From assembly GCA_012840465.1 (NCBI GenBank), contig DULJ01000089.1:1-64000 (forward strand): DNA of 64,000 nt. The letters run 5' to 3'. The position numbers and the translations under genes were made by a program. Shown in pieces: positions 1 to 64,000 of this stretch; the first letter of the stretch is position 1, and each line of letters begins with the position of its first letter. This stretch comes from Caryophanales bacterium. Its GTDB lineage: Bacteria; Bacillota; Bacilli; Bacillales; Bacillaceae_J. The notes below the pieces were generated by a model. That model saw only the letters and a list, made by a program, of their open reading frames with translations, was not told the origin of the DNA and ran no database searches.

Positions 1-10
1 CAAATCCATG

Positions 11-93
11 AAAATGCACCTCGCAAATTGGTATTTTTGGTGGTTTAGCCACTTCCATTTTACCATTTTTCGCTAAGGTGCATTTTTGTTTTT
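11..93 (+). terminator. Possible terminator of an upstream gene
   Basis: Arms 11-21 and 76-86 are exact 11-base complements (AAAATGCACCT / AGGTGCATTTT), followed by a T-rich run. A second small hairpin (GTGG/CCAC, 40-52) lies inside the 54-nt loop. The long loop makes the assignment tentative; it would end a plus-strand gene left of the window. Confidence 0.4.
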
Positions 94-160
94 TGAAAAA
101 TTTTTGGACTTTTTGAACACGCTCTATTATTGTATAAACATATAGATTAGGGGGATATTT

Positions 161-865
161 TTGCTTTTATCAGTAGATATAAACGAAGCTGGTTATTCAA
201 ATGAACATCTTGTATTAAAAGATATAAAATTTACTGTTCAATCAGGGGAATTGGTGGGGCTTATAGGTCCCAATGGGGCTGGAAAAAGTTCAACGATTAA
301 ATCTATACTTGGGGTTCTGAATTATGTTAAAGGAAATATGGAGGTAAGTGATTATTCATATATACCAGAAAGACCTATTGTTTACGAAGGATTAACTCTA
401 TGGGAACATATTGAATTTCTCTTATCGATGTCAGAAACGAATGAAAAACTATTTCTCGAAAAAGCAAATGAATTGATTCATTTGTTTCAACTATCCGATG
501 TCATTCATCATTTTCCTGAAAGTTTTTCCAAAGGAATGCAACAAAAGATGATGATTATTCTTGCTTTTCTCAAAGAACCAAACTTATATATCATTGATGA
601 ACCTTTTATGGGACTTGACCCTAAAGCGATAAAAAAACTACTGCAAATTATACAAAATGAAAAAGAAAAAGGAGCAGGAATTTTAATGTCAACTCACGCT
701 CTTGATACTGCGGAAAAGATTTGCGACCGATTTGTTTTAATCTCAAATGGCAAATTAATTGTACAAGGAACTCTTGATGAAATTCGAGAATACAGCAGTT
801 TAAATGACGGTTCTTTGTTAGATTGCTTCGATATTTTAACTGAGTGTGATGATAATGTCTGGTAG
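161..865 (+). CDS. ABC transporter ATP-binding protein, EcsA/YthP family
   Basis: A 234-residue ATPase subunit of an ABC exporter. It shows Walker A GPNGAGKSS at residues 36-44, the signature region FSKGMQQK near 120, Walker B NLYIIDEPF near 138 and the switch-region histidine in MSTHALD near 175. The wording of these blocks is closest to Bacillus EcsA and its paralogue YthP. The start is TTG at 161, preceded by AGGGGGA at 149-155. The gene overlaps the next one, a membrane protein of the EcsB type, so the two should form one exporter. The substrate is unknown. In B. subtilis EcsAB affects secretion and competence, but an isolated pair away from hit/ecs genes is more likely a paralogue such as YthPQ. 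Confidence 0.85.
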   Translation: MLLSVDINEAGYSNEHLVLKDIKFTVQSGELVGLIGPNGAGKSSTIKSILGVLNYVKGNMEVSDYSYIPERPIVYEGLTLWEHIEFLLSMSETNEKLFLEKANELIHLFQLSDVIHHFPESFSKGMQQKMMIILAFLKEPNLYIIDEPFMGLDPKAIKKLLQIIQNEKEKGAGILMSTHALDTAEKICDRFVLISNGKLIVQGTLDEIREYSSLNDGSLLDCFDILTECDDNVW

Positions 866-1982
866 AAGTTTATTTATTAATAGATTCATTCAAGAATGGC
901 GTTTTCAATGGTCTGTTATACGGACAGTGTTGGATTGGACTGTCATTTTGTATATTATCATTCCATCCATATTGTTTTTTTATCTTTTTTACGTAGATGC
1001 ATGGCGGAACATTGATTTATATTGGAATGAAAATCTTCCATTTTCTATTTTAGTATTTTTAATGCTTTTATTTTCTTCCGGTGGAAACTTTAGAACATTT
1101 CTTCTTGAGGCAGATTTACTCTTTTTACTACAAGAAAGAAAAATCTTCTATCGGTTAAAGGTATATGGATTGCTTACTTCATTATTGCTATCGTTCCTAC
1201 AAACGGTTCTGACCTTCTTTATTGCAATGCCTATTTTGATATTAAGCTATCAATTTTCTATAAAGATGGTCTCATTTTTGTTTGTAGCTATTTTTGCTTA
1301 TAAATTAGCACAACAAACCATTAACAAAGTTAGTTATCGCAATTTTAAAAAATGGGTCTTAACCATCTTGCTCTTTTCGTTAGCAACGTTTTTATTGCTA
1401 AACGCACCTCTTTTTTTTATTGGGGTTGGAAGTATAATGGGGATTGTTGGAATTGTCTGTTTCCATATTAGTCAAATAACAAAAACAAATCGGTGGTTTT
1501 TGAAGGAACTGGAAATTGAACACGCTGAAAGGGTTAGATATATAAGAGTTATATTGAATTTTTCGATAGCAGTCGAAAAACAATCTACTCAACACCGGAA
1601 AAAACCTACTTTTTTATTTAAGAAGTCTGAGAGGATTTTTAAGGTAAGAAATAAAGAAAATGGTTTATTGGAACTACTCTTAAAAAGTTTCTTACGTAAT
1701 CAAAATCTTGTTAGGACATACTTTCGCCTAATGAGTCTAACCGGTTTTGCAATTATCGCAGTACCCTTATGGATAAAATGGTTAGTATTTATTAGTTATA
1801 TTTTCTTTATAAACTCATGGATAAAAAGTCTTTATTCAAAGATGCTGAAAAATAGCTTTTTAACTGTGATTCCTGTAGAAATCGAGATTTCAAACAAGGT
1901 ATATAAGCGTTTTAGGAAGTTCCTATCCTTACCCTCAATTTTATTTTTAGGTATTTTAATCTGCGTTATTTCATTCATTTGA
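846..1982 (+). CDS. ABC transporter membrane subunit, EcsB/YthQ family
   Basis: A protein of about 378 residues with several hydrophobic segments (roughly residues 25-50, 65-80, 105-155, 165-205, 295-325 and 355-378) and a basic cytoplasmic stretch around 210-280. Size, topology and position directly behind an EcsA-like ATPase fit the EcsB/YthQ permease family. The coding region overlaps the end of the ATPase gene; GTG 846, ATG 849 and ATG 855 are all possible starts. No separate ribosome binding site is evident, which suggests translational coupling. Transported substrate unknown. The pair is closed by a terminator at 1996-2043. Confidence 0.8.
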   Translation: MMIMSGRSLFINRFIQEWRFQWSVIRTVLDWTVILYIIIPSILFFYLFYVDAWRNIDLYWNENLPFSILVFLMLLFSSGGNFRTFLLEADLLFLLQERKIFYRLKVYGLLTSLLLSFLQTVLTFFIAMPILILSYQFSIKMVSFLFVAIFAYKLAQQTINKVSYRNFKKWVLTILLFSLATFLLLNAPLFFIGVGSIMGIVGIVCFHISQITKTNRWFLKELEIEHAERVRYIRVILNFSIAVEKQSTQHRKKPTFLFKKSERIFKVRNKENGLLELLLKSFLRNQNLVRTYFRLMSLTGFAIIAVPLWIKWLVFISYIFFINSWIKSLYSKMLKNSFLTVIPVEIEISNKVYKRFRKFLSLPSILFLGILICVISFI

Positions 1983-1995
1983 GTTAAATATAGAG

Positions 1996-2043
1996 AAAAA
2001 GCATGAACTATTCATATGTGAATGGTCATCATGCTCTTTCTTT
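1996..2043 (+). terminator. Terminator after the EcsAB-like pair
   Basis: The stem is AAAAGCATGA (1997-2006) with TCATGCTCTT (2029-2038), an inner ATTCA/TGAAT helix and T-rich sequence after it. It closes the plus-strand pair and may also serve the converging minus-strand gene. Confidence 0.75.
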
Positions 2044-2106
2044 TGTTACTTACAATGCTTTTTTACATTTTGTGATTCAAAAGAGAACGTTGTTTATGGT
2101 AAACAA

Positions 2107-2565
2107 TTAAGACGCAACATGATCCTTATTCAAACCAGCTAATGCTTCATAAATCTCTGAATCTAGTTTTTCAGCTAATTCTTTTTTATATGTCTTTTCA
2201 TACTCAGGCTCTACTGTAATTTTTCCGCCATAAAACATAACATCTTCAACAGCTTCAACATTTACTGAGAAAGCTTGAATTTTAATCGTTTTGTCAAATG
2301 ACTCTGTTTGATAGACTTTCCCTTTAATGGCGTAGCTGCTTCCAGCACCGATTACTCCCAAAATGACATTTGGATTGTTTTCAATATTCCGGATAACAGA
2401 GGCTTTAGCTCCTACTGCAAAATGAACTTGTTCACCAGTTTGATTAGCTAGCACCCATGAAATAGAACTTAAATGTGGTGCGTTATTGTCCGCATCAACT
2501 GTAATTAGTGATACAAGTTTTCCTCCATTTAATGATTGAATTAATTCTTCAGTTAGTTTTTCCAT
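2107..2565 (-). CDS. Pyridoxamine 5'-phosphate oxidase-like split-barrel protein
   Basis: A 152-residue soluble protein of the flavin-reductase/PNPOx-like split beta-barrel superfamily. The pattern LVSLITVDADNNAPHLSS near the N-terminus followed by VHFAVGAKASVIRNIENNPNVILGV near residues 45-70 is typical of small FMN- or haem-binding split barrels of bacilli. It lacks features that would make it a true PdxH, so the substrate and cofactor are open. It is a single gene, converging on the ABC pair, with about 100 AT-rich bases before the next gene upstream. Confidence 0.7.
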   Translation of the reverse strand: MEKLTEELIQSLNGGKLVSLITVDADNNAPHLSSISWVLANQTGEQVHFAVGAKASVIRNIENNPNVILGVIGAGSSYAIKGKVYQTESFDKTIKIQAFSVNVEAVEDVMFYGGKITVEPEYEKTYKKELAEKLDSEIYEALAGLNKDHVAS

Positions 2566-2668
2566 GTAGATCTATCCTTCCTTTTATAATTTTCTAGTTT
2601 TTTAATGTGAATTTAATTAAATCATAAATAAAGTTTAAGATAATTACAAACTTTTTATACTTTTTACT

Positions 2669-3235
2669 TTATAAACTTTCATTATCTTTTCTCCTTGACC
2701 AAATGATATAGATTGTAAGAACGGCCAGTGCAAAGATCGTTGCTCCAATTTGATATTGGAATTTCCAAGTTAAAAATTGAAAAACTGAATATGCTTCAAT
2801 AAACAGTGCTGGGATTTTTCCTAAAGTACTGGCAAAGGCAAAATGGATGATATTCATTTTACTAATTGATGCTGCAAGCGTTACTAGCCCAGAAGGAACA
2901 AATGGTAGGATTCGTAAGATAAGCACTAAAATAATAGCTTCCATCCCTTTGGCGCTTTTTAATCTTTCCAAAAACCTATTGTTTATCGGTTTACTTACTC
3001 TCTTTTCAATTGCCTTAAAGCCTATTCTGTATAATAGAAAACTGATGATTGCCCCCGCTGCCTCTCCTATTATTGAAATTACCAAACCAGTCTGAAATCC
3101 GAAAAAAATAATATTGGCAGCGGTAATAAACGTGCTTGGAATGAGACCAGCCACAGCAATTATGATACTTAATAGAATGCTAACCATTGCAGCAATAAAT
3201 ACATTTCCAGGTAATAATTCCAGCAGTAAACCCAT
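2669..3235 (-). CDS. TVP38/TMEM64 (VTT/SNARE-associated domain) membrane protein
   Basis: An integral membrane protein of 188 residues with about five hydrophobic segments. The central block carries the family's signature pattern: the GEAAGAIISFLLYRIG segment, then RILPFVPSGLVTLAASISKM, then an FAFASTLGKIPALF segment. Proteins with this VTT domain (DedA, YdjX, TVP38) are linked to lipid scrambling or membrane homeostasis, but the role of this member is unknown. The start used is the ATG at 3235, because GGAGG lies 5 nt in front of it; an in-frame ATG at 3274 has no such site. No partner gene is evident. Confidence 0.8.
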   Translation of the reverse strand: MGLLLELLPGNVFIAAMVSILLSIIIAVAGLIPSTFITAANIIFFGFQTGLVISIIGEAAGAIISFLLYRIGFKAIEKRVSKPINNRFLERLKSAKGMEAIILVLILRILPFVPSGLVTLAASISKMNIIHFAFASTLGKIPALFIEAYSVFQFLTWKFQYQIGATIFALAVLTIYIIWSRRKDNESL

Positions 3236-3370
3236 AGTGACCTCCATGATAATTGAAGTGATTCCGCTTTGCATTATAGCACGTTGAATTATTTTATAGA
3301 CTAATTATATACTTTTTGGGCTTTTGCGATTTATATACCAGTAGGGGCAGCAATCCCTTTTAACAAAGAC

Positions 3371-3397
3371 AAAAAAAAGACTGTCTATAGGACAGCC
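3371..3397 (-). terminator. Terminator of the lutABC operon
   Basis: Read on the minus strand, GGCTGTC pairs with GACAGTC (3391-3397 with 3379-3385) around a CTATA loop and is followed by eight T residues (3371-3378). It lies 20 nt after the lutC stop codon. Confidence 0.9.
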
Positions 3398-3418
3398 ATC
3401 TAAAGTGGAAAATATTCA

Positions 3419-4138
3419 TTATAAATCGTTTATTACGATATAAGTTGCCTTAAATGGTCCATGCACGCCAACAACTAATTTTAATTCAATATCGGCCGAA
3501 TTACTTGGTCCACTAATAAAGTTAACACAAGAGGGTACATGGCCTGTTTTTTCATATATTTCTCTCATTTTTTGCGCACCTTGTGTCATCCTTGCTACTA
3601 TTGTACTCTTCGGAACAAGGGCGATAAAAGTTGAAGGTAGAAAGCTAACGGTCCTTCCTTTTTCTTTGCCACTATATAAGACGACCGTCCCAGATTCGGC
3701 AAGAGTAACTTCGCTTATGGTGATTCCAATATTGGCGTTTTCGGCAATTTTGATGTTTTCATCGCCTTTTGTGTAATCCCACTCGTGAACATCAATATTT
3801 TGACTTGGCCATTCTTCTTTAAAAAGAAGATCAAGCCCCCAATCCGTGAAACGGTTATCCTTCCACTTCACTACGGGACCACCTCCATATTCGGATACGA
3901 CCTTGTTAAGTGTGGAGGCTATATCTTTAGTGTCCGTTACATAAAGACTAGTATGGATCTTTTTACATTGCTCTTTTAATATATCAAGGAGTTCATCCTT
4001 TGTAGCATCATGAAATACTTTATCCTGTGGCCGATATTTCCATTTTGGACTTTCAATTGGGGAGGAAACCCTTGAACGTCCAAGTTGTCCAGCAATTTTA
4101 TTTAAAAATTCATCACGATTTTGGATTGTTCCAACCAT
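3419..4138 (-). CDS. lutC: Lactate utilization protein C
   Basis: This 239-residue LUD-domain (DUF162) protein is the third subunit of the LutABC complex that oxidises L-lactate to pyruvate in Bacillus. The C-terminal half carries the family's conserved stretch (NIGITISEVTLAESGTVVL near 135-155 and SADIELKLVVGVHGP near 215-230). The start codon overlaps the lutB stop codon by one base (TAATG), a sign of translational coupling. It is the last gene of the operon and is followed at once by a terminator. Length and sequence are those expected for an intact LutC. Confidence 0.95.
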   Translation of the reverse strand: MVGTIQNRDEFLNKIAGQLGRSRVSSPIESPKWKYRPQDKVFHDATKDELLDILKEQCKKIHTSLYVTDTKDIASTLNKVVSEYGGGPVVKWKDNRFTDWGLDLLFKEEWPSQNIDVHEWDYTKGDENIKIAENANIGITISEVTLAESGTVVLYSGKEKGRTVSFLPSTFIALVPKSTIVARMTQGAQKMREIYEKTGHVPSCVNFISGPSNSADIELKLVVGVHGPFKATYIVINDL

Positions 4139-5565
4139 TATTTTCCCCCTCCTTTTTCACGGTTTTTAAACCAATCCCTAAATCTTTCTTTATTTGGTGC
4201 CGGGAACTCACGGATTTCTGTCCATGCTTTTAACGGGCCGGCACCTTTTGAGATTTTATCTCCAACTGTAAATGGACTCATCGCAGTAGGTGCCACTTTA
4301 GAGCCAAGTTTGTACAGGGTAGGTGACGCAGCACCCAGACCAAATGCTTTCATAGCGAGCTTTTCTGAAATCGGTGCTTTCCCTTCTTTTTCAACGATAA
4401 CTTCCCGATGCTTGTGGATAAGCTGATGCAACGGAATTTTCACCGGACAAACCTCAGTGCAAGCCCCACAAAGTGTTGATGCATAGGGAAGCTCTTTATA
4501 TTTATCGTAGCCACCAAGAAGTGGTGAAAGAACGGCCCCAACCGGACCGGAATAAATAGAACCATAGGAATGACCGCCAATATGACGATAAACTGGGCAG
4601 ACGTTGGCACAAGCGGCACAGCGGATACATTGCAGTACAGACTGGAACTCTCCGCCAAGAATAGCGGATCGGTCATTATCAATAATGACCAGATGAAATT
4701 CTTCCGGACCATCCACATCCGCTTCTTCTTTTGGACCTGTAAGCACTGTTACATAGCTTGGCAGCTTTTGTCCGACCGCACTTCTAGTCAGCATTGAAAC
4801 TAGGACTTCCATTTCTTCAAACGTCGGAACGAGGCGCTCCATTCCCATGACCGTAATTTGTGTTTTCGGCAAGGAAGTTACTAAATCCGCATTACCTTCA
4901 TTCGTAACTATACAAACGGAGCCTGTTTCAGCGACCGCAAAATTACAACCCGTAATCCCAATATCTGCTGTTAAATATTCCTGACGTAGCATTTCGCGCG
5001 CATGCCACGCTAATTCTTCATGATTAGCTGACTTTGTGTAGCCAAGTTTTTTTGCAAAAACATCACGAACCTGCTCTTTATTTTTATGCAGGGCGGGTGC
5101 AACGAAGTGGGAAGGTGGATCATGATCGTCTACCTGTAAAATGTATTCCCCAAGGTCCGTCTCCATGACCTGACAACCTTCTTTTTCAAGAGCTGCATTT
5201 AAACTTATTTCTTCCGTTACCATCGATTTTGATTTTACAACTTTCTTAGCATTTTTCTTTTTAGCAACCTCACATATGTACTGAGTTGCTTCTTCCTTTG
5301 TTTGTGCAAAAAAGACATGTCCACCCCGTTTAGCGACATTTTCACTTAATTGCTCCAAATAATAATCCAAATATTGAAGGACATGCTGTCTTATTTCTTC
5401 ACCATGGTTACGCCATTCCTCCCAATTTCCAAGTTCCTGAACAGCCAACTGTCTTCTTGCTTCAATGCTATCCTGGGCACTTGCCACAGCCCCACGCATA
5501 AAATCATTATGGATTCCTTTCTCAACCCGTTCATTAAATGGTTGATTACTAATTTCAATCGGCAT
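4138..5565 (-). CDS. lutB: Lactate utilization iron-sulfur protein B
   Basis: A 475-residue protein with an N-terminal LUD/DUF162 domain and a C-terminal ferredoxin-like part. Two [4Fe-4S] motifs are visible: [12 protein letters not shown] near residue 315 and CGACTEVCP near residue 363. LutB passes electrons within the LutABC lactate oxidation complex in the cytoplasm. It starts at ATG 5565 behind AGGGGTGA, 34 nt after lutA, and overlaps lutC by one base. The order lutA-lutB-lutC is the same as in B. subtilis. No lactate permease gene (lutP) lies next to the operon here. Confidence 0.96.
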
Positions 5566-5599
5566 CTTGAATTCACCCCTATTTCCTTTTAAATTTCTT

Positions 5600-6316
5600 T
5601 TAACGGCTGTTTAAAACCTCTGCAATATGCATGATCTTAATTGGTTTTCCTTTTCTTTCAATCCGGCCCCCGATATTCATTAAACAGCCTGCATCAGCAC
5701 CAATTAAATATTCAGCCCCTGTTTCCTCCACATGCTGCACTTTTTCATCGACCATCTGCTCGGATATTGGTGCCATTTTAACGGAGAAAGTCCCACCAAA
5801 ACCACAGCATTTTTCTTTGCCTGGCAGTTCTGTAAACTTCAAACCCTTGACATTTCTTAATAAAATCATTGGTGGTTCTTTTACTCCCAAAAGCCGTGTC
5901 ATATGACATGAGGTGTGATATGTAGCTGTTCCTTCGAAGCTGGCCCCGACATCCTCCACTTTTAACACTTCTACGATAAATTGAGTAAGTTCATACGTTT
6001 TATCTGCCAGTTGTTTTGCCTTAGGTTCCCAGACAGGGTCCCCCGCAAAAATAGGAGGATATTCTTTGAACATGTATGCACATGAGCCTGATGGGGATAC
6101 TACATATTCAGCATCCTTAAATGTTTCAATCATCAGCTTCATCGCTTCTTTGGATTCTTTAACATACCCGCTATTATAGGCAGGTTGACCACAGCAAATC
6201 TGTGATGCTGGAAAATCAATTTCACAGCCAAGCCGTTCAAGCAATTCAACGGTTGCTTTTCCAACATTGCTTTGAAACATATCTACTAAACATGTAGCGA
6301 ACAATGATACCTTCAT
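5600..6316 (-). CDS. lutA: Lactate utilization protein A (cysteine-rich CCG-domain subunit)
   Basis: A 238-residue protein with two CCG (heterodisulfide-reductase-type) domains: ICCGQPAYN near residues 40-48 and KCCGFGGTF near 165-173, each with a preceding cysteine. LutA is the first gene of the lactate-oxidation operon and is required with LutB and LutC for growth on L-lactate. The ATG at 6316 is preceded by GAGGGAG. The 118-nt space before lutR contains the palindrome GTCATCTGATGAC, matching the operator reported for LutR, so repression by LutR and relief by lactate are expected. Confidence 0.96.
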
Positions 6317-6353
6317 TTTTTCAAACTCCCTCGTTTTTCATATGGTAATCAGG

Positions 6354-6366
6354 TCATCTGATGACT
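6354..6366 (-). promoter_or_regulatory. Candidate LutR operator upstream of lutA
   Basis: GTCATCTGATGAC is a perfect palindrome around one base and contains TCATC-N-GATGA, the motif described for LutR in B. subtilis. It lies 38 nt in front of the lutA start, downstream of or overlapping the likely promoter. Confidence 0.75.
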
Positions 6367-6434
6367 TGGATTTAAAAAATTTCGTTGATTAATTTATCAT
6401 ACAATAAATGCTTTTATTTTTTAAGCGGAAATCG

Positions 6435-7157
6435 TTAATTGAGATGATCTGTTTGATTAAAATATTGCTTTAACATGTCCTCCACATTTTCAAGGTGTCG
6501 AAGCATGGCTTGTCTAGCCTCTTCCTTTTTCCCCCCTTTAATTGCTTCAAAAATATCCATATGTTCATTATAAAGACGGTCAAGATTACTATAATTAGAG
6601 AAAATCCAAACCTTGCGAATTTCCTTCATACTTTCACCCATGAGTCCTGAAACTTGATTCATCAATTGGATTAATAAAGGATTATTCGATGCTTCTGTTA
6701 CCGCTAAATGAAACTGCAAATCAGCTGTTTCACCAAGCTCCTTATTCGCATTTTTCATGTTGTTTAGTGCATCTTCCATTGAGTCGAGCTGTTCAGTTGT
6801 TCTTTTTTTAACAGCAGCGGCCGCGGAACCAACTTCGATAATTTTTCTTACTTCCAGCAAATTAAAAATATCTTGTTTATTCATCAGGATAGCCATTGAT
6901 AGTGGGAACGTAATGTTAGCTGAATCAAATTGTTTTACATAAGTGCCCTCTCCTTGTTTCATTTCAACAAGGCCCATAGCTCGTAATGATGTTAAGGCTT
7001 CCCGAATAGCTGAACGACCAACTTGAAAATTTTCAGCTAATTGCTGGACCGAATCAAGCTTGTCCCCTGGCATTAATTTTCCGGAACGGATCATTTCATG
7101 AATAGCCTCGGCTACTTCCTCATAAATTTTCTTTGGTTTAATTTTTGGGTAATTCAC
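6435..7157 (-). CDS. lutR: FadR-family GntR regulator of lactate utilization, LutR
   Basis: A transcription factor of about 240 residues with an N-terminal GntR winged helix (PGDKLDSVQQLAENFQVGRSAIREAL) and a C-terminal FCD ligand-binding domain with the metal-site pattern FHLAVTEASNN. It sits directly upstream of lutABC on the same strand, with its own operator-like palindromes on both sides. It should repress lutABC when lactate is absent. The start chosen is GTG 7157, nine bases behind AGGAGGTG; a GTG at 7169 lies inside that ribosome binding site. No clear terminator separates it from lutA. Confidence 0.9.
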   Translation of the reverse strand: MNYPKIKPKKIYEEVAEAIHEMIRSGKLMPGDKLDSVQQLAENFQVGRSAIREALTSLRAMGLVEMKQGEGTYVKQFDSANITFPLSMAILMNKQDIFNLLEVRKIIEVGSAAAAVKKRTTEQLDSMEDALNNMKNANKELGETADLQFHLAVTEASNNPLLIQLMNQVSGLMGESMKEIRKVWIFSNYSNLDRLYNEHMDIFEAIKGGKKEEARQAMLRHLENVEDMLKQYFNQTDHLN

Positions 7158-7214
7158 GTTTTGATTCACCTCCTAGAAAGATGATGGTGATTATTATTTT
7201 TATCATACTAATTA

Positions 7215-7232
7215 TGATGATACTTGTCATCA
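7215..7232 (-). promoter_or_regulatory. Palindrome upstream of lutR, possible autoregulatory site
   Basis: TGATGA and TCATCA face each other across six bases, 58 nt in front of the lutR start. The half-sites resemble those of the lutA operator, but the spacing differs, so LutR binding is only a suggestion. Confidence 0.4.
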
Positions 7233-7273
7233 AACAAGCCATCCATCTGGCATTCCCCAGATGATGGCTTGTT
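7233..7273 (-). terminator. Terminator hairpin after nspC
   Basis: AACAAGCCATC(C)ATCTGG (7233-7250) pairs with CCAGATGATGGCTTGTT (7257-7273), a 17-bp stem with one bulged base. The following T-tract is poor on both strands, so it may work as an insulator as much as a classical terminator. Confidence 0.65.
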
Positions 7274-7283
7274 ATTATGAAAA

Positions 7284-8411
7284 TTACGCTAAGCGTATTT
7301 TAAAGTCTTGATAATTGAATTGGTGTACAACTCGGCAGTCGCCGTTTTTATCTTGAACAGCAATTGTAGGGAGGGGCATACCGTTAAAGGTTGTGTTTTT
7401 AACCATTGTATAAATGGCCATGTCGCCAAAAACTAGGCGCTCTCCACCTTCCAATGGCTGATCAAAGGAATAGTCGCCTATTGTATCACCTGAAAGACAG
7501 GTTTGTCCACCAAGGCGATAGGTGTATGGCTTTTCACCTGGGTCCCCTGAGCCAATTAATGGCGGGCGATACGGCATTTCCAATACGTCAGGCATATGAC
7601 AAGAGGCGGATGTATCTAGAATTGCAATATCCATACCGTTTTCCAAAGTATCAAGGACGGTAGTGACAAGATATCCTGCATTTAATGCGACTGCTTCACC
7701 CGGCTCAAGGTACACTTGCAAGCCGTATTTATCCTGCATTCGCTTAATGCATTCTTCTAATAATGGAATATCATAATCTTCTCTTGTAATATGGTGACCA
7801 CCACCGAAGTTAATCCATTCCATTTTTGAAAGATAAAGACCAAACTTCTCTTCCACAGCATCAAGAGTTTTAGCTAGGTCATCAGAGTTTTGCTGGCAAA
7901 GTGTATGGAAGTGAAACCCTGATATACCCTCCAATTGCTCTGGACGAAAATGTTCGATCGTTACACCAAAGCGCGAACCTACTGCACATGGGTTATAGAT
8001 ATCATGTCCAACTTGTGTTGAGCATTCCGGATTGATGCGAAGACCGATTTTTTTACCAGCCTTTAAAACTTTATCGCGAAATTTTTCAACCTGTGAAAAG
8101 GAATTGAAAATAATATGATCGCAATAAGAGATGATTTCATCTATTTCATCTTCACGGTAGGCAGGGGCAAAGACATGATTTTCTTTGCCCATCTCCTCAT
8201 ACCCTAGCTTAGCCTCATATAGGCCACTTGCTGCCGTACCGCTCAGATATTTTCCAATCAGCGGATACATCGTATACATTGAAAATGCCTTTTGTGCCAA
8301 AATAATCTTAGCCTCTGTACGTTCCATGATTCCGTTCAAGATTTTAAGATTCTTTTTTAGCAGGCCTTCGTCTACTACATAGCATGGTGTCGGTAATTCT
8401 TCAAAACGCAT
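7284..8411 (-). CDS. nspC: Carboxynorspermidine/carboxyspermidine decarboxylase
   Basis: A 375-residue PLP-dependent decarboxylase of the alanine-racemase fold. The PLP lysine is probably K41 in LAQKAFSM; the FHTLCQ, FGGGHHITR and EPGEA blocks are typical of NspC, and the catalytic region near the C-terminus reads TSASCHMPD and GDMAIYTMVKNTTFNG. It removes CO2 from carboxy(nor)spermidine to give (nor)spermidine. It lies one base behind the partner dehydrogenase gene, so the two form the complete alternative triamine pathway that avoids S-adenosylmethionine decarboxylase. Which triamine is made cannot be told from sequence. A strong hairpin follows the gene. Confidence 0.95.
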   Translation of the reverse strand: MRFEELPTPCYVVDEGLLKKNLKILNGIMERTEAKIILAQKAFSMYTMYPLIGKYLSGTAASGLYEAKLGYEEMGKENHVFAPAYREDEIDEIISYCDHIIFNSFSQVEKFRDKVLKAGKKIGLRINPECSTQVGHDIYNPCAVGSRFGVTIEHFRPEQLEGISGFHFHTLCQQNSDDLAKTLDAVEEKFGLYLSKMEWINFGGGHHITREDYDIPLLEECIKRMQDKYGLQVYLEPGEAVALNAGYLVTTVLDTLENGMDIAILDTSASCHMPDVLEMPYRPPLIGSGDPGEKPYTYRLGGQTCLSGDTIGDYSFDQPLEGGERLVFGDMAIYTMVKNTTFNGMPLPTIAVQDKNGDCRVVHQFNYQDFKIRLA

Positions 8412-8412
8412 A

Positions 8413-9666
8413 TTATCCTACTAACTCCGCTTCTAAAGATTTCTTAGAATCTGAATCCTCTGGAAGTGCATCCACAAGAACTGGGTTAAAGTCTTCCTTC
8501 CATGGAAGTCCCCAAACATTTAATGCTTCCATGAATGGATCTGGATCAAATTCTTCAATATTGTATACGCCTGGCTTATTCCACTTGCCAGTTAAGATCA
8601 TCATTGCACCGATCATGGCAGGAACACCAGTTGTATAAGAAATAGCCTGTGAACCTACTTCTTGGTAGCATTCTTGGTGATCACAAACATTATAAACATA
8701 GTAAGTTTTATCTTGACCATCTTTTTTACCTTTAAAGATACAGCCAATATTTGTTTTTCCAACTGTTCTTGGACCAAGTGAAGCAGGGTCTGGTAATACA
8801 GCTTTCAAGAACTGCAATGGAATAATCTGTTTTCCTTCGTATTCTATCGGCTCAATTGAAGTCATGCCCACATTTTCAAGGCATTTTAGATGTGTTAAAT
8901 AGCTTTGGCCAAATGTCATGAAGAAACGGATTCGCTTAAGTCCAGGCATATTTTGTGTAAGGGATTCAAGCTCCTCGTGGTATAGCAAATACATATCTTT
9001 CTCGCCAACTTCTTCAAAGTTGTAAACACGCTTAATTTCCATTGGTTGTGTTTCAATCCATTGGCCATTTTCCCAATATCTTCCGTTTGCGGAAACTTCA
9101 CGAATGTTGATTTCAGGGTTGAAGTTAGTAGCAAATGGGTAACCATGATCGCCACCGTTGCAGTCTAAGATATCAATGTATTCAATTTCATCAAAATAAT
9201 GCTTAAGGGCATAAGCGGAAAATACACCAGTTACACCTGGGTCAAAGCCGCTTCCTAATAGCGCAGTAATACCAGCTTTTTCAAAACGCTCACGGTATTC
9301 CCATTGCCACTTATATTCAAACTTTGCAGTATCTTCTGGCTCATAGTTTGCAGTGTCCATATAGTGTGTTTTTGTTGCAAGACAAGCATCCATAATAGTT
9401 AAGTCCTGATATGGTAATGCTAGATTCATAACGATGTCAGGCTTTACTTCATTAATTAATGCGATTAACTCGTCAACATTATTTGCATCAACTTGGGCAG
9501 TTGTAATTTTTGTTTTTCCACCATCTAATTTTGCTTTTAACTCATCACATTTAGATTTAGTACGGCTCGCAATACAAATTTCCTTAAATACCTCACTGTT
9601 TTGAACACATTTGTGAATTGATACAGAAGCAACTCCGCCACAACCAATAATAAGTGCTTTTCCCAT
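8413..9666 (-). CDS. Carboxynorspermidine/carboxyspermidine dehydrogenase (saccharopine dehydrogenase family)
   Basis: A 417-residue NAD(P)H-dependent reductase. The N-terminus carries the Rossmann pattern ALIIGCGGVASVSIHKC, and the remainder matches the saccharopine-dehydrogenase-like family (SGFDPGVTGVFSAYALKHY near 130-150). Next to nspC it is best read as the enzyme that condenses aspartate semialdehyde with putrescine or diaminopropane, rather than a lysine-pathway enzyme. Start ATG 9666 follows AAGGGAGAG. The gene lies 60 nt behind a strong minus-strand terminator and about 480 nt behind a promoter-like TATAAT, so transcription probably passes through a structured leader. This leader is the most unusual regulatory feature in the window. 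Confidence 0.9.
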   Translation of the reverse strand: MGKALIIGCGGVASVSIHKCVQNSEVFKEICIASRTKSKCDELKAKLDGGKTKITTAQVDANNVDELIALINEVKPDIVMNLALPYQDLTIMDACLATKTHYMDTANYEPEDTAKFEYKWQWEYRERFEKAGITALLGSGFDPGVTGVFSAYALKHYFDEIEYIDILDCNGGDHGYPFATNFNPEINIREVSANGRYWENGQWIETQPMEIKRVYNFEEVGEKDMYLLYHEELESLTQNMPGLKRIRFFMTFGQSYLTHLKCLENVGMTSIEPIEYEGKQIIPLQFLKAVLPDPASLGPRTVGKTNIGCIFKGKKDGQDKTYYVYNVCDHQECYQEVGSQAISYTTGVPAMIGAMMILTGKWNKPGVYNIEEFDPDPFMEALNVWGLPWKEDFNPVLVDALPEDSDSKKSLEAELVG

Positions 9667-9726
9667 TCTTCCGCTCTCCCTTATAATGAATTTTTATTTT
9701 ACAATTACTAAAAATGCCAAACAAAA

Positions 9727-9769
9727 AAAAGCAAGTGCATATCGCATATTTTGCGCATCACTTGCTTTT
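9727..9769 (-). terminator. Terminator between the structured RNA and the carboxyspermidine operon
   Basis: AAAAGCAAGTG pairs with CACTTGCTTTT over 11 bp with a 21-nt loop, and the minus strand continues with eight T residues (9723-9730). It stands 60 nt before the dehydrogenase start, where an attenuator would be expected, or else ends an independent small RNA. Confidence 0.85.
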
Positions 9770-10150
9770 GATATAATCATAAATATGAAGAATAGCCTAA
9801 ACTTAAACAAAAGAACACAACAGTTTAAGCTAGCCATAAAATCCCAGTAACTTTATGGAAAAGCTCTTCAATATTCAAAATATATCATTTTGGCTCAGAG
9901 TCTATATAGCAAATAATCGCCTTTACCACTCTTATTGACCGTTTCACAAGTTGATGTGCATATGCACTGGTTGTAAAGTAACCAACTTATAAAATTTGAG
10001 CTTTTAACTCAATCAATAAGGCAACCTAAGTTACCAATCGGCATTTGACCCGGCTGTCCGTATGGCCTAAACTTTTCTTTTAGAAAAGTGGTCAAAATTA
10101 TCTGCTTGGAAAGACTCATGATTTTGAATATGTGCTTTCCATTACTAACA
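9727..10150 (-). ncRNA. Candidate structured leader or small RNA upstream of the carboxyspermidine operon
   Basis: No coding frame is supported here. On the minus strand a TATAAT box (10156-10161) opens the unit and an 11-bp stem (9759-9769 with 9727-9737) followed by eight T residues closes it. Between them, complementary arms are: 10090-10096/10044-10050 (7 bp) enclosing 10082-10089/10071-10078 (8 bp) and CGG/CCG; 10030-10035/10020-10025; 10013-10020/9931-9938 (8 bp) enclosing 10008-10012/9996-10000, 9984-9988/9948-9952, the palindrome 9956-9967 and 9980-9983/9969-9972; 9852-9858/9834-9840 (7 bp); and 9823-9829/9802-9808 (7 bp). A 10-base repeat, GCCTAAACTT, occurs at 9795 and 10065. It matches no riboswitch, T-box, 6S, RNase P, SRP or tmRNA core I know. 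Strand follows from the promoter and terminator. Confidence 0.6.
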
Positions 10151-10219
10151 ACTCCATTATAGTATCAACAATCAAAAAAAATATCAATAAAAAAATTAAA
10201 AAACTTTTAAAAAGGGATT

Positions 10220-10759
10220 TTACAGGTCAATATCAACAAAAGCCATTTCTTCTTCGACTTCTTCGATATCCCTCATTTGGTGGGCTATTCTTGAAGCTGC
10301 GCATGCGCATATGCTGGCCACTAGATCGTCTAGGAATGTATGGACACCCCCACCGCCTTTTGTATCTAACTTTTTAATAATACCGATTTTATTTTTATCT
10401 AAATATCCATACGTCGTAACAGCTATACTTCCATATGTGAGGACTGCTCCCAAGCCAATAGTTTCGTCCACTCCAAATAAACCTTCATCACTTTCAACAA
10501 TCGATTGCAGGGGTTCTGACAACATCCCTCTCTCCGCAAGGCGGTCCAATTCAATTCCGACAAGAATCGCATGGTGAATTTCACGTTTTCTTAATACTCT
10601 TTCCACTGAAAAAATGCAATCCTCCAACGTTAAACCACCATTAAATGGACTCTGCATTTCAAATACTATTTCTGCAATATCTAAAATGGTCACGCCACGT
10701 TCTTCGAGTAAATTTTTTGTCGCTTCTTGCACATCTCGGCTATGTACCCTTTTTGTCAT
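10220..10759 (-). CDS. Phosphatidylglycerophosphatase A-related protein (YutG family)
   Basis: A 179-residue protein of the PgpA family in its soluble Gram-positive form, like B. subtilis YutG. Recognisable blocks are ATKNLLEERGVTILDIAE near the N-terminus, LVGIELDRLAERG in the middle, LGAVLTYGSIAVTTYGYLD, and HTFLDDLVASICACAASRIAH near the C-terminus. The family is annotated as phosphatidylglycerophosphatase, but biochemical proof for this branch is thin, so a lipid phosphatase role is inference. Start ATG 10759 follows GAGAGGGG. The gene is divergent from yjcG and lies directly upstream of the structured RNA region; no own terminator is visible. Confidence 0.75.
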   Translation of the reverse strand: MTKRVHSRDVQEATKNLLEERGVTILDIAEIVFEMQSPFNGGLTLEDCIFSVERVLRKREIHHAILVGIELDRLAERGMLSEPLQSIVESDEGLFGVDETIGLGAVLTYGSIAVTTYGYLDKNKIGIIKKLDTKGGGGVHTFLDDLVASICACAASRIAHQMRDIEEVEEEMAFVDIDL

Positions 10760-10851
10760 CGTTACTTTATCCCCTCTCCGATTTTTAAATACATTATATC
10801 ATGTCTTTTTTTGTACTATAGGAATAAATAGAATTTTATGATTATAGTATA

Positions 10852-10898
10852 AGAAAAACATCGTAATTTGCCATTATGGGCAAATTACGTGTTTTTCT
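10852..10898. terminator. Long symmetric hairpin between divergent genes
   Basis: Arms 10852-10872 and 10879-10898 pair over about 20 bp with one bulge (core CGTAATTTGCC / GGCAAATTACG), flanked by A-rich and T-rich ends, so the shape is that of a bidirectional terminator. Unusually it lies between two divergent promoters rather than at gene ends. Confidence 0.6.
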
Positions 10899-10904
10899 AA
10901 TCAT

Positions 10905-10936
10905 TTGTATTAAATTTCTTGAACCTTTGTTATAAT
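10905..10936 (+). promoter_or_regulatory. Probable sigma-A promoter of yjcG (extended -10)
   Basis: A consensus TATAAT at 10931-10936 is preceded by TG at 10928-10929, forming an extended -10. The -35 is poor (TTGTAT at 10905 is 20 nt away), which an extended -10 can tolerate. It lies 41 nt before the start codon. Confidence 0.65.
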
Positions 10937-10976
10937 ATTACAGTATCGAACTTTGTTTTAAAGGAGGAACTACCTT

Positions 10977-11489
10977 ATGAAATATGGTATTGTTATTTTT
11001 CCATCCAAAAAGCTTCAAGACTATGCAAATTCTTTTCGAAAACGGTACGATCCTCACATCGCTTTAATTCCTCCCCATGTAGCTCTTGTGAATCCATTTG
11101 ATTCGACGGATGAAGAAATAAAGGGAATCATCCAAGATCTGAATAAAGTTGCTTTTGATTTATCGCCTTTCACCCTAGATGTCTACAAAGCCAAAACCTT
11201 TCATCCTGCGGCCAACAAAATTTTCCTTGCGATTAAAAAGGATGAGTGCTTATTAAACCTTCATAGTAAACTAAATGCTCATATATTTTCCAATGATGAA
11301 AAAACAGAAAGCTTCGTTCCTCACATCACAATCGGACAAAAACTTTCAAACCCCGAACATTCTGATATAGCTGGACAGCTTACAATGATGGACGTTGCCC
11401 ATTCCGAAGTCGTGAACCGTTTCCATTTATTATATCAATTAGATAACAACCAATGGACAACATATGAAACATTCCATCTTGGGAGCTAG
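10977..11489 (+). CDS. yjcG: YjcG family putative 2H phosphoesterase
   Basis: A 170-residue protein of the 2'-5' RNA ligase/2H phosphoesterase superfamily, matching B. subtilis YjcG. The two histidine motifs are PPHVAL near residue 34 and VPHITI near residue 114; the first has alanine where the classical HxT/S motif has Thr or Ser. The substrate is not known. ATG 10977 is behind AAAGGAGG, and an extended -10 promoter lies in front. The stop codon TAG is part of a 12-base sequence (GGAGCTAGACAA) identical to the right tip of a repeat found elsewhere in the window. A strong terminator follows. Confidence 0.9.
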   Translation: MKYGIVIFPSKKLQDYANSFRKRYDPHIALIPPHVALVNPFDSTDEEIKGIIQDLNKVAFDLSPFTLDVYKAKTFHPAANKIFLAIKKDECLLNLHSKLNAHIFSNDEKTESFVPHITIGQKLSNPEHSDIAGQLTMMDVAHSEVVNRFHLLYQLDNNQWTTYETFHLGS

Positions 11490-11493
11490 ACAA
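11482..11493 (+). repeat. Tip remnant of the gene-end repeat at the yjcG stop codon
   Basis: GGAGCTAGACAA matches the right end of the 150-bp repeat family (compare 16351-16363 and 32131-32142). The yjcG stop codon lies inside it. At 12 bases chance is possible, but the setting repeats that of other copies. Confidence 0.4.
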
Positions 11494-11502
11494 AAGTGAA
11501 CC

Positions 11503-11530
11503 AAAAGACCGCACTATGCGGTCTTTTTAT
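11503..11530 (+). terminator. Terminator of yjcG, probably bidirectional
   Basis: AAAAGACCGC (11503-11512) pairs with GCGGTCTTTT (11518-11527) around ACTAT, followed by TATTTT. The A-run on the other side can serve the converging minus-strand gene. Confidence 0.9.
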
Positions 11531-11591
11531 TTTGAGAACTGACGTACCAACTGGCGCACCAACCGCGGTATGGGGACAGGCACCACAACAG

Positions 11592-11813
11592 TTAAACAGT
11601 TTCATTAAAGTGCTTCCCTTTTCCGGTGATTTCGGATTTTTTTCTGGCCTTGACCTCTTCGTATTGATCCTCATAATCCGTTTTACCTTTAAGTTTGGCA
11701 CGCATCGTAACTTTTTCCACAGGTTTTACTACAAACGGTGGTCCATCTTTTCGAATGATCCGATTTGTGTATTGATTGGATTGCTCATTGTTTATTGGTA
11801 ATATATAGCCCAC
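11592..11813 (-). CDS. Small hypothetical protein downstream of the FapA-like gene
   Basis: A 73-residue, charged and probably soluble protein with a basic centre (VKPVEKVTMRAKLKGK, then VKARKKSE). I do not recognise a family. Two GTG codons can start it; GTG 11813 lies six bases behind AGGGGGTG, while GTG 11822 falls within that site. The gene begins 35 nt after the end of the FapA-like gene and is probably in one transcript with it, ending at the terminator at 11503-11530. Support for coding is the ribosome binding site, the intact frame and the position. Confidence 0.55.
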   Translation of the reverse strand: MGYILPINNEQSNQYTNRIIRKDGPPFVVKPVEKVTMRAKLKGKTDYEDQYEEVKARKKSEITGKGKHFNETV

Positions 11814-11848
11814 AGCAATCACCCCCTGGAGTTTTTTTGTCCCATTGA

Positions 11849-13513
11849 CTAACGAATGGCAATATTCCCCTGTTCATCAATTCTTGCTACAATGTTTGTC
11901 ATATCTTTTGTAAACTTATAAACTTTTTTCCCAATTTGGATAGTTGTTTCAGAGAATACATTTTTTATCGTAATGATTTGGTCATGGGGGACACAGATTA
12001 ATGTAAGGGTACCGCCTTTGCTGCCTGCTTCCTCAAGCCTTGCACCAAGCCCTGCAAAAAGCCTTCCTCCACGAACAAAACCCTTTACCTCGACCGAACC
12101 CTCGGCGAAAATTGTACAATTATAACAACCCTGTTTATTAATAAATACATCACCAGAGGAATAAACAATACTATTTATTGCTGACGGCATTTGCACAAAT
12201 ACACCGATTTCAGTTTCGAAATCTGATTGTTCCATAAGTTGATTCATAGTTTTAACTTGTGTCTCAAACTTCTCTGATATTTGAATTCTTTCGCTATTTC
12301 CAGTAACGATTTCACTTGCTATTACATTGCCATAGTGTGTGATCGATTGCCCTGCTTTTATTTTTGCCTCACTGACCGTACCTCTTATTTCAACTGATCC
12401 ATTAGCGACCACTTCCATATGATGTTCTACATTACCACTTATTACGATATCCCCGTTGAATTTTAGATTACCAGATTTAAGGCCCACATCCCCCCGATGA
12501 TCAAGCTTAGGAAGAACAGTTATAATGGCGGTATTTCCACGCTTTTGCACAGATGGTCTCCCCATCGAAGTCGCCAAAATCTGTTGATCACTAAGCTGTA
12601 CTCCATTTCTCACTTTCACAACTAGCGGCTGTACAGGCTTTGGTTTTATCACTTCACCTGTAACACTCCTTCCTGCTAAACCTTCGATTGGATCATGAAT
12701 AATCGCAATGGTTGTCCCAGCCGTAATTGATGGAATGTCAATACCTTCCCGGAAGTCAATCGAGCCGTCCTTTCGTTCTTTAAAGCTTTTACCTTCCTTT
12801 ACATCTACCAGATACTCCAACCAGCCATTCTTTCCTTCTACAGGGCTTTCACCTTTAGCAATAATGAATTCGCCGTCAATCTCAGCTTTGCATGCTGCAT
12901 CAATTTGTTCGTTCTGAATTTCAGCTGTAATCCCAAGATTCATTAACCGTTTATGTATATCTTCAGCTGTTAAGGTTAAATTAGGAAGTACAGTTTTTGT
13001 TGCTTCTAGTGTTACCTCACGCGCCGGCTTTTGATCACGAAGCTTATAAATGGTCTTGGTGCCTGGTTCAACTTTAATAGTAGCTGTTAACCTATCCTTA
13101 GTAATTTCGATTTTCCACTTTGTCTCAATTTCCTCATTCTTAAAATCAACCTTTAATTGATCCTGCTCCGAAATAGTCCCTTTTTCTTTCATTAATTCAT
13201 TATTTTTATATAACAGAACCATGGGAGGGATATGAACCATTAACTTTTCCTTATCACCAGCAGGATCAACGCAATGGATAATACCGGATTCAATCCAAAC
13301 TTTCCCTTGCTGAAGTGGTCGATCCTTTGGTTTTTGCGTAGCTTTTCTTTCTATTCGAACTTCCGCATCCTTCGTGCCCATTTTTAAAAATCCTTTTCTA
13401 CCTTCATTCAAGACTTTAATGTTTACTTCTTCGCTTGTAAGGCCTAAATGCTTTAATCCATTGGCAATAGCTTCCTCAATAGTTTTCCCGGTAAAAACAT
13501 TAGGTGTACTCAC
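11849..13513 (-). CDS. FapA-like protein: Jag_N domain plus DUF342 beta-helix
   Basis: A protein of about 554 residues. Residues 1-55 match a Jag N-terminal domain (TGKTIEEAIANGLKHLGL, then KVLNEGRKGFLKMG). From about residue 160 onward it is a DUF342/FapA protein with the region GEFIIAKGESPVEGKNGWLEYL and later a right-handed beta-helix with repeating short strands (ISGNVEHHMEVVANGSVEI, then VFINKQGCYNCTIFAEGSVEVKG). The function of FapA proteins in bacilli is not established; the 'flagellar assembly' name comes from other bacteria, and no flagellar gene is nearby. GTG 13513 is six bases behind AGGGGGTG; GTG 13522 is also in frame. It forms a probable operon with the small gene after it. Confidence 0.8.
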   Translation of the reverse strand: MSTPNVFTGKTIEEAIANGLKHLGLTSEEVNIKVLNEGRKGFLKMGTKDAEVRIERKATQKPKDRPLQQGKVWIESGIIHCVDPAGDKEKLMVHIPPMVLLYKNNELMKEKGTISEQDQLKVDFKNEEIETKWKIEITKDRLTATIKVEPGTKTIYKLRDQKPAREVTLEATKTVLPNLTLTAEDIHKRLMNLGITAEIQNEQIDAACKAEIDGEFIIAKGESPVEGKNGWLEYLVDVKEGKSFKERKDGSIDFREGIDIPSITAGTTIAIIHDPIEGLAGRSVTGEVIKPKPVQPLVVKVRNGVQLSDQQILATSMGRPSVQKRGNTAIITVLPKLDHRGDVGLKSGNLKFNGDIVISGNVEHHMEVVANGSVEIRGTVSEAKIKAGQSITHYGNVIASEIVTGNSERIQISEKFETQVKTMNQLMEQSDFETEIGVFVQMPSAINSIVYSSGDVFINKQGCYNCTIFAEGSVEVKGFVRGGRLFAGLGARLEEAGSKGGTLTLICVPHDQIITIKNVFSETTIQIGKKVYKFTKDMTNIVARIDEQGNIAIR

Positions 13514-13574
13514 CACGCTCACCCCCTGATCAAGTTCAAAACTCTGAATCTTCTTATTAATATTATAACATTAA

Positions 13575-13599
13575 AAAGGACCCTTTTTCGGGGTCCTTT
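13575..13599 (-). terminator. Terminator after the amidase gene
   Basis: AAAGGACCC (13575-13583) pairs with GGGTCCTTT (13591-13599). The minus strand continues into a T-run (TTTTTAATG), so it most likely ends the amidase operon, 145 nt after its stop. Confidence 0.8.
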
Positions 13600-13742
13600 C
13601 GAAAACTAGGTATTATTTTTCTTCAACGTAATATAACCTCCTTATTCCAGTCCCTTTAATAAATACCATCGATCATAGCAATAGCAGACTCCTTAGGCAA
13701 ATTTCATTGATATGTTATTCATCCGCCCGATAGAAGGTGCCT

Positions 13743-14426
13743 TTACGATTTGGCTTTATCATAGATCCTTTTTAAAACAAGAGCCTCTGCCCAAAGGGGC
13801 AAGCCTTTATTAATATTGTCCTTCCAGTCCACAGCTGAGATAAGGCCCTCCTCATAAAGCCAATCAATCGCTATTCTTTTCCAGACTTCCGCATTTTCAT
13901 AGGAATTCGAATTCTGTTCTATTGTCCCCCGATATATTACTTGATTTAAAAACCATTCCCTTGTGATTCCAGTTCCCGGACATGTTTTGGGAGAATGCTC
14001 TCGATGGAAAACAATATCATTCATCGACAATTTAAATTTCGTCAGTAAAACTCTTACTGCTGCGATTATGGCGTCTAACTGCTTCCCCTCTAGCGTTTCT
14101 TCACCTTTATCGAAGTTTCCGATCATTTCAAACATAATTCCGCCACGATTATACCCAGTAATTCCAGCAGGATCCTTCTCCAAAGGTCGACCGTCCCAAA
14201 TAAGACCATCCGGTGCTACAGTAAAATGCTGTCCAATATCCTGCCATCCTCTGGTTTCTGTATGGTACCTCCACATACTAACGATTGTAGATTCACCTTT
14301 GTAATCTGATTTCCTTGGTTCCCATGTATGATGAATTTGGATATGGTTGATTTTTCGCTTTAATTTCAAGTTATTAATAAAGGAGTGAAATTGAGTGATC
14401 GTATAAGGCTTAAAGTTTCTTGCCAT
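13743..14426 (-). CDS. N-acetylmuramoyl-L-alanine amidase (Amidase_2/PGRP type) with a C-terminal repeat domain
   Basis: A 227-residue peptidoglycan amidase. Residues 1-165 form an Amidase_2/PGRP domain: zinc ligands are expected in IQIHHTWEP (near 30) and HREHSPKTCPG (near 142-152). No signal peptide is seen, so export would need another route or the enzyme acts on lysis or inside the sporangium. The last 50 residues (VWKRIAIDWLYEEGLIS, then LPLWAEALVLKRIYDK) resemble the separate small protein encoded just upstream. Start and stop overlap by one base (TAATG) with that gene, so both are co-translated. Such pairs are known from phage-like lysis modules, but no other phage gene is near. Confidence 0.85.
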   Translation of the reverse strand: MARNFKPYTITQFHSFINNLKLKRKINHIQIHHTWEPRKSDYKGESTIVSMWRYHTETRGWQDIGQHFTVAPDGLIWDGRPLEKDPAGITGYNRGGIMFEMIGNFDKGEETLEGKQLDAIIAAVRVLLTKFKLSMNDIVFHREHSPKTCPGTGITREWFLNQVIYRGTIEQNSNSYENAEVWKRIAIDWLYEEGLISAVDWKDNINKGLPLWAEALVLKRIYDKAKS

Positions 14427-14617
14427 TATTTTTGATTCCCCTCTTTCATCCTATTGAATAGACGTTGATACACTGCTGCCTGGGCCCAGAACGGCAACGG
14501 TTCTTCAATCTCCATTTTCCAAGCTTCATCTGATAATAGTCTTTCTTCAAACAGCCAATCCGCCGCTTTCTTTTTCCATTCTGCTGTTCCACTTGGATAT
14601 CCAGACTTTTCAGCCAT
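14426..14617 (-). CDS. Small protein homologous to the amidase C-terminal domain
   Basis: A 63-residue protein. After a short N-terminal tail it reads WKKKAADWLFEERLLS and LPFWAQAAVYQRLFNRM, which lines up with the C-terminal 45 residues of the amidase that follows it (WKRIAIDWLYEEGLIS, LPLWAEALVLKRIYDK). ATG 14617 is seven bases behind GGAGGTG; an upstream in-frame start at 14650 lacks a site. The stop codon overlaps the amidase ATG. I infer that it is the same helical module made as a free unit, perhaps binding the same partner or wall component. No known function. Confidence 0.7.
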   Translation of the reverse strand: MAEKSGYPSGTAEWKKKAADWLFEERLLSDEAWKMEIEEPLPFWAQAAVYQRLFNRMKEGNQK

Positions 14618-14839
14618 TTTTTTCACCTCCATTTCCAACGTTAAAATCAATTCCTGTCATAATACAAATATATGTTTTTAATTAAAAAGTGACATTTTAC
14701 TTTGTACTTAGGTATTTAACATTTTAATGAAATACCACATTTATTTAGAGAGTAGACAACTCCCCATGCAGTTATCCCTAACCTACATACCATGTTAAGA
14801 GACGATATTCATCAATTTTAAAAAAGGAGGAATTTATAG

Positions 14840-15478
14840 ATGAGTTCAAAAAAACATAAACATCGTAAAGAATTTGAAGAAAGTTTGATGGAAGATTTCA
14901 CACATGGCAACCATCATCATCACCCACACCCACCACCTCATCACGAGGAAGACCACGGTCATTGCCATGAAGAACATGATAATGACGATAAAGATTGTAT
15001 CTGCAGCATAGTTAAAAGAATCCTTAAAGCTCAAGAAATGGTCGACGACTGCCGGTGTAGAGTAAGCTGTGAAAGATCGATAAGACAGTTACACACGCCA
15101 TATGAATGTCCCCCTGCAGACACAATCCCTTTCACTTTAACTTGTGGCTGTGATCTGTTCTGCGGAAAAGGAGCCATTTACAGTAGGCATGGTAACTTCT
15201 GTTTAATTTCCAGCCCATTCTTCAGAGTTAAAAAGGTCGATCATCATTGTTGCGCAGTTTTGGAATTATTATGGCCGACCTTCGACGGGGAGCCTATTAA
15301 AGGGCCGCTAACATGCAGGGATAACAATTTTCCATGCAATGACTTCAATGGTTTTATTGGAACAGGAGTGTGCATTACAGTCGATCTTTCATGCTTTTGC
15401 AGCATTTCCTGTCTGAAACCTCATATGGTCAATAAAGCAACAGCAAGCCAAATTCAACAGATTATTAAAGGACATTAG
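14840..15478 (+). CDS. Spore coat protein, CotY/CotZ family, histidine-rich N-terminus
   Basis: A 212-residue cysteine-rich coat/exosporium protein. Residues 50-200 carry the CotY/CotZ/ExsY pattern: DCICSIVKRILKAQEMV, CRVSCERSIRQL, FRVKKVDHHCCAVLELL and GTGVCITVDLSCFCSISCL. The N-terminal 48 residues are exceptional: a run of His, Pro, Asp and Glu (about 14 histidines between residues 23 and 46) that looks able to bind metal ions. These proteins assemble the outer spore layer through cysteines. ATG 14840 is behind AAAAAAGGAGGAA. It is followed by a terminator and then by a second family member. Mother-cell sigma-K expression is expected, but I cannot point to a convincing sigma-K promoter. 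Confidence 0.88.
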   Translation: MSSKKHKHRKEFEESLMEDFTHGNHHHHPHPPPHHEEDHGHCHEEHDNDDKDCICSIVKRILKAQEMVDDCRCRVSCERSIRQLHTPYECPPADTIPFTLTCGCDLFCGKGAIYSRHGNFCLISSPFFRVKKVDHHCCAVLELLWPTFDGEPIKGPLTCRDNNFPCNDFNGFIGTGVCITVDLSCFCSISCLKPHMVNKATASQIQQIIKGH

Positions 15479-15501
15479 TACTTATAACTTTAAAAAATAT
15501 T

Positions 15502-15534
15502 AAGGTGGGGCCGTGACGCCCACCTTTTTTCTTT
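15502..15534 (+). terminator. Terminator after the first CotY/CotZ gene
   Basis: AAGGTGGG (15502-15509) pairs with CCCACCTT (15519-15526) and is followed by TTTTTTCTTTT. The two coat genes are therefore likely to be separate transcription units. Confidence 0.9.
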
Positions 15535-15672
15535 TGTTTACAAAAGGTTAGGGAAATATCTAATTTTTATTCCTATAAAAATAGACGATTGCCCACACAA
15601 TACATCCACCCATACATATTCTGTAGAGACAATAGTCATTAAATATATAATTAAAAAAGGAGAGATAGAGGT

Positions 15673-16209
15673 ATGAGTTGTGGAAAAGGGAATCATCATC
15701 ATGGGACGACCACAAGTAGTTGTGTATGTGATGTTGTAAGAGCCATCGCTGATGCTCAAAATGAAGTAGTTGAAAATGTCTGTGACGTTAGTTGTGAAAG
15801 ATCAATTGAAAGCTTACTTGATCCAGCAGCAGCCAATGATTTAAATACAGTACCATTCATTCTTTACGGAAATGATTTAAATCCTTTCAAAGCATTTGGG
15901 ATCGATTTCTTACGCAACAAAAACAACATAAATAATCCTAAATTCGAGTGCATTGAAAGCTTCATCTTCCGTGCAAAAACTGTTGATGATGATTGCTGCG
16001 CAGTAATTGAGCTATTAGCCTTCGGTACCAACCAAGGTGGTGGCGCCAACCAAGGCGGCGGCAATAAAAACGCAGCGAATGAAAACGATCCTTGTGCCCA
16101 AGTTGACGGACAATTGTTGGAAAATTTAGTGCCAACAGGAATTTGTATCACAGTTGATTTAAGCTGTTTCTGTGCAATCACTTGCTTACCCGCCGTTTCA
16201 TTAATGTAA
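15673..16209 (+). CDS. Spore coat/exosporium protein, CotZ/ExsY family
   Basis: A 178-residue member of the CotY/CotZ/ExsY family: SSCVCDVVRAIADAQNEV near the N-terminus, CDVSCERSIESLL, FRAKTVDDDCCAVIELLAF and GICITVDLSCFCAITCLP near the C-terminus. A low-complexity insert rich in Gly, Asn and Gln (two NQGGG units) interrupts the domain near residue 122. Cysteine cross-linking in the spore crust or exosporium is the known role of the family. ATG 15673 follows AAAAAGGAGAG. A 152-bp repeat begins two bases after the stop codon and a terminator follows it. Confidence 0.9.
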   Translation: MSCGKGNHHHGTTTSSCVCDVVRAIADAQNEVVENVCDVSCERSIESLLDPAAANDLNTVPFILYGNDLNPFKAFGIDFLRNKNNINNPKFECIESFIFRAKTVDDDCCAVIELLAFGTNQGGGANQGGGNKNAANENDPCAQVDGQLLENLVPTGICITVDLSCFCAITCLPAVSLM

Positions 16210-16211
16210 TA

Positions 16212-16363
16212 AGAAAAGTGGAAGCGACCGCTTAGCGCACGACAAAACTGGAGCACACCGACTGAGATAAAGGATATCTGGCGATAAGTGGAACATACCA
16301 CGCGTTGACTTATCATAGGGAGATGGGCGAAGTTTACAAATCGCCGGGAGCTGAAGCTAGACA
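16212..16363 (+). repeat. Gene-end repeat, copy A
   Basis: About 152 bp running from AGAAAAGTGGAAGCGACC to GCTGAAGCTAGACAA. It shares its ends and the internal blocks ACTGGAGC, GACTGAGATA, GTTGACTTATC, TAGGGAGATG and GAAGTTTAC with copies at 31991 and 39158. It starts just behind the CotZ-type stop codon. No coding content is seen. Confidence 0.85.
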
Positions 16364-16368
16364 ATCAG

Positions 16369-16418
16369 AAAGACACGACTTCCCTCCAGTAATGGTGGTG
16401 GTCGATGTCTTTTTTTAT
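16369..16418 (+). terminator. Terminator of the second CotZ-type gene
   Basis: AAAGACACGAC (16369-16379) pairs with GTCGATGTCTTT (16401-16412) with one mismatch, followed by a long T-run. It lies beyond the repeat element. Confidence 0.85.
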
Positions 16419-16436
16419 TTTTTAACATAAAGAGAA

Positions 16437-16458
16437 AGACTACCGAATTCGGTAGTCT
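16437..16458 (-). terminator. Terminator of the CotB-like gene
   Basis: AGACTACCGAATTCGGTAGTCT is a perfect 22-base palindrome; the minus strand continues with TTCTCTTTAT. It lies 8 nt after the stop of the CotB-like gene. Confidence 0.7.
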
Positions 16459-16465
16459 TCTGTTA

Positions 16466-17131
16466 TTAAGGGATATGGATCGTTTTAATATGCCGCAGGT
16501 TTACCAACGATTGTATTTGTCTAGCGGTAATCAACTTGACCATATTGTTTTCAATCGTTTGTAATTGACCAATTTTATTTTGATCATGACCAAGATCTAA
16601 TATAACCATTTGGTTCATAAACTTTTTTAATTGTTCTTCAAAAGTTCTGGCAAGTGGCATGTTGAAAGGATTTACCGGTAAATTTTCCTTTGAAAGTGCA
16701 TATGGTGTTTGCTGGTCTTTATATGGAATTAACCACTTCAAATGCTGCAGTGATACATATATAGTCTTAAAAACAGGAGAGTAAAATACTACATAATTAT
16801 TCATTACACTCACTACATACCCATGTATTGTTTGGTTATTTGCGATCGTGATCTCCGAAAATAAACCTCTTGCGTTATTTAAAACTTTTCTAAATGACAT
16901 CGTTTCATTTGAATCCTTCTCCCACTTTCCATCATATGGACTAATGTCAGATGAATCATCAACTTTTTTATTCACTTTATGAATATGAATAGTTGGAATA
17001 TACAAAAAGTCCTTTCCATTATATAAAACTACTATATCAGTGCCATTGGCAATCAATATTCCTTTATGAAGAATATTTCCGGATACTTCAATGTAAATTT
17101 GTTCATTTATAAAGTCTTTCAATAATTCCAA
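16466..17131 (-). CDS. CotB-like protein with divergent repeats
   Basis: A protein of about 221 residues that shows three weak copies of the CotB unit (a short beta-rich segment with G-x-L/V, then a hydrophobic VVLY-type strand, then a ...HIHKV-type strand): around residues 15-55, 95-130 and 175-220. It lies 90 nt behind cotB on the same strand, so it looks like a diverged tandem paralogue. The GGPES/GPEA signature of CotB is lost in all copies. The best start is TTG 17131, six bases behind AAGGAGAGGG; upstream ATGs lack a site. A spore-coat location is inferred only from relationship and neighbours. Confidence 0.65.
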   Translation of the reverse strand: MELLKDFINEQIYIEVSGNILHKGILIANGTDIVVLYNGKDFLYIPTIHIHKVNKKVDDSSDISPYDGKWEKDSNETMSFRKVLNNARGLFSEITIANNQTIHGYVVSVMNNYVVFYSPVFKTIYVSLQHLKWLIPYKDQQTPYALSKENLPVNPFNMPLARTFEEQLKKFMNQMVILDLGHDQNKIGQLQTIENNMVKLITARQIQSLVNLRHIKTIHIP

Positions 17132-17221
17132 ATTCCACCCTCTCCTTATTTTCATGGATATTAAAGGAGTGCACTGACTTTTTTTCATCAATGCACTCAC
17201 TTGGTTTGTTCTATTGACTGC

Positions 17222-18022
17222 CTACTGCTGCTTTCTTTTTCTGTCTTGTTGCTGCTTTTTAGCAGACACAATTGAACTATTGTTAGTTTGATTACTGTTA
17301 TCGTTATTGTTTTCTTGATTCATTTTTTCTCGTATACTCTTCACATGGTTTCTGTTCACTCTTAATACTTGATCATGGAATACTAAGGTGATTAGATTAT
17401 CCCTAACATCAACTAAAATTCCTTCCACAGCTTCAGGGCCGCGATTGATCATGACATAACTATATTTCAAATGTTTAAATAGTCGATTCAAGCTGTTAAC
17501 ATCAATAAAGCTTACTATTTGATTTGCTTCCATTTTTCCTTTATCTTTTTCTTTATTTTCATTGTTTTCCTTGTCATCATCTTTAGCTTCTTCTTTTACT
17601 TTTACACTGACGCTTTTTACGTGTTCAAGATTATAATAAATAACCCCTTCTTTTCCAGCAAAAATGGCTAAGTAATCTTCTTTTACCCCTAATAATCTTC
17701 CTTTTCTAGATTCTGGGCCGCCAAGATTAATTTTGACCTCTTCGCCAATAATATCTCCAAGGACATCATCAAAATCACCATCATTTGTACCATGAGGAGT
17801 CAATTCATTCTCTCTTGGAATATTGGCTTTATTATCGGCAACCACACTTTTTATATGACCTGTTCTGAGGTAAATGTATCCATCCTTATCATTATACAGA
17901 ACAATATAGTCTGAATTAACGGCTAATAATAAACCACGCCAAGCTTCAGGACCGCTTTTATATGCTCTAACGCCCTTACCAACCATTGTTATTAAAAAAG
18001 AATTACTCATTTTATCTTCCAT
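17222..18022 (-). CDS. cotB: Spore coat protein CotB
   Basis: A 266-residue protein with three copies of the CotB repeat: SGPEAWRGLLLAVNSDYIVLY near residue 22, GGPESRKGRLLGVKEDYLAIF near 100 and RGPEAVEGILVDVRDNLITLV near 192, each followed by a strand ending in HIKS or HVKS. The C-terminal tail is rich in Asn, Gln and Lys and lacks the long serine/lysine tract of B. subtilis CotB, so the protein is short for the family. CotB is an outer-coat protein. In front of the start a five-codon reading frame has the better-placed ribosome binding site. The gene sits between the CotB-like gene and cotO; all three are on the minus strand. Confidence 0.9.
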   Translation of the reverse strand: MEDKMSNSFLITMVGKGVRAYKSGPEAWRGLLLAVNSDYIVLYNDKDGYIYLRTGHIKSVVADNKANIPRENELTPHGTNDGDFDDVLGDIIGEEVKINLGGPESRKGRLLGVKEDYLAIFAGKEGVIYYNLEHVKSVSVKVKEEAKDDDKENNENKEKDKGKMEANQIVSFIDVNSLNRLFKHLKYSYVMINRGPEAVEGILVDVRDNLITLVFHDQVLRVNRNHVKSIREKMNQENNNDNSNQTNNSSIVSAKKQQQDRKRKQQ

Positions 18023-18029
18023 TTCGCAT
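18012..18029 (-). other. Five-codon upstream reading frame overlapping the cotB start
   Basis: ATG 18029 is six bases behind AAGGAGG and encodes MRNGR; its stop TAA (18014-18012) lies inside the first codons of cotB, whose ATG is 18022. The same ribosome binding site is about 11 nt from the cotB ATG, so cotB may depend on restart after this short frame. Confidence 0.4.
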
Positions 18030-18122
18030 GAATCCTCCTTATGTCATTTGTACTAAAGGTACAATTGTACTTTATCTATATGTGTCCCGGGTATAATTGG
18101 CATGTTGCAAAAACCTATTTTT

Positions 18123-18154
18123 TATAAAAAAAAGAAGACTACATTGATGTAGCC
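18123..18154 (-). terminator. Terminator of cotO
   Basis: On the minus strand GGCTACAT pairs with ATGTAGTC (18147-18154 with 18137-18144), followed by TTCTTTTTTTTAT. It lies 20 nt after the cotO stop. Confidence 0.88.
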
Positions 18155-18173
18155 TGCTTGAACTATCAGTCAA

Positions 18174-19439
18174 TTAGAAGCTTTTTCGGTTAATACCTAG
18201 GATATCTTCAATTTTCAAATCAACCCGAAATGGTTTTTTTCTTTGGATAATTTGGACAACGCCATTTGTATATCCAGCAATAATCCCTTGAAATGTTGTC
18301 TCATTTGTTCTAATTTCACATTTAACTTTTGGGACGGCAATCGGTAAATTAACTAAATACTCAACCTTCTCTTCCACTGACATTTCCTTAAATGGTTTTT
18401 GTCGAGGCTTTTTCACTTCTGGTTCTTGTTGTATCGATGCTTCTTCCTGTTGATTTTGAGGTGCCTGCTGACTATCATCCCTGCTATTTTGTTCTTTTGA
18501 AGTACGATTTTTAATATCATTTATTGTTAGCGGCGATGTTTGCTTCTTCGGTGCAGCGATAGCTTTCCGTCCTTTTTCAATGCTTGATCTGATTCCGAAT
18601 GTCGTGATCATCTTTCTTTTCTCTTTGGCGGCTTCAAGTTTCTCCGCGCGTTCCTTATCCTCAATTTCAAGAATTTCCCCGCTAAAAACATTTTCCTCTA
18701 GCCCTGGTGACACAGCCGATACTTCTGGAACTTCGATGACTTCTATGACTTCTGGAGCTTCCGGAGCCTTGGGAATTTCCGGAACTTTCGGTTTTGGCTG
18801 CGCAACATCTTTATTCAGCTGCTGTTGAATGTGGACTGGTTTTCCCTCGACTATCCCCTCTAAACCCGGGAGTTTTTCTTTTAATAGTTCTTTTAGCAGA
18901 TCCTTTTTAGGTTCAGCTAAACTTTGGACAGGTTCCTGTTTTGGTTCAGTTCTACGTTTGATTGATTTTCGTTTGATTTTAGCTTTTTTGAACGGTTCCT
19001 GTTTCGGTTTTACTTTATTGTTGATTGGTTCACTTACAGGTTCAACTATATTTACCGCTGCTTCCTGATTTCCAGTCATAACTTGATTTTGGGGCTCTAC
19101 TTTCTCTTCAATTATTTCTTCAATTGGTTCCGTCTCCACTTTTAAGTGAGTTTCGATTGGTTGTTTATTTTCTTCGATTTGACTTTTTCTTGGCGTTGTT
19201 TTTCCCTCGATTGAATTTTTTTTTAAAGGTGCAGCAGTGATATCCCCAACAATTGAATCAACTGGCACTTGTTTTCCCACATCTTTATCGTGAACAGGTG
19301 ACACTTGGGCTGTTTCATAATTAGGTGTTGTAGTTCTTCTAACATAGGTTTGTTGCATTTTTGGCTTGATAGGTGGATAAACTGGTTGGGTAATGTATAG
19401 AAGAGGACTATTAATCGTATCAACAATTTTTCTTTCCAT
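18174..19439 (-). CDS. cotO: Spore coat protein CotO (expanded)
   Basis: The C-terminal 65 residues (KPFKEMSVEEKVEYLVNLP, then VPKVKCEIRT, then a GIIAGYTNGVVQII strand and LKIEDILGIN) carry the CotO family signature. CotO (YjbX) is a morphogenetic protein needed for outer-coat or exosporium assembly. At 421 residues it is nearly twice the B. subtilis length; the extra part is a low-complexity region rich in Glu, Pro, Lys and Val (for example PEIPKAPEAPEVIEVIEVP near residue 230), likely disordered. The position between fabI and coat genes matches B. subtilis. ATG 19439 follows AGAGGGGGG. It forms a single-gene unit with its own terminator. Confidence 0.88.
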   Translation of the reverse strand: MERKIVDTINSPLLYITQPVYPPIKPKMQQTYVRRTTTPNYETAQVSPVHDKDVGKQVPVDSIVGDITAAPLKKNSIEGKTTPRKSQIEENKQPIETHLKVETEPIEEIIEEKVEPQNQVMTGNQEAAVNIVEPVSEPINNKVKPKQEPFKKAKIKRKSIKRRTEPKQEPVQSLAEPKKDLLKELLKEKLPGLEGIVEGKPVHIQQQLNKDVAQPKPKVPEIPKAPEAPEVIEVIEVPEVSAVSPGLEENVFSGEILEIEDKERAEKLEAAKEKRKMITTFGIRSSIEKGRKAIAAPKKQTSPLTINDIKNRTSKEQNSRDDSQQAPQNQQEEASIQQEPEVKKPRQKPFKEMSVEEKVEYLVNLPIAVPKVKCEIRTNETTFQGIIAGYTNGVVQIIQRKKPFRVDLKIEDILGINRKSF

Positions 19440-19515
19440 CTCGATCCCCCCTCTTTCTTAATCTCGTACCTATCTTATGCTTTTAAAATATGTAATGTGC
19501 CCATTTTTTTTCATA

Positions 19516-19561
19516 AAAAAAAGCACCTTACATCTCCGGAATTCGGACAATGTAAAGCACT
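19516..19561 (-). terminator. Terminator of fabI
   Basis: GTGCTTTACAT pairs with ATGTAAGGTGC on the minus strand (19551-19561 with 19524-19534), followed by eight T residues (19516-19523). Confidence 0.9.
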
Positions 19562-19575
19562 CCTTACAAATATTA

Positions 19576-20349
19576 TTAATAACCTACTATATGGTAGCCT
19601 GAATCACAATGAATATTTTCACCAGTTATTCCTCTTGAAAGGTCACTGAATAAGAATAAGGCTGTATCCCCTACTTCTTCTTGAGTCGTTGTACGACGTA
19701 ATGGCGACTTATCTTCAATTTGATTTAAAATTAGATTAAAGTCACTTACACCTTTTGCTGAAAGAGTTCGGATTGGACCAGCAGAAATGGAATTAACTCT
19801 GATTCCATGTTTCCCTAGATCACTTGCTAAATATTTTACGCTTGCATCTAATGAAGCCTTAGCAACACCCATAACATTGTAATTGGTCATTACTCTTTCT
19901 CCACCTAAGTATGTTAAGGTTACAATGCTACCACCCTCTGTCATTAACTCCTTCGCTGCCTTCGCAACGGCTGTTAATGAATAGGAACTAATATTATGTG
20001 CTAAGAGGAAGCCGTCACGAGTAGTATTCATATAGTCACCTTTAAGCTCCTCTGTTTTAGCGAATGCGATACAGTGAGCCAGACCATGAATCGTACCTAC
20101 TTGTTCCTTGATATCCGCAAAAGCCGCTTCGATATTTTCATCACTTGTAACATCGCATGGCAACACGATAGAATCTTGGCGTTCCAAGGATTCAGCTAAT
20201 TCACGAACACTTTTTCCTAAGCGTTCTCCTGCATATGTAAAAACTAATCTTGCTCCTGCATGATGTAAAGCTTGGGCAATTCCCCAGGCAATACTTCTTT
20301 TGTTTGCCACCCCCATTACCACATATGTACGACCTTGTAAAGAAATCAT
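19576..20349 (-). CDS. fabI: Enoyl-[acyl-carrier-protein] reductase (NADH) FabI
   Basis: A 257-residue short-chain dehydrogenase that performs the last reduction of each fatty-acid elongation cycle. The N-terminal cofactor site reads VVMGVANKRSIAWGIA, and the catalytic Tyr-(x6)-Lys is in YNVMGVAK. C-terminal SGYHIVGY is typical of the family. The start used is ATG 20349, seven bases behind AAGGAGG; an ATG 30 bases upstream would add ten unusual residues and has no site. Its position beside cotO is the same as in B. subtilis. FapR control is known in B. subtilis, but I see no clear FapR site here. Confidence 0.96.
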   Translation of the reverse strand: MISLQGRTYVVMGVANKRSIAWGIAQALHHAGARLVFTYAGERLGKSVRELAESLERQDSIVLPCDVTSDENIEAAFADIKEQVGTIHGLAHCIAFAKTEELKGDYMNTTRDGFLLAHNISSYSLTAVAKAAKELMTEGGSIVTLTYLGGERVMTNYNVMGVAKASLDASVKYLASDLGKHGIRVNSISAGPIRTLSAKGVSDFNLILNQIEDKSPLRRTTTQEEVGDTALFLFSDLSRGITGENIHCDSGYHIVGY

Positions 20350-20530
20350 ATGAAATTCCTCCTTAGTTTTAGTATCCATTTTACCATTTGGAAATTATAT
20401 CATATTTAATTCGACTTCTATAAGAGAATTCCTTTATTCACCATACTCCAATAGTTAGAACTGCCGCTAATATAACGATTACCAAAGATGATACTGTTGC
20501 GTGTGCTTCGATAAAGTTCAACCTCTCTTA

Positions 20531-21895
20531 TTAGACTAAATAGTTCATTAATAATGTGGCTAAGCCAAAATAGATCAAGACACTGATGATGTCATTTAAT
20601 GTTGTGATAAAAGGACCGGAGGCCACCGCTGGGTCAATTTTCAACTTGTGTATTATTAGAGGGATTAGCGCTCCAGACATGGTGGAAACAGTAAGCGTTA
20701 TAAAAATGGCCACCCCTACAAGCATACCTAAAACAATGTTATGTTTCCATAAATCTACAACAATCATCACCAATACTCCACAAACGAAGCCAATAATTAA
20801 ACCCGTGCCAATTTCCTTACGAAGCATTGGCATTTTACTTTTCCCATCACCATCGCCAATCGCAATCCCGCGGACAGCCACTGCAAGTGCTTGCGTTCCT
20901 GTGTTTCCAGCCATACCGGCGATAAGCGGAATGAAAACAGCAAGAATCGATACTTGACTTAAGATTTCTTCAAACCTGCCAATTAGACTTGCTGTAAACA
21001 TCCCGAGAAACAAAAGAATAATAAGCCATGGCAGGCGCTTTCTCGCTGCCGAAAAAGCGGAATGATCATGGCTTTCAACGTTGGGTACACCGGCCAATTT
21101 CGAATAGTCTTCCGATGCTTCCTCTTCCATAACATCAAGTATATCGTCAACTGTAATAATCCCGAGTAAATGTCTTTGAAAGTCGAGAACTGGAACGGCT
21201 AAAAAGTCGTAATCCTTCATCATACGTGCTACCTGTTCCTGATCTTCACTAACCGAAACGGATACAACCCAATCATTCATAACTTCTGAAATGAGTTTGT
21301 CATCATCGGCAATAATTAAATCGCGCAGAGAGATAACACCTACGAGCCTTTCCTCGTCATCGACTACATATAAATAGTAAATCGTCTCCGCATCAGGTGC
21401 TTCTGACTTCAAGATTTTCATTGCATTTTTGATTGTTTGATTTGCTAAAATTGCCACAAACTCAGTTGTCATGATACTACCGGCGGTTTTTTCTTCATAA
21501 TGAAGCAAATCTTTTATTTCTTGGGCCGCTTCATCATCCATAATTGTAAGATAGCTGACAGCCTGGTCTTTTTCCAGCTCATTTAAAACGTCTACGGCAT
21601 CATCCGCATACATCTCAGCGAGCATATCCGCAACATAGGCCGGTTCCATTTCCTCAAGAGTACTTTCCTGATCTTCGCCATCCAAATTGTGGAATAACTC
21701 AGCCATTTCTGATGGTGACAAATAAGATGAAATTTGTTGCCTAACATCTTGTTCCTGACTAACGTAGAATCTTGCTTGGTCATAGGGATGAACCTCAAGA
21801 AACTCATCCCTAAAGGCATCAATATCGTTTCGTTGGATCGCATCAATCAGATTGGTTTTAAATTCATCATCGATCTTCTTTTTGTAGTCTGGCAT
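20531..21895 (-). CDS. mgtE: Magnesium transporter MgtE
   Basis: A 454-residue Mg2+ channel. The cytoplasmic N domain (residues 1-130, with the LDGEDQESTLEEMEPAYVADML stretch) is followed by paired CBS domains (about 140-260) and a five-helix membrane domain (about 285-454) that includes the pore segment AGMAGNTGTQALAVAVRGIA. The domain order and length are those of intact MgtE. It is divergent from the rodA-like gene. The 195-nt region in front does not contain an M-box riboswitch that I can recognise, although some mgtE genes of bacilli have one. Confidence 0.95.
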   Translation of the reverse strand: MPDYKKKIDDEFKTNLIDAIQRNDIDAFRDEFLEVHPYDQARFYVSQEQDVRQQISSYLSPSEMAELFHNLDGEDQESTLEEMEPAYVADMLAEMYADDAVDVLNELEKDQAVSYLTIMDDEAAQEIKDLLHYEEKTAGSIMTTEFVAILANQTIKNAMKILKSEAPDAETIYYLYVVDDEERLVGVISLRDLIIADDDKLISEVMNDWVVSVSVSEDQEQVARMMKDYDFLAVPVLDFQRHLLGIITVDDILDVMEEEASEDYSKLAGVPNVESHDHSAFSAARKRLPWLIILLFLGMFTASLIGRFEEILSQVSILAVFIPLIAGMAGNTGTQALAVAVRGIAIGDGDGKSKMPMLRKEIGTGLIIGFVCGVLVMIVVDLWKHNIVLGMLVGVAIFITLTVSTMSGALIPLIIHKLKIDPAVASGPFITTLNDIISVLIYFGLATLLMNYLV

Positions 21896-22090
21896 TATTC
21901 TCCCTCCTTCGAATTTTAGTTTGGCAATAAGGTAACTTATAAGCCTTATTAATCGTAAAATGACACTTTTTATTTGTCAAACAGTTTCTAGTCTTTTCAT
22001 TCATTCAAAATTTCGTTACTATATTATAATGGGTGTTGTTTTAAAGATTGTTTTAAAGAAACGAAAGTAGTTCAGAAAGGAATAAACGAA

Positions 22091-23275
22091 ATGGAAATAG
22101 AAAAGGACAAAACTCCTTATCAAAAAATAGATGTAGCCCTTGTATTCATTGTTATTTTATTAGGTGCTGTAAGCTTAATTGCAATTTATAGCATTCAACC
22201 ATCACTACCGGCCAAACTGCAAAATATTAATTTTGTTGTAAAACAGGTTGAATGGTATTTAATTGGTTTTGTGGCAATTGCCGTCACAATGATTATTGAT
22301 TTTGATCGTTTTAAAAACTTTTCTTGGTATTTATATGGAATTGGTCTCGTTCTTTTGCTTGGTCTTGAAGTACTCGGACCTTCCAAAATCGCACCGTACA
22401 TTAACGGTGCTGTCAGTTGGTACGATTTGCCTGGCATCGGTAATTTCCAACCAGCTGAATTAATGAAAATCTTTTTAATCATCTTACTTAGTCAAATTAT
22501 TGCAAATCACAATGAAATGTATCCGGATAATCGCACAATAAGAGAAGATTTTATTTTATTGGGAAAACTAGTTGGTACAACCGCACCTCCCTTATTACTA
22601 ATTCTGAAGCAACCTGATTTAGGTACTTCTATCGTAGTTGCGTCGATCCTTGGTTCACTGCTCTTAGTTTCTGGAATAAGATGGCGTATTTTATTCGCGT
22701 TAGCGGCCTCTGTCATTGGTATGATTGGACTTTTAGTGTTTATTTACTTTAAGAACCCCGAGTTTATTACATCTTATGTTCTTGAGGCACACCAAATGAA
22801 TCGTTTCTACGGCTGGCTTGCACCGCATGAATTTGCAAGTAGCTACGGGTTTCAGTTACTCAAAGCTATGCTTGCTATTGGCTCGGGGCAATTGCATGGA
22901 AAAGGTTTATCGAATGGGCAGGTTTATTTCCCGGAAGCCCATACCGACTTTATTTTTGCTGTAATTGGTGAACAATTTGGATTTATCGGTGCAAGTGTTG
23001 TTATTTCATTGTTCTTCTTATTAATATACAGAATGATTCATACAGCACTTGAAAGTCACGATCCGTATGGCAGCTATTTATGTACAGGTGTTATAGGTAT
23101 GATTACCTTTCAAGTGTTCGAAAATATAGGTATGACCATTCAACTAATGCCAATCACAGGAATTACATTGCCTTTTATAAGCTATGGCGGCAGTTCGCTA
23201 TTAACAAGCATGATTGCTGTAGGTATCGTATTGAATGTAAGGTCACGGACGCGAAAATATATGTTTGGCAGTTAA
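22091..23275 (+). CDS. FtsW/RodA/SpoVE family peptidoglycan polymerase, RodA-like
   Basis: A 394-residue SEDS protein with about ten hydrophobic segments. Conserved blocks are FQPAELMKIFLI near residue 120, QPDLGTSIV near 175 and, at the end, GITLPFISYGGSSLLTSM near 355-372. SEDS proteins polymerise glycan strands from lipid II with a class B PBP. The wording GKGLSNGQVYFPEAHTDFIF agrees best with RodA (elongation) rather than FtsW or SpoVE, but RodA paralogues are common in bacilli. A TATAAT lies at 22025-22030. The gene is followed closely by prpE. Confidence 0.85.
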   Translation: MEIEKDKTPYQKIDVALVFIVILLGAVSLIAIYSIQPSLPAKLQNINFVVKQVEWYLIGFVAIAVTMIIDFDRFKNFSWYLYGIGLVLLLGLEVLGPSKIAPYINGAVSWYDLPGIGNFQPAELMKIFLIILLSQIIANHNEMYPDNRTIREDFILLGKLVGTTAPPLLLILKQPDLGTSIVVASILGSLLLVSGIRWRILFALAASVIGMIGLLVFIYFKNPEFITSYVLEAHQMNRFYGWLAPHEFASSYGFQLLKAMLAIGSGQLHGKGLSNGQVYFPEAHTDFIFAVIGEQFGFIGASVVISLFFLLIYRMIHTALESHDPYGSYLCTGVIGMITFQVFENIGMTIQLMPITGITLPFISYGGSSLLTSMIAVGIVLNVRSRTRKYMFGS

Positions 23276-23320
23276 GGCTTTTTTTGTTTAATGGCTTTAT
23301 GATTGTGAGGTGATTTTTCG

Positions 23321-24064
23321 ATGTTTGACATCATCGGTGATATCCATGGCTGTTATGTTGAATTTGTTACATTAACTAAAAAGCTAGGATATGAATGGGA
23401 TCAAAAAGGGTATCCCACGCATCCTGATGGAAGGAATTTAGCGTTCGTCGGAGATTTAACAGATCGTGGGCCGGAATCAATAAAGGTAATGGAAATAGTA
23501 TATAAGCTTGTGATCGAAGAAAAACTCGCCCATTACACACCAGGCAATCACTGTGATAAACTATATCGCTACCTTTTGGGACGAAAAGTACAAATCAAAC
23601 ACGGCTTGGAGACAACAGTGGCAGAATATGATGGACTTTCTTCAAAAGACAAAGCTAAGGTACAATCTCATTTTATGAAACTCTTTGAGCGAGCCCCTTT
23701 ATATCTTCAGCTTGATAACGGAAAACTGGTAATAGCCCATGCTGGGATTCGTCATGATTATATTGGGAAAACGAGCAATAAGGTAAAAACCTTTGTTTTA
23801 TATGGAGATATTACAGGGGAAACAAATCCTGATGGCACACCCGTTAGAAGGGATTGGGCTAAACAATATGCTGGAGACGCTTCGGTTGTTTACGGGCATA
23901 CTCCTGTTGAAAAGCCGCGAATGATCAATAAGACGTGGAATATTGATACTGGCTGTGTATTTGGTGGAATGTTAACTGCACTCCGATATCCGGAAATGGA
24001 GCTTGTCTCCGTTCCTTCTTCGATGCCAAGGGTAGCGGAGAAGTTTAGGGCATTTGATGAATAA
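23321..24064 (+). CDS. prpE: Bis(5'-nucleosyl)-tetraphosphatase PrpE
   Basis: A 247-residue calcineurin-like phosphoesterase with the metal motifs GDIHG (residues 6-10), GDLTDRGPE near 44 and GNHCDK near 75, plus VYGHTPV near 192. B. subtilis PrpE (YjbP) cleaves diadenosine tetraphosphate asymmetrically and was reported to act in spore germination. It lies 45 nt after the rodA-like gene on the same strand, probably in one transcript, and converges on the pseudouridine synthase gene. ATG 23321 is behind a weak GAGGTG. Confidence 0.93.
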
Positions 24065-24143
24065 TGATCGTTGATTGCGGTGGAAGCCTGTTCGTGGAGT
24101 CAGAGGCTTTGAACTTTGATTCCCATTTCCTCCTTATGAAACA

Positions 24144-24180
24144 GGAAACTTGAATAAACAATGCGTTTACTCAAGTTTCC
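24144..24180. terminator. Bidirectional hairpin between prpE and the pseudouridine synthase gene
   Basis: GGAAACTTGAATAAAC (24144-24159) pairs with GTTTACTCAAGTTTCC (24165-24180) in 15 of 16 positions. It lies between converging genes; T-tracts are weak on both sides. Confidence 0.7.
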
Positions 24181-24209
24181 AGCTATCAAGTCTGCATCGC
24201 GTGCCGACG

Positions 24210-25109
24210 TCATTTTACCCCATTCACAAGATTTCCCATATCAGCCGGCAACGGAACTGAAAATGCAAGCTCCCTCTCGAGCAAAGGATGATAAAACGTT
24301 ACAGTTTTACTGTGAAGGGCCTGTCTTGGCATTAAATCCCGTTGCCCGCCGTAAAGATCATCACCTAATAGCGGATGACCAATGTAAGACATATGGACAC
24401 GAATTTGATGAGTGCGGCCGGTTTCTAATTTTAGTGAAACTAACGTTCGCTCCGAAAACCTCTTTTTAACTTCGTAATGTGTTACGGCATGTTGACCATC
24501 ATTTCTAACTTCCCGTTCAATGATACTCTCTTCTTTACGCCCAATCGGAGCATTAATAATGCCAGAATCGTCGCGAACACCCCCGTGAACAATGGCCTCA
24601 TACTCCCGCTGGATGCTTTTCTTTTTTTGCTCCAATGCAAATAATGAATGGACAAAACTATTTTTCGCAACAATCATTAAGCCAGAAGTATCACGGTCCA
24701 AGCGGTTAACGATATGGATTGTGGATGACAATCCTATTTGATCATAATAATAGATGAGTGCATTGGCTAAAGTTCCCCTTTGATGTTCTCGTGACGGGAT
24801 CGATGCCATATACGGTGGTTTATTAATAACTAGAATATGCTCATCCTCGTACACAATATGTAATGGGATGTTCTCGCCGATCATTCCATCACTTCGAATT
24901 TCCGGTGGGAACCATACCTGCAAACAATCGCTAGTCCGAAGAACTTCCCGAACAGTGACATGACTGCCATTTAATAAAATATCGCCCCCATAAAATTTTA
25001 TATCCACTAACGCTCTTTTGGAGATTCCTTTTTCCTTCAACAAAAACTCACGAATAAGCATTCCATCGTATTTTTTATCAATTTTCCATTGGATTTTTAA
25101 ATAATTCAT
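24210..25109 (-). CDS. yjbO: RluD-family pseudouridine synthase (YjbO type)
   Basis: A 299-residue RNA pseudouridine synthase. The catalytic aspartate is in the VNRLDRDTSGLMIVAK motif near residue 138; RTHQIRVHMSYIGHPLLGDDLYG near 233-255 is the second family block. An S4-like start (residues 14-60) can bind RNA. The RNA target is not known. It is the last gene of a minus-strand group nadK-GNAT-yjbO; in B. subtilis yjbO follows yjbN (nadK) directly, so the GNAT gene is an insertion here. The ribosome binding site is weak. Confidence 0.92.
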   Translation of the reverse strand: MNYLKIQWKIDKKYDGMLIREFLLKEKGISKRALVDIKFYGGDILLNGSHVTVREVLRTSDCLQVWFPPEIRSDGMIGENIPLHIVYEDEHILVINKPPYMASIPSREHQRGTLANALIYYYDQIGLSSTIHIVNRLDRDTSGLMIVAKNSFVHSLFALEQKKKSIQREYEAIVHGGVRDDSGIINAPIGRKEESIIEREVRNDGQHAVTHYEVKKRFSERTLVSLKLETGRTHQIRVHMSYIGHPLLGDDLYGGQRDLMPRQALHSKTVTFYHPLLERELAFSVPLPADMGNLVNGVK

Positions 25110-25131
25110 AAACTTATAACCACCGCATCAA

Positions 25132-25620
25132 TTATAAACTGCAGAAATAAAATCTTGTTTCAGGGCTTTCAATAAAACCATGTTTTTTATAAAAATAAGC
25201 GGCCGGAAATGTTCGTTCCGTCAAAAGCACGATGGAAGAAAATCCTTTATCCATTAAGGATGATTTGGACTCTTCCATCAACTTGGATCCTATACCTTCT
25301 CCTTGGTAAGTCTCATCCACACACATTTCATATAAATAGTAAATAGCGCCGCTCCACCATTTTTTCCTAGTCCCAATTATAAAACCCACAATAGCGAATT
25401 TTCCGCTTTGATTATCCGAATCTGAGCATGAATCATCATCCGCTTCCATCACAAAGCCTTCAAAGCCCGGTGTATGTAATACATCTTCGAAATATTCAGA
25501 TGCAAGCTGCTCGGTCCAGCGATCATTCCACGGTTCCCGATTAAAAGTTTCAATAAACAATGTGGTACATGCAGAAATATCATCTTTCGTAAATGACCTT
25601 GTTCTCATTTCAACCATCAT
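25132..25620 (-). CDS. GNAT family N-acetyltransferase
   Basis: A protein of about 162 residues with the acetyl-CoA site [14 protein letters not shown] near residue 115 and the typical end [10 protein letters not shown]. The substrate is unknown. Its ATG at 25620 overlaps the nadK stop (ATGA), so it is translated with nadK; ATG 25608 is a second possible start. It sits between nadK and the pseudouridine synthase gene, where B. subtilis has no gene. Confidence 0.82.
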
Positions 25621-26423
25621 CCCCAATTGTCGTTCCCAACAAAAGAATCACGGACTCTGTTCCAGAACGGGAATGGACGGTAACGGGCAAACCTGATCTT
25701 TTCATCAGACACCCGGCATTGTATCGATTTAACATCCTTATGTAAAATCGTCTTGTGGTCAACAGTTAGTAATAAATCTACTGCCTCTTTTGGTCTTAAC
25801 AGAAGCGTATGATGACCTGGCAAAATAAGTGGTGATCCAATTGTCCGGAAAACCCGATTATTAATAGATGCCATTTCGGCAACTTGAATCGCCTCTATCG
25901 ATGGGTGGATAATTGCTCCACCAAGGGATTTGTTATAAGCTGTACTTCCTGAAGGTGTGGAAACACAAAGGCCATCACCACGGAATGTTTCAAATTTCTG
26001 CCCCTTAATTTCAACATCGATCACAAGCGATCCTTCTGTTGCTTTGATCGTTGTTTCATTTAATGATAAATACAGCGACTCTTTCCCACCATCAATATGG
26101 CGGACAATGGTCTCTAAAATTGGGTATTCAACAACCGAAAATGGTGTTCTTGCCAACTCGATCACAAGCTTTTCGACTTCCGAAGGAACCCAATCCGCAT
26201 AAAATCCTAAATGTCCTGTATGCACGCCAACAAAGGCTGTCTCACCTAATCTATGTTGATATTGATGAAATGCATGAAGCAGGGTTCCATCACCACCGAT
26301 AGAAATGACAATATCAGGCTCCGCCTCATCGAACACAAGGTCAAAGTCCAATAAATAATTTTTAATTTTCATTCTTAAAGCGTTTGATGTTTGATCCCCT
26401 CTTGAGGTTATTGTAAATTTCAT
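25617..26423 (-). CDS. nadK: NAD kinase
   Basis: A 268-residue NAD kinase that makes NADP from NAD and ATP. The [10 protein letters not shown] motif (near residue 42) carries the catalytic aspartate, and [13 protein letters not shown] and [19 protein letters not shown] near 150-195 complete the active site. The ATG at 26423 starts [14 protein letters not shown], which lines up with B. subtilis YjbN; an open extension to 26504 has no family similarity. In B. subtilis the GTP pyrophosphokinase gene relQ (yjbM) stands directly upstream, but here the next upstream gene is the divergent yjbK, 149 nt away. Confidence 0.95.
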
Positions 26424-26572
26424 ACAACCGACATCCAATCTTTTATGGTAATTTAGGTAATTTTGGTAATAGTTTATCACATAACTCCCACCATTTTTAT
26501 TCAATTGATTTTAAAACCATTATACCGCATAATATGAATTGTATGTTAAACCCTTTATCTAGGAGTTTTTTT

Positions 26573-27163
26573 ATGACACAAGAAATAGAAATAGAATTTA
26601 AAAATCTGCTTACAAAAAATGAATTTGAACTATTAATGAAAAGATTCAATATAACGTCAAAAGAGTTTACAAGCCAAGAAAATTATTATTTTGACACCGT
26701 AAGTTTTTCACTGAAAGACAAGCACTCAGCACTTAGAATTCGAAAAAAACAAGACAAGTATATTCTTACATTAAAACAGCCCCATGAACAAGGTTTACTA
26801 GAAACCCATCAGGAGTTAACAGATGAGCAAGCTTTTACCCTTCTAAACAATGAAGGAAGAAAGATGGTCGAGGGTCATGTAAAAGAGGTGATCGCAACCT
26901 TGGGAATTAACCCTAATGAACTTCAATATTTAGGGGCATTAAAAACGGACAGATTTGAATTTATCGATAATGATAATATTCTTGTTCTTGATCATAGCTT
27001 TTATTTAAACTATGAAGATTATGAGCTGGAATATGAAGTTAAAGACCCAGTAACAGGAAAAGAAAAATTTCTTGAAATATTGAAGCAGAATAATATCCCA
27101 TTAAGAACAACTAAACATAAAATACAACGTTTTTTTGAATTAAAAGAAAAAAAGGAAGACTAG
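26573..27163 (+). CDS. yjbK: CYTH domain protein YjbK
   Basis: A 196-residue protein of the CYTH/triphosphate tunnel metalloenzyme family. The signature ExExK appears as EIEIEFK at residues 4-10, and charged strands typical of the tunnel follow ([21 protein letters not shown] near 45-65; [13 protein letters not shown] at the end). The family hydrolyses inorganic triphosphate or related compounds; the exact substrate of YjbK is not settled. The start is ATG 26573 behind TAGGAG; upstream ATGs in frame are unlikely. It lies two bases before the transglycosylase gene, so both form one operon, divergent from nadK. Confidence 0.92.
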
Positions 27164-27165
27164 AT

Positions 27166-27819
27166 ATGAAAATAGATGTTACTCATTTAAAAACGTTAAT
27201 GGAGATTCAGGCCTTAAGAAGTTTTAACCAAAATCAAAGTGCTTCTTTTATAGAAGAAGGAAGTGATCCTTTTTCGAATCTTCTTCAATTGGAAATTTCT
27301 AAATTGCAGAATAAGACTGCCCTAATGGACCTAGAAGATAAAGAACATCCAACAACTTCAGCATTAAAGGAACTTCTAACGCTGCAGCCAAATTTTAAAA
27401 TACAAAATTATTCATTTCCAGTTGGAAAAGCAGCAAATTCTAAGTCCAATTATGATGAAATCATCGAAAAGACTGCCAAAAAGTATGATGTTGATGCGAA
27501 TCTGATTCGCTCTGTTATTAAACAGGAGTCAAATTTCAACCCGTTGGCTAAAAGTAAAGCCGGTGCAGCGGGCTTAATGCAGCTTATGCCGACCACCGCA
27601 AAGTCGCTTGGCGTAGAAAATGTGTATGATCCTAAAGAAAACATTGAAGCTGGAACAAAATATCTAAAAAAAATGTTGGACAAGTACGATGGTGATTTAA
27701 AGTTAGCACTGGCTGCCTATAATGCTGGTCCAGGAAATGTTGATAAATACAATGGGATCCCGCCTTTTAAAGAAACTCAAGCTTATGTAAAAAAGGTTAC
27801 GAATTCCTATTTTTCATAA
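27166..27819 (+). CDS. Lytic transglycosylase, SLT domain (YjbJ-like)
   Basis: A 217-residue protein whose last 110 residues form a Slt-type domain: [20 protein letters not shown] carries the catalytic glutamate, and [18 protein letters not shown] and [20 protein letters not shown] are family blocks. The N-terminal 100 residues are unrelated and show no clear signal peptide. Lytic transglycosylases cleave the glycan strands of peptidoglycan with formation of 1,6-anhydromuramic acid. The position next to yjbK corresponds to yjbJ of B. subtilis. It ends in a shared terminator facing pssA. Confidence 0.88.
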
Positions 27820-27820
27820 A

Positions 27821-27846
27821 AAAAAGCGGCCCGCTGGTCGCTTCTT
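27821..27846. terminator. Bidirectional terminator between the transglycosylase gene and pssA
   Basis: AAGCGGCC and GGTCGCTT pair around CGCT (one G-T pair). The minus strand runs into eight T residues and the plus strand into TCTTT. Confidence 0.75.
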
Positions 27847-28544
27847 TAATCGATATCATCTCTTCTATTTTTTCCTTTAATAAAACGATACGCCAAATAG
27901 GCTATGTACAGTGGGGCGGCAAAATAGATAAGATAAGGAAATTTCTCATATGTTTTCGTATAAATTACATATAATAAACACCCAATAAAAATCGTAACGA
28001 TCGTACCATACTTGGGTAACGGAACCTCTTTCAAGCTTGGAATTCTAATTCGACTAACCATTAAAAAACATAAAGCCGTAAATACGACAGAAGTAATAAT
28101 ACTAGGGATTTTATCTCCAAACAATGTTAATAATGCCAAAATCCCCCCTGCTGCAGTAATGGGTACCCCAATGAAATAATGTAAAGACGATTTACTAGGG
28201 CTTATATTAAATCTTGCTAACCGATAAGCTCCAAATAACGGGAATAATCCGGTTACAATTAAACCTAAGTGCCCAAAGTGGTAAAAATATGTATAGTAAA
28301 CTAAAAAAGATGGGGCTACACCAAATGTTACGATATCGGCTAAGGAATCCAGCTCTTTCCCTAATGAGCTATCCGCTTTTAGCATTCTTGCCAAGCGCCC
28401 ATCCATACTATCAAGCATCATCCCAATTAATATTAATATTGCTGCGTTTTTAAATTCCCCTTTTGCGGCAAAACCGATTGACAGAAATCCACAATACAGG
28501 TTGCCCAATGTAAACATATTGGGGATGCTTTTCGTTAATCGCAT
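27846..28544 (-). CDS. pssA: CDP-diacylglycerol-serine O-phosphatidyltransferase
   Basis: A 232-residue membrane enzyme that makes phosphatidylserine from CDP-diacylglycerol and serine, the first step to phosphatidylethanolamine. The CDP-alcohol phosphatidyltransferase signature D-G-x2-A-R-x8-G-x3-D-x3-D is visible in MDGRLARMLKADSSLGKELD near residues 46-66. Six or more hydrophobic segments follow. It is a single gene, convergent with the transglycosylase gene and divergent from spxH. No psd gene is nearby, unlike in B. subtilis. Confidence 0.93.
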   Translation of the reverse strand: MRLTKSIPNMFTLGNLYCGFLSIGFAAKGEFKNAAILILIGMMLDSMDGRLARMLKADSSLGKELDSLADIVTFGVAPSFLVYYTYFYHFGHLGLIVTGLFPLFGAYRLARFNISPSKSSLHYFIGVPITAAGGILALLTLFGDKIPSIITSVVFTALCFLMVSRIRIPSLKEVPLPKYGTIVTIFIGCLLYVIYTKTYEKFPYLIYFAAPLYIAYLAYRFIKGKNRRDDID

Positions 28545-28739
28545 AATCTGCTCTCACACTCCGAAATAAAAATTTAAACTACTATAAAATATTCCAAAAC
28601 ATATTATACCATTTTACTTCAAAAACAACCTTGTTAAATCACTAAACAATGGTAAAATCTTCAGAGGCACAAAATTTGCCCGAACCTACTTACATTGCTA
28701 AAATATAAGTATCATTTCCTGAACAGAAAGGAGATATTC

Positions 28740-29624
28740 ATGGTTCTTAACAGTTCGGGCACCAGCAAAAATGAATCTACAAACAGTAGCTGGAAAAACT
28801 TTTGTATCAAACCTATCGAAATTTATGTATTTATTGACCCACTTTGTCCCGAGTGTTGGGCATTAGAACCAGTTCTAAAAAAATTAGTAATTGAATTTGG
28901 CGATAAATTAAGTATCAGACACGTATTAACTGGACGTTTAACTTCTTTAAATATTTCAAAAAAGGCTCCATCTGAAATCGCAAAGCTTTGGGAACGGACA
29001 GCGTGTAGATCCGGTATGTCCTGTGATGGAGATGTGTGGTTTGAAGATCCTATTTCAAAACCATCAACAGCTTCGGTGGCAGTGAAGGCTGCTGAGCTTC
29101 AAGGCAAAAAAGCCGGTCTACGATTCTTACGTAAACTGCAAGAAGGACTTTTTCTTAAAAAACAAAACATTACAAATAAGGAGATCCTAATTAGGATTGC
29201 ACGGGATGCCGGACTTGATGTCGAGGAATTTAAGAAGGACTTAATTTCCGAATCCGCCTGTAAAGCCTTTCAATGCGACTTAAAGATTACTAGAGAGATG
29301 GATGTCGACGAGAGTCCTACCTTTGTTTTCTTCAATAACGAAAATATTGAAGAAGAAGGCATTAAGCTTTCCGGAGCTTATCCATACGAAATATACGTTC
29401 AGGTATTAGAAGAAATCTTACAAAGAAAGCCAATTTCGCGAACTCTGCCCCCCCTTGAAGACTTTTTGGCATACTTTAAGTTTGTTGCAACAAAAGAAAT
29501 TGCAGTTGTCTATAATCTATCCTATCAGGAAGTTGAAAAAGAGATGAAAAAGCTACTTTTAAAACAAACGGTTGAGCGGGTTCCCGTAAAATACGGAACG
29601 TTCTGGAAATATTTAAAAAAATAA
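28740..29624 (+). CDS. spxH: ClpXP adaptor protein SpxH (YjbH)
   Basis: A 294-residue protein of the DsbA-like/thioredoxin-fold family. The motif [14 protein letters not shown] near residues 31-44 has the CxxC pair of SpxH. In B. subtilis SpxH binds Spx and delivers it to ClpXP for degradation, and it inactivates by aggregation under stress. Its client gene spx lies 8.6 kb away in the same window. ATG 28740 is behind AAAGGAGA; an earlier in-frame start at 28695 has none. A very strong terminator follows. The truncated-haemoglobin gene yjbI, next to yjbH in B. subtilis, is absent here. Confidence 0.93.
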
Positions 29625-29662
29625 AAAGAAGGTTAGGAGGGATGCCTAACCTTCTTTTTATG
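29623..29662 (+). terminator. Terminator of spxH
   Basis: AAAAAGAAGGTTAGG pairs with CCTAACCTTCTTTTT around a 7-nt loop, a 15-bp stem with its own T-run. Confidence 0.95.
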
Positions 29663-29867
29663 TCTCATTCGACAGGGGGGTGGGAGAAAGTTTCACGGTC
29701 AAACAAAGGGGTTATGTTTGTTTGTGATTAACTTTACAAACTAATAGTAACAATTCCCGACGTAATGCACAATAACTTTGTTACGTATTTCACAAAACTG
29801 TCACTTTCTAAAAAGAATAAATTTATTACAGTACGACATAGGATGATAATGGGGGAGGTTTGGGACG

Positions 29868-30062
29868 ATGAATAAATTTCTATTTATCTTTGCGTTCATC
29901 TTTGTTTTTGTTTCCTTTTGCATTTATTTATTGGGATTAATGAGGATCATACCGTTCTTCTTATCTGTCATCCCGATGTTTCTATCGATTTTATTTACCG
30001 TTCATTGTTGGAATAATCGCAACCGCTTTAGAGGTAACAAACGAAAATCACTAAAAGGATAA
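29868..30062 (+). CDS. Small membrane protein, function unknown
   Basis: A 64-residue protein with two hydrophobic segments (about residues 4-24 and 28-46) and a basic tail (NNRNRFRGNKRKSLKG). ATG 29868 is ten bases behind GGGGGAGG. It has its own terminator at 30061. In B. subtilis a short gene, yizD, occupies the same place between yjbH and pepF; I cannot confirm homology. Function unknown. Confidence 0.65.
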   Translation: MNKFLFIFAFIFVFVSFCIYLLGLMRIIPFFLSVIPMFLSILFTVHCWNNRNRFRGNKRKSLKG

Positions 30063-30085
30063 GGGACTGTAACAGCCCCTTTTTG
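30061..30085 (+). terminator. Terminator of the small membrane protein gene
   Basis: AAGGGACTGT and ACAGCCCCTT pair with one G-T-type mismatch around A, followed by TTTTG. It also faces the end of pepF. Confidence 0.8.
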
Positions 30086-30093
30086 TTAATGAA

Positions 30094-31914
30094 TTAGCTA
30101 TTTAATAACTGTTCCATTTCAGTCAGTTTTTCCTCAAACACCTTAAGTGCTTGTTCAATTGGCTCACTTGAAGTCATATCTACCCCAGCACGTTTTAATA
30201 CCTCTATTGGGTAATCCGAGCTTCCTGCTTTTAAAAACTCTTCAATATAGCGTTTAACTGTCGGCTCACCCTCTTCTAATATTTGCTTGGATAAGGCTGC
30301 CGCTGCACTAAAGCCAGTTGCATATTGGTAAACATAATAATTGTAATAAAAATGCGGAATTCTTGCCCATTCCAGACCAATTTCTTGATCAACCACAATA
30401 TCATTACCGAAGTATTTCTTATTCAGATCATAATACAATGATGTAAATAGGTCCGCTGTCAACGCTTCACCCTGACGCGCCTTTTCATGAATAAGATGTT
30501 CAAATTCAGCAAACATCGTTTGGCGGAAAACCGTACCGCGGAAACCTTCTAAGTAATGGTTTAAGATATAGAGCTTCTTCTGCTTATCGTCTTCATTTTT
30601 CAGCATAAAGTCATTCAGCAATGACTCGTTGCATGTAGAGGCAACTTCTGCCACGAAAATTGAATAGTTTGCATACGGATACGGTTGTGACTTTCTTGTA
30701 TAGTAGCTGTGAACAGAATGTCCTAATTCATGTGCCAACGTAAAAACATTATTAACATTGTCCTGCCAGTTTAACAGAATATACGGATTGGTCCCATATG
30801 TTCCAGATGAATAAGCTCCGCTTCTTTTCCCTTGGTTTTCATGGACATCAATCCAACGGTTATCGAAAGCTTCTTGTAAAATGCCTTGATATTCTTCTCC
30901 CATTGGTGCTAGACCTTTTAGCACAATGTCCATTGCTTCATTATATGGAATTTCCATTTTCACATCTTTTACAAGTGGTGTATATAGATCATACATATGA
31001 AGTTCATCAACACCAAGGACTTTTTTCCTTAAAGCCACGTAACGATGTAATAATGGTAAATGTTCATGGATCGTGTTCACTAATGTATCATAGACGCTTT
31101 CTGGTATATTATTGCTATCCAAAGCAGCCGCGCGGGCCGTTTCGTAATGACGAACTCGAGCATAAAAGTTATCCTTTTTAATATTACCGCTTAGCGTACT
31201 TGCAAATGTATTTTTGAATTTACCATACGTATTATAAACGGCTTTAAAGGCGTCTTCTCTAACACGTCTGTCGCTGCTTTCCAAATAGCGGACATAACGT
31301 CCATGGGTTACTTCAACCTCATGCCCATCTTCGTCCTTAATCGTTGGGAACTTTATGTCTGCATTATTCAGCATTCCAAATGTTGTACTCGCATTTCCCA
31401 ATGCATCTGAAGCTTCAGCAAGGATCGCTTCCTCACTTGCAGTAAGAATATGAGGTCGACTGCGATTCAGTTCATCTAAAATATGCTTATACAGCTTTAA
31501 ATCATGATGCTCGTTAATGAAGGATTCAATTTTTTCCTCTTCCAAAGATAGTATTTCCGGATCCATATAGGAGAAAGCGCTACCTGCCTGTGTAAATAAA
31601 CTCTCAGCACGGTCGTTTAAACCTTGATAAAACGAATTGGTTGTATCCTGGTCATAGCGCATATGGGCATACGTATATAACTTTCCTAACCTTTTTGAGA
31701 TTTCAGATTGTGTATCTAATGCTTTATATAATGTGTCGGCTGATTCTCCTAGTTTCCCTCGGAATTCTTCCATTGACGGTATTAATCCTTTGATTGCTGT
31801 AAACTCTTTTTCCCAATCATCATCCGATGCGAAAATATCTTCTAATCTCCATGTATCTTCGATAGATAATTCACTGCGTTTTGGCAAGACTAAAGGCTTC
31901 GCTTGTTCAGTCAT
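30094..31914 (-). CDS. pepF: Oligoendopeptidase F
   Basis: A 606-residue zinc metallopeptidase of family M3. The active site is LAHELGHSVHSYY near residue 390, with the third zinc ligand expected in the following AEVASTCNE segment. PepF cuts short peptides of about 7-17 residues in the cytoplasm. In B. subtilis overproduction of PepF interferes with sporulation by degrading the PhrA peptide. ATG 31914 follows TGGAGGTAA. Its position between the competence gene coiA and spxH is conserved, although hcp has been inserted on the coiA side. Confidence 0.95.
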   Translation of the reverse strand: MTEQAKPLVLPKRSELSIEDTWRLEDIFASDDDWEKEFTAIKGLIPSMEEFRGKLGESADTLYKALDTQSEISKRLGKLYTYAHMRYDQDTTNSFYQGLNDRAESLFTQAGSAFSYMDPEILSLEEEKIESFINEHHDLKLYKHILDELNRSRPHILTASEEAILAEASDALGNASTTFGMLNNADIKFPTIKDEDGHEVEVTHGRYVRYLESSDRRVREDAFKAVYNTYGKFKNTFASTLSGNIKKDNFYARVRHYETARAAALDSNNIPESVYDTLVNTIHEHLPLLHRYVALRKKVLGVDELHMYDLYTPLVKDVKMEIPYNEAMDIVLKGLAPMGEEYQGILQEAFDNRWIDVHENQGKRSGAYSSGTYGTNPYILLNWQDNVNNVFTLAHELGHSVHSYYTRKSQPYPYANYSIFVAEVASTCNESLLNDFMLKNEDDKQKKLYILNHYLEGFRGTVFRQTMFAEFEHLIHEKARQGEALTADLFTSLYYDLNKKYFGNDIVVDQEIGLEWARIPHFYYNYYVYQYATGFSAAAALSKQILEEGEPTVKRYIEEFLKAGSSDYPIEVLKRAGVDMTSSEPIEQALKVFEEKLTEMEQLLNS

Positions 31915-31990
31915 TATATTACCTCCATATGAAAAATTTTCCTATATAAATAGTATATCATTCGGAGTGAAAAATAAAACTTTTGAAGTG

Positions 31991-32142
31991 AGAAAAGCGG
32001 AAGTGCCTTGTTCATCGCCGTACAAACTGGAGGGGCTTCGACTGAGATATAGGAAACTTGAATTGCGGTAGCAATTCTTAGTTGACTTATCGTAGGGAGG
32101 AGACCTGAAGTTTGCTAGGCGATAGGCGCTGGAGCTGGACAA
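31991..32142 (+). repeat. Gene-end repeat, copy B
   Basis: About 152 bp from AGAAAAGCGGAAGTGCC to GGCGCTGGAGCTGGACAA. Shared internal blocks are CAAACTGGAG, GACTGAGATA, AGTTGACTTATCGTAGGGAG and GAAGTTTGC. Its middle differs from copies A and C. It lies between the pepF start and the hcp terminator. Confidence 0.85.
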
Positions 32143-32143
32143 A

Positions 32144-32170
32144 TAAAAAAGCACTGTCAAAGTGCTTTTT
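32144..32170 (-). terminator. Terminator of hcp
   Basis: AAAAAGCACT pairs with AGTGCTTTTT around GTCAA; the minus strand continues with TTTTTTATTT. It is 23 nt after the hcp stop. Confidence 0.9.
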
Positions 32171-32192
32171 AGAACTAGAAATTAATTGACTA

Positions 32193-33497
32193 TTAATTTG
32201 CTTCAGATAATGCTAACATCGCTTCCATATCTTCTTTGGCATCACCGGTTAGTTTTAAACCAAATGTATTTACTAATATATCTAGAACACCTTCACTAAT
32301 AAAGGCTGGAGCTTTTGGTCCAATGCGAATATCTTTAATTCCTAGGCTGAATAGCCCTAATAAAATCGCAATCGCCTTCTGTTCGAACCATGATAGCACA
32401 ATACTTACAGGCAGTTCATTAACTTCACAACCGAAAGCGTCAGCTAAGGCAAGAGCTATTTTTACTGTAGAACCCGAGTTATTGCATTGTCCCAAATCTA
32501 TATAACGTGGGATTTCAGTTCCTGGGACGTAACCGTAATCAACATCATTGAAACGGAACTTTCCACATGATGTTGTTAAAATAACAGTTTCTTTTGGCAA
32601 TGATGTAGCAAGTTCACGATAATATTCTCCACCTTTTCCTGGTGCATCGCAGCCTGCGATAACGAAGAAACGCTTGATCTTGCCGTCTTTTATTGCTTGA
32701 ATTACTTCTGGTGCTAAACCGATCACAGTTTCATGGTGAAACCCTGTTAATAAAGTTTCATCAGAATCAATATTAGCTGAAGGTAATTCCATTGCTTTTT
32801 CGATTAATGGACTAAAATCATCATTCATGATTTTGGCAACATTCTCCAACCCTGCCACTTCATATGACCACATCCGATTAGCATAAGTACCTTTAATCGG
32901 CATCACACAGTTCGTTGTAGCAAGGATCGCACCTGGAAATTCTTCGAATAAACGGCGTTGGTCATACCATGCCTTTCCAACATTTCCTTTTAAGTGGCTA
33001 AATTTCTTAAGTTCTGGATATCCGTGTGCCGGCAACATTTCGGAGTGTGTATAAACATTGATGCCTTTGCCTTCAGTTTGTATTAATAGTTCTTTCAATG
33101 CAAAAAGATTATGTCCAGTTACAACAATCGATTTGCCTTCAATTTTGTTCTGTGAAACACGTACAGGCTCTGGAATGCCGAGTTGTTTGACATGAGCGTT
33201 GTCAAGTAAATCCATTACTTTTACCGCTGCTTGACCAACCTGCATAGCCATATCAATATGCTCTTGAACATTGAAATTAGAGTTTGTTAAAGTCATATAT
33301 AATGCTTCATGGGTAGTCCGATCAACAAACTCATCTATTGAACCTAATTGTCTTGCATGGGTGCGATAAGCCGCAATTCCCTTTAATCCAAAAATCATAA
33401 TATCCTGCAGGCTTGCAATTGTTTCATCTTTTCCACATACTCCAACTACCTTACAGCCGCCTGGTGCAACTTGCATACATTGGTGACAATACATCAT
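32193..33497 (-). CDS. hcp: Hybrid-cluster protein (hydroxylamine reductase)
   Basis: A 434-residue prismane protein. The N-terminal cluster ligands are C4, C7, C15 and C21 (CHQCMQVAPGGCKVVGVC); hybrid-cluster cysteines are seen in TTNCVMP, AGCDAPGKGG and TTSCGKFRF, and a late QCNNSGS block follows. It is shorter than the E. coli enzyme (about 550 residues), as usual for the Gram-positive class. Hcp is linked to nitric oxide and nitrosative stress under low oxygen. The promoter region has an Fnr-type site at -41.5 from a predicted start and a second half-degenerate one downstream. It is an insertion relative to the B. subtilis pepF-coiA order. Confidence 0.94.
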   Translation of the reverse strand: MMYCHQCMQVAPGGCKVVGVCGKDETIASLQDIMIFGLKGIAAYRTHARQLGSIDEFVDRTTHEALYMTLTNSNFNVQEHIDMAMQVGQAAVKVMDLLDNAHVKQLGIPEPVRVSQNKIEGKSIVVTGHNLFALKELLIQTEGKGINVYTHSEMLPAHGYPELKKFSHLKGNVGKAWYDQRRLFEEFPGAILATTNCVMPIKGTYANRMWSYEVAGLENVAKIMNDDFSPLIEKAMELPSANIDSDETLLTGFHHETVIGLAPEVIQAIKDGKIKRFFVIAGCDAPGKGGEYYRELATSLPKETVILTTSCGKFRFNDVDYGYVPGTEIPRYIDLGQCNNSGSTVKIALALADAFGCEVNELPVSIVLSWFEQKAIAILLGLFSLGIKDIRIGPKAPAFISEGVLDILVNTFGLKLTGDAKEDMEAMLALSEAN

Positions 33498-33536
33498 TAC
33501 ACACTCCCTTTTATATTCCTAAATTTACAACATCGC

Positions 33537-33552
33537 TGTAATCTAAATCACA
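33537..33552 (-). promoter_or_regulatory. Second Fnr-like site in the hcp leader
   Basis: TGTAATCTAAATCACA matches TGTGA-N6-TCACA with one change. Its centre would lie about 21 nt downstream of the predicted transcription start, which would suit repression or a second layer of control. Confidence 0.5.
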
Positions 33553-33572
33553 GTGAAATTCATCACACCGTT

Positions 33573-33615
33573 ATCATATATGAACTTCTCTGCCCGGGGT
33601 GTGAGGTAAATCACA
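33573..33615 (-). promoter_or_regulatory. Fnr-dependent promoter of hcp
   Basis: TGTGAGGTAAATCACA (33600-33615) is a perfect TGTGA-N6-TCACA site. A TATGAT -10 element (33573-33578, minus strand) puts the transcription start near 33566 and the site centre at -41.5, the class II activator position. There is no -35 element, as expected for an activated promoter. Confidence 0.75.
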
Positions 33616-33655
33616 CTTAATTCAACGTTCGTAAGTTAGACACATTTCCCATACC

Positions 33656-34849
33656 CTACATATTATTCTTTTTATATAGTTTCATAAGCACCTTTCTATC
33701 AAGTTCACATGCCTCCTCTACATTCTTCGGTATAATCAATTCGGCAATCTTTCGAAAGCTGGAGCGTTTCCCTAAATCCTTTTCAATAATGCCAAGCTTC
33801 TCCAATTGCTGTAAGTAATCCATAATGGCAAACGAATAATGGCTATCACTTAACGAAGGAAGCTGCCTTATGACAAAGAAACCCTGTTTGACTTTGACTT
33901 TAAAGCTTTGGAAAATTTCTTGAAAAGAAGTGGACCCGCCAACCTTAAGAGGGATGATAAATTCAAGTAAAATCCACCCTTGCCAAATAACTGGTTCTGT
34001 TCTAATCCAGATCATTAATTCTACTGGTATTCCCGCTTCACTAGGAACCAAACTTAACGGAAGTCCATTTTCATAAAATATTCTTTTAAAAGAATCAGCA
34101 GCAAATAAATAGGAGTTTGTTCGCCAGCGTCTTTTCAATGAAAGCCAGTTTGGGTTACATGGCATTTTATGTACCCTTCTCGCATTTATTAGTTCAGGAA
34201 AAGAAATTCGGTTGGGTAAGAAAAAGTCAACGGATGCCAAAAAATTTATTGGGGAGTATGGTGTCAGTGACGATACGATAGAAAATTGCCTAGTGGCGGG
34301 ACAATAATAGATAAGTGTGAGCGTTTTGTTGTCTGATGAGTTTGTCATAAGCAGGTCAAATGCAGTGAGTTTTAGACTGTTTTCGGAGCCTCTTTTGAAG
34401 CGGTTTCCACCTAAAATCCAAATCGGGGTAATATTTTCATGAAGATAGGCGGTTGTTCGTTTTAATAATACAGTACTTTCTATGTTGGAACATTGAAATT
34501 CTAGTGCATATTGATGATCTTCCCACGTCACGAATAAATCTGGTCTCTGTTTTATTTTCGGCAGGTATTTTTCCACCTCAACATGGATCCCTTGGTTTCT
34601 TAACCAATCATAAAGCTGAATTTTCCCCTTTAAGTGGTATTCAGATTCATTTTCAAGCTGTATTTCACAATTCTTTTTTGATACATGAGCAAAATGCCAT
34701 ATTCGCTTGTTTCCTTTTTTCAATTGGACACTTTCTTTACAGGAGGGACAAAGTATTCGTTCATTTTCAGTAATGTTAAGCAGTTCTTGTTTGTCCCATT
34801 TTTTAACTAAGGAAATTGTTCGGCCAGTTTCCGTTATCGCTAATAACAA
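33656..34849 (-). CDS. coiA: Competence protein CoiA-like
   Basis: A 397-residue member of the CoiA family. The N-terminal part has a zinc-finger-like segment, ILCPSCKESVQLKKGNKRIWHFAH near residues 35-58, followed by a nuclease-like region with YHLKGKIQLYDWL, PDLFVTW and YALEFQCSNI near 75-130. In Bacillus and Streptococcus CoiA is a late competence protein needed after DNA uptake for recombination. The start is TTG 34849, eight bases behind AAAGGAGTGG. Position near pepF and mecA agrees with B. subtilis yjbF. The C-terminal 200 residues are poorly conserved. Confidence 0.88.
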   Translation of the reverse strand: MLLAITETGRTISLVKKWDKQELLNITENERILCPSCKESVQLKKGNKRIWHFAHVSKKNCEIQLENESEYHLKGKIQLYDWLRNQGIHVEVEKYLPKIKQRPDLFVTWEDHQYALEFQCSNIESTVLLKRTTAYLHENITPIWILGGNRFKRGSENSLKLTAFDLLMTNSSDNKTLTLIYYCPATRQFSIVSSLTPYSPINFLASVDFFLPNRISFPELINARRVHKMPCNPNWLSLKRRWRTNSYLFAADSFKRIFYENGLPLSLVPSEAGIPVELMIWIRTEPVIWQGWILLEFIIPLKVGGSTSFQEIFQSFKVKVKQGFFVIRQLPSLSDSHYSFAIMDYLQQLEKLGIIEKDLGKRSSFRKIAELIIPKNVEEACELDRKVLMKLYKKNNM

Positions 34850-34941
34850 AAAAAACCACTCCTTTCTGTCATCTTATTTCGACAAAGGAAGTGATTTTCC
34901 TGCAATATTTCTATACTTTTTTGACATCCTAACCTTTAGAA

Positions 34942-36456
34942 TCATAATAAAGGTGAAAACAAGCGGGCGGTTGATTCATGGAGGCGTTGTAATTTTGGGC
35001 GTTTATTATAGTCTTCCAATACTACTTCGTTTGAATTTTCGATATCGTTCAGAAAATCGGTAACAAGCGTCTCAGCACTTTTGGTTCTATATAAAAAGGC
35101 GTTTACTTCAAAATTCAAATGGAAGCTTCTCATATCCATATTGGATGTACCAATGGAGGCAAGCTCTTGGTCTACAATGATAACTTTGCTGTGTAAAAAT
35201 CCATCTTTATACTCAAAAACCTTAATTCCCGCTTCCAGTAACTCCTTGTAGTAGGATTTAGATGCGTAAAAAACAAGACGTTTGTCCGGCTTACTCGGAA
35301 GAATGACCCTAACATCAATTCCAGACAATGCGGCTACTCGTAATGCAGACAATATATCGTCATCCGGTATAAAATACGGGGACTCAATCCAGATCGATTT
35401 TTTGGCTGACATAATCATTCCAAAGAAAACATTTTTTATTACATTCCAATCATTATCAGGTCCACCAGCTAATAAATGGACACCCCCAAATTCTTCATCT
35501 TCCACTAAATTTGGTGAGAGATATATTGGAGTTAAGAGTGGCACACCAGTTGTATAATACCAGTCCTGCAGAAAAATAAGCTGCAAACTTCTCACTGCTT
35601 CGCCCCGTACATAAAGATGGGTATCACGCCAAAAACCAAAATATTCATTTTTACCTAAATACTCATCGCCAATATTTAATCCGCCAACAAATCCAATGTT
35701 CCCGTCCACGACACAAATCTTCCGATGATTCCGGAAGTTAATTTGATTGTTCAGGCCAGGTAGTTTAACTGGAGAAAAAGGGGTTATTTCCACTCCTGCG
35801 TCTCTGAGTTCATTGATATAATCTTTTGATAACTTCCACGAACCGACTGCATCATATAAAAAGCGAACTTCAACCCCTGATTTTGCTTTTTCAATTAAAA
35901 TATCTTTAATTTCATTTCCAAGTTCATCATCGCGAACGATATAAAATTCCAAATGAATGTGGTGGTTGGCACTTCCCATTGCTTCAAGAATGGCTTTAAA
36001 CGTACTATTTCCATTAGTTAAAACCTTGGTCTCGGTATAAAAAGAAATCGGGCTTTTTCCTAAACGATGGGCCAGCCGGAACAACTTTTGTTGGTGTTCC
36101 CCCATCTTATTAAGTTCTTCCTCATTGATTTGTCGGTTTCCTTCAATTTTAGAGAAAGCTTGCTCATCCAACCATGCTTTTTTCTCATACCTTTTTCTTT
36201 CTCTGCGATAATTGCGGCCAAACAACAAATAAAAAATGAAGCCAAAAATCGGTAAGACCGCAAGTACCACCATCCATGCAATCGTTGCACGGGGATTACG
36301 ATTTTCCAAAAAAATAAAAAATCCAATAAACAATGCCGAAATCGAAATCAAAATACTAAAGCTGCCGAGCACCCATCCTTCCCAATAATTATGGGTAAGT
36401 ACCAAGGCGATTGTTAGTCCAATGATAAAGATTACAATTTGTAGCCTTTTCTTCAT
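34942..36456 (-). CDS. cls: Cardiolipin synthase
   Basis: A 504-residue phospholipase D superfamily enzyme. Two N-terminal membrane helices (about residues 5-20 and 30-75) are followed by two HKD motifs, HRKICVVD near 243 and HSKVIIVD near 420. It joins two phosphatidylglycerol molecules to cardiolipin at the membrane. ATG 36456 follows AAAGGAG. It stands alone between coiA and mecA; in B. subtilis no cls gene is found at this place. Confidence 0.93.
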   Translation of the reverse strand: MKKRLQIVIFIIGLTIALVLTHNYWEGWVLGSFSILISISALFIGFFIFLENRNPRATIAWMVVLAVLPIFGFIFYLLFGRNYRRERKRYEKKAWLDEQAFSKIEGNRQINEEELNKMGEHQQKLFRLAHRLGKSPISFYTETKVLTNGNSTFKAILEAMGSANHHIHLEFYIVRDDELGNEIKDILIEKAKSGVEVRFLYDAVGSWKLSKDYINELRDAGVEITPFSPVKLPGLNNQINFRNHRKICVVDGNIGFVGGLNIGDEYLGKNEYFGFWRDTHLYVRGEAVRSLQLIFLQDWYYTTGVPLLTPIYLSPNLVEDEEFGGVHLLAGGPDNDWNVIKNVFFGMIMSAKKSIWIESPYFIPDDDILSALRVAALSGIDVRVILPSKPDKRLVFYASKSYYKELLEAGIKVFEYKDGFLHSKVIIVDQELASIGTSNMDMRSFHLNFEVNAFLYRTKSAETLVTDFLNDIENSNEVVLEDYNKRPKLQRLHESTARLFSPLL

Positions 36457-36544
36457 AATGCTACTCCTTTAAACAATGATGATGTTCCATAAATTATAGC
36501 GGAGATTTAAAAACTTTCCCACTAATTCGGTGCTTTCTAAGCAA

Positions 36545-36573
36545 TAAAAAAAGGTTTCACTAATAGTGAAACC
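36545..36573 (-). terminator. Terminator of mecA
   Basis: GGTTTCAC pairs with GTGAAACC around TAATA, followed on the minus strand by eight T residues. Confidence 0.9.
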
Positions 36574-36578
36574 GATGA

Positions 36579-37271
36579 TTATTTCAGAAGCGGGAAATGT
36601 TGTTTGATTTGTTGTAATGCATTGCTTTCCATAACTTCTTTCCCATATTCTTGAATGCGATGTATCGATAATCTGGATTCAAAGCCAAACTCAAGGATTT
36701 GGCATAATACATCATCTTCATTTTCTTCTTCAAGTTTTTCTTCGTCAAACCCTATATATAAATAGTATTTACCATCAAAGTGATACAAGCTGCTTATAAG
36801 ACCATCTGATTCTATACTATGGCTTAATCTAATGAGATCTTCAAAATCATGGAATCCAATGAGAAAACGTACCGTTTCGCCTTCATGATATTCATCATCA
36901 TACTGGAAGTCTTGGTACTCTCCATCTTCTTGATTAGATTGTTCAAAGAAAGACTCAATATTATCTTCAATCGTTAAATCAATATGTTTTTCGTTTCCTA
37001 TCGGTAACTCAAGTTTTTGTCCATCCTTTGAAACCTGCGCTTTTGTGACTACGATTTCCAAGCCTTTTTCAAGTGCTTGAACTTGAATCCACAAAGGACC
37101 TTCTATTGTGAATTCTTCACTGTTGTTTACTTCATCCATCATTTCCCAAAACAATTCTTCACTTCGCTCACGGTTATACCATATTTCATCACGATCAAAG
37201 CCTCGATCTTCAATATCACGATACGTAACATAAAACTTAACCGTATTCTCATTAATTCTTTCGATTTCCAT
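36579..37271 (-). CDS. mecA: Adaptor protein MecA
   Basis: A 230-residue adaptor that presents ComK and ComS to ClpC-ClpP and so keeps competence off; it also helps assemble the ClpC hexamer. The N-terminal substrate-binding part begins MEIERINENTVKFYVTYRDIEDRGF; an acidic linker lies near residues 105-125; the C-terminal ClpC-binding part includes RFLIGFHDFEDLIRLSH. ATG 37271 follows AAGGGAGAG. The gene has its own terminator. It is divergent from yjbE across 261 nt. Confidence 0.95.
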   Translation of the reverse strand: MEIERINENTVKFYVTYRDIEDRGFDRDEIWYNRERSEELFWEMMDEVNNSEEFTIEGPLWIQVQALEKGLEIVVTKAQVSKDGQKLELPIGNEKHIDLTIEDNIESFFEQSNQEDGEYQDFQYDDEYHEGETVRFLIGFHDFEDLIRLSHSIESDGLISSLYHFDGKYYLYIGFDEEKLEEENEDDVLCQILEFGFESRLSIHRIQEYGKEVMESNALQQIKQHFPLLK

Positions 37272-37471
37272 ACATCTCTCTCCCTTCGGCTCTAATTTTA
37301 TTTTCTGAAGGGACTACCTAACCCCCGAGCTAATGCTCTAAAAAATGATAGTTATAGAAACAAGATGCCCAATTTAAGATGGAAGTAACCTTGTACTTCT
37401 ATTTTATGATAAAAAGAATCATAAGGGAAATAAAAAATGTCAAAATAGTAAAAACAGGCTTTAAACCATTC

Positions 37472-37500
37472 TTGACTGTTACCAAAGAATGTCTTATAGT
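37472..37500 (+). promoter_or_regulatory. Sigma-A promoter of yjbE
   Basis: TTGACT (37472-37477) and TATAGT (37495-37500) are 17 bp apart, and the start codon is 33 nt downstream. The leader is too short for a yybP-ykoY manganese riboswitch. Confidence 0.8.
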
Positions 37501-37532
37501 GAATTTTGTGACAAAGACAAGGGGGCATTTTT

Positions 37533-38192
37533 TTGGATTTCGAACTTTTAAGTCAAATACTGATTATTATTGGCATTGACATCGTCCTTGGCGGAGATAA
37601 CGCCATTGTTATCGCACTTGCCTGCCGTAACCTACCAGTAAATAGACGAAACAAAGCAATCTTAATTGGAACTGGACTAGCAATCATTGTTAGGATTGCG
37701 CTCACAATTTTAGCTGTCTATCTATTAATGATTCCTTATTTACAGCTTGTCGGTGGTCTGTTCCTTATCTACATAGCCTACAATTTACTGACTGAAGAAG
37801 GCGATGATGTTAATAAAATAAGAGGCGGTACTTCACTTTTTCAAGCTGTACGAACTATTGTAGTTGCTGACCTAGTGATGGGCTTTGATAATGTTTTGGC
37901 TGTTGCTGGTGCTGCCGGCGGAAAAATCATGTTAGTTGTCGTGGGTTTATTAATCTCCATTCCCATTATTGTCTGGGGTAGTAAGATTATCCTGAAATTT
38001 ATGGAGCGCTTTCCAATTATCATTTACATAGGTGCCGGAATACTTGCCTTAACAGCCGGAAAGATGATCACACATGAAGAAAGAATTCAACCTTTATTAG
38101 AAACGTATAGTTACTCTTATTATATTATACCATTAATTACAATTGTATTTGTCCTTGTTGCAGGATTAATAAAAAAAGCTTCTACAAAATAA
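37533..38192 (+). CDS. yjbE: TerC family membrane protein YjbE
   Basis: A 219-residue membrane protein of the TerC family with about seven helices. The two family blocks with acidic residues in the membrane are DIVLGGDNAIVIALACRNLP near residue 15 and DLVMGFDNVLAVAGAAGG near 112. Related TerC proteins (MeeF, MeeY) of B. subtilis supply manganese to exported enzymes, so metal transport is likely here by inference. The start is TTG 37533 behind AAGGGGG. A good promoter precedes and a terminator follows, so it is monocistronic, as at the same locus of B. subtilis. Confidence 0.9.
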   Translation: MDFELLSQILIIIGIDIVLGGDNAIVIALACRNLPVNRRNKAILIGTGLAIIVRIALTILAVYLLMIPYLQLVGGLFLIYIAYNLLTEEGDDVNKIRGGTSLFQAVRTIVVADLVMGFDNVLAVAGAAGGKIMLVVVGLLISIPIIVWGSKIILKFMERFPIIIYIGAGILALTAGKMITHEERIQPLLETYSYSYYIIPLITIVFVLVAGLIKKASTK

Positions 38193-38211
38193 TCGTAGAA
38201 GTTTTTTCTTT
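38176..38211 (+). terminator. Terminator of yjbE
   Basis: CTTCTAC (38179-38185) pairs with GTAGAAG (38195-38201), followed by TTTTTTCTTTT; upstream A residues extend the stem. Confidence 0.9.
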
Positions 38212-38214
38212 TTT

Positions 38215-38235
38215 GTCTAGCTTCCGCTTTTCTAA
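38215..38235 (-). repeat. Joined tips of the gene-end repeat at the spx stop codon
   Basis: On the minus strand the sequence TTAGAAAAGCGGAAG is followed directly by CTAGAC: the left tip and right tip of the 150-bp repeat family with the middle missing. The spx stop codon TAG (38234-38232) lies within the left tip. Confidence 0.6.
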
Positions 38236-38627
38236 TTTACTAAACGCTGGGCCTCGAGTAATTGAAATGTACGGACCCCTCTTGGTAGAAAACGACGAAT
38301 TTCATCTTCGTTGTACCCAACTTGAAGGCGTTTTTCATCAATAATAATTGGACGTCTTAATAATCCAGGGTTTTCACTAATAAGTTTAAATAGATCCTGT
38401 AAGGGCATTGTTTCCAAATCAACATCAAGTTCTTGGAAAGTCTTCGATCTAGTTGAGATTATTTCATCCGTTCCATTCTCAGTCATTCTCAAAATCTGCT
38501 TTGCTTCTTCAATCGTTAATGGCTCAGTAAAAATATTTCTTTCTTTATATGGTATCTCATGTTCTTCCAGCCATGCCTTTGCTTTACGGCAGGATGTACA
38601 ACTTGGCGATGTAAATAATGTTACCAT
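38232..38627 (-). CDS. spxA: Transcriptional regulator Spx
   Basis: A 131-residue ArsC-like protein. The redox switch C10-x-x-C13 is in [13 protein letters not shown], and G52, needed for contact with the RNA polymerase alpha subunit, is present. Oxidised Spx binds alpha and redirects transcription to thiol-stress genes; its level is set by ClpXP with SpxH, whose gene is in the same window. ATG 38627 follows TGGAGTGA. A PerR-like palindrome lies about 55 nt upstream. In B. subtilis spx is likewise under PerR and YodB control, and the neighbours yjbE, mecA and opp are the same. Confidence 0.96.
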
Positions 38628-38953
38628 TCAGATCACTCCATTCAGATTTTAAGACTTTTATATAAACACTGACTATTACTTTAAAATTATTTTAATTTAA
38701 GTATAGCAATATTATACAATAAATCTTATAAGAAATATATAGTTTTAAAAAAGAAATTGTTCAAAATTTGTAGGCAATTTATATACGTTTAATATTTGAA
38801 ATCGTTTCATAAATGAAAAAAAATTTTCCAATTCTTTTTTCCCCGTTTTCTATATTTTTAAAACATTTAAAGTAAAAACTATTTATTACAATTTCGCTAA
38901 TTCCCTTTTCTTTTATGTAAAGATTTTATAAAATAATAAATAAGGACAGAATA
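38628..38953. other. AT-rich intergenic region upstream of spx
   Basis: This 326-nt region is over 75 percent A+T. It must contain the spx promoter(s) on the minus strand. Apart from the PerR-like palindrome at 38681-38695 I can point to no unique -10/-35 pair because many candidates exist. No open frame or hairpin of note is seen. Confidence 0.6.
38681..38695 (-). promoter_or_regulatory. PerR-box-like palindrome upstream of spx
   Basis: TTAAAATTATTTTAA agrees with the PerR box TTATAATNATTATAA at 12 of the 14 defined positions. The base composition here makes chance matches likely, but PerR control of spx is known in B. subtilis. Confidence 0.45.
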
Positions 38954-39154
38954 TTGGGGGTAATGTTGGTGGTAGTAGGATACATTATTGACTTTGTCAT
39001 TTTGGCAGGTTTAATCGTTGGAATTACCGCTTTAAATGGTCACATATCACATTTTATCGGATATCGCTTTTTTGGTGGAAACAGAAAAGATTTACATTCG
39101 GACCAAACACATAAAACACAAGCAGGCTGGAAGCTTGTTGGCGGCAAACGATAA
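38954..39154 (+). CDS. Small membrane protein, function unknown
   Basis: A protein of about 66 residues with one long hydrophobic segment (residues 3-27) and a polar C-terminal half (FGGNRKDLHSDQTHKTQAGWK). TTG 38954 is seven bases behind AAGGA; ATG 38963 and TTG 38966 are other possible starts. I do not recognise the family. The stop codon is followed after three bases by a repeat element. It stands between spx and the glycoside-hydrolase gene, where B. subtilis has other small genes (yjbC, yjbB region). Confidence 0.5.
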   Translation: MGVMLVVVGYIIDFVILAGLIVGITALNGHISHFIGYRFFGGNRKDLHSDQTHKTQAGWKLVGGKR

Positions 39155-39157
39155 ATT

Positions 39158-39303
39158 GAAAAGCGGAAGCGACCGTTTAGCGACGGATAAACTGGAGCGC
39201 ATCGACTGAGATAAAGGAAACAGATGAACGAAGTGAATCAATGTTGACTTATCGTAGGGAGATGAGCGAAGTTTACGAGTCGCTGGGCGCTGAAGCTAGA
39301 CAG
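39158..39303 (+). repeat. Gene-end repeat, copy C
   Basis: About 146 bp from GAAAAGCGGAAGCGACCG to GGCGCTGAAGCTAGACAG with the internal blocks AAACTGGAGC, GACTGAGATAAAGGA, GTTGACTTATCGTAGGGAG and GCGAAGTTTACGAGTCGCTG. It starts three bases behind a stop codon. Confidence 0.88.
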
Positions 39304-39304
39304 C

Positions 39305-39357
39305 GAAAAGCGGAAGCGACCATTCAGCGACGTTTACAAGTCGCTGGGCGCATGACA
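39305..39357 (+). repeat. Gene-end repeat, internally deleted copy behind copy C
   Basis: GAAAAGCGGAAGCGACC is followed after ten bases by GTTTACAAGTCGCTGGGCGC, joining the left third of the element to the block normally 20 bases before the right end. It lies in tandem with copy C. Confidence 0.75.
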
Positions 39358-39360
39358 ATG

Positions 39361-39388
39361 GAAGGTGGGAATTCCCACCTTCTTCTTT
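39361..39388 (+). terminator. Palindromic terminator behind the repeats
   Basis: GAAGGTGGGAATTCCCACCTTC (two halves meeting at 39371/39372) is a perfect palindrome followed on the plus strand by TTCTTTTATTTG. It can end the small plus-strand gene and also face the converging minus-strand gene. Confidence 0.75.
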
Positions 39389-40668
39389 TATTTGTTTAAT
39401 GGCGTATAATCTACACCGGTTGTATACGTATTGGCAGCATCCCATAATAAGAATTCAGAAACTCCATTCTCATTTAAAGCTTTAATTTGCGCTTCAACTT
39501 CGGCTTTACCATAATTCAAATAATTTCCCTTGCCAAGATAGGATGCTGTGAAATCCTGAATCCACGGCCGTGAAACAGGACGATTCTCCAACTCATCTAA
39601 CTTGGCCTTTTCAACCTTTGTATATTCCGTTACTAATTGATATGGTTCAAGATCCGGTTTTGGAATACCAAAATAAGAAGTCCAGTGGCTAGGATAAATC
39701 ATTGATGAGATTACATCAACATGTTGAGATAATTTTGTGAAATTTTGTCCTATACCCGGCGCCTCCGGTAAAGTTGCTGTATATCCAAAGATGTCTACAG
39801 AAACATCAACATCATATGGTTTTAATTGTTCCTTTGCATAAGCGACAAAATCAGTAACAGCTTGCACCCGTTTTTGAATATTATCTAATTCCATATCTTG
39901 ATATTGCCCCATGCTATAGGTCAAAGTTTGATCCCGCTTTTCAAACCCTTCGGGAAAACGAACGTAATCAAATTGAACCTCTTTAAATCCAAGTTTGGCT
40001 GCATCGATTGCGATTTGAACATTATGATCCCATACTTCTTTCAAAAATGGATTAACAAAAGACTCTTTTCGGCCATTTTTCCAAACAGCCCCATTCTCCT
40101 GGAATGAAAGATCCGGTCTTTGCTTGGCCCAAACTGTATCTTTAAACACAACAATCCTTGCAATTGGATATACTTGTTTTTTTTCAAAAAGCTCAAGCAT
40201 TTCCCGTGGATTTTTTATATAAGGTTTTCCAATTGAAGCTAACGGCGAATCCGACTGTGGCATGTAAGTAAGATTTCCCCAATCATCTTTAATATCTATA
40301 ACCACTGCATTCAAATCAGTCGTATCCATTAAATTCATTATTCCAGCAAAATTTTTTCCTGAAGAATATAGATTTGGTAAAGCGCCGGAATGATAATCCA
40401 GATAATTTTTGTAACCACCTGCAGTATGGGCTGTCATATAGACACCTCTTACTGCATCTGGGTATAGAAAGGATAGCCCGGTATCATATTTAAATCGGGG
40501 CAAGGATCTTGGCAATTCCACTTCCTTTACGGAACTAAGTTTCTTGGAGTGGAAATTAGCTACCATTTTCTCTCCTTCAGCAAAAGCGCTAGTAGAAAAT
40601 AGCCCCGTGAAAAGCATCAAAAAAAATAAAAAATACGCAAATTTCATTTCTCCTACTCGTTTTCCCAT
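39388..40668 (-). CDS. Putative exported glycoside hydrolase (DUF4015 family)
   Basis: A 426-residue protein with a signal peptide (residues 1-31, MKFAYFLFFLMLFTGLFSTSAFA after a short N-region) and a (beta/alpha)8-like domain of the 'putative glycoside hydrolase' DUF4015 family. Family blocks include AVRGVYMTAHTAGG, NAVVIDIKDDWGNL, LGFKEVQFDYVRFPEGF near 225 and SSMIYPSHW near 320; the last part, ENGVSEFLLWDAANTY, is also typical. Catalysis has not been shown for this family as far as I know. It would act outside the cell or at the wall. It is a single gene, 123 nt behind oppF. Confidence 0.85.
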   Translation of the reverse strand: MGKRVGEMKFAYFLFFLMLFTGLFSTSAFAEGEKMVANFHSKKLSSVKEVELPRSLPRFKYDTGLSFLYPDAVRGVYMTAHTAGGYKNYLDYHSGALPNLYSSGKNFAGIMNLMDTTDLNAVVIDIKDDWGNLTYMPQSDSPLASIGKPYIKNPREMLELFEKKQVYPIARIVVFKDTVWAKQRPDLSFQENGAVWKNGRKESFVNPFLKEVWDHNVQIAIDAAKLGFKEVQFDYVRFPEGFEKRDQTLTYSMGQYQDMELDNIQKRVQAVTDFVAYAKEQLKPYDVDVSVDIFGYTATLPEAPGIGQNFTKLSQHVDVISSMIYPSHWTSYFGIPKPDLEPYQLVTEYTKVEKAKLDELENRPVSRPWIQDFTASYLGKGNYLNYGKAEVEAQIKALNENGVSEFLLWDAANTYTTGVDYTPLNK

Positions 40669-40790
40669 CGTTATGCTCCATTCTCTTTATTCTATCTTTA
40701 TTATAGGGGAGTTTTTGACACGAAACATTATTTTTTGACATATTTCTATTTTTTTCATATATCGGCTCATTTGCGATTAGTAAAGTATAT

Positions 40791-41777
40791 TCAAAACTTG
40801 TTTTGATCATGCAAGTGACAAGCGACCCAATGCTTCTCTTTTACTTCAAACCATTTTGGATCATGTGTAATACATACATCCATGACATGCGGGCAACGGG
40901 TATGGAACCGGCACCCAGTCGGTGGATTAATAGGGCTTGGTAAATCCCCTTGCAGTACAATGCGTTGCCGCGAACGCTCTACAATCGGATCCGGGATAGG
41001 AATAGCTGATATAAGTGCCTGGGTATAAGGATGCAACGGGTCATCATATAATTCGTCACTTTCAGCTAACTCTATGAGACTTCCTAAATACATGACACCA
41101 ATACGGTCACTTATAAACTTCACCATCGATAAATCATGGGCAATAAATAAGTATGTTAACCCTCGCTCCTTTTGAAGGTTTTGCATTAAATTTACAACCT
41201 GCGCCTGAATTGAAACATCCAATGCCGAAATAGGCTCATCAGCAATCATGAATTCAGGTTCTACAGCCAATGCCCGGGCAATTCCAATTCGCTGGCGCTG
41301 ACCGCCAGAAAATTCATGCGGATATCGATTGACATGCTCACGATTCAAACCAACTGTTTCTAATAACTTATAGACCCTATTCTTTCGTTCCCCGGGACTA
41401 TTTGCCAATCTATGAATATCAATCCCCTCTGCAATAATGTCCATCACGGTCATTCTTGGATTTAATGATGCATATGGATCTTGGAAAATCATTTGCATTT
41501 TTCGATTTAGACTTTTTAGTTCTTCCTTTGTTTTTTTTCCGTGGACATTCATTCCCTCAAAAAATACTTCCCCAGCGGTAGCTTCATAAAGTCGAATAAT
41601 CGTACGCCCTATAGTTGATTTACCGCAACCGGACTCCCCTACCAAGCCCAATGTCTCTCCTTTATAGATATCAAAGGTGATATTATCGACTGCATGTAGT
41701 ACTTGATGTTTGCCTACTTTAAAATATTTTTTTAAATTTTTCACTTCTACAAGTTTTTCGTTTTTCTTTGCCATCAT
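40791..41777 (-). CDS. oppF: Oligopeptide ABC transporter ATP-binding protein OppF
   Basis: A 328-residue ATPase with Walker A GESGCGKST near residue 48, signature FSGGQRQRIGIARAL near 158, Walker B FMIADEPISALDV and the C-terminal oligopeptide-transporter extension GCRFHTRCPH near 290. With OppD it powers peptide import through OppBC. Start ATG 41777 overlaps the oppD stop (ATGA). It is the last gene of oppABCDF. Confidence 0.95.
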   Translation of the reverse strand: MMAKKNEKLVEVKNLKKYFKVGKHQVLHAVDNITFDIYKGETLGLVGESGCGKSTIGRTIIRLYEATAGEVFFEGMNVHGKKTKEELKSLNRKMQMIFQDPYASLNPRMTVMDIIAEGIDIHRLANSPGERKNRVYKLLETVGLNREHVNRYPHEFSGGQRQRIGIARALAVEPEFMIADEPISALDVSIQAQVVNLMQNLQKERGLTYLFIAHDLSMVKFISDRIGVMYLGSLIELAESDELYDDPLHPYTQALISAIPIPDPIVERSRQRIVLQGDLPSPINPPTGCRFHTRCPHVMDVCITHDPKWFEVKEKHWVACHLHDQNKF

Positions 41778-42790
41778 TTTGAACCTCCTCTAGCTTCCAG
41801 TGGCGGTTCAACTTTTGGAGCCCTTTCATCTTGAAGCCAGCATGCTGCAAAATGGGTTTGAGAAGATATGGTATAGCCTGGCATATCGCTTACACATACG
41901 TCCATCGCATAGGGACAACGGGGAGTAAACGGGCAACCTGACGGGGGGAAAACTAAATTTGGAGGTGTACCGGCAATGGCTAATAATTCCCCCTTTTTCG
42001 CATGCAGCTTCGGCATGGAAGCAAGCAGCCCCCATGTATAGGGATGCTTTGGTTGATAAAAAATTTCATCAACTGTACCCGTTTCAATGATAATTCCCGC
42101 ATACATAACTGCTACACGCTGAGCAATATTTGCCACTACACCAAGATCATGGGTAATGATAATAATGGCCGTATCCATTTTCTCCTGCAAATCCCTCATT
42201 AAATCGAGAATTTGAGCTTGAATCGTGACATCTAAGGCGGTTGTTGGCTCATCCGCAATCAATACTTTCGGATTACAAGCAAGGGCTACCGCAATCACAA
42301 CCCGCTGTCTCATCCCGCCTGAAAATTGGTGGGGGTACTGGTTTACCCGCATCTCTTGATTTGGAATACCGACAAGCTTTAATAATTCTAAAGCGCGTTG
42401 TTTCGCTTCTGATTTTCCAAGTCGTTGATGCTTAACCAACCCCTCAACTATTTGTTTTCCGATCGTCATTGTTGGGTTTAACGATGTCATCGGATCTTGG
42501 AATATCATCGAAATTTCAGAACCACGGATTGTCTGCATTTCTTTTTCTTTTATCTTGACAAGGTCCTTTCCCTCAAAAAGGATTTCACCTTTTACAATAC
42601 GCCCTGGTGGGTCAGGTATGAGTCGCATGATACTTTTAGATGTTACGGATTTCCCAGATCCAGATTCGCCCACGATCGCCAATGTTTCACCTTTTCTTAA
42701 ATAAAAATTCACACCACGAACAGCCTTAACTTCTCCTACATAGGTATCAAAGGAGACATGCAGATCTTTTACTTCCAAAATAAAATCCAT
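41774..42790 (-). CDS. oppD: Oligopeptide ABC transporter ATP-binding protein OppD
   Basis: A 338-residue ATPase with Walker [10 protein letters not shown] near residue 38, signature [15 protein letters not shown] near 150, Walker [14 protein letters not shown] and the C-terminal block [13 protein letters not shown] near 295. Partner of OppF. ATG 42790 follows GGAGGAGGAGG. It lies 11 nt behind oppC and overlaps oppF by four bases. In bacilli Opp imports signalling peptides for sporulation and competence, which fits with the competence genes around it. Confidence 0.95.
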
Positions 42791-42801
42791 TCCTCCTCCT
42801 C

Positions 42802-43818
42802 CTATCTCCGCATTCTAGGATCCAACGCATCACGAAGTCCATCACCTAATAAGTTAAAACTTATCATAATTAAACTAATGACTATTGAAGAAATGATCAT
42901 CATATGTGGATAGATTCGCATCATTTTAAAGCCATCATTCACGAGTGTTCCTAATGATGCAACCGGGGGACGTAGCCCAAGGCCGATAAAACTTAAAAAG
43001 GCTTCCGTAAAGATGGCGGTAGGAACTGTAAACATAGTCGTAATAATAATGGCGCCTAATGTATTCGGAATTAAGTGCTTCCAAATCAATCGACTATCAC
43101 TTGCACCTAGGGTTTTCGAAGCCAATACAAATTCTTGCCCTTTTAATTTCAGAATTTGCCCCCTTACAATCCTAGCCATTCCAACCCAACCTGTTATAAC
43201 CATAGCTAAAGTGATCGACAATATACCTGGATTTAAGACTAGAATTAATAATATAACTACAATCAAGTGGGGAATACCAACAAGAACTTCAATGAGCCGT
43301 TGCATCATATTATCAACTCGTCCACCATAAAAAGCGGAAATACCGCCATATGCAACACCGATAATAAAGTCAATGGCCGCTGCTAGAAAAGCGATATAAA
43401 GTGAAATTCGGGTCCCTTGCCATGTTCTTGTCCATAAGTCCCGACCTAACTGATCTGTACCAAACCAATGATAGTCTTTTTTACCTTTTTTCTTGTATTG
43501 GTCAATTCCACGAATATCATAGCCACTAAATCCATTAAAGGGAACTTTCTCTAATATCGGGATTTTGGGAGGCAAGTTTGCCCGTGACAAATCTTGTTCA
43601 TCGTACGAATACGGACTTAAAAATGGACCAACGACCGCTAAAAAGATGATTGAGCAAATGATCATTAATCCAGCAAAAGCTCCTTTATTTTTTCGCAATC
43701 TCATCCATGCATCCTGCCTAAACGTGAGACTTTCTCTTATAATCGTTTCGTTACAGCTTGATTCAATCTTGGCCGGTTGGAACATTTCCTTATGTACGAC
43801 GTAATTGTCCTCCTTCAT
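42802..43818 (-). CDS. oppC: Oligopeptide ABC transporter permease OppC
   Basis: A 338-residue membrane subunit. After a cytoplasmic N-terminal tail (residues 1-50) come six hydrophobic segments; the EAA loop that docks the ATPases is KTLGASDSRLIWKHLIPNTLG near 225-245. An insert between the first two helices is as in other OppC proteins. The start overlaps the oppB stop (TAATG). Confidence 0.94.
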   Translation of the reverse strand: MKEDNYVVHKEMFQPAKIESSCNETIIRESLTFRQDAWMRLRKNKGAFAGLMIICSIIFLAVVGPFLSPYSYDEQDLSRANLPPKIPILEKVPFNGFSGYDIRGIDQYKKKGKKDYHWFGTDQLGRDLWTRTWQGTRISLYIAFLAAAIDFIIGVAYGGISAFYGGRVDNMMQRLIEVLVGIPHLIVVILLILVLNPGILSITLAMVITGWVGMARIVRGQILKLKGQEFVLASKTLGASDSRLIWKHLIPNTLGAIIITTMFTVPTAIFTEAFLSFIGLGLRPPVASLGTLVNDGFKMMRIYPHMMIISSIVISLIMISFNLLGDGLRDALDPRMRR

Positions 43819-44747
43819 TACTCGCGATTACCTCCAGCTAGGCGAATTCTTGGATCGATAAGACCATACAGCACATCAACAATAAAGACAATCCCTATAA
43901 ACAATGCAGCGTAAAATAGGGTCATCCCCATAATGACTGGATAATCATTAGTCATGATTGATAATACAAATTGTTCCCCAAGACCAGGCACACCGAAAAT
44001 TTTTTCTATCACTAAAGATCCTGTCATAATATTCACAGCAAGTGGACCCAAGATCGTTATGACCGGTATTAATGCGTTGCGAATTGTATGTTTTAAGACA
44101 ATCACGGTTTGGCTCATCCCCTTTGCTTTGGCAGTAAGAATATAATCTTGTCCGAGAACTTCAAGCATCTCCGTTCTCATAAACCGAGCCACTTGGGCAA
44201 TGACAAAAACGGAAAGTGAAATGGTTGGAAGTATTGTATATTCATAACTTTCCCAAAATGCTGCCGGGAGTATTTTCCACTTAACACTTACCCAATACTG
44301 CAACAAACCAGCAAAAACAAAAGAGGGTATTGATAACCCGAGCACAGCAATGACCATTGCTCCATAATCGATCATCGTGTTATGACGAAGGGCAGAAAGG
44401 ATCCCAAGAACTAATCCGATTAGCGTTCCGAATAATAAAGACTGACCTCCCAAAAAGGCGGAGACTGGAATACGTTCTCCAATAATTTTCGCCACTGGCC
44501 GCCCGTCAAATTGAAAAGAGACACCAAGGTCCCCTTGAAATAAATTCTTTATATAAATGACATACTGAACAGTGACAGGCTTGTCTAACCCATAACGTTT
44601 ATTCATTAACTCGATTTGGGCTTCCGTCAACTTTTCGTCATTGAATGGTGTACCCGGCAATGTTTGCATAAGAAAAAAGGTAAGCGTTGCGATCAGTAAA
44701 AACGTAATAAGCATATATGAGAATCGGCCAAGTAAATAACGTACCAC
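43818..44747 (-). CDS. oppB: Oligopeptide ABC transporter permease OppB
   Basis: A 309-residue membrane subunit with six hydrophobic segments and the EAA loop AKGMSQTVIVLKHTIRNALIP near residues 205-225. The start used is GTG 44747 (VRYLLGRFSYM), five bases behind GGGTGGTG; a longer frame from 44801 would overlap oppA and has no family similarity. It lies 23 nt behind oppA. Family length of about 310 fits. Confidence 0.93.
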   Translation of the reverse strand: MVRYLLGRFSYMLITFLLIATLTFFLMQTLPGTPFNDEKLTEAQIELMNKRYGLDKPVTVQYVIYIKNLFQGDLGVSFQFDGRPVAKIIGERIPVSAFLGGQSLLFGTLIGLVLGILSALRHNTMIDYGAMVIAVLGLSIPSFVFAGLLQYWVSVKWKILPAAFWESYEYTILPTISLSVFVIAQVARFMRTEMLEVLGQDYILTAKAKGMSQTVIVLKHTIRNALIPVITILGPLAVNIMTGSLVIEKIFGVPGLGEQFVLSIMTNDYPVIMGMTLFYAALFIGIVFIVDVLYGLIDPRIRLAGGNRE

Positions 44748-44770
44748 TTTAACACCACCCCACGCTTTTC

Positions 44771-46399
44771 CTAAAATTCTTTGTTTTTGATATACGTCCA
44801 TTTAAAGCTGTAGCCCGGGCCAAATGGATGGACAATTAAATCTTTTACATAGTGTTTTTGCACTACTGCTCGTCCACGTTGGTATAATGGTGCTATCACA
44901 GCATCCTCTTTCAGAAGAATGACTTCAGCATCTTGAAGGCTTTCAAAGCGTGCACTTAGATCATCAAGATTGCTCGTTGCTTCCCGAATTATTTTGTCAT
45001 ACACCGGATTCGAGTAATTTGTTTTATTATTACCGCCATTTGTGACCCATAAATCCATAAATGTAAGTGGATCTTGATAGTCGGGCCCCCATCCCCAAAA
45101 CTGAATATCATAATCTATCGCATCATCAAGAGCTAAGCGTTGTTTGAATGGTTGTACATTAATATTTATTGTTAAACCGAGCAGGTTTGTTTCTAATTGA
45201 TTTTTAATATACTCTGCGACCATTTTCATTTCATCCCGGTCATTTATTAATAAATCCCATGTCACGGTAGGAGAACCTGCTTCCTGCCAATAACGCCTTG
45301 CCTCCGCTACATTATAGGAAACGATATTACCATATTTGTTTCGAAAATCCTCGCCTGTTGTAGGATGGTTTACAAATCCTGACGGAAAAAAGTAATCGGC
45401 GGGCAAGGAACCGTTATTTAATAAATTAGTGACGAAAGCTTCTTTATTGATTGCTCTTTGAATTGCTTTTCGCTGTTGGATCGGAATACGGTCTACATTA
45501 AACTTTAAGTACCACATTGTTGGTTCACTATAAGTTACGAAATCTGGGTGGTCCTTGTAGAGTTCCACTAATTCGGCACTCAAACCCGCACGATAAGCCT
45601 GACCTGTTTCAAATAAATTGGTTTCCGCTGAAGAATCTTTAATAACTCGATAATTTATTTGATCTAATTTAACTACATCTTTATCCCAATACTCTGGATT
45701 TTTCTTAAAAGTCCAGCCACTTGTACTCCAATTCGACATTAAAAAAGGACCGTTATATAGCATTTTGTCTGCATAAAGGGCATAATCTGATCCTTTTTCT
45801 TTTACAAAATCTTGTTTTTGCGGAAAAAAGGTTGGGAAGGATGTTAAGCTAATGAAGTACGGTACCGGAATTTCTAGGGTCACTTCTAATGTCTTATTAT
45901 CAACGGCCTTAACACCTAATTTCTCAATTTTCCCAAATAGAGGATCACCCTCGTTCATAATCGCCTCTGCATTTTTTATTGGTTTCATTAAATAGGCATA
46001 GGGAGAAAATGTCTCAGATGTTAACGCCTTTTTCCAAGCATAGATAAAGTCATTGGCCGTTACAGGTGAGCCATCACTCCAATTGGCATCCTTATTTAGG
46101 ATAAATGTAAGTACATTCCCTTGTTCACTTTTTATAACTTCTTTTGCGACTCCAGGAACCGGTGTGTTATCTGGGCCTAAGCGGAATAATCCTTCGAAAA
46201 CCTGATTCATTGCTGAAAATGATGCACTATCATCGGCTTGTGTAGAATCCATCGTTGGCAATTCCGCTGCCTCTAAAAGGTTAAGAATCTGCCCGGTACT
46301 TGATGTTCTTGTGCTTTCATTGTCCTTAAATCCGCAGGCAGAAAACAACATAGAAAATATAAGTGATAAAACAAGCAATAAGAACCACTTAACTTTCAT
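44771..46399 (-). CDS. oppA: Oligopeptide-binding lipoprotein OppA
   Basis: A 542-residue substrate-binding lipoprotein. The signal peptide ends in a lipobox-like LFSAC with the lipidated cysteine near residue 22. The family-5 binding-protein pattern is seen throughout (TFILNKDANWSDGSPVTANDFIYAWKKAL near 85-113; AYLMKPIKNAEAI; KAIQRAINKEAFV near 300). It is the extracellular receptor of the Opp system. The start used is ATG 46399, five bases behind GGAGG. It is the first gene of the operon and divergent from trpS. Confidence 0.94.
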   Translation of the reverse strand: MKVKWFLLLVLSLIFSMLFSACGFKDNESTRTSSTGQILNLLEAAELPTMDSTQADDSASFSAMNQVFEGLFRLGPDNTPVPGVAKEVIKSEQGNVLTFILNKDANWSDGSPVTANDFIYAWKKALTSETFSPYAYLMKPIKNAEAIMNEGDPLFGKIEKLGVKAVDNKTLEVTLEIPVPYFISLTSFPTFFPQKQDFVKEKGSDYALYADKMLYNGPFLMSNWSTSGWTFKKNPEYWDKDVVKLDQINYRVIKDSSAETNLFETGQAYRAGLSAELVELYKDHPDFVTYSEPTMWYLKFNVDRIPIQQRKAIQRAINKEAFVTNLLNNGSLPADYFFPSGFVNHPTTGEDFRNKYGNIVSYNVAEARRYWQEAGSPTVTWDLLINDRDEMKMVAEYIKNQLETNLLGLTININVQPFKQRLALDDAIDYDIQFWGWGPDYQDPLTFMDLWVTNGGNNKTNYSNPVYDKIIREATSNLDDLSARFESLQDAEVILLKEDAVIAPLYQRGRAVVQKHYVKDLIVHPFGPGYSFKWTYIKNKEF

Positions 46400-46485
46400 A
46401 ATGACCTCCAATATGAACCTTTTCCTTATATTTGTAGCCTTTCCTTTTAATTTCAATTTCATTCTATTACTCTTTAAATAATAGC

Positions 46486-46514
46486 TTGATTTTTGCGGAT
46501 GGGTTTACTATAAT
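46486..46514 (+). promoter_or_regulatory. Sigma-A promoter of the trpS T-box unit
   Basis: TTGATT (46486-46491) and TATAAT (46509-46514) are separated by 17 bp, directly in front of the T-box leader. Confidence 0.85.
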
Positions 46515-46529
46515 AAAATTCAAATTTCA

Positions 46530-47771
<1,242 letters not shown>

Positions 47772-47782
47772 GGAAGAAGCTA

Positions 47783-47882
47783 GGGGACGGTTCTTTTGCT
47801 TCCTTCCCTGATATAGGATAATTGAGCTATGAAATATTAAAAAACTTTGTAAATGTAAAAAGGAAGCAAGAGAACCGTCCCC
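47783..47882. repeat. Inverted-repeat element behind trpS
   Basis: A 21-base arm beginning GGGGACGGTTCTTTTGCTTC (47783-47803) faces its complement at 47862-47882 with one mismatch, across 58 AT-rich bases. The arms resemble GGGGACGGTTC-type palindromic repeats that I recall from Bacillus genomes. It can act as a terminator for trpS and yjbA, which converge here, but has no T-tract. Confidence 0.75.
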
Positions 47883-47891
47883 TTGCTTCCC

Positions 47892-48635
47892 CTAATTTAC
47901 TTTTGTACCTTTTTCTAATTCCCAAAGCTTTTCGAAAAAAGGTTGTCCTTTTACAAGCCGTTCACAAAGATGCTCATGTCTTACTGTCCAGCCAACACTA
48001 GTTTCATCGTATAATTTGTTCCAAACATCATCGAAATTTTGTTTTTGAATTTCCTGGTACTTTGTAGGATTCCATTCCGTATACCAATATCGAATTTCAG
48101 CTGGATTCTCAGTTGAGTGAAGTTGGTCCAGCGCCATAAACAATAGTTGCTTTAACTGTCTTTCTTTTCTTGTAAGCCCCTTCATTTGTTTAGGAGAAGG
48201 TGACAGTATATGATACTCCTTCTTTGATCTATCTTCAAAGTTATAAATCGTAGGATCAAGGCTCTCAACCATATCGTACACTAACTGCTCTTGCCGCGGA
48301 ATAAGTCTACTCTTTTTAATTGGTATATGATAGCCCAAAGTATCGACCGCCAAAATTCCCACTCCATCTGTTACGATAAAACAATAGTCTAGCTGAATCC
48401 GTTCATGATTTTTGCGAATAAAGCTCTTTTGATACACATCCTTTAATAATTGTTGAGGTAGATCCGATAAATCATCTTCGATATAATGGAATAATACTGT
48501 TTCTACCTTTATCAACGGTGTTTGGTCTAAAAGTTCAACGGTATCCTCTTTTCTCCATTCATGAAAATGACAAACATTATAACCATTCTCTTCTCCTTCA
48601 AACCAATTCACCCAAACATCGTGCAGATACAACAT
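47892..48635 (-). CDS. yjbA: YjbA family protein (UPF0736)
   Basis: A 247-residue cytoplasmic protein matching the YjbA/DUF3603 family of bacilli in length and in the blocks [21 protein letters not shown] near the N-terminus, [13 protein letters not shown] in the middle and RYWYTEWNP near 180. Function unknown. ATG 48635 follows TGAGGGG. In B. subtilis yjbA is likewise next to trpS, so the synteny supports the call. Confidence 0.88.
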
Positions 48636-48718
48636 GTTTTACCCCTCACTTCACATCACATTGTTAAAAAACAGTATTGTCAGATGGGAAGCAATTTATT
48701 CCAACCCAGGAAATTAAT

Positions 48719-48940
48719 TCATTTTTTTCTATTTCGCCTATTTAAAGGTATATAAATGCTTAATGTGATGAGCATAATACCAATAATCAGGAGATAACAC
48801 TCGATTTTTGTACTAATAAATAATAAGTAATCAAGAAAGGACAGTCCGAGCGCCATAACATTTAGATAAGCAATAACAGTTACCCCACCTGCTACTGCAA
48901 GTCCAAATCCTAATAAAAAAAGAAAAAGACGAAATATCAT
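48719..48940 (-). CDS. Small membrane protein, function unknown
   Basis: A 73-residue protein with two hydrophobic segments (about residues 3-28 and 36-62) and a basic end (NRRNRKK). Family unknown to me. The ribosome binding site is weak (GGATAAG). It is a lone gene between yjbA and the LCP gene. Coding is supported mainly by its membrane-protein-like composition and basic tail. Confidence 0.5.
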   Translation of the reverse strand: MIFRLFLFLLGFGLAVAGGVTVIAYLNVMALGLSFLDYLLFISTKIECYLLIIGIMLITLSIYIPLNRRNRKK

Positions 48941-49160
48941 AACTTATCCAATTCCCAATAAAATAGTACTATCATTACCCTTTCCACCCTTCTTGCTTGT
49001 CCTTTTTACCATTTTTATGTAGCACGAATAAAAATATGTAGGAGAAAATAAACATATTTTATGTTAATATTGTAAATGGGTGTCGAATCTAGTAATCTAT
49101 AAGTCTGAGAGTATTTTTTAACATTAATTGTTGTGTATTTAAGGAGAGGTGAACATCGGG

Positions 49161-50216
49161 ATGTCCTCGCGCATTGAGCGTAGAAAAAAGATAGAGCAAC
49201 AAATACAAACGTCTAAAAGAAGAAGAAAAAAAAGTCCGTTTAAAATCGGCCTTATTCTATTAACATTTTTCATAGCGACGATCGGGTACGGTGTATTCCA
49301 ATATTATTCTGGCTATATTTCCGCCTCCAACGATAATGATTTACCTGGCACAGGTAAAAAGAATAATGAAGATGAATCTGCCTTTAAAGGGGTAGCAGAT
49401 TTAGAAAAGATAAATGTATTACTCCTTGGTGTAGACTCCCTGTCTTCGGAAGGTCGAACTGATACAATCATGATAGCACAGTATGATCCAGAGACAGGAT
49501 CTGCTAAACTTGCGTCAATCATGAGAGATACTTATGTTTCAATCCCAGGATATAAAGATAATAAATTAAACCAAGCCTACGCCTATGGAGGGGCCGAATT
49601 AGTGCGCCGAACAGTAAAAGAAAACTTCGATATAGATGTCCAATATTATGCTATTGTAAATTTCGACGGCTTTTCCAATGTCGTCGATGTATTATCACCC
49701 AATGGTGTAAATATTGACGTTGAAAAGAGAATGAAATACACAGACCGTGCAGGTGGTTTATACATTAACTTCCAACCTGGTTTACAAAGGCTTAACGGGA
49801 AGGAATTATTGGAATATGCCCGCTTCCGCCATGATGCTGAAAGTGACTTTGGAAGGGTTCGTAGACAGCAACAGGTAATTTCGGCTGTCAAAGATGAAAT
49901 GATTAGCATTAACGGATTAGCAAAATTACCAAAAATGATTGGAACCGTTATCCCTTACATTGATACAAATATCAGTAACAAGAAGATTCTAGCGTTAGGA
50001 ACAAACTTTTTAATGAATCCAAAAGAGATAGAAACGATTCGTATACCTGTTGACGGCACATATAAAAATAAGAACTATTCCCATGCAGGTTCAGTTTTGG
50101 AGATTGACCGTAAAGAAAACAAACAAGCTTTGAAGGACTTTTTCTCTTCTACACAACCACAGATTGTTTCAGATGATCAAGTTAGCATGAGCGAAGTTGC
50201 AGCAGATGTACATTAA
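49161..50216 (+). CDS. LytR-CpsA-Psr (LCP) family cell-wall polymer transferase
   Basis: A protein of about 351 residues with a basic cytoplasmic start, one membrane helix (residues 25-45) and an extracellular LCP domain. Active-site features are NVLLLGVDSLSSEGRTDTIMI near 85-105, SIMRDTYVSIPG, KLNQAYAYGG and YARFRHDAESDFGRVRRQQQ near 215-240. LCP enzymes attach teichoic acids or similar polymers to peptidoglycan from a lipid carrier. ATG 49161 is used; GTG 49149 is also in frame but falls within the ribosome binding site AAGGAGAGG. It is a single gene, facing fabF across a shared terminator. Confidence 0.9.
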   Translation: MSSRIERRKKIEQQIQTSKRRRKKSPFKIGLILLTFFIATIGYGVFQYYSGYISASNDNDLPGTGKKNNEDESAFKGVADLEKINVLLLGVDSLSSEGRTDTIMIAQYDPETGSAKLASIMRDTYVSIPGYKDNKLNQAYAYGGAELVRRTVKENFDIDVQYYAIVNFDGFSNVVDVLSPNGVNIDVEKRMKYTDRAGGLYINFQPGLQRLNGKELLEYARFRHDAESDFGRVRRQQQVISAVKDEMISINGLAKLPKMIGTVIPYIDTNISNKKILALGTNFLMNPKEIETIRIPVDGTYKNKNYSHAGSVLEIDRKENKQALKDFFSSTQPQIVSDDQVSMSEVAADVH

Positions 50217-50220
50217 ATAG

Positions 50221-50250
50221 AAAAGCCACCCGAATGGGTGGCTTTTCTTA
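50221..50250. terminator. Bidirectional terminator between the LCP gene and fabF
   Basis: AAAAGCCACCC pairs with GGGTGGCTTTT around GAAT; T residues follow on the plus strand and A residues precede for the minus strand. Confidence 0.9.
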
Positions 50251-51486
50251 TTCGTATTTTTTGAAGACTAACGAAACGTTATGTCCACCAAAACCTAATG
50301 AGCTGCTTAATACAGCGTTCACTGTCTGTTTTCTAGCCTGATTTGGAACATAATCCAGGTCACATTCAGGATCTGGAGTTTCAAGATTCATAGTCGGAGG
50401 AATAATACCATCGGTAATTGCTTTGACCGAAAAGATAGCTTCGACAGCACCAGCAGCCCCTAATAAGTGGCCTGTCACTGACTTTGTTGAGCTTACTGCT
50501 AATTTATAAGCATACTCACCGAATACCTCTTTAATTGCCATTGTTTCATATTTATCATTATAATCGGTACTTGTACCATGAGCATTAATATAATTAATAT
50601 CTTCCGGATGTAAACCAGCATCCTTTAATGCCTGTTTCATCGCTCTTGCGCCGCCTTCACCACCTGGTGCCGGTGCAGTAATGTGGTAAGCATCCCCAGT
50701 AGCCCCGTAACCAACAAGTTCAGCGTAAATCTTCGCACCACGTGCTAATGCTGAATCTAATGATTCAAGAATGACGATGCCCGCTCCTTCTCCCATAACA
50801 AATCCATCACGATTTAAATCAAATGGACGACTTGCTGTTTTAGGGTCCGGATTTGTAGATAAAGCTTTTGCCATACAGAAACCGGCAAATGACATATTCG
50901 TAATTGGAGCTTCCGTACCACCTGTTACCATAATATCGGCATCCCCACGTTGTATTACCTTAAATGCATCTCCAATTGAATTAGCACCAGAAGCACATGC
51001 AGTTGTTGTACAAGCATTAATCCCCTTTGCACCTAACGCAATCGATACTTGCCCTGCAGCCATATCTGCAATCATCATTGGCACATAAAAAGGACTTACA
51101 CGGCGATAACCTCTTTCCAAGAAGTTTTTATGCTGTTCTTCATGTGTTTCCATTCCACCAATACCTGAGCCAATCCAAACACCAACTCTTTCAGCATTCT
51201 CGTCAGTAATTTCCAAATTAGCATCTTTAACAGCCATAAAAGCGGCTGCAAGTGCATATTGGGTGAAACGATCCATTCTTCTTGCTTCTTTTTTATCAAT
51301 AAAATCTTCAGGATTGAAATCTTTCAGTTCAGCTGCTACTTTGGCAGGAAATAATTCTTTATCTACCCGTGTAACTTCATTGACGCCTGAGACCCCCTTG
51401 ATTACATTGTTCCAAGTCGTATCTACATCAAGACCACATGGTGTAACCGCACCAAGTCCTGTTATTACAACTCGTCTCTTTTCCAT
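50248..51486 (-). CDS. fabF: 3-oxoacyl-[acyl-carrier-protein] synthase II FabF
   Basis: A 412-residue condensing enzyme of fatty-acid elongation. The Cys-His-His triad is visible: [10 protein letters not shown] near residue 163, [12 protein letters not shown] near 303 and [12 protein letters not shown] near 340. It uses malonyl-ACP to extend acyl-ACP. It follows fabH by 74 nt on the same strand, as in B. subtilis, and should share the FapR-controlled promoter. Confidence 0.96.
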
Positions 51487-51560
51487 AAACGCATGACACC
51501 TTTCATATTGAAATATACAATTAATTATAATTCTATCATTGCTTACGAATTCCCGCTAAC

Positions 51561-52493
51561 CTATTTACCCCATCTTAAGGCAATAGCTCCCCATGTTAAA
51601 CCACCACCAAAGCCAACCATAACTATGATATCATCATCTTTTATCTTTCCATTTTCAATTTCTTCAACCATTGCAATTGGAATAGAGGATGATGATGTAT
51701 TTCCGTATTTGTCGACTGTTTTTGACATTTTTTCTTCCGGTAACTCTAATCTCTGTCTAGATGCTTCCATAATTCGAATGTTCGCTTGGTGTGGGACTAA
51801 AAAGTCAACATCTTCCTTCGTTAAACCAGCTTTTTCAATTACATTAACAGCAGATTCTCCCATTTGGCGGACTGCAAATTTAAACACTTCGCGGCCATTC
51901 ATAATAATGTACTCATCTTGATAAAGATGCTTTGCACCTCCACCATCCGCGCCTAACTCAAATGAAAGAATTCCTCTGCCTTCTGAAACAGGACCCATGA
52001 CAGCAGCCGCAGCACCATCACCGAACAATACTGCTGTATTGCGGTCATTCCAATCAGTAACTTTTGAAAGCTTTTCGACTCCTATAACGAGTACATTTTT
52101 ATATGTGCCGGTTTGTATAAATTGTTGAGCAGTAACCATCGCATACATAAAGCCTGCACATGCCGCACCAATATCCATTGCAGCTGCTTTTTTCGCACCT
52201 AACTTTTCTTGTACTAAACATGATACTGACGGGAACGGAGAGTCTGGTGTAACTGTAGCCGTAATGATTAAATCGATATCCTCAGCTGTAATTCCAGCAT
52301 TTGCGATTGCCTTTTCGGCAGCAAAAAAAGCCATATGTGAAGTATCAATTGTATCGTCAGCAATCCTTCTTTCTTTGATACCCGTTCTTGTTTGAATCCA
52401 TTCATCAGAAGTATCCATAATCTTCTCTAAGTCCGCATTTGTAACAACCTTCTCAGGAAGATAACGCCCGATTCCAATAATACCAGCATTCAT
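51561..52493 (-). CDS. fabH: 3-oxoacyl-[acyl-carrier-protein] synthase III FabH
   Basis: A 310-residue enzyme that starts fatty-acid synthesis by joining acyl-CoA to malonyl-ACP; in bacilli branched primers are preferred. Catalytic residues are the cysteine in [12 protein letters not shown] near 112, the histidine in VPHQANIRI near 237 and the asparagine in [10 protein letters not shown] near 267. ATG 52493 is eight bases behind AAAGGGG; TTG 52499 is less likely. A FapR operator overlaps the promoter in front of it, so the gene should respond to malonyl-CoA. Confidence 0.96.
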
Positions 52494-52546
52494 TAACAAA
52501 ACCCCTTTACATTTTCAAGATTTATGATCATGATATATGATCAAAT

Positions 52547-52592
52547 ATTATGACTTGGTACTAATTTTATTACACTTACTAGTTCTTGTCTA
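52547..52592 (-). promoter_or_regulatory. FapR operator and sigma-A promoter of fabHF
   Basis: On the minus strand ATTAGTACCAAGTCATAAT (52565-52547) matches the FapR site pattern (TTAGTACC with an inverted half). The -10 element TAAAAT (52564-52569) overlaps it by two bases; TAGACA (52587-52592) is a -35 at 17-bp spacing. Bound FapR would cover the transcription start. Confidence 0.88.
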
Positions 52593-52607
52593 TAAAAAGA
52601 AATGTAC

Positions 52608-52638
52608 AAAAGAGGTCGACTGTTAAGTCCACCCCTTT
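52608..52638 (-). terminator. Probable terminator of comZ
   Basis: On the minus strand AAAGGGGTGGAC and GTCGACCTCTTTT pair with two mismatches around TTAACA. It lies just after comZ and before the fabHF promoter. Confidence 0.6.
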
Positions 52639-52645
52639 AAACTTT

Positions 52646-52831
52646 TTACTCAGCCTTGGCATCTGATGCGCCAAGCTCATACGCATCGTTCATGACCTTT
52701 AATAGAACATCAAGCATGGGCTGCATCATATCCATATTTAGCTCCATCCCTTTTTCCTTAAGCATCATTTGTGCTTCTGGTAAATACTTCATCGCGATTT
52801 GCATAAATTTAAAGTTTCTTTCTTGATCCAT
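52646..52831 (-). CDS. comZ: ComG operon repressor ComZ
   Basis: A 61-residue protein that matches B. subtilis ComZ over its length (the FMQIAMKYLPEAQ and NDAYELGASDAK blocks). ComZ represses comG, the operon for the DNA-uptake pseudopilus. ATG 52831 is nine bases behind AAGGGG; ATG 52837 is closer to the site. It lies 17-22 nt behind med, and the two are cotranscribed as in B. subtilis. Confidence 0.93.
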   Translation of the reverse strand: MDQERNFKFMQIAMKYLPEAQMMLKEKGMELNMDMMQPMLDVLLKVMNDAYELGASDAKAE

Positions 52832-52853
52832 TATCATTTACCCCTTAATCCAA

Positions 52854-53804
52854 TTATTTTCTTGCGGGAAGCTCCCCAGTTAATTTGTATAATTCAACTG
52901 CTTTATTAACTTCAATCTTCAATTCATCAGGCACCTCCGGGCTAAAGTCTCCTAAAGCAATAACATCATCTCTGAAATCAAAAGATTTAATACCATGCTG
53001 GAACTTGCCGGTACTATATTGCGTTGCAATCAGTTTGTAAAGCCCTTCGACATGTTGAACAGTACTAGTAAGAACTGTCGATTCACCTATATCTGATTGA
53101 TCAGAAACATAACCAATTGCATAATGCCCGTCCTCTTTTACAGCTTCAATTACCGGAAGATTAAAGGAATCACCGGCAGGATAAAATACATCAACACCTG
53201 TCTCCTCCATCTCCCTGTAGACTTTTAAAACCTTTTCCTGATTCCCCCAGCTTTTCGTATAATTCACATCCACAATCACAGTCGGGTCTTGATATTCAGC
53301 CCCCTTAACAAAGCCTTCTACCTCAGGCTGCCAATCAAAAGCCGAAATGACACCAATATGTTTTGTTTTACTCATTTCCGCTGCTACCATTCCACCGAAA
53401 AACCCCATTGCATAGGATTCAAATTTAATACTCGACACATTTTCAGCTGTAAAGTTTCCGTTAAAATATACAAAATCCATAGGATAGTCGTTATGTAATT
53501 CTTCGAAAAAAGGACCGTACTCACTACCATGCCCAAATACAAGCTTGACGCCTTCCTCTTGAAATTCGTCTAACGCTTCCTTAACTTCACTTTTCGTTTT
53601 CATGCCCTCTTTATAATAAACATCTGCCTTTAAAGCGGATTGTATCAATAATAAGCCCTTATACCCTTTATTCCCCCAGATTGGTTCATTGATAGTGTCC
53701 GGTAACAGTAATCCTATCTTTGTTGATGAAAGATTGGTAGCTGGTTGTCCACAAGCAGTGACTAAGAGTAAAAATGTTGCCCATATTAAAAGAAGCTTTT
53801 TCAA
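52854..53804 (-). CDS. med: Med, positive regulator of comK (BMP-type lipoprotein)
   Basis: A 316-residue lipoprotein of the basic membrane protein family. The signal peptide ends in LLVTAC with the cysteine at about residue 18; the PBP1-type domain includes LIQSALKADVYYKEGM, KLVFGHGSEYGPFFEEL and VDVFYPAGDS. In B. subtilis med supports competence by raising comK expression. The start is TTG 53804 behind GGAGGGG. Together with comZ, coiA, mecA and opp it makes this window rich in competence functions. Confidence 0.92.
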   Translation of the reverse strand: MKKLLLIWATFLLLVTACGQPATNLSSTKIGLLLPDTINEPIWGNKGYKGLLLIQSALKADVYYKEGMKTKSEVKEALDEFQEEGVKLVFGHGSEYGPFFEELHNDYPMDFVYFNGNFTAENVSSIKFESYAMGFFGGMVAAEMSKTKHIGVISAFDWQPEVEGFVKGAEYQDPTVIVDVNYTKSWGNQEKVLKVYREMEETGVDVFYPAGDSFNLPVIEAVKEDGHYAIGYVSDQSDIGESTVLTSTVQHVEGLYKLIATQYSTGKFQHGIKSFDFRDDVIALGDFSPEVPDELKIEVNKAVELYKLTGELPARK

Positions 53805-53889
53805 AACAAGCCCCTCCCCATTATATCCATTTCATCTATGTACTCAACATTTCTATTTTACCTTTACTGCACAAAGATGTAAAAGGATT

Positions 53890-54726
53890 TTAAATTAAAC
53901 CCATTTCTTTTAATTTTTGCAGATACTTATAATGCTCTTTTTGTTGTCTAATTCCCTCTTCTAAAGATGTTTGTATATGTCTATTATAGGCGGCTTGATC
54001 CTCCGTATTCTTTACCTCAATTTCACTTGACTCCTGCTTTGGATTGGAAGTTCCTTTAATAAGATTTACTCCTTCTTGCCACTGGTTTTTTCTATTGCTG
54101 TTAATTTTTATCGTTTTATTGACATCTGAGTCTGCCGGTAATTCTAATAAAATTTCAATTAAATCATCAATAAAGATAGCATCCTCTCTAATTGGATCTA
54201 TCGAAGGTGAATCTATTCCCATAATTAATTGTTGAAATGTCATCGAATTAGGCTGCCACGGACCATAGACTGTAGGCAGTTGCAAAATATGAAAAGAAAA
54301 GTTGTAATTCAGTTTACTATATTTTTCAATTTCATTTTCTTCTTTCATTTTCATTTGACCTATTTCATTACGTTGATTTAAGCTTTCATAGGATGAAAGA
54401 TAAACAAATTTACACGTAATTTCATTACAATAGTCCATGACCTTCTTTAGGACTTCTTTCATTTTCGCCATTTTTTTATTTGGTAGACAATAGTAAACAA
54501 CATCACAGTTCTCGGCCACTTCTTGTAATGGAAGATTTTCAATTCGATTATTACTATATTTAAAATTACTATTCCTAGCAATTTCCATAAGCTTTTGCTC
54601 TTTTAATTGATCATGTTCTTCAGAAATATGATCAATTCCGATCACTTCAAACCCTTCCTCCAAAAGACGTTTAGAAAGGGAAAAGCCGATAAATCCTAAT
54701 GAACCAATTACCATCGCTTTCTTCAT
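53890..54726 (-). CDS. yjaV: NAD(P)-binding epimerase/dehydratase-like protein (YjaV position)
   Basis: A 278-residue protein with an N-terminal Rossmann pattern (AMVIGSLGFIGFSLSKRLLEEGFEVIGID). The later short-chain pattern is degenerate: after KFVYLSSYES comes a region that lacks a clear Tyr-x3-Lys pair, so catalysis is doubtful. In B. subtilis yjaV stands in the same place, beside med. ATG 54726 follows TGGAGGG. No substrate can be proposed. Confidence 0.75.
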   Translation of the reverse strand: MKKAMVIGSLGFIGFSLSKRLLEEGFEVIGIDHISEEHDQLKEQKLMEIARNSNFKYSNNRIENLPLQEVAENCDVVYYCLPNKKMAKMKEVLKKVMDYCNEITCKFVYLSSYESLNQRNEIGQMKMKEENEIEKYSKLNYNFSFHILQLPTVYGPWQPNSMTFQQLIMGIDSPSIDPIREDAIFIDDLIEILLELPADSDVNKTIKINSNRKNQWQEGVNLIKGTSNPKQESSEIEVKNTEDQAAYNRHIQTSLEEGIRQQKEHYKYLQKLKEMGLI

Positions 54727-54782
54727 AAGAAGCCCTCCAGTCTATTTTACTTTATAACTATGCTAGACTGCTGATTTTAGAA

Positions 54783-54820
54783 TAAAAAAAGAAAAGGGCG
54801 GAACTGTATTCCGTCCTTCT
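54783..54820 (-). terminator. Terminator of yjaU
   Basis: On the minus strand AGAAGGACGGAA pairs with TTCCGCCCTTTTCT with one mismatch, followed by TTTTTTTATT. Confidence 0.88.
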
Positions 54821-55563
54821 CATAAAAGCTGCTCATTCCTTTTTAGGTATGAAATAATATCTGAAGTGATATGAAATCTTTTTTCAAATAAGTGTATGGA
54901 AAGTTCGATTGGTGCATCTCCCTGCTCACGGCGGATATCCTCAAAACTACGGCTATGATCAGAAACTGAATACAGGACCCGATTGGTAGCGTGCCAAATC
55001 TTCACCGGTGTTTTAGATGTAAAATTACAAAGATCAAAATTATTGATTATTTCTGATTCAACATATTTTTCTTCAATGTTATAAGAAAATGCTAATTCCT
55101 TTATTATTCTTTTATAAAACAACTTATTATTTTTTTCAGTATTGATAAAGGCTTTTAGATCTAGACAAGGACTTAACATTGATACCGATCGAAGGCATGG
55201 TTCCATTTCATTCATCAGTCTTAATGCAGTTAGTGCACCCATGCCCTCGGCGATCACGTGAATTTTTTCATTTAGAATTTCTCTCCGGATTACTATGTGA
55301 TAAAGCTGTTTTAACAGATGAACTGACTTTGGACTTCCCCAATGTCTGCCAAACAAATTAGAATAAAAAATCGTATAACCTTTTTTCCTTATATTTTCAA
55401 TCATTTGAAATCGTTCCGGATTTTGAATCCACAAGCTTGTCGTTTCGTCCACATAATGATTTTGATCACCAATAATTAAGATAGCAAAGCCATTGGGGCG
55501 TTCAGGAAGGTGAATTACGTTCCATTGATCGTTAATTTTGAAAAAATGATGATCGAGATTCAT
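54820..55563 (-). CDS. yjaU: Alpha/beta-hydrolase-like protein (YjaU position)
   Basis: A protein of about 247 residues with an alpha/beta-hydrolase-like course. The nucleophile elbow that would be GxSxG reads AEGMGAL, without serine, so it may be catalytically inactive or use another residue. A late HLFEKRFHITSDI segment could hold the histidine. The start used is ATG 55563, six bases behind GAGGCGGGG; a GTG further upstream in frame is possible. Its place beside yjaV corresponds to yjaU of B. subtilis. An IS-end-like hairpin element lies directly upstream. Confidence 0.65.
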   Translation of the reverse strand: MNLDHHFFKINDQWNVIHLPERPNGFAILIIGDQNHYVDETTSLWIQNPERFQMIENIRKKGYTIFYSNLFGRHWGSPKSVHLLKQLYHIVIRREILNEKIHVIAEGMGALTALRLMNEMEPCLRSVSMLSPCLDLKAFINTEKNNKLFYKRIIKELAFSYNIEEKYVESEIINNFDLCNFTSKTPVKIWHATNRVLYSVSDHSRSFEDIRREQGDAPIELSIHLFEKRFHITSDIISYLKRNEQLL

Positions 55564-55588
55564 TGTTTTCCCCGCCTCTTTACCTTTA

Positions 55589-55740
55589 TTCAGCACAAGT
55601 TCCCCACCTCTATAGGTGGTGGGAGAATGCAAACCAGTATTCAATTCAGTCGGGGTTCAACCCTTTCTGAATAAAGTTAAAGCCTCCGGCGATGCCTCAG
55701 ATTTTCTGGGCACAAATACGCCAAGGCGCATTTGATTCTT
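55589..55740 (+). repeat. Hairpin-rich element resembling an IS200/IS605-type end, copy 1
   Basis: It begins TTCAGCACAAGT (55589-55600), then a CCACCT/AGGTGG hairpin and GAGAATGCA. The first two parts and the ending recur, with other stem bases, on the minus strand at 59049-59092. Further hairpins follow: TTCAG/CTGAA enclosing GGGTT/AACCC (55645-55675), CAGA/TCTG (55708-55718) and AAATACGCC/GGCGCATTT (55724-55744). No transposase or TnpB gene is present. It lies in the leader of yjaU. Confidence 0.55.
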
Positions 55741-55860
55741 GTACATACACTTCTAATGTATGACATAATTTTAAAAAAGCAAAGGTTATTTACCTATATT
55801 TTTAACTTAATATATGGTAAAATTAGTTTCAAATGTGCTTAAAATCGAGGTGAATAAGTA

Positions 55861-56049
55861 ATGCGTATATTTTGGACAGTATTCTGGACGTTCTTATTGA
55901 GCCAAATGCTTGTATATGTAGTAAGCAGTATGACAGGTGGTACATATAATTTCATGCAAGGTGTATTCCTTTGCGCTGTATTTTCAATTATCGTTATTTT
56001 CCTTGGTGAAGCAGGCGTACCGAACGAACCACAAGAATCACATCATTAA
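55861..56049 (+). CDS. yjzD: YjzD family small membrane protein (DUF2929)
   Basis: A 62-residue protein with two membrane segments (about residues 4-24 and 32-50), matching YjzD. ATG 55861 follows GAGGTGAATAAGTA. It is conserved in this place near med and argF in bacilli. Function unknown. The stop codon TAA is followed at once by TTAGAAAAGCGGAAG, the left tip of the gene-end repeat family, which then runs into a terminator. Confidence 0.88.
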   Translation: MRIFWTVFWTFLLSQMLVYVVSSMTGGTYNFMQGVFLCAVFSIIVIFLGEAGVPNEPQESHH

Positions 56050-56064
56050 TTAGAAAAGCGGAAG
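56050..56064 (+). repeat. Left tip of the gene-end repeat behind yjzD
   Basis: TTAGAAAAGCGGAAG directly behind the yjzD stop is identical to the start of the repeat family (compare the spx tip at 38235). The rest of the element is missing and the terminator stem follows. Confidence 0.55.
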
Positions 56065-56096
56065 AGGCTGAATCAGATGATTCAGCCTCTTTTTTA
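56064..56096. terminator. Terminator between yjzD and clpB
   Basis: GAGGCTGAATC pairs with GATTCAGCCTC around AGAT, followed by TTTTTTATT on the plus strand. It lies between converging genes. Confidence 0.9.
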
Positions 56097-58703
56097 TTCG
56101 GTGACCTTTATCTTTAACTCGCCGTTTTCAACATCAATGACGACGTTCGAACCGTCCGTTATCGTACCTGCAATAATTTCCCTTGCTACCTTTGTTTCAA
56201 TAAAGCGCTGTATAAAACGTTTCAATGGACGTGCGCCATATACTGGATCAAAGCCTTCCTTAGCAATAAATAATTTAGTTTCCTCTGTTAGTGATAATTT
56301 AATTTGGCGGTCTTCAAGCCGTGATTGTAATTCATTTACAAGCTTATCGACAATACCAGAGATTTCTTTTACAGTTAAAGGCTTAAATATAATCGTATCA
56401 TCCACCCTGTTCAAAAATTCAGGACGAAAATGGTGGCGTAGCTGGGCCAATACTTTTTCACGAACCGACTCCTCGACTTGACCACTATCGGTTAATCCTT
56501 CTAGTAAATGGGCAGATCCGATATTCGATGTCATAATAATAACTGTATTTTTAAAATCAACTACACGACCTTTCGAATCCGTAATTCTGCCATCATCAAG
56601 CATTTGCAGAAGAATATTAAATACTTCAGGATGGGCCTTTTCAATTTCATCCAATAAAATAACGGAATATGGCTTTCTTCTAACTGCTTCTGTTAATTGT
56701 CCTCCTTCTTCATAGCCAACATAACCCGGAGGGGCTCCAATCAATCTAGATACAGCATGCTTTTCCATATATTCAGACATATCGATCCGAATCAAATGCT
56801 CTTCACTATCAAACAAGCTTTCTGCCAGCGCTTTGGCCAATTCCGTTTTACCGACCCCTGTCGGACCTAGAAAGATGAATGAACCGATGGGACGGTTAGG
56901 ATCTTTCACACCTGCACGAGCCCTAATCACAGCGTCTGCGACAAGCTGTACAGCCTCATCCTGGCCGATTACCCGCTCATGAAGGATTTGATCCAAACGC
57001 AGAAGCTTTTCACGCTCTCCTTCCACAAGTCTCGAAACGGGGATCCCTGTCCAACGACCGACAATCTCAGCGACTTCCTCTTCTGTTACTTCTTCCCGGA
57101 GAAGTCGACCTTCTTTTTCTGATTTCGTCAATTGTTGTTCTTTTTCTTTTAACTGCTTTTCAAGCGCAGGAATTTTTCCATGTCTTAGCTCTGCTGCTTT
57201 ATTTAAATCATACTTTGCTTCCGCATCTTCAAGCGATCGTCTGGATGCTTCTAGTTGCTCTCTTAACTGTTGAACAGTTAACAGTTCTTTTTTCTCTTCA
57301 TCCCATTTTGCTTTCATTGCACGGGCATTTTCCTTGAAATTTGCCAATTCTTTTCTTAAATTCTCTAACCGCTCCATGCTTGCTTGATCTTTTTCTTTAC
57401 TTAGGGCAGCTTCCTCGATTTCCAGCTGCATGATCTTACGAGTCACTTCATCTAATTCAGAAGGCATCGAATCAATTTCTGTTCGAATCGTTGCACATGC
57501 TTCATCAATCAGATCAATGGCTTTATCGGGTAAAAACCGTTCCGTAATATAGCGGTCTGACAACACTGCAGCCGTAACAAGGGCTCGGTCATGGATGTTA
57601 ACACCATGAAAAATTTCAAATCTTTCTTTTAAACCCCGTAGGATTGAAATCGTGTCTTCAACCGTTGGTTCTTCTACAATAACCTGTTGGAATCTTCTTT
57701 CAAGCGCAGGATCTTTTTCGATATATTTTCGATGCTCATCCAAAGTAGTGGCACCAATACAATGCAGTTCCCCACGGGCAAGCATTGGCTTTAACATATT
57801 GCCGGCATCCATAGCACCTTCTGATTTACCGGCTCCTACTATCGTATGAAGTTCATCGATAAATAATAAAATTCTGCCATTGCTCTTTTTAACCTCATTT
57901 AAGACCGCTTTTAATCGTTCTTCAAATTCACCACGATATTTGGCGCCAGCTACAAGAGAACTCATGTCTAATGAAAAAATCGTTTTATCCTTTAATCCTT
58001 CGGGCACATCTTTGCGGACGATCCGTTGCGCAAGCCCTTCCACTATCGCAGTTTTCCCGACCCCCGGCTCACCTATTAAGACCGGATTATTTTTTGTCTT
58101 TCTTGATAAAATTCGAATAACCCGTCTTATTTCAGCATCTCGACCAATAACCGGGTCTATTTTTCCTGTCTTAACATCCTCAACTAAGTCACGTCCATAT
58201 TTTTTAAGAGCATCGTAAGTGACTTCCGGAGTCGGACTTGTTACTCTTTGATTTCCTCGTACCTCCGTAAGCACCTTTAAAAGACGTGAGCGCTCGAAAC
58301 CGATTTGTTTAAAGATTTTCGCTATTTCTGTCGTTGGCTTTTCGTCGGTCATAGCTAATATTAAATGTTCAACAGACATATATTCATCCTTTAAGTGGTT
58401 CGCTTCATCTTCAGCACGGACTAATAATGACTGCAATCTTTGTGTAATATAAATAGCACCTGATTCAACGCCCGAACCAGACACCTTTGGCAGTTTATTT
58501 AAAGCTTCCTCAACTAGCTTTCGAACGGTCTCTGGGTTAATAGTTAGTCTTTGTAAAATGCTAGTAGTGATCCCATCTTCTTGGGTAAGGAGTGAAAAAA
58601 ATACATGTTCAACGTCCACTTGCTGGTGCCCTTTTCTAACAGCCAAAGACTGGGCGTTGACTAAAGCTTCTTGCGTTTTCTCAGTCATTTTATTCATATC
58701 CAT
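56094..58703 (-). CDS. clpB: ATP-dependent chaperone ClpB
   Basis: An 869-residue AAA+ disaggregase. It has an N-terminal Clp repeat domain (1-145), NBD1 with GEPGVGKT near 205, the long coiled-coil middle domain (about 405-530, [20 protein letters not shown]) that distinguishes ClpB from ClpC/ClpE, and NBD2 with GPTGVGKT near 605. There is no ClpP-binding loop that I can see. With DnaK it rescues aggregated proteins. ATG 58703 follows GAGAGGGATTAAT. A CtsR box overlaps the promoter region. B. subtilis itself lacks clpB, so this is a difference from the reference gene order. Confidence 0.96.
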
Positions 58704-58730
58704 ATTAATCCCTCTCATCCTTTTGAATTT

Positions 58731-58784
58731 TTTGACCAATTTTGACCTATTTATATTATAAGCCCTTTTACTAACAAAATTCAA
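58731..58784 (-). promoter_or_regulatory. CtsR operator and sigma-A promoter of clpB
   Basis: On the minus strand TTGAAT (58779-58784) and TATAAT (58755-58760) are 18 bp apart. GGTCAAA-ATT-GGTCAAA (58747-58731), the heptad repeat bound by CtsR, lies just downstream, over the transcription start. Heat-shock control by CtsR is expected. Confidence 0.92.
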
Positions 58785-58793
58785 CAAATTAGC

Positions 58794-58825
58794 AAAAAAA
58801 ATCCGCCCAGTGCATTCAGGCGGAT
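58794..58825 (-). terminator. Terminator of yjzC
   Basis: ATCCGCC (58801-58807) pairs with GGCGGAT (58819-58825), and the minus strand ends in TTTTTTTTGC. Confidence 0.88.
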
Positions 58826-58833
58826 TGTGCTTC

Positions 58834-59016
58834 TTATTTAAATTTACTCTTATACGTCCAGACACGGTTATCGTTTGAATTCTCCGGGAACCGCTCCCCA
58901 ACTTCAAGCCTAATTGATTGTGGTTTCTGGACCATTGATCCAGTTTCACCAATTTCAACATAAATTCCGTTATTCGGTGCTTTCTGACCAGCGCGAAATT
59001 GACGTGGTTGCCCCAT
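58834..59016 (-). CDS. yjzC: YjzC family protein
   Basis: A 60-residue protein that begins [19 protein letters not shown], the YjzC family signature, with [15 protein letters not shown] in the middle. Function unknown. ATG 59016 is seven bases behind GGAGG; an earlier start at 59031 precedes that site. In B. subtilis yjzC lies between argF and yjzD, as here. It is monocistronic. Confidence 0.92.
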
Positions 59017-59048
59017 TATAAAAACCTCCATAAATTTAAAATACGATG

Positions 59049-59092
59049 TGCATTCATCTCGCCACTTATGGCAGCGAAAGACTTGTGCTGAA
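59049..59092 (-). repeat. Hairpin element resembling an IS200/IS605-type end, copy 2
   Basis: On the minus strand TTCAGCACAAGT (59092-59081) is followed by a GCCATAAGTGGC hairpin and GAGATGAATGCA. Order and spacing match the element at 55589, with a different stem. It lies between argF and yjzC, both on the minus strand. The remaining 80 bases of this gap show nothing clear. Confidence 0.55.
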
Positions 59093-59174
59093 TGAAGTTA
59101 AAGGTTCACTACTATTATGTCCGAATACCTTAAACTCATTTGTGGAGAAAAATGGTGAAAGCGCCTCATTATGA

Positions 59175-60131
59175 TTATTTATTTAAGAGGCCTAAAATTA
59201 ATGCTTTTTGTACGTGAAGACGGTTGCCAGCCTCTTGAACAACAACTGAATGTGGGCCATCGATGATTTCAGCAGTTACTTCTTCGCCGCGGTGAGCAGG
59301 TAAGCAATGCATAAAAGAATAATCATCGTTAGCATATTGCATTAATTCAGAATTAACCTGGTATGGTTGCAAAATCTGCATTCTTTCTGCAGCCTCGTCT
59401 TCAAAGCCCATACTTGTCCATACATCAGTATAGATGAAATCAGCCCCTTTAACGGCTTCAATTGGATCAGTCATTACTTCGATAGTAGCTCCTGTTTCTG
59501 CAGCAAACTTTTTAGCAATCTCAACTACTTCTGCTGTTGGTTGATATGCATCCGGACAAGCAACAATGCAATCCACCCCAACTTTTGCAGAGCCGATCAT
59601 TAGGGAATGGGCTACATTATTGCCATCGCCAACGTATACAAGCTTTTGCCCTTTCAAACTTCCTTTAACTTCATAAATTGTCATTAAGTCGGCTAAAGCC
59701 TGACATGGATGATAATCATCTGTTAGGGCATTAATAACAGGGATCGTTGCATGTTTCGCTAGTTCGACAACACGTTCATGTTCAAAAGTTCGAATCATAA
59801 TAATATCGATGTACTCAGACAACACTTCTGCTGTATCCGAAATCGGCTCCCCTCTTCCTAATTGCGTATCCTTACTGCTTAAGAAAATAGCATGGCCACC
59901 TAATTGAGTCATTCCTGCTTCAAAAGAAACTCGAGTACGTGTTGATGATTTTTCAAAAATCATTCCCATCGTTTTTCCTTTTAATACATCTAAGTGTTGA
60001 CCAGCTTTGTGCAGCTTCTTCAACTCAACAGCTGTTTTAATGATATCTATGATTTCTTCTTCGGTTAAATCAATTAATGTTAATAGATCATCTACATGCA
60101 ATTTCGGTGCGGCGATCGTTGTTGTACTCAT
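59175..60131 (-). CDS. argF: Ornithine carbamoyltransferase
   Basis: A 318-residue anabolic enzyme that makes citrulline from ornithine and carbamoyl phosphate. The carbamoyl-phosphate loop is [10 protein letters not shown] near residue 58, [11 protein letters not shown] near 140 is the second contact, and [11 protein letters not shown] near 274 carries the conserved cysteine. ATG 60131 lies next to the carB stop codon. It is the last gene of carA-carB-argF, the end of the arginine operon as in B. subtilis. Control by AhrC/ArgR is expected, but the operator would lie outside the window. Confidence 0.97.
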
Positions 60132-63100
60132 TTAAACCACTTCCTTTTCGATATTTGCTTTCGTTAGCCAATCCTGGATCGAATTTACACTAAAACTACT
60201 TTCTCTAATTCCTAGTAAAAATCCTTCCACCGTTTCCCATTCTGTAAAAACATGCAGGCGATATTTTAACGCTAATTGGCGCTTTTCTACTTCCTGTTCC
60301 GTTTTCTGTTTAGATAAACTAATTAGTGCCAATGCTTTTGGACTTTGCACCCATTTTTCATAATTCGCATCTTTAGCCACCATTAAGCCGGCTTCATTCA
60401 TTAAGCTACCGATAGCTTCGATAAAATCGTTCTCCAATTCGCTGTCATCAATGAAGATTTCAGTTCTATTGTGCGCTTTTTGTTCATTCCAGTGGAATAC
60501 TTTATAAAATGCCTCCTGCTTTGTTTCAGCAATAGCAATCCCTTCACCAGTTGATTTCATTTCCGGACCTAATACTGGATCTAATCCGGCCAGCTTGATC
60601 GTTGAAAACACTGGATATTTAATAGTGATATAGGGACGATCAGGTAAAAGACCTTTTTGCTCTGTAATATCACTTAAATATTTCCCAAGCAATAATTTTG
60701 TCGCATTTTGTATTACAGGTACGCCTGTTACCTTGCTTAAGATTGGCACTGTCCTACTTGCACGCGGATTTACCTCTAACACATACACAATGCCATCAGA
60801 AAGAACAAATTGAATATTCATAATGCCTTTAAAGTTCAGTTCCTTTGCAATCCGTTTGGAGTACTCTGCCATTAGCACTTTTTCTTGTTCTGAAATGGAT
60901 ACGGAAGGTAAAATCGCTGTACTATCTCCTGAATGGACACCGGCTTTCTCAATATGCTCAATAATGGTAGGAATTAAAATTTCTTTTCCATCCGTTAGGA
61001 CATCTACTTCAGCTTCCTTGCCAGCAACATAAACATCTAATAGAATGGGAAATACCTGTTCATTTTGACCTGCTATTAACTGATCTAGTTCCTGTTCATT
61101 TTTAAGAATAATCATCCCTTTACCGCCAATAACATAGGATGGTCTTAAAAGAATCGGGAAACCAATCAATGCAGCTTTTGCTTTTAAATCATTAGTATTT
61201 TCCGCAATTTCACCTGGTATATGTGGTACATCAACTTTACGTAAAAGCTGATAAAAACGATCACGGTTTTCTAGTTGATCAATAATGTCCTCACTCGTTC
61301 CAAGAAGGTTTACCCCTGCTTTTTCCAGTTCAGAAACTAGGTTAATGGCGGTCTGTCCTCCAAATTGAACGATTACGTCATTCGCCCCTTCGACTTCAAG
61401 CACATTAAGGACATCCTCCAACGTTAATGGTTCAAAATATAAGCGGTCTGCCATTTCATAATCTGTGCTGACAGTTTCCGGATTATTATTAATCATTATT
61501 GTTTCATAGCCTTCTTCTTGAAGGGCTAAAACACCATGAACTGAGCTGTAATCAAATTCAATGCCCTGACCAATACGGATTGGTCCAGAGCCGATAATAC
61601 ATACTTTTTTCTTGTCGCTTTTTTCAACCTCACACTCACCGAAATAGCTTGAATAATAATATGGTGTGTTCGCTTCGAATTCAGCTGCACATGTATCAAC
61701 CATTTTATAGGCTACACGAATGTTAAAACCTTTTCTTAAGTCACGAAGCGCGGATTCAGAAACATTCCAAGCTTTTGCCAAATAGGTATCCGAGAAGCCG
61801 TACTTTTTCACTTTTTTCATAAACTCTTCTGACAGATTATCAGTTGTATAAGCATCAATTTCCCGCTCCATTTGAATTAAACGATCAAAAAGATTTAAGA
61901 AAAATGAATTGATTTTTGTTTCTTGTTCAATCCTCTTTATATCAACGCCTCTTCTAATTAACTCTAAAATAGCAAAGAAGCGACGATCATCTGCGTTTTT
62001 GACAATTTTCCAAAGGTCCTCTTTATTTAGCTTTTCAATTGACGCATGCTTTAAACCTACAGTGCCTATTTCTAATGAACGGACCCCTTTTTGTAATGCA
62101 CTTTCTAAATTCCTGTCAATCGCCATTACTTCACCAGTTGCCTTCATTTGCGTACCTAACACACGATTGGCAGTTGGGAATTTGTCAAACGGCCAGCAAG
62201 GGAATTTAACGACAACATAGTCTAAGGCCGGCTCGAAGCTCGCATAGGTATGCCCTGTAACTGGGTTTAATAATTCATCTAATGTGTAACCAAGGCTTAA
62301 TTTCGCAGCGATACGGGCAATTGGATATCCGGTTGCTTTGGAAGCAAGCGCTGAAGAACGGCTTACACGAGGATTTACTTCAATTAAGTAATAATTTTTA
62401 CTTACCGGGTCTAATGCGAATTGAATATTGCATCCGCCAATAATCCCTAGTGCACGAATGATTTTGACAGATGCGGCACGTAGCATTTGAAACTCAACAT
62501 CTGTTAATGTCTGCGATGGCGCGACGACAATTGAATCACCTGTATGGATTCCAACCGGGTCGATATTTTCCATATTACAAATCGTAATACATGTATCACT
62601 TGAATCACGCATAACCTCATATTCTATTTCCTTAAAGCCAGCGATGCTTTTTTCAATTAAACATTGTGTGATTGGACTGGCATCAAGCCCGCTCCTAACA
62701 AGATCGATGAAGGCGTCATGATCATTGGCAATCCCACCTCCAAAGCCTCCCAATGTATAAGCTGGCCTTACGATAATTGGAAAACCAACCTTTTTTGCAA
62801 AATTAAGCGCCGATTCAATATCTTCAACGATTTCACTTTCAGGTACAGGTTCATTAAGTTCGTGCATAAGTTCACGGAAGGCCTCACGATCCTCCCCTTT
62901 TTTAATCGATTCAATCGGAGTGCCTAAAAGTTTCACACCATACTTTTCTAATACACCTTTTTCATGAAGAGAAAAAGCAAGGTTTAAGCCAGTTTGACCT
63001 CCAAGCGTTGCTAAGATTCCATCTGGATTTTCTTTTACGATAATTTTCTCAATACTCTCCACTGTAAGAGGTTCGAAATAAACAGCATCTGCGTTGGCTT

Positions 63101-63272
63101 CGTCAGTCATAATCGTTGCAGGATTATTATTCACAAGGATGACGCGGCAGCCCTCCTCTTTCAAAGCTAAACAGGCTTGCGTGCCTGCATAATCAAACTC
63201 TGCAGCCTGCCCAATTACAATGGGACCTGATCCGATTACTAGTACCGTCTGGATGTCATTCGATTTAGGCAT
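60132..63272 (-). CDS. carB: Carbamoyl-phosphate synthase large subunit (arginine-specific)
   Basis: A 1046-residue enzyme built from two homologous halves, each with an ATP-grasp domain: VLVIGSGPIVIGQAAEFDYAG at the start of the first and VCIIGSGPIRIGQGIEFDYSS near residue 555 for the second. The C-terminal allosteric domain (about 930-1046) is shorter and less conserved than in the pyrimidine-type enzyme, as in B. subtilis CarB of the arginine pathway. The linkage to argF supports the arginine role. It overlaps carA by eight bases. Confidence 0.95.
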   Translation of the reverse strand: MPKSNDIQTVLVIGSGPIVIGQAAEFDYAGTQACLALKEEGCRVILVNNNPATIMTDEANADAVYFEPLTVESIEKIIVKENPDGILATLGGQTGLNLAFSLHEKGVLEKYGVKLLGTPIESIKKGEDREAFRELMHELNEPVPESEIVEDIESALNFAKKVGFPIIVRPAYTLGGFGGGIANDHDAFIDLVRSGLDASPITQCLIEKSIAGFKEIEYEVMRDSSDTCITICNMENIDPVGIHTGDSIVVAPSQTLTDVEFQMLRAASVKIIRALGIIGGCNIQFALDPVSKNYYLIEVNPRVSRSSALASKATGYPIARIAAKLSLGYTLDELLNPVTGHTYASFEPALDYVVVKFPCWPFDKFPTANRVLGTQMKATGEVMAIDRNLESALQKGVRSLEIGTVGLKHASIEKLNKEDLWKIVKNADDRRFFAILELIRRGVDIKRIEQETKINSFFLNLFDRLIQMEREIDAYTTDNLSEEFMKKVKKYGFSDTYLAKAWNVSESALRDLRKGFNIRVAYKMVDTCAAEFEANTPYYYSSYFGECEVEKSDKKKVCIIGSGPIRIGQGIEFDYSSVHGVLALQEEGYETIMINNNPETVSTDYEMADRLYFEPLTLEDVLNVLEVEGANDVIVQFGGQTAINLVSELEKAGVNLLGTSEDIIDQLENRDRFYQLLRKVDVPHIPGEIAENTNDLKAKAALIGFPILLRPSYVIGGKGMIILKNEQELDQLIAGQNEQVFPILLDVYVAGKEAEVDVLTDGKEILIPTIIEHIEKAGVHSGDSTAILPSVSISEQEKVLMAEYSKRIAKELNFKGIMNIQFVLSDGIVYVLEVNPRASRTVPILSKVTGVPVIQNATKLLLGKYLSDITEQKGLLPDRPYITIKYPVFSTIKLAGLDPVLGPEMKSTGEGIAIAETKQEAFYKVFHWNEQKAHNRTEIFIDDSELENDFIEAIGSLMNEAGLMVAKDANYEKWVQSPKALALISLSKQKTEQEVEKRQLALKYRLHVFTEWETVEGFLLGIRESSFSVNSIQDWLTKANIEKEVV

Positions 63273-64000
63273 AAACTTTTTCTCTCCTTACACTATTCAT
63301 CAAGCTAACAAAGTCGTCAAATAACCAAGAACTATCGCTTAGTCCTGGATGTGCTTCAGGATGGAATTGAACCGAAATAATCGGTAGACTTTTATGAGTC
63401 ATGCCTTCCACAGATTTATCATTTACATTTAAATATGTCGCTGAAAAACCGGTCCCTTCTAAACTACTGTCGTCAACGATAAAGGTGTGATTTTGCGATG
63501 TCATAAACACTTTTTTCTTACTTAAATCGATAACAGGCTGATTCGCACCATGATGACCGAACTTTAACTTTTTCGTGTTAGCACCAAACGCAAGAGCAAG
63601 TAATTGGTGTCCTAGACAAATAGCCAATGTTGGGTATTTTAATGCTAATTTTTTAATAATAGGTAAATAGAAGGTTAGTTGCATTGGATCACCAGGTCCA
63701 TTTGACAACATGATTCCATCTGGATTTAAAGATTCAATTGTTTCGTATGGAGTGTTATATGGAACAACAGTTACTTTACAACCAACATGGTTTAAAGAAG
63801 TAACAATTGATTTTTTATAACCGAAATCAATTAACACAACATGATCTAAGCCAGTGCCGTACGTTTCAATTTTGGTCGTTGAAACTTCATTCGTTAACAT
63901 TTTCTCTTCAATTGGAGTGTAATTTTCAAGGGTTGCCTGTTTTGGATCCAACACCATCTGCCCACCCATTACACCTGTTGTGCGAATTCTTTTAACAACT
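63265..64000 (-). CDS. carA: Carbamoyl-phosphate synthase small subunit (partial, N-terminus outside the window)
   Basis: The last 245 residues of the glutaminase subunit; the frame stays open to the window edge, so the start lies beyond it. The class I glutamine amidotransferase triad is visible: the cysteine in LAICLGHQLLALAFG and the His/Glu in VQFHPEAHPG. It supplies ammonia from glutamine to CarB through an intersubunit tunnel. The stop overlaps the carB start by eight bases, showing translational coupling. Confidence 0.95.
   Translation of the reverse strand, partial: VVKRIRTTGVMGGQMVLDPKQATLENYTPIEEKMLTNEVSTTKIETYGTGLDHVVLIDFGYKKSIVTSLNHVGCKVTVVPYNTPYETIESLNPDGIMLSNGPGDPMQLTFYLPIIKKLALKYPTLAICLGHQLLALAFGANTKKLKFGHHGANQPVIDLSKKKVFMTSQNHTFIVDDSSLEGTGFSATYLNVNDKSVEGMTHKSLPIISVQFHPEAHPGLSDSSWLFDDFVSLMNSVRREKVYA

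Follow-up and report, generated by a model that had tools for sequence, protein, structure and literature searches.

A leader of about 430 nt on the minus strand of the analysed DNA, a window of 64,000 nucleotides from a Caryophanales bacterium, is probably a cis-acting, polyamine-responsive riboswitch of the OFF type that acts by transcription attenuation, judging from comparison of its sequence with those of related loci. Between positions 10187 and 9666, this strand carries a promoter-like site, the leader, which ends in an intrinsic terminator, and then the genes CASDH and nspC. The switch between the terminator and a conserved core was well supported by comparison among loci; we infer the ligand and the OFF direction. 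The RNA is a concrete candidate switch that is complete and testable, and it suggests that an sRNA entry in the catalogue can represent one optional part of a larger regulatory RNA not itself catalogued.

The original prediction had described a structured, attenuator- or riboswitch-like leader linked to polyamine metabolism, and both the elements that it listed and the overall description were largely borne out, with covarying helices in addition. The expected minus-strand TATAAT is present at 10161-10156, overlapping the promoter-like TTGATA-17-TACTAT. The segment from 10150 to 9723 folded at -123.2 kcal/mol, compared with -91.5 (sd 5.5) for 100 dinucleotide shuffles (z = -5.76; 0/100 as low), and the nested multibranch structure proposed for it is thus real. 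The 7-bp helix TTTGACC/GGTCAAA was located at 10096-10090 with 10050-10044, around an 8-bp hairpin (10089-10082 with 10078-10071), and the 8-bp helix designated P1 was found to contain P2, P3, P4, and P5. Hairpins at approximately 9834 and 9802 are also present on the minus strand, but the spacer around them was not conserved between aligned clades. The predicted terminator with eight U residues near the dehydrogenase gene was likewise found, with a distance of 56 nt between its U run and the ATG at 9666; a simple terminator scan missed it and reported hairpin Pa instead. The CASDH protein scored 411.7 bits against NCBIfam NF043000, under the cut-off of 800. Downstream of nspC (3419-7169, minus strand), a gene for a GntR-type regulator closest to LldR is followed by three ORFs, which presumably resemble LutABC of lactate utilisation.

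Table 1. Features of the leader and its operon; positions are those of the window.
Feature	Positions	Strand	Basis or remark
Promoter-like site	TTGATA 10187-10182, 17-nt gap, TACTAT 10164-10159	minus	consensus scan, sequence
P0 hairpin (TGGAAAG/CTTTCCA)	10107-10141	minus	aligned loci
Conserved GCAGATAA element next to P0	10105-10098	minus	aligned loci
RF02440 module (SpF59_sRNA/ldcC RNA), putatively optional	10038-10094	minus	72.2 bits (cut-off 37.2)
Conserved core R1 (Pa, P1 to P6)	9894-10043 (about 150 nt)	minus	model R1, 158.4 bits
Hairpin Pa	10035-10030 with 10025-10020 (10020-10035)	minus	all 6 pairs changed on both sides
P1	10018-10011 with 9940-9933 (9933-10018)	minus	nearly invariant; encloses P2-P5
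P2	10010-10008/10000-9998	minus	covaries
P3	9994-9985/9951-9942	minus	nearly invariant
P4	9983-9980/9972-9969	minus	covaries
P5	9967-9964/9959-9956	minus	poorly aligned; 57.5 to 73.8% of cells paired
P6 and inner helix P6b	9932-9928/9901-9897 and 9927-9922/9913-9908 (9897-9932)	minus	99.8% and 93.0% of cells paired
Switch strand, P5-3' + P3-3' (ATGCACATCAACTTGTG), proposed left arm of antiterminator	9945-9961	minus	covaries with terminator arm
Terminator 5' arm, proposed right arm of antiterminator (AGCAAGTGATGCGCA)	9752-9766	minus	CAAG enrichment
Intrinsic terminator	9723-9768; hairpin 9768-9728, U run 9730-9723	minus	-18.1 kcal/mol
CASDH, carboxy(nor)spermidine synthase/dehydrogenase	8413-9666	minus	Pfam PF16653 and PF03435 over cut-off
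nspC, carboxynorspermidine decarboxylase	7284-8411	minus	TIGR01047, 493.7 bits (cut-off 409)

The original prediction had found no Rfam class for the RNA, and in this respect it was mistaken: in a scan with Rfam 15, family RF02440 matched 57 nt of the leader over its whole 54-position model (positions 1-54), and a hit to a known family was among the outcomes that the prediction had named as refuting it. The correction applies to the 5' module only, for which Rfam gives the type sRNA; the core of about 150 nt (10043-9894) was reached by no family of Rfam 15, and the core and the switch remain outside any Rfam model. Two further families within 9600-10300 gave E values of 0.21 and 1.4, far under their cut-offs. 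The module, for which an alignment of 103 distinct rows was prepared, is closed by the helix GACC/GGTC and also contains a hairpin and GGC/GCC. Some leaders, a minority, have Pa almost immediately after P0 and its GCAAATA-like element, with no module between them. The script rule scored the module as absent in 33 of the 141 leaders with enough upstream sequence, clean absences being fewer than 33 given that the module is present in a divergent form in several of these leaders (L102, L138, and L158 among them) and that L120 was misplaced by the script, which called its P1 inside its module. P0 occurs also in loci that lack the module, and the P0 element was no more than 45 nt from P1 in 16 of the 33 leaders so scored (15 without L120). 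Comparison of 18 of the 33 with Rfam at curated cut-offs yielded no match at the RNA, and three tRNAs elsewhere. The 145 loci compared indicate that RF02440 corresponds to a putative optional 5' module of a larger RNA, whose universal part is the core. The module would be an add-on to the switch, with any role of its own conjectural. A candidate pseudoknot within it (CGG/CCG) showed no variation among the module rows, a count that is uninformative because the motif is invariant and GCCG was required in the choice of rows. A variant module in Bacilli (L015, L038, L062, L088, L094, L098, and L128) has a shorter hairpin, such as GGCAACGGTGTGCC, instead of GGCCATACGGACAGCC, and retains the loop CGG.

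RF02440 was detected in 13 of 41 relatives; CASDH was detected in 14 of the 41, and 13 of these 14 carry RF02440. One relative (G020) has a CASDH 81% identical to that of the window (C44:19483-20679), and RF02440 was not found in its genome. Among 398 genomes of the phylum, 24 contain the core and 18 contain RF02440, all 18 being among those 24. Thirty loci found via RF02440 alone shared a further conserved stretch 3' of the module, and most of them had a terminator and a polyamine gene downstream. A pattern derived from the core identified at least 120 loci in public genomes. The 118 loci with an assigned phylum among those listed were all from Bacillota, which does not imply absence from other phyla, and the matches listed comprised 87 from Clostridia, 27 from Bacilli, 3 from Negativicutes, and 1 from Erysipelotrichia; genera with the core include Faecalibacterium, Blautia, and Gemmiger. 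Given that these public loci were picked by the pattern, the invariance of its letters is partly built in. We therefore turned for a check of this bias to the 30 loci found through RF02440, in which, with one substitution allowed, the 5' strand of P1 was present in 30/30 and the CTTG..GAGT..TAAA block in 29/30; the 3' half of P6 was present in 25/30 within the 150 nt searched. The 170 pattern matches corresponded to 150 distinct loci, from which four at contig ends and L099, which had no P1 match, were left out, giving 145.

Covariation of the helices, which had been put forward as a check on the original prediction, was assessed with an alignment (A1) of 83 rows. Of 143 core rows, 100 dissimilar ones were taken, and 17 of these were removed, by our choice, as incomplete, gapped, or divergent. 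RNAalifold returned almost no structure (-2.98) for a first, gappy alignment, and the core helices were therefore written by hand; the helix model was thus derived from the same sequences in which changes were later counted. Pairing was observed in 93.4% of cells, compared with 38.3-42.4% with slid partners, and changes on both sides of a pair were found for 16 pairs and 111 cells, compared with 8.6 and 34.7 in shuffles (0/500 as high); shuffles lose the relatedness of the sequences and slides retain it, and a structure built from the same sequences tends to beat slides. The core helices do covary, mainly Pa, P2, and P4. P6 and P6b showed no changes on both sides of pairs, and, because P1, P3, and P6 are almost invariant, covariation neither supports nor weakens these helices. 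Model R1, a covariance model built from 83 core rows including that of the window, had the core as its only match in the window's genome at E ≤ 1, with 158.4 bits, and matched 22 of 22 divergent, indel-bearing, or contig-end loci at E ≤ 0.01, two of which (L023 and L032) had gone into building the model. Two consecutive core matches in L099 (5836-5961 and 5998-6126, minus strand; 54.3 and 31.6 bits) are perhaps a tandem or decayed pair, and the matches in L125 (4129-4408, minus strand) and L066 (2847-3096, minus strand) extend over 280 and 250 nt, compared with the usual 150 or so, with long insertions inside.

The genes that follow the core point to polyamines. A gene for polyamine synthesis or uptake was the first recognised gene in 138 of 145 loci, encoding an Orn/Lys/Arg-type decarboxylase in 46, CASDH in 43, SpeD in 33, and PotA in 16; no gene was recognised in the other 7, 6 of which had no ORF at all in the available downstream stretch. 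Where a first downstream ORF existed, it belonged to a polyamine cluster in 137 of 139 loci. When one representative per cluster was compared with NCBIfam, SpeE, SpeD, agmatinase, and PotA exceeded their cut-offs, and the decarboxylase, permease, and PotD representatives were under theirs. Spermidine is the end product common to the SpeD/SpeE and CASDH/NspC routes as well as the substrate of PotABCD, and it is therefore the likeliest ligand; end-product repression fits the presence of both synthesis and import genes downstream. A riboswitch for another compound or precursor of the pathway (agmatine, putrescine, carboxyspermidine, arginine, or lysine), or for SAM or MTA, seems rather improbable: the decarboxylase in first place in 46/145 loci and SpeD in 33/145 would suit such ligands, but SAM is not used at the CASDH-nspC and potABC(D) loci, no match to a SAM family reached E ≤ 5, and a single class of ligand has to suit all four gene sets.

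The downstream genes also bear on whether the RNA acts on its own and stops at the terminator, either as the stand-alone RNA that the original prediction left as an option or as an sRNA acting in trans. Rfam enters RF02440 as Gene; sRNA, and surveys of pneumococcal sRNAs listed the pneumococcal RNA as SN20 (PMC2887815) and F59/srn235 (PMC3395615), but a terminated leader would resemble an sRNA anyway. The polyamine genes downstream in 138/145 loci, the constancy of this position (137/139 loci with a downstream ORF), and the covariation of the terminator with the core make such an RNA very unlikely.

A terminator was recognised in 126 of 136 leaders and was absent from 10 by the rule used, which is permissive; 124 of the 126 reach -10 kcal/mol and 5 T. 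The motif CAAG was present in 58 of 101 distinct terminator 5' arms and the longer CAAGT in 45; shuffles gave 8.4 and 1.5, respectively. The best complement of the arm within the core overlapped the CTTG of P3-3' in 43 of 101 (9.7 expected); CTTG belonged to the pattern used to find loci, whereas CAAG did not. An ungapped CTTG/CAAG helix was not supported, with a mean run of 6.62 compared with 6.59 for permuted partners (204/500 as high); one position adjacent to the block was above permutation (34/89 versus 26.3; 3/500) and three farther out were below. After this test, and with the sequences already viewed, the duplex model was changed to admit bulges, and the controls with other segments and with thinned leaders therefore carry most weight. 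With bulges allowed, the pairing of each arm with its own core averaged -11.84 kcal/mol, compared with -10.25 with the cores of other species (0/2000) and -5.80 with shuffled sequences. Within gene classes, the number of permutations as good (of 2000) was 0 for decarboxylase, 0 for SpeD, 36 for PotA, and 66 for CASDH, and the effect is thus weaker in PotA and in CASDH, the window's own class. Among 15 segments of the core and its flanks, the effect peaked at the switch strand (z = -8.8), with two overlapping segments at -5.3 and -2.5; the 12 non-overlapping segments gave z values of -0.8 to +3.0, the +3.0 coming from a single segment and the other eleven deviating from zero by at most 1.4. The effect at the switch strand persisted in 29 dissimilar leaders (z = -6.8; 0/5000). 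In the window, the duplex of 9961-9945 with 9766-9752 was calculated at -15.3 kcal/mol. Before the 3' arm of the terminator is made, the two states were, by rough energies, -103.6 and -104.3 kcal/mol, or 0.7 apart, and for the whole leader the terminator state was favoured by 5.0 kcal/mol, again a rough energy.

Similar anatomy could serve other forms of attenuation. A leader peptide read by the ribosome is scarcely credible as the sensor: other bacteria do have leader peptides that sense polyamines, but just 4 of 139 leaders combine an SD-like site and an ORF of at least 6 codons, and the spacing between P1 and CTTG varies modulo 3 (59, 54, and 32 loci). An RNA-binding regulator that stabilises the core or the antiterminator is unlikely. 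The same arrangement of terminator and antiterminator would suit a protein, but no regulator gene recurs among the downstream clusters of three or more members, and the long, nearly invariant, multi-helix core exceeds what most protein-binding attenuators require.

For the polyamine-responsive riboswitch that we favour, both a conserved, covarying structure in a 5' leader and genes of the same pathway downstream were found, and mutually exclusive structures in the expression platform emerged by comparison, the ungapped test being negative. With ample polyamine, the ligand would bind the core and stabilise P1, P3, and P5; the switch strand would then be occupied, the terminator would form, and CASDH-nspC would go untranscribed. 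With scarce polyamine, the switch strand (9961-9945) would pair with the terminator 5' arm (9766-9752), the terminator would be blocked, and the operon would be read.

Attenuation through alternative terminator and antiterminator structures is also the mode of T-box leaders, which the proposed switch resembles in this regard. No match to the T-box family RF00230 was found in the leader; the window's one T-box match lies at 46542-46711 on the plus strand (106.9 bits; cut-off 93).

What is known of the RNA is RF02440, a family confined to the module. Beyond it lie the terminator, for one, and also the core and the switch, neither of which was found in Rfam 15 as searched, and some loci with the core lack the module. 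Judging from the alias ldcC RNA, the element has probably received attention before. A search of mostly open-access full texts yielded nothing that treats ldcC RNA as a riboswitch or deals with the core; ldcC was absent from the RNA-discovery papers and reviews checked, and SP_0916 from the main text of PMC6296669. The pneumococcal RNA between SP0915 and SP0916 was reported as SN20, of 318 nt, for which an FMN switch was suggested as possible (PMC2887815); the same RNA was reported as F59/srn235, and srn235 is tabulated among mutants with altered lung fitness (PMC3395615). The title of one paper names SP0916 as an arginine decarboxylase (PMC7531197).

Candidate RNAs near polyamine-related genes have been described before. 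The odc1 motif, a single hairpin with pseudoknot that is alpha-proteobacterial and overlaps both a uORF and the start codon, is likewise a candidate control element before a decarboxylase gene of polyamine metabolism, but differs in that no terminator switch is described for it there (PMC8632094). The potE motif shares the proximity to a polyamine-related gene and is reported only from Veillonella and environmental samples, with weak covariation and no obvious expression platform (PMC8632094). A variant of the SAM-I riboswitch binds spermidine, controls ldcC, speE, and speB, and responds to binding by transcription termination (OFF); it has the four-stem architecture of SAM-I and is narrowly distributed according to its authors (PMC10853860). 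A SAM-I scaffold was considered for the leader and rejected, no SAM family having matched at E ≤ 5 within 9600-10300 when the Rfam SAM families, not the variants, were compared. The two RNAs are alike in their association with polyamine genes and in the OFF response by termination that we propose here, and unlike in the arrangement of their helices. On balance, we lean toward the view that the leader represents a second class of riboswitch for spermidine (or polyamines), one that is unrelated in structure to the SAM-I variant and more widespread. Its core of about 150 nt, found in Clostridia, Bacilli, Negativicutes, and Erysipelotrichia, would govern both polyamine synthesis and uptake, and RF02440 would be a separable additional domain that may serve as another sensor.
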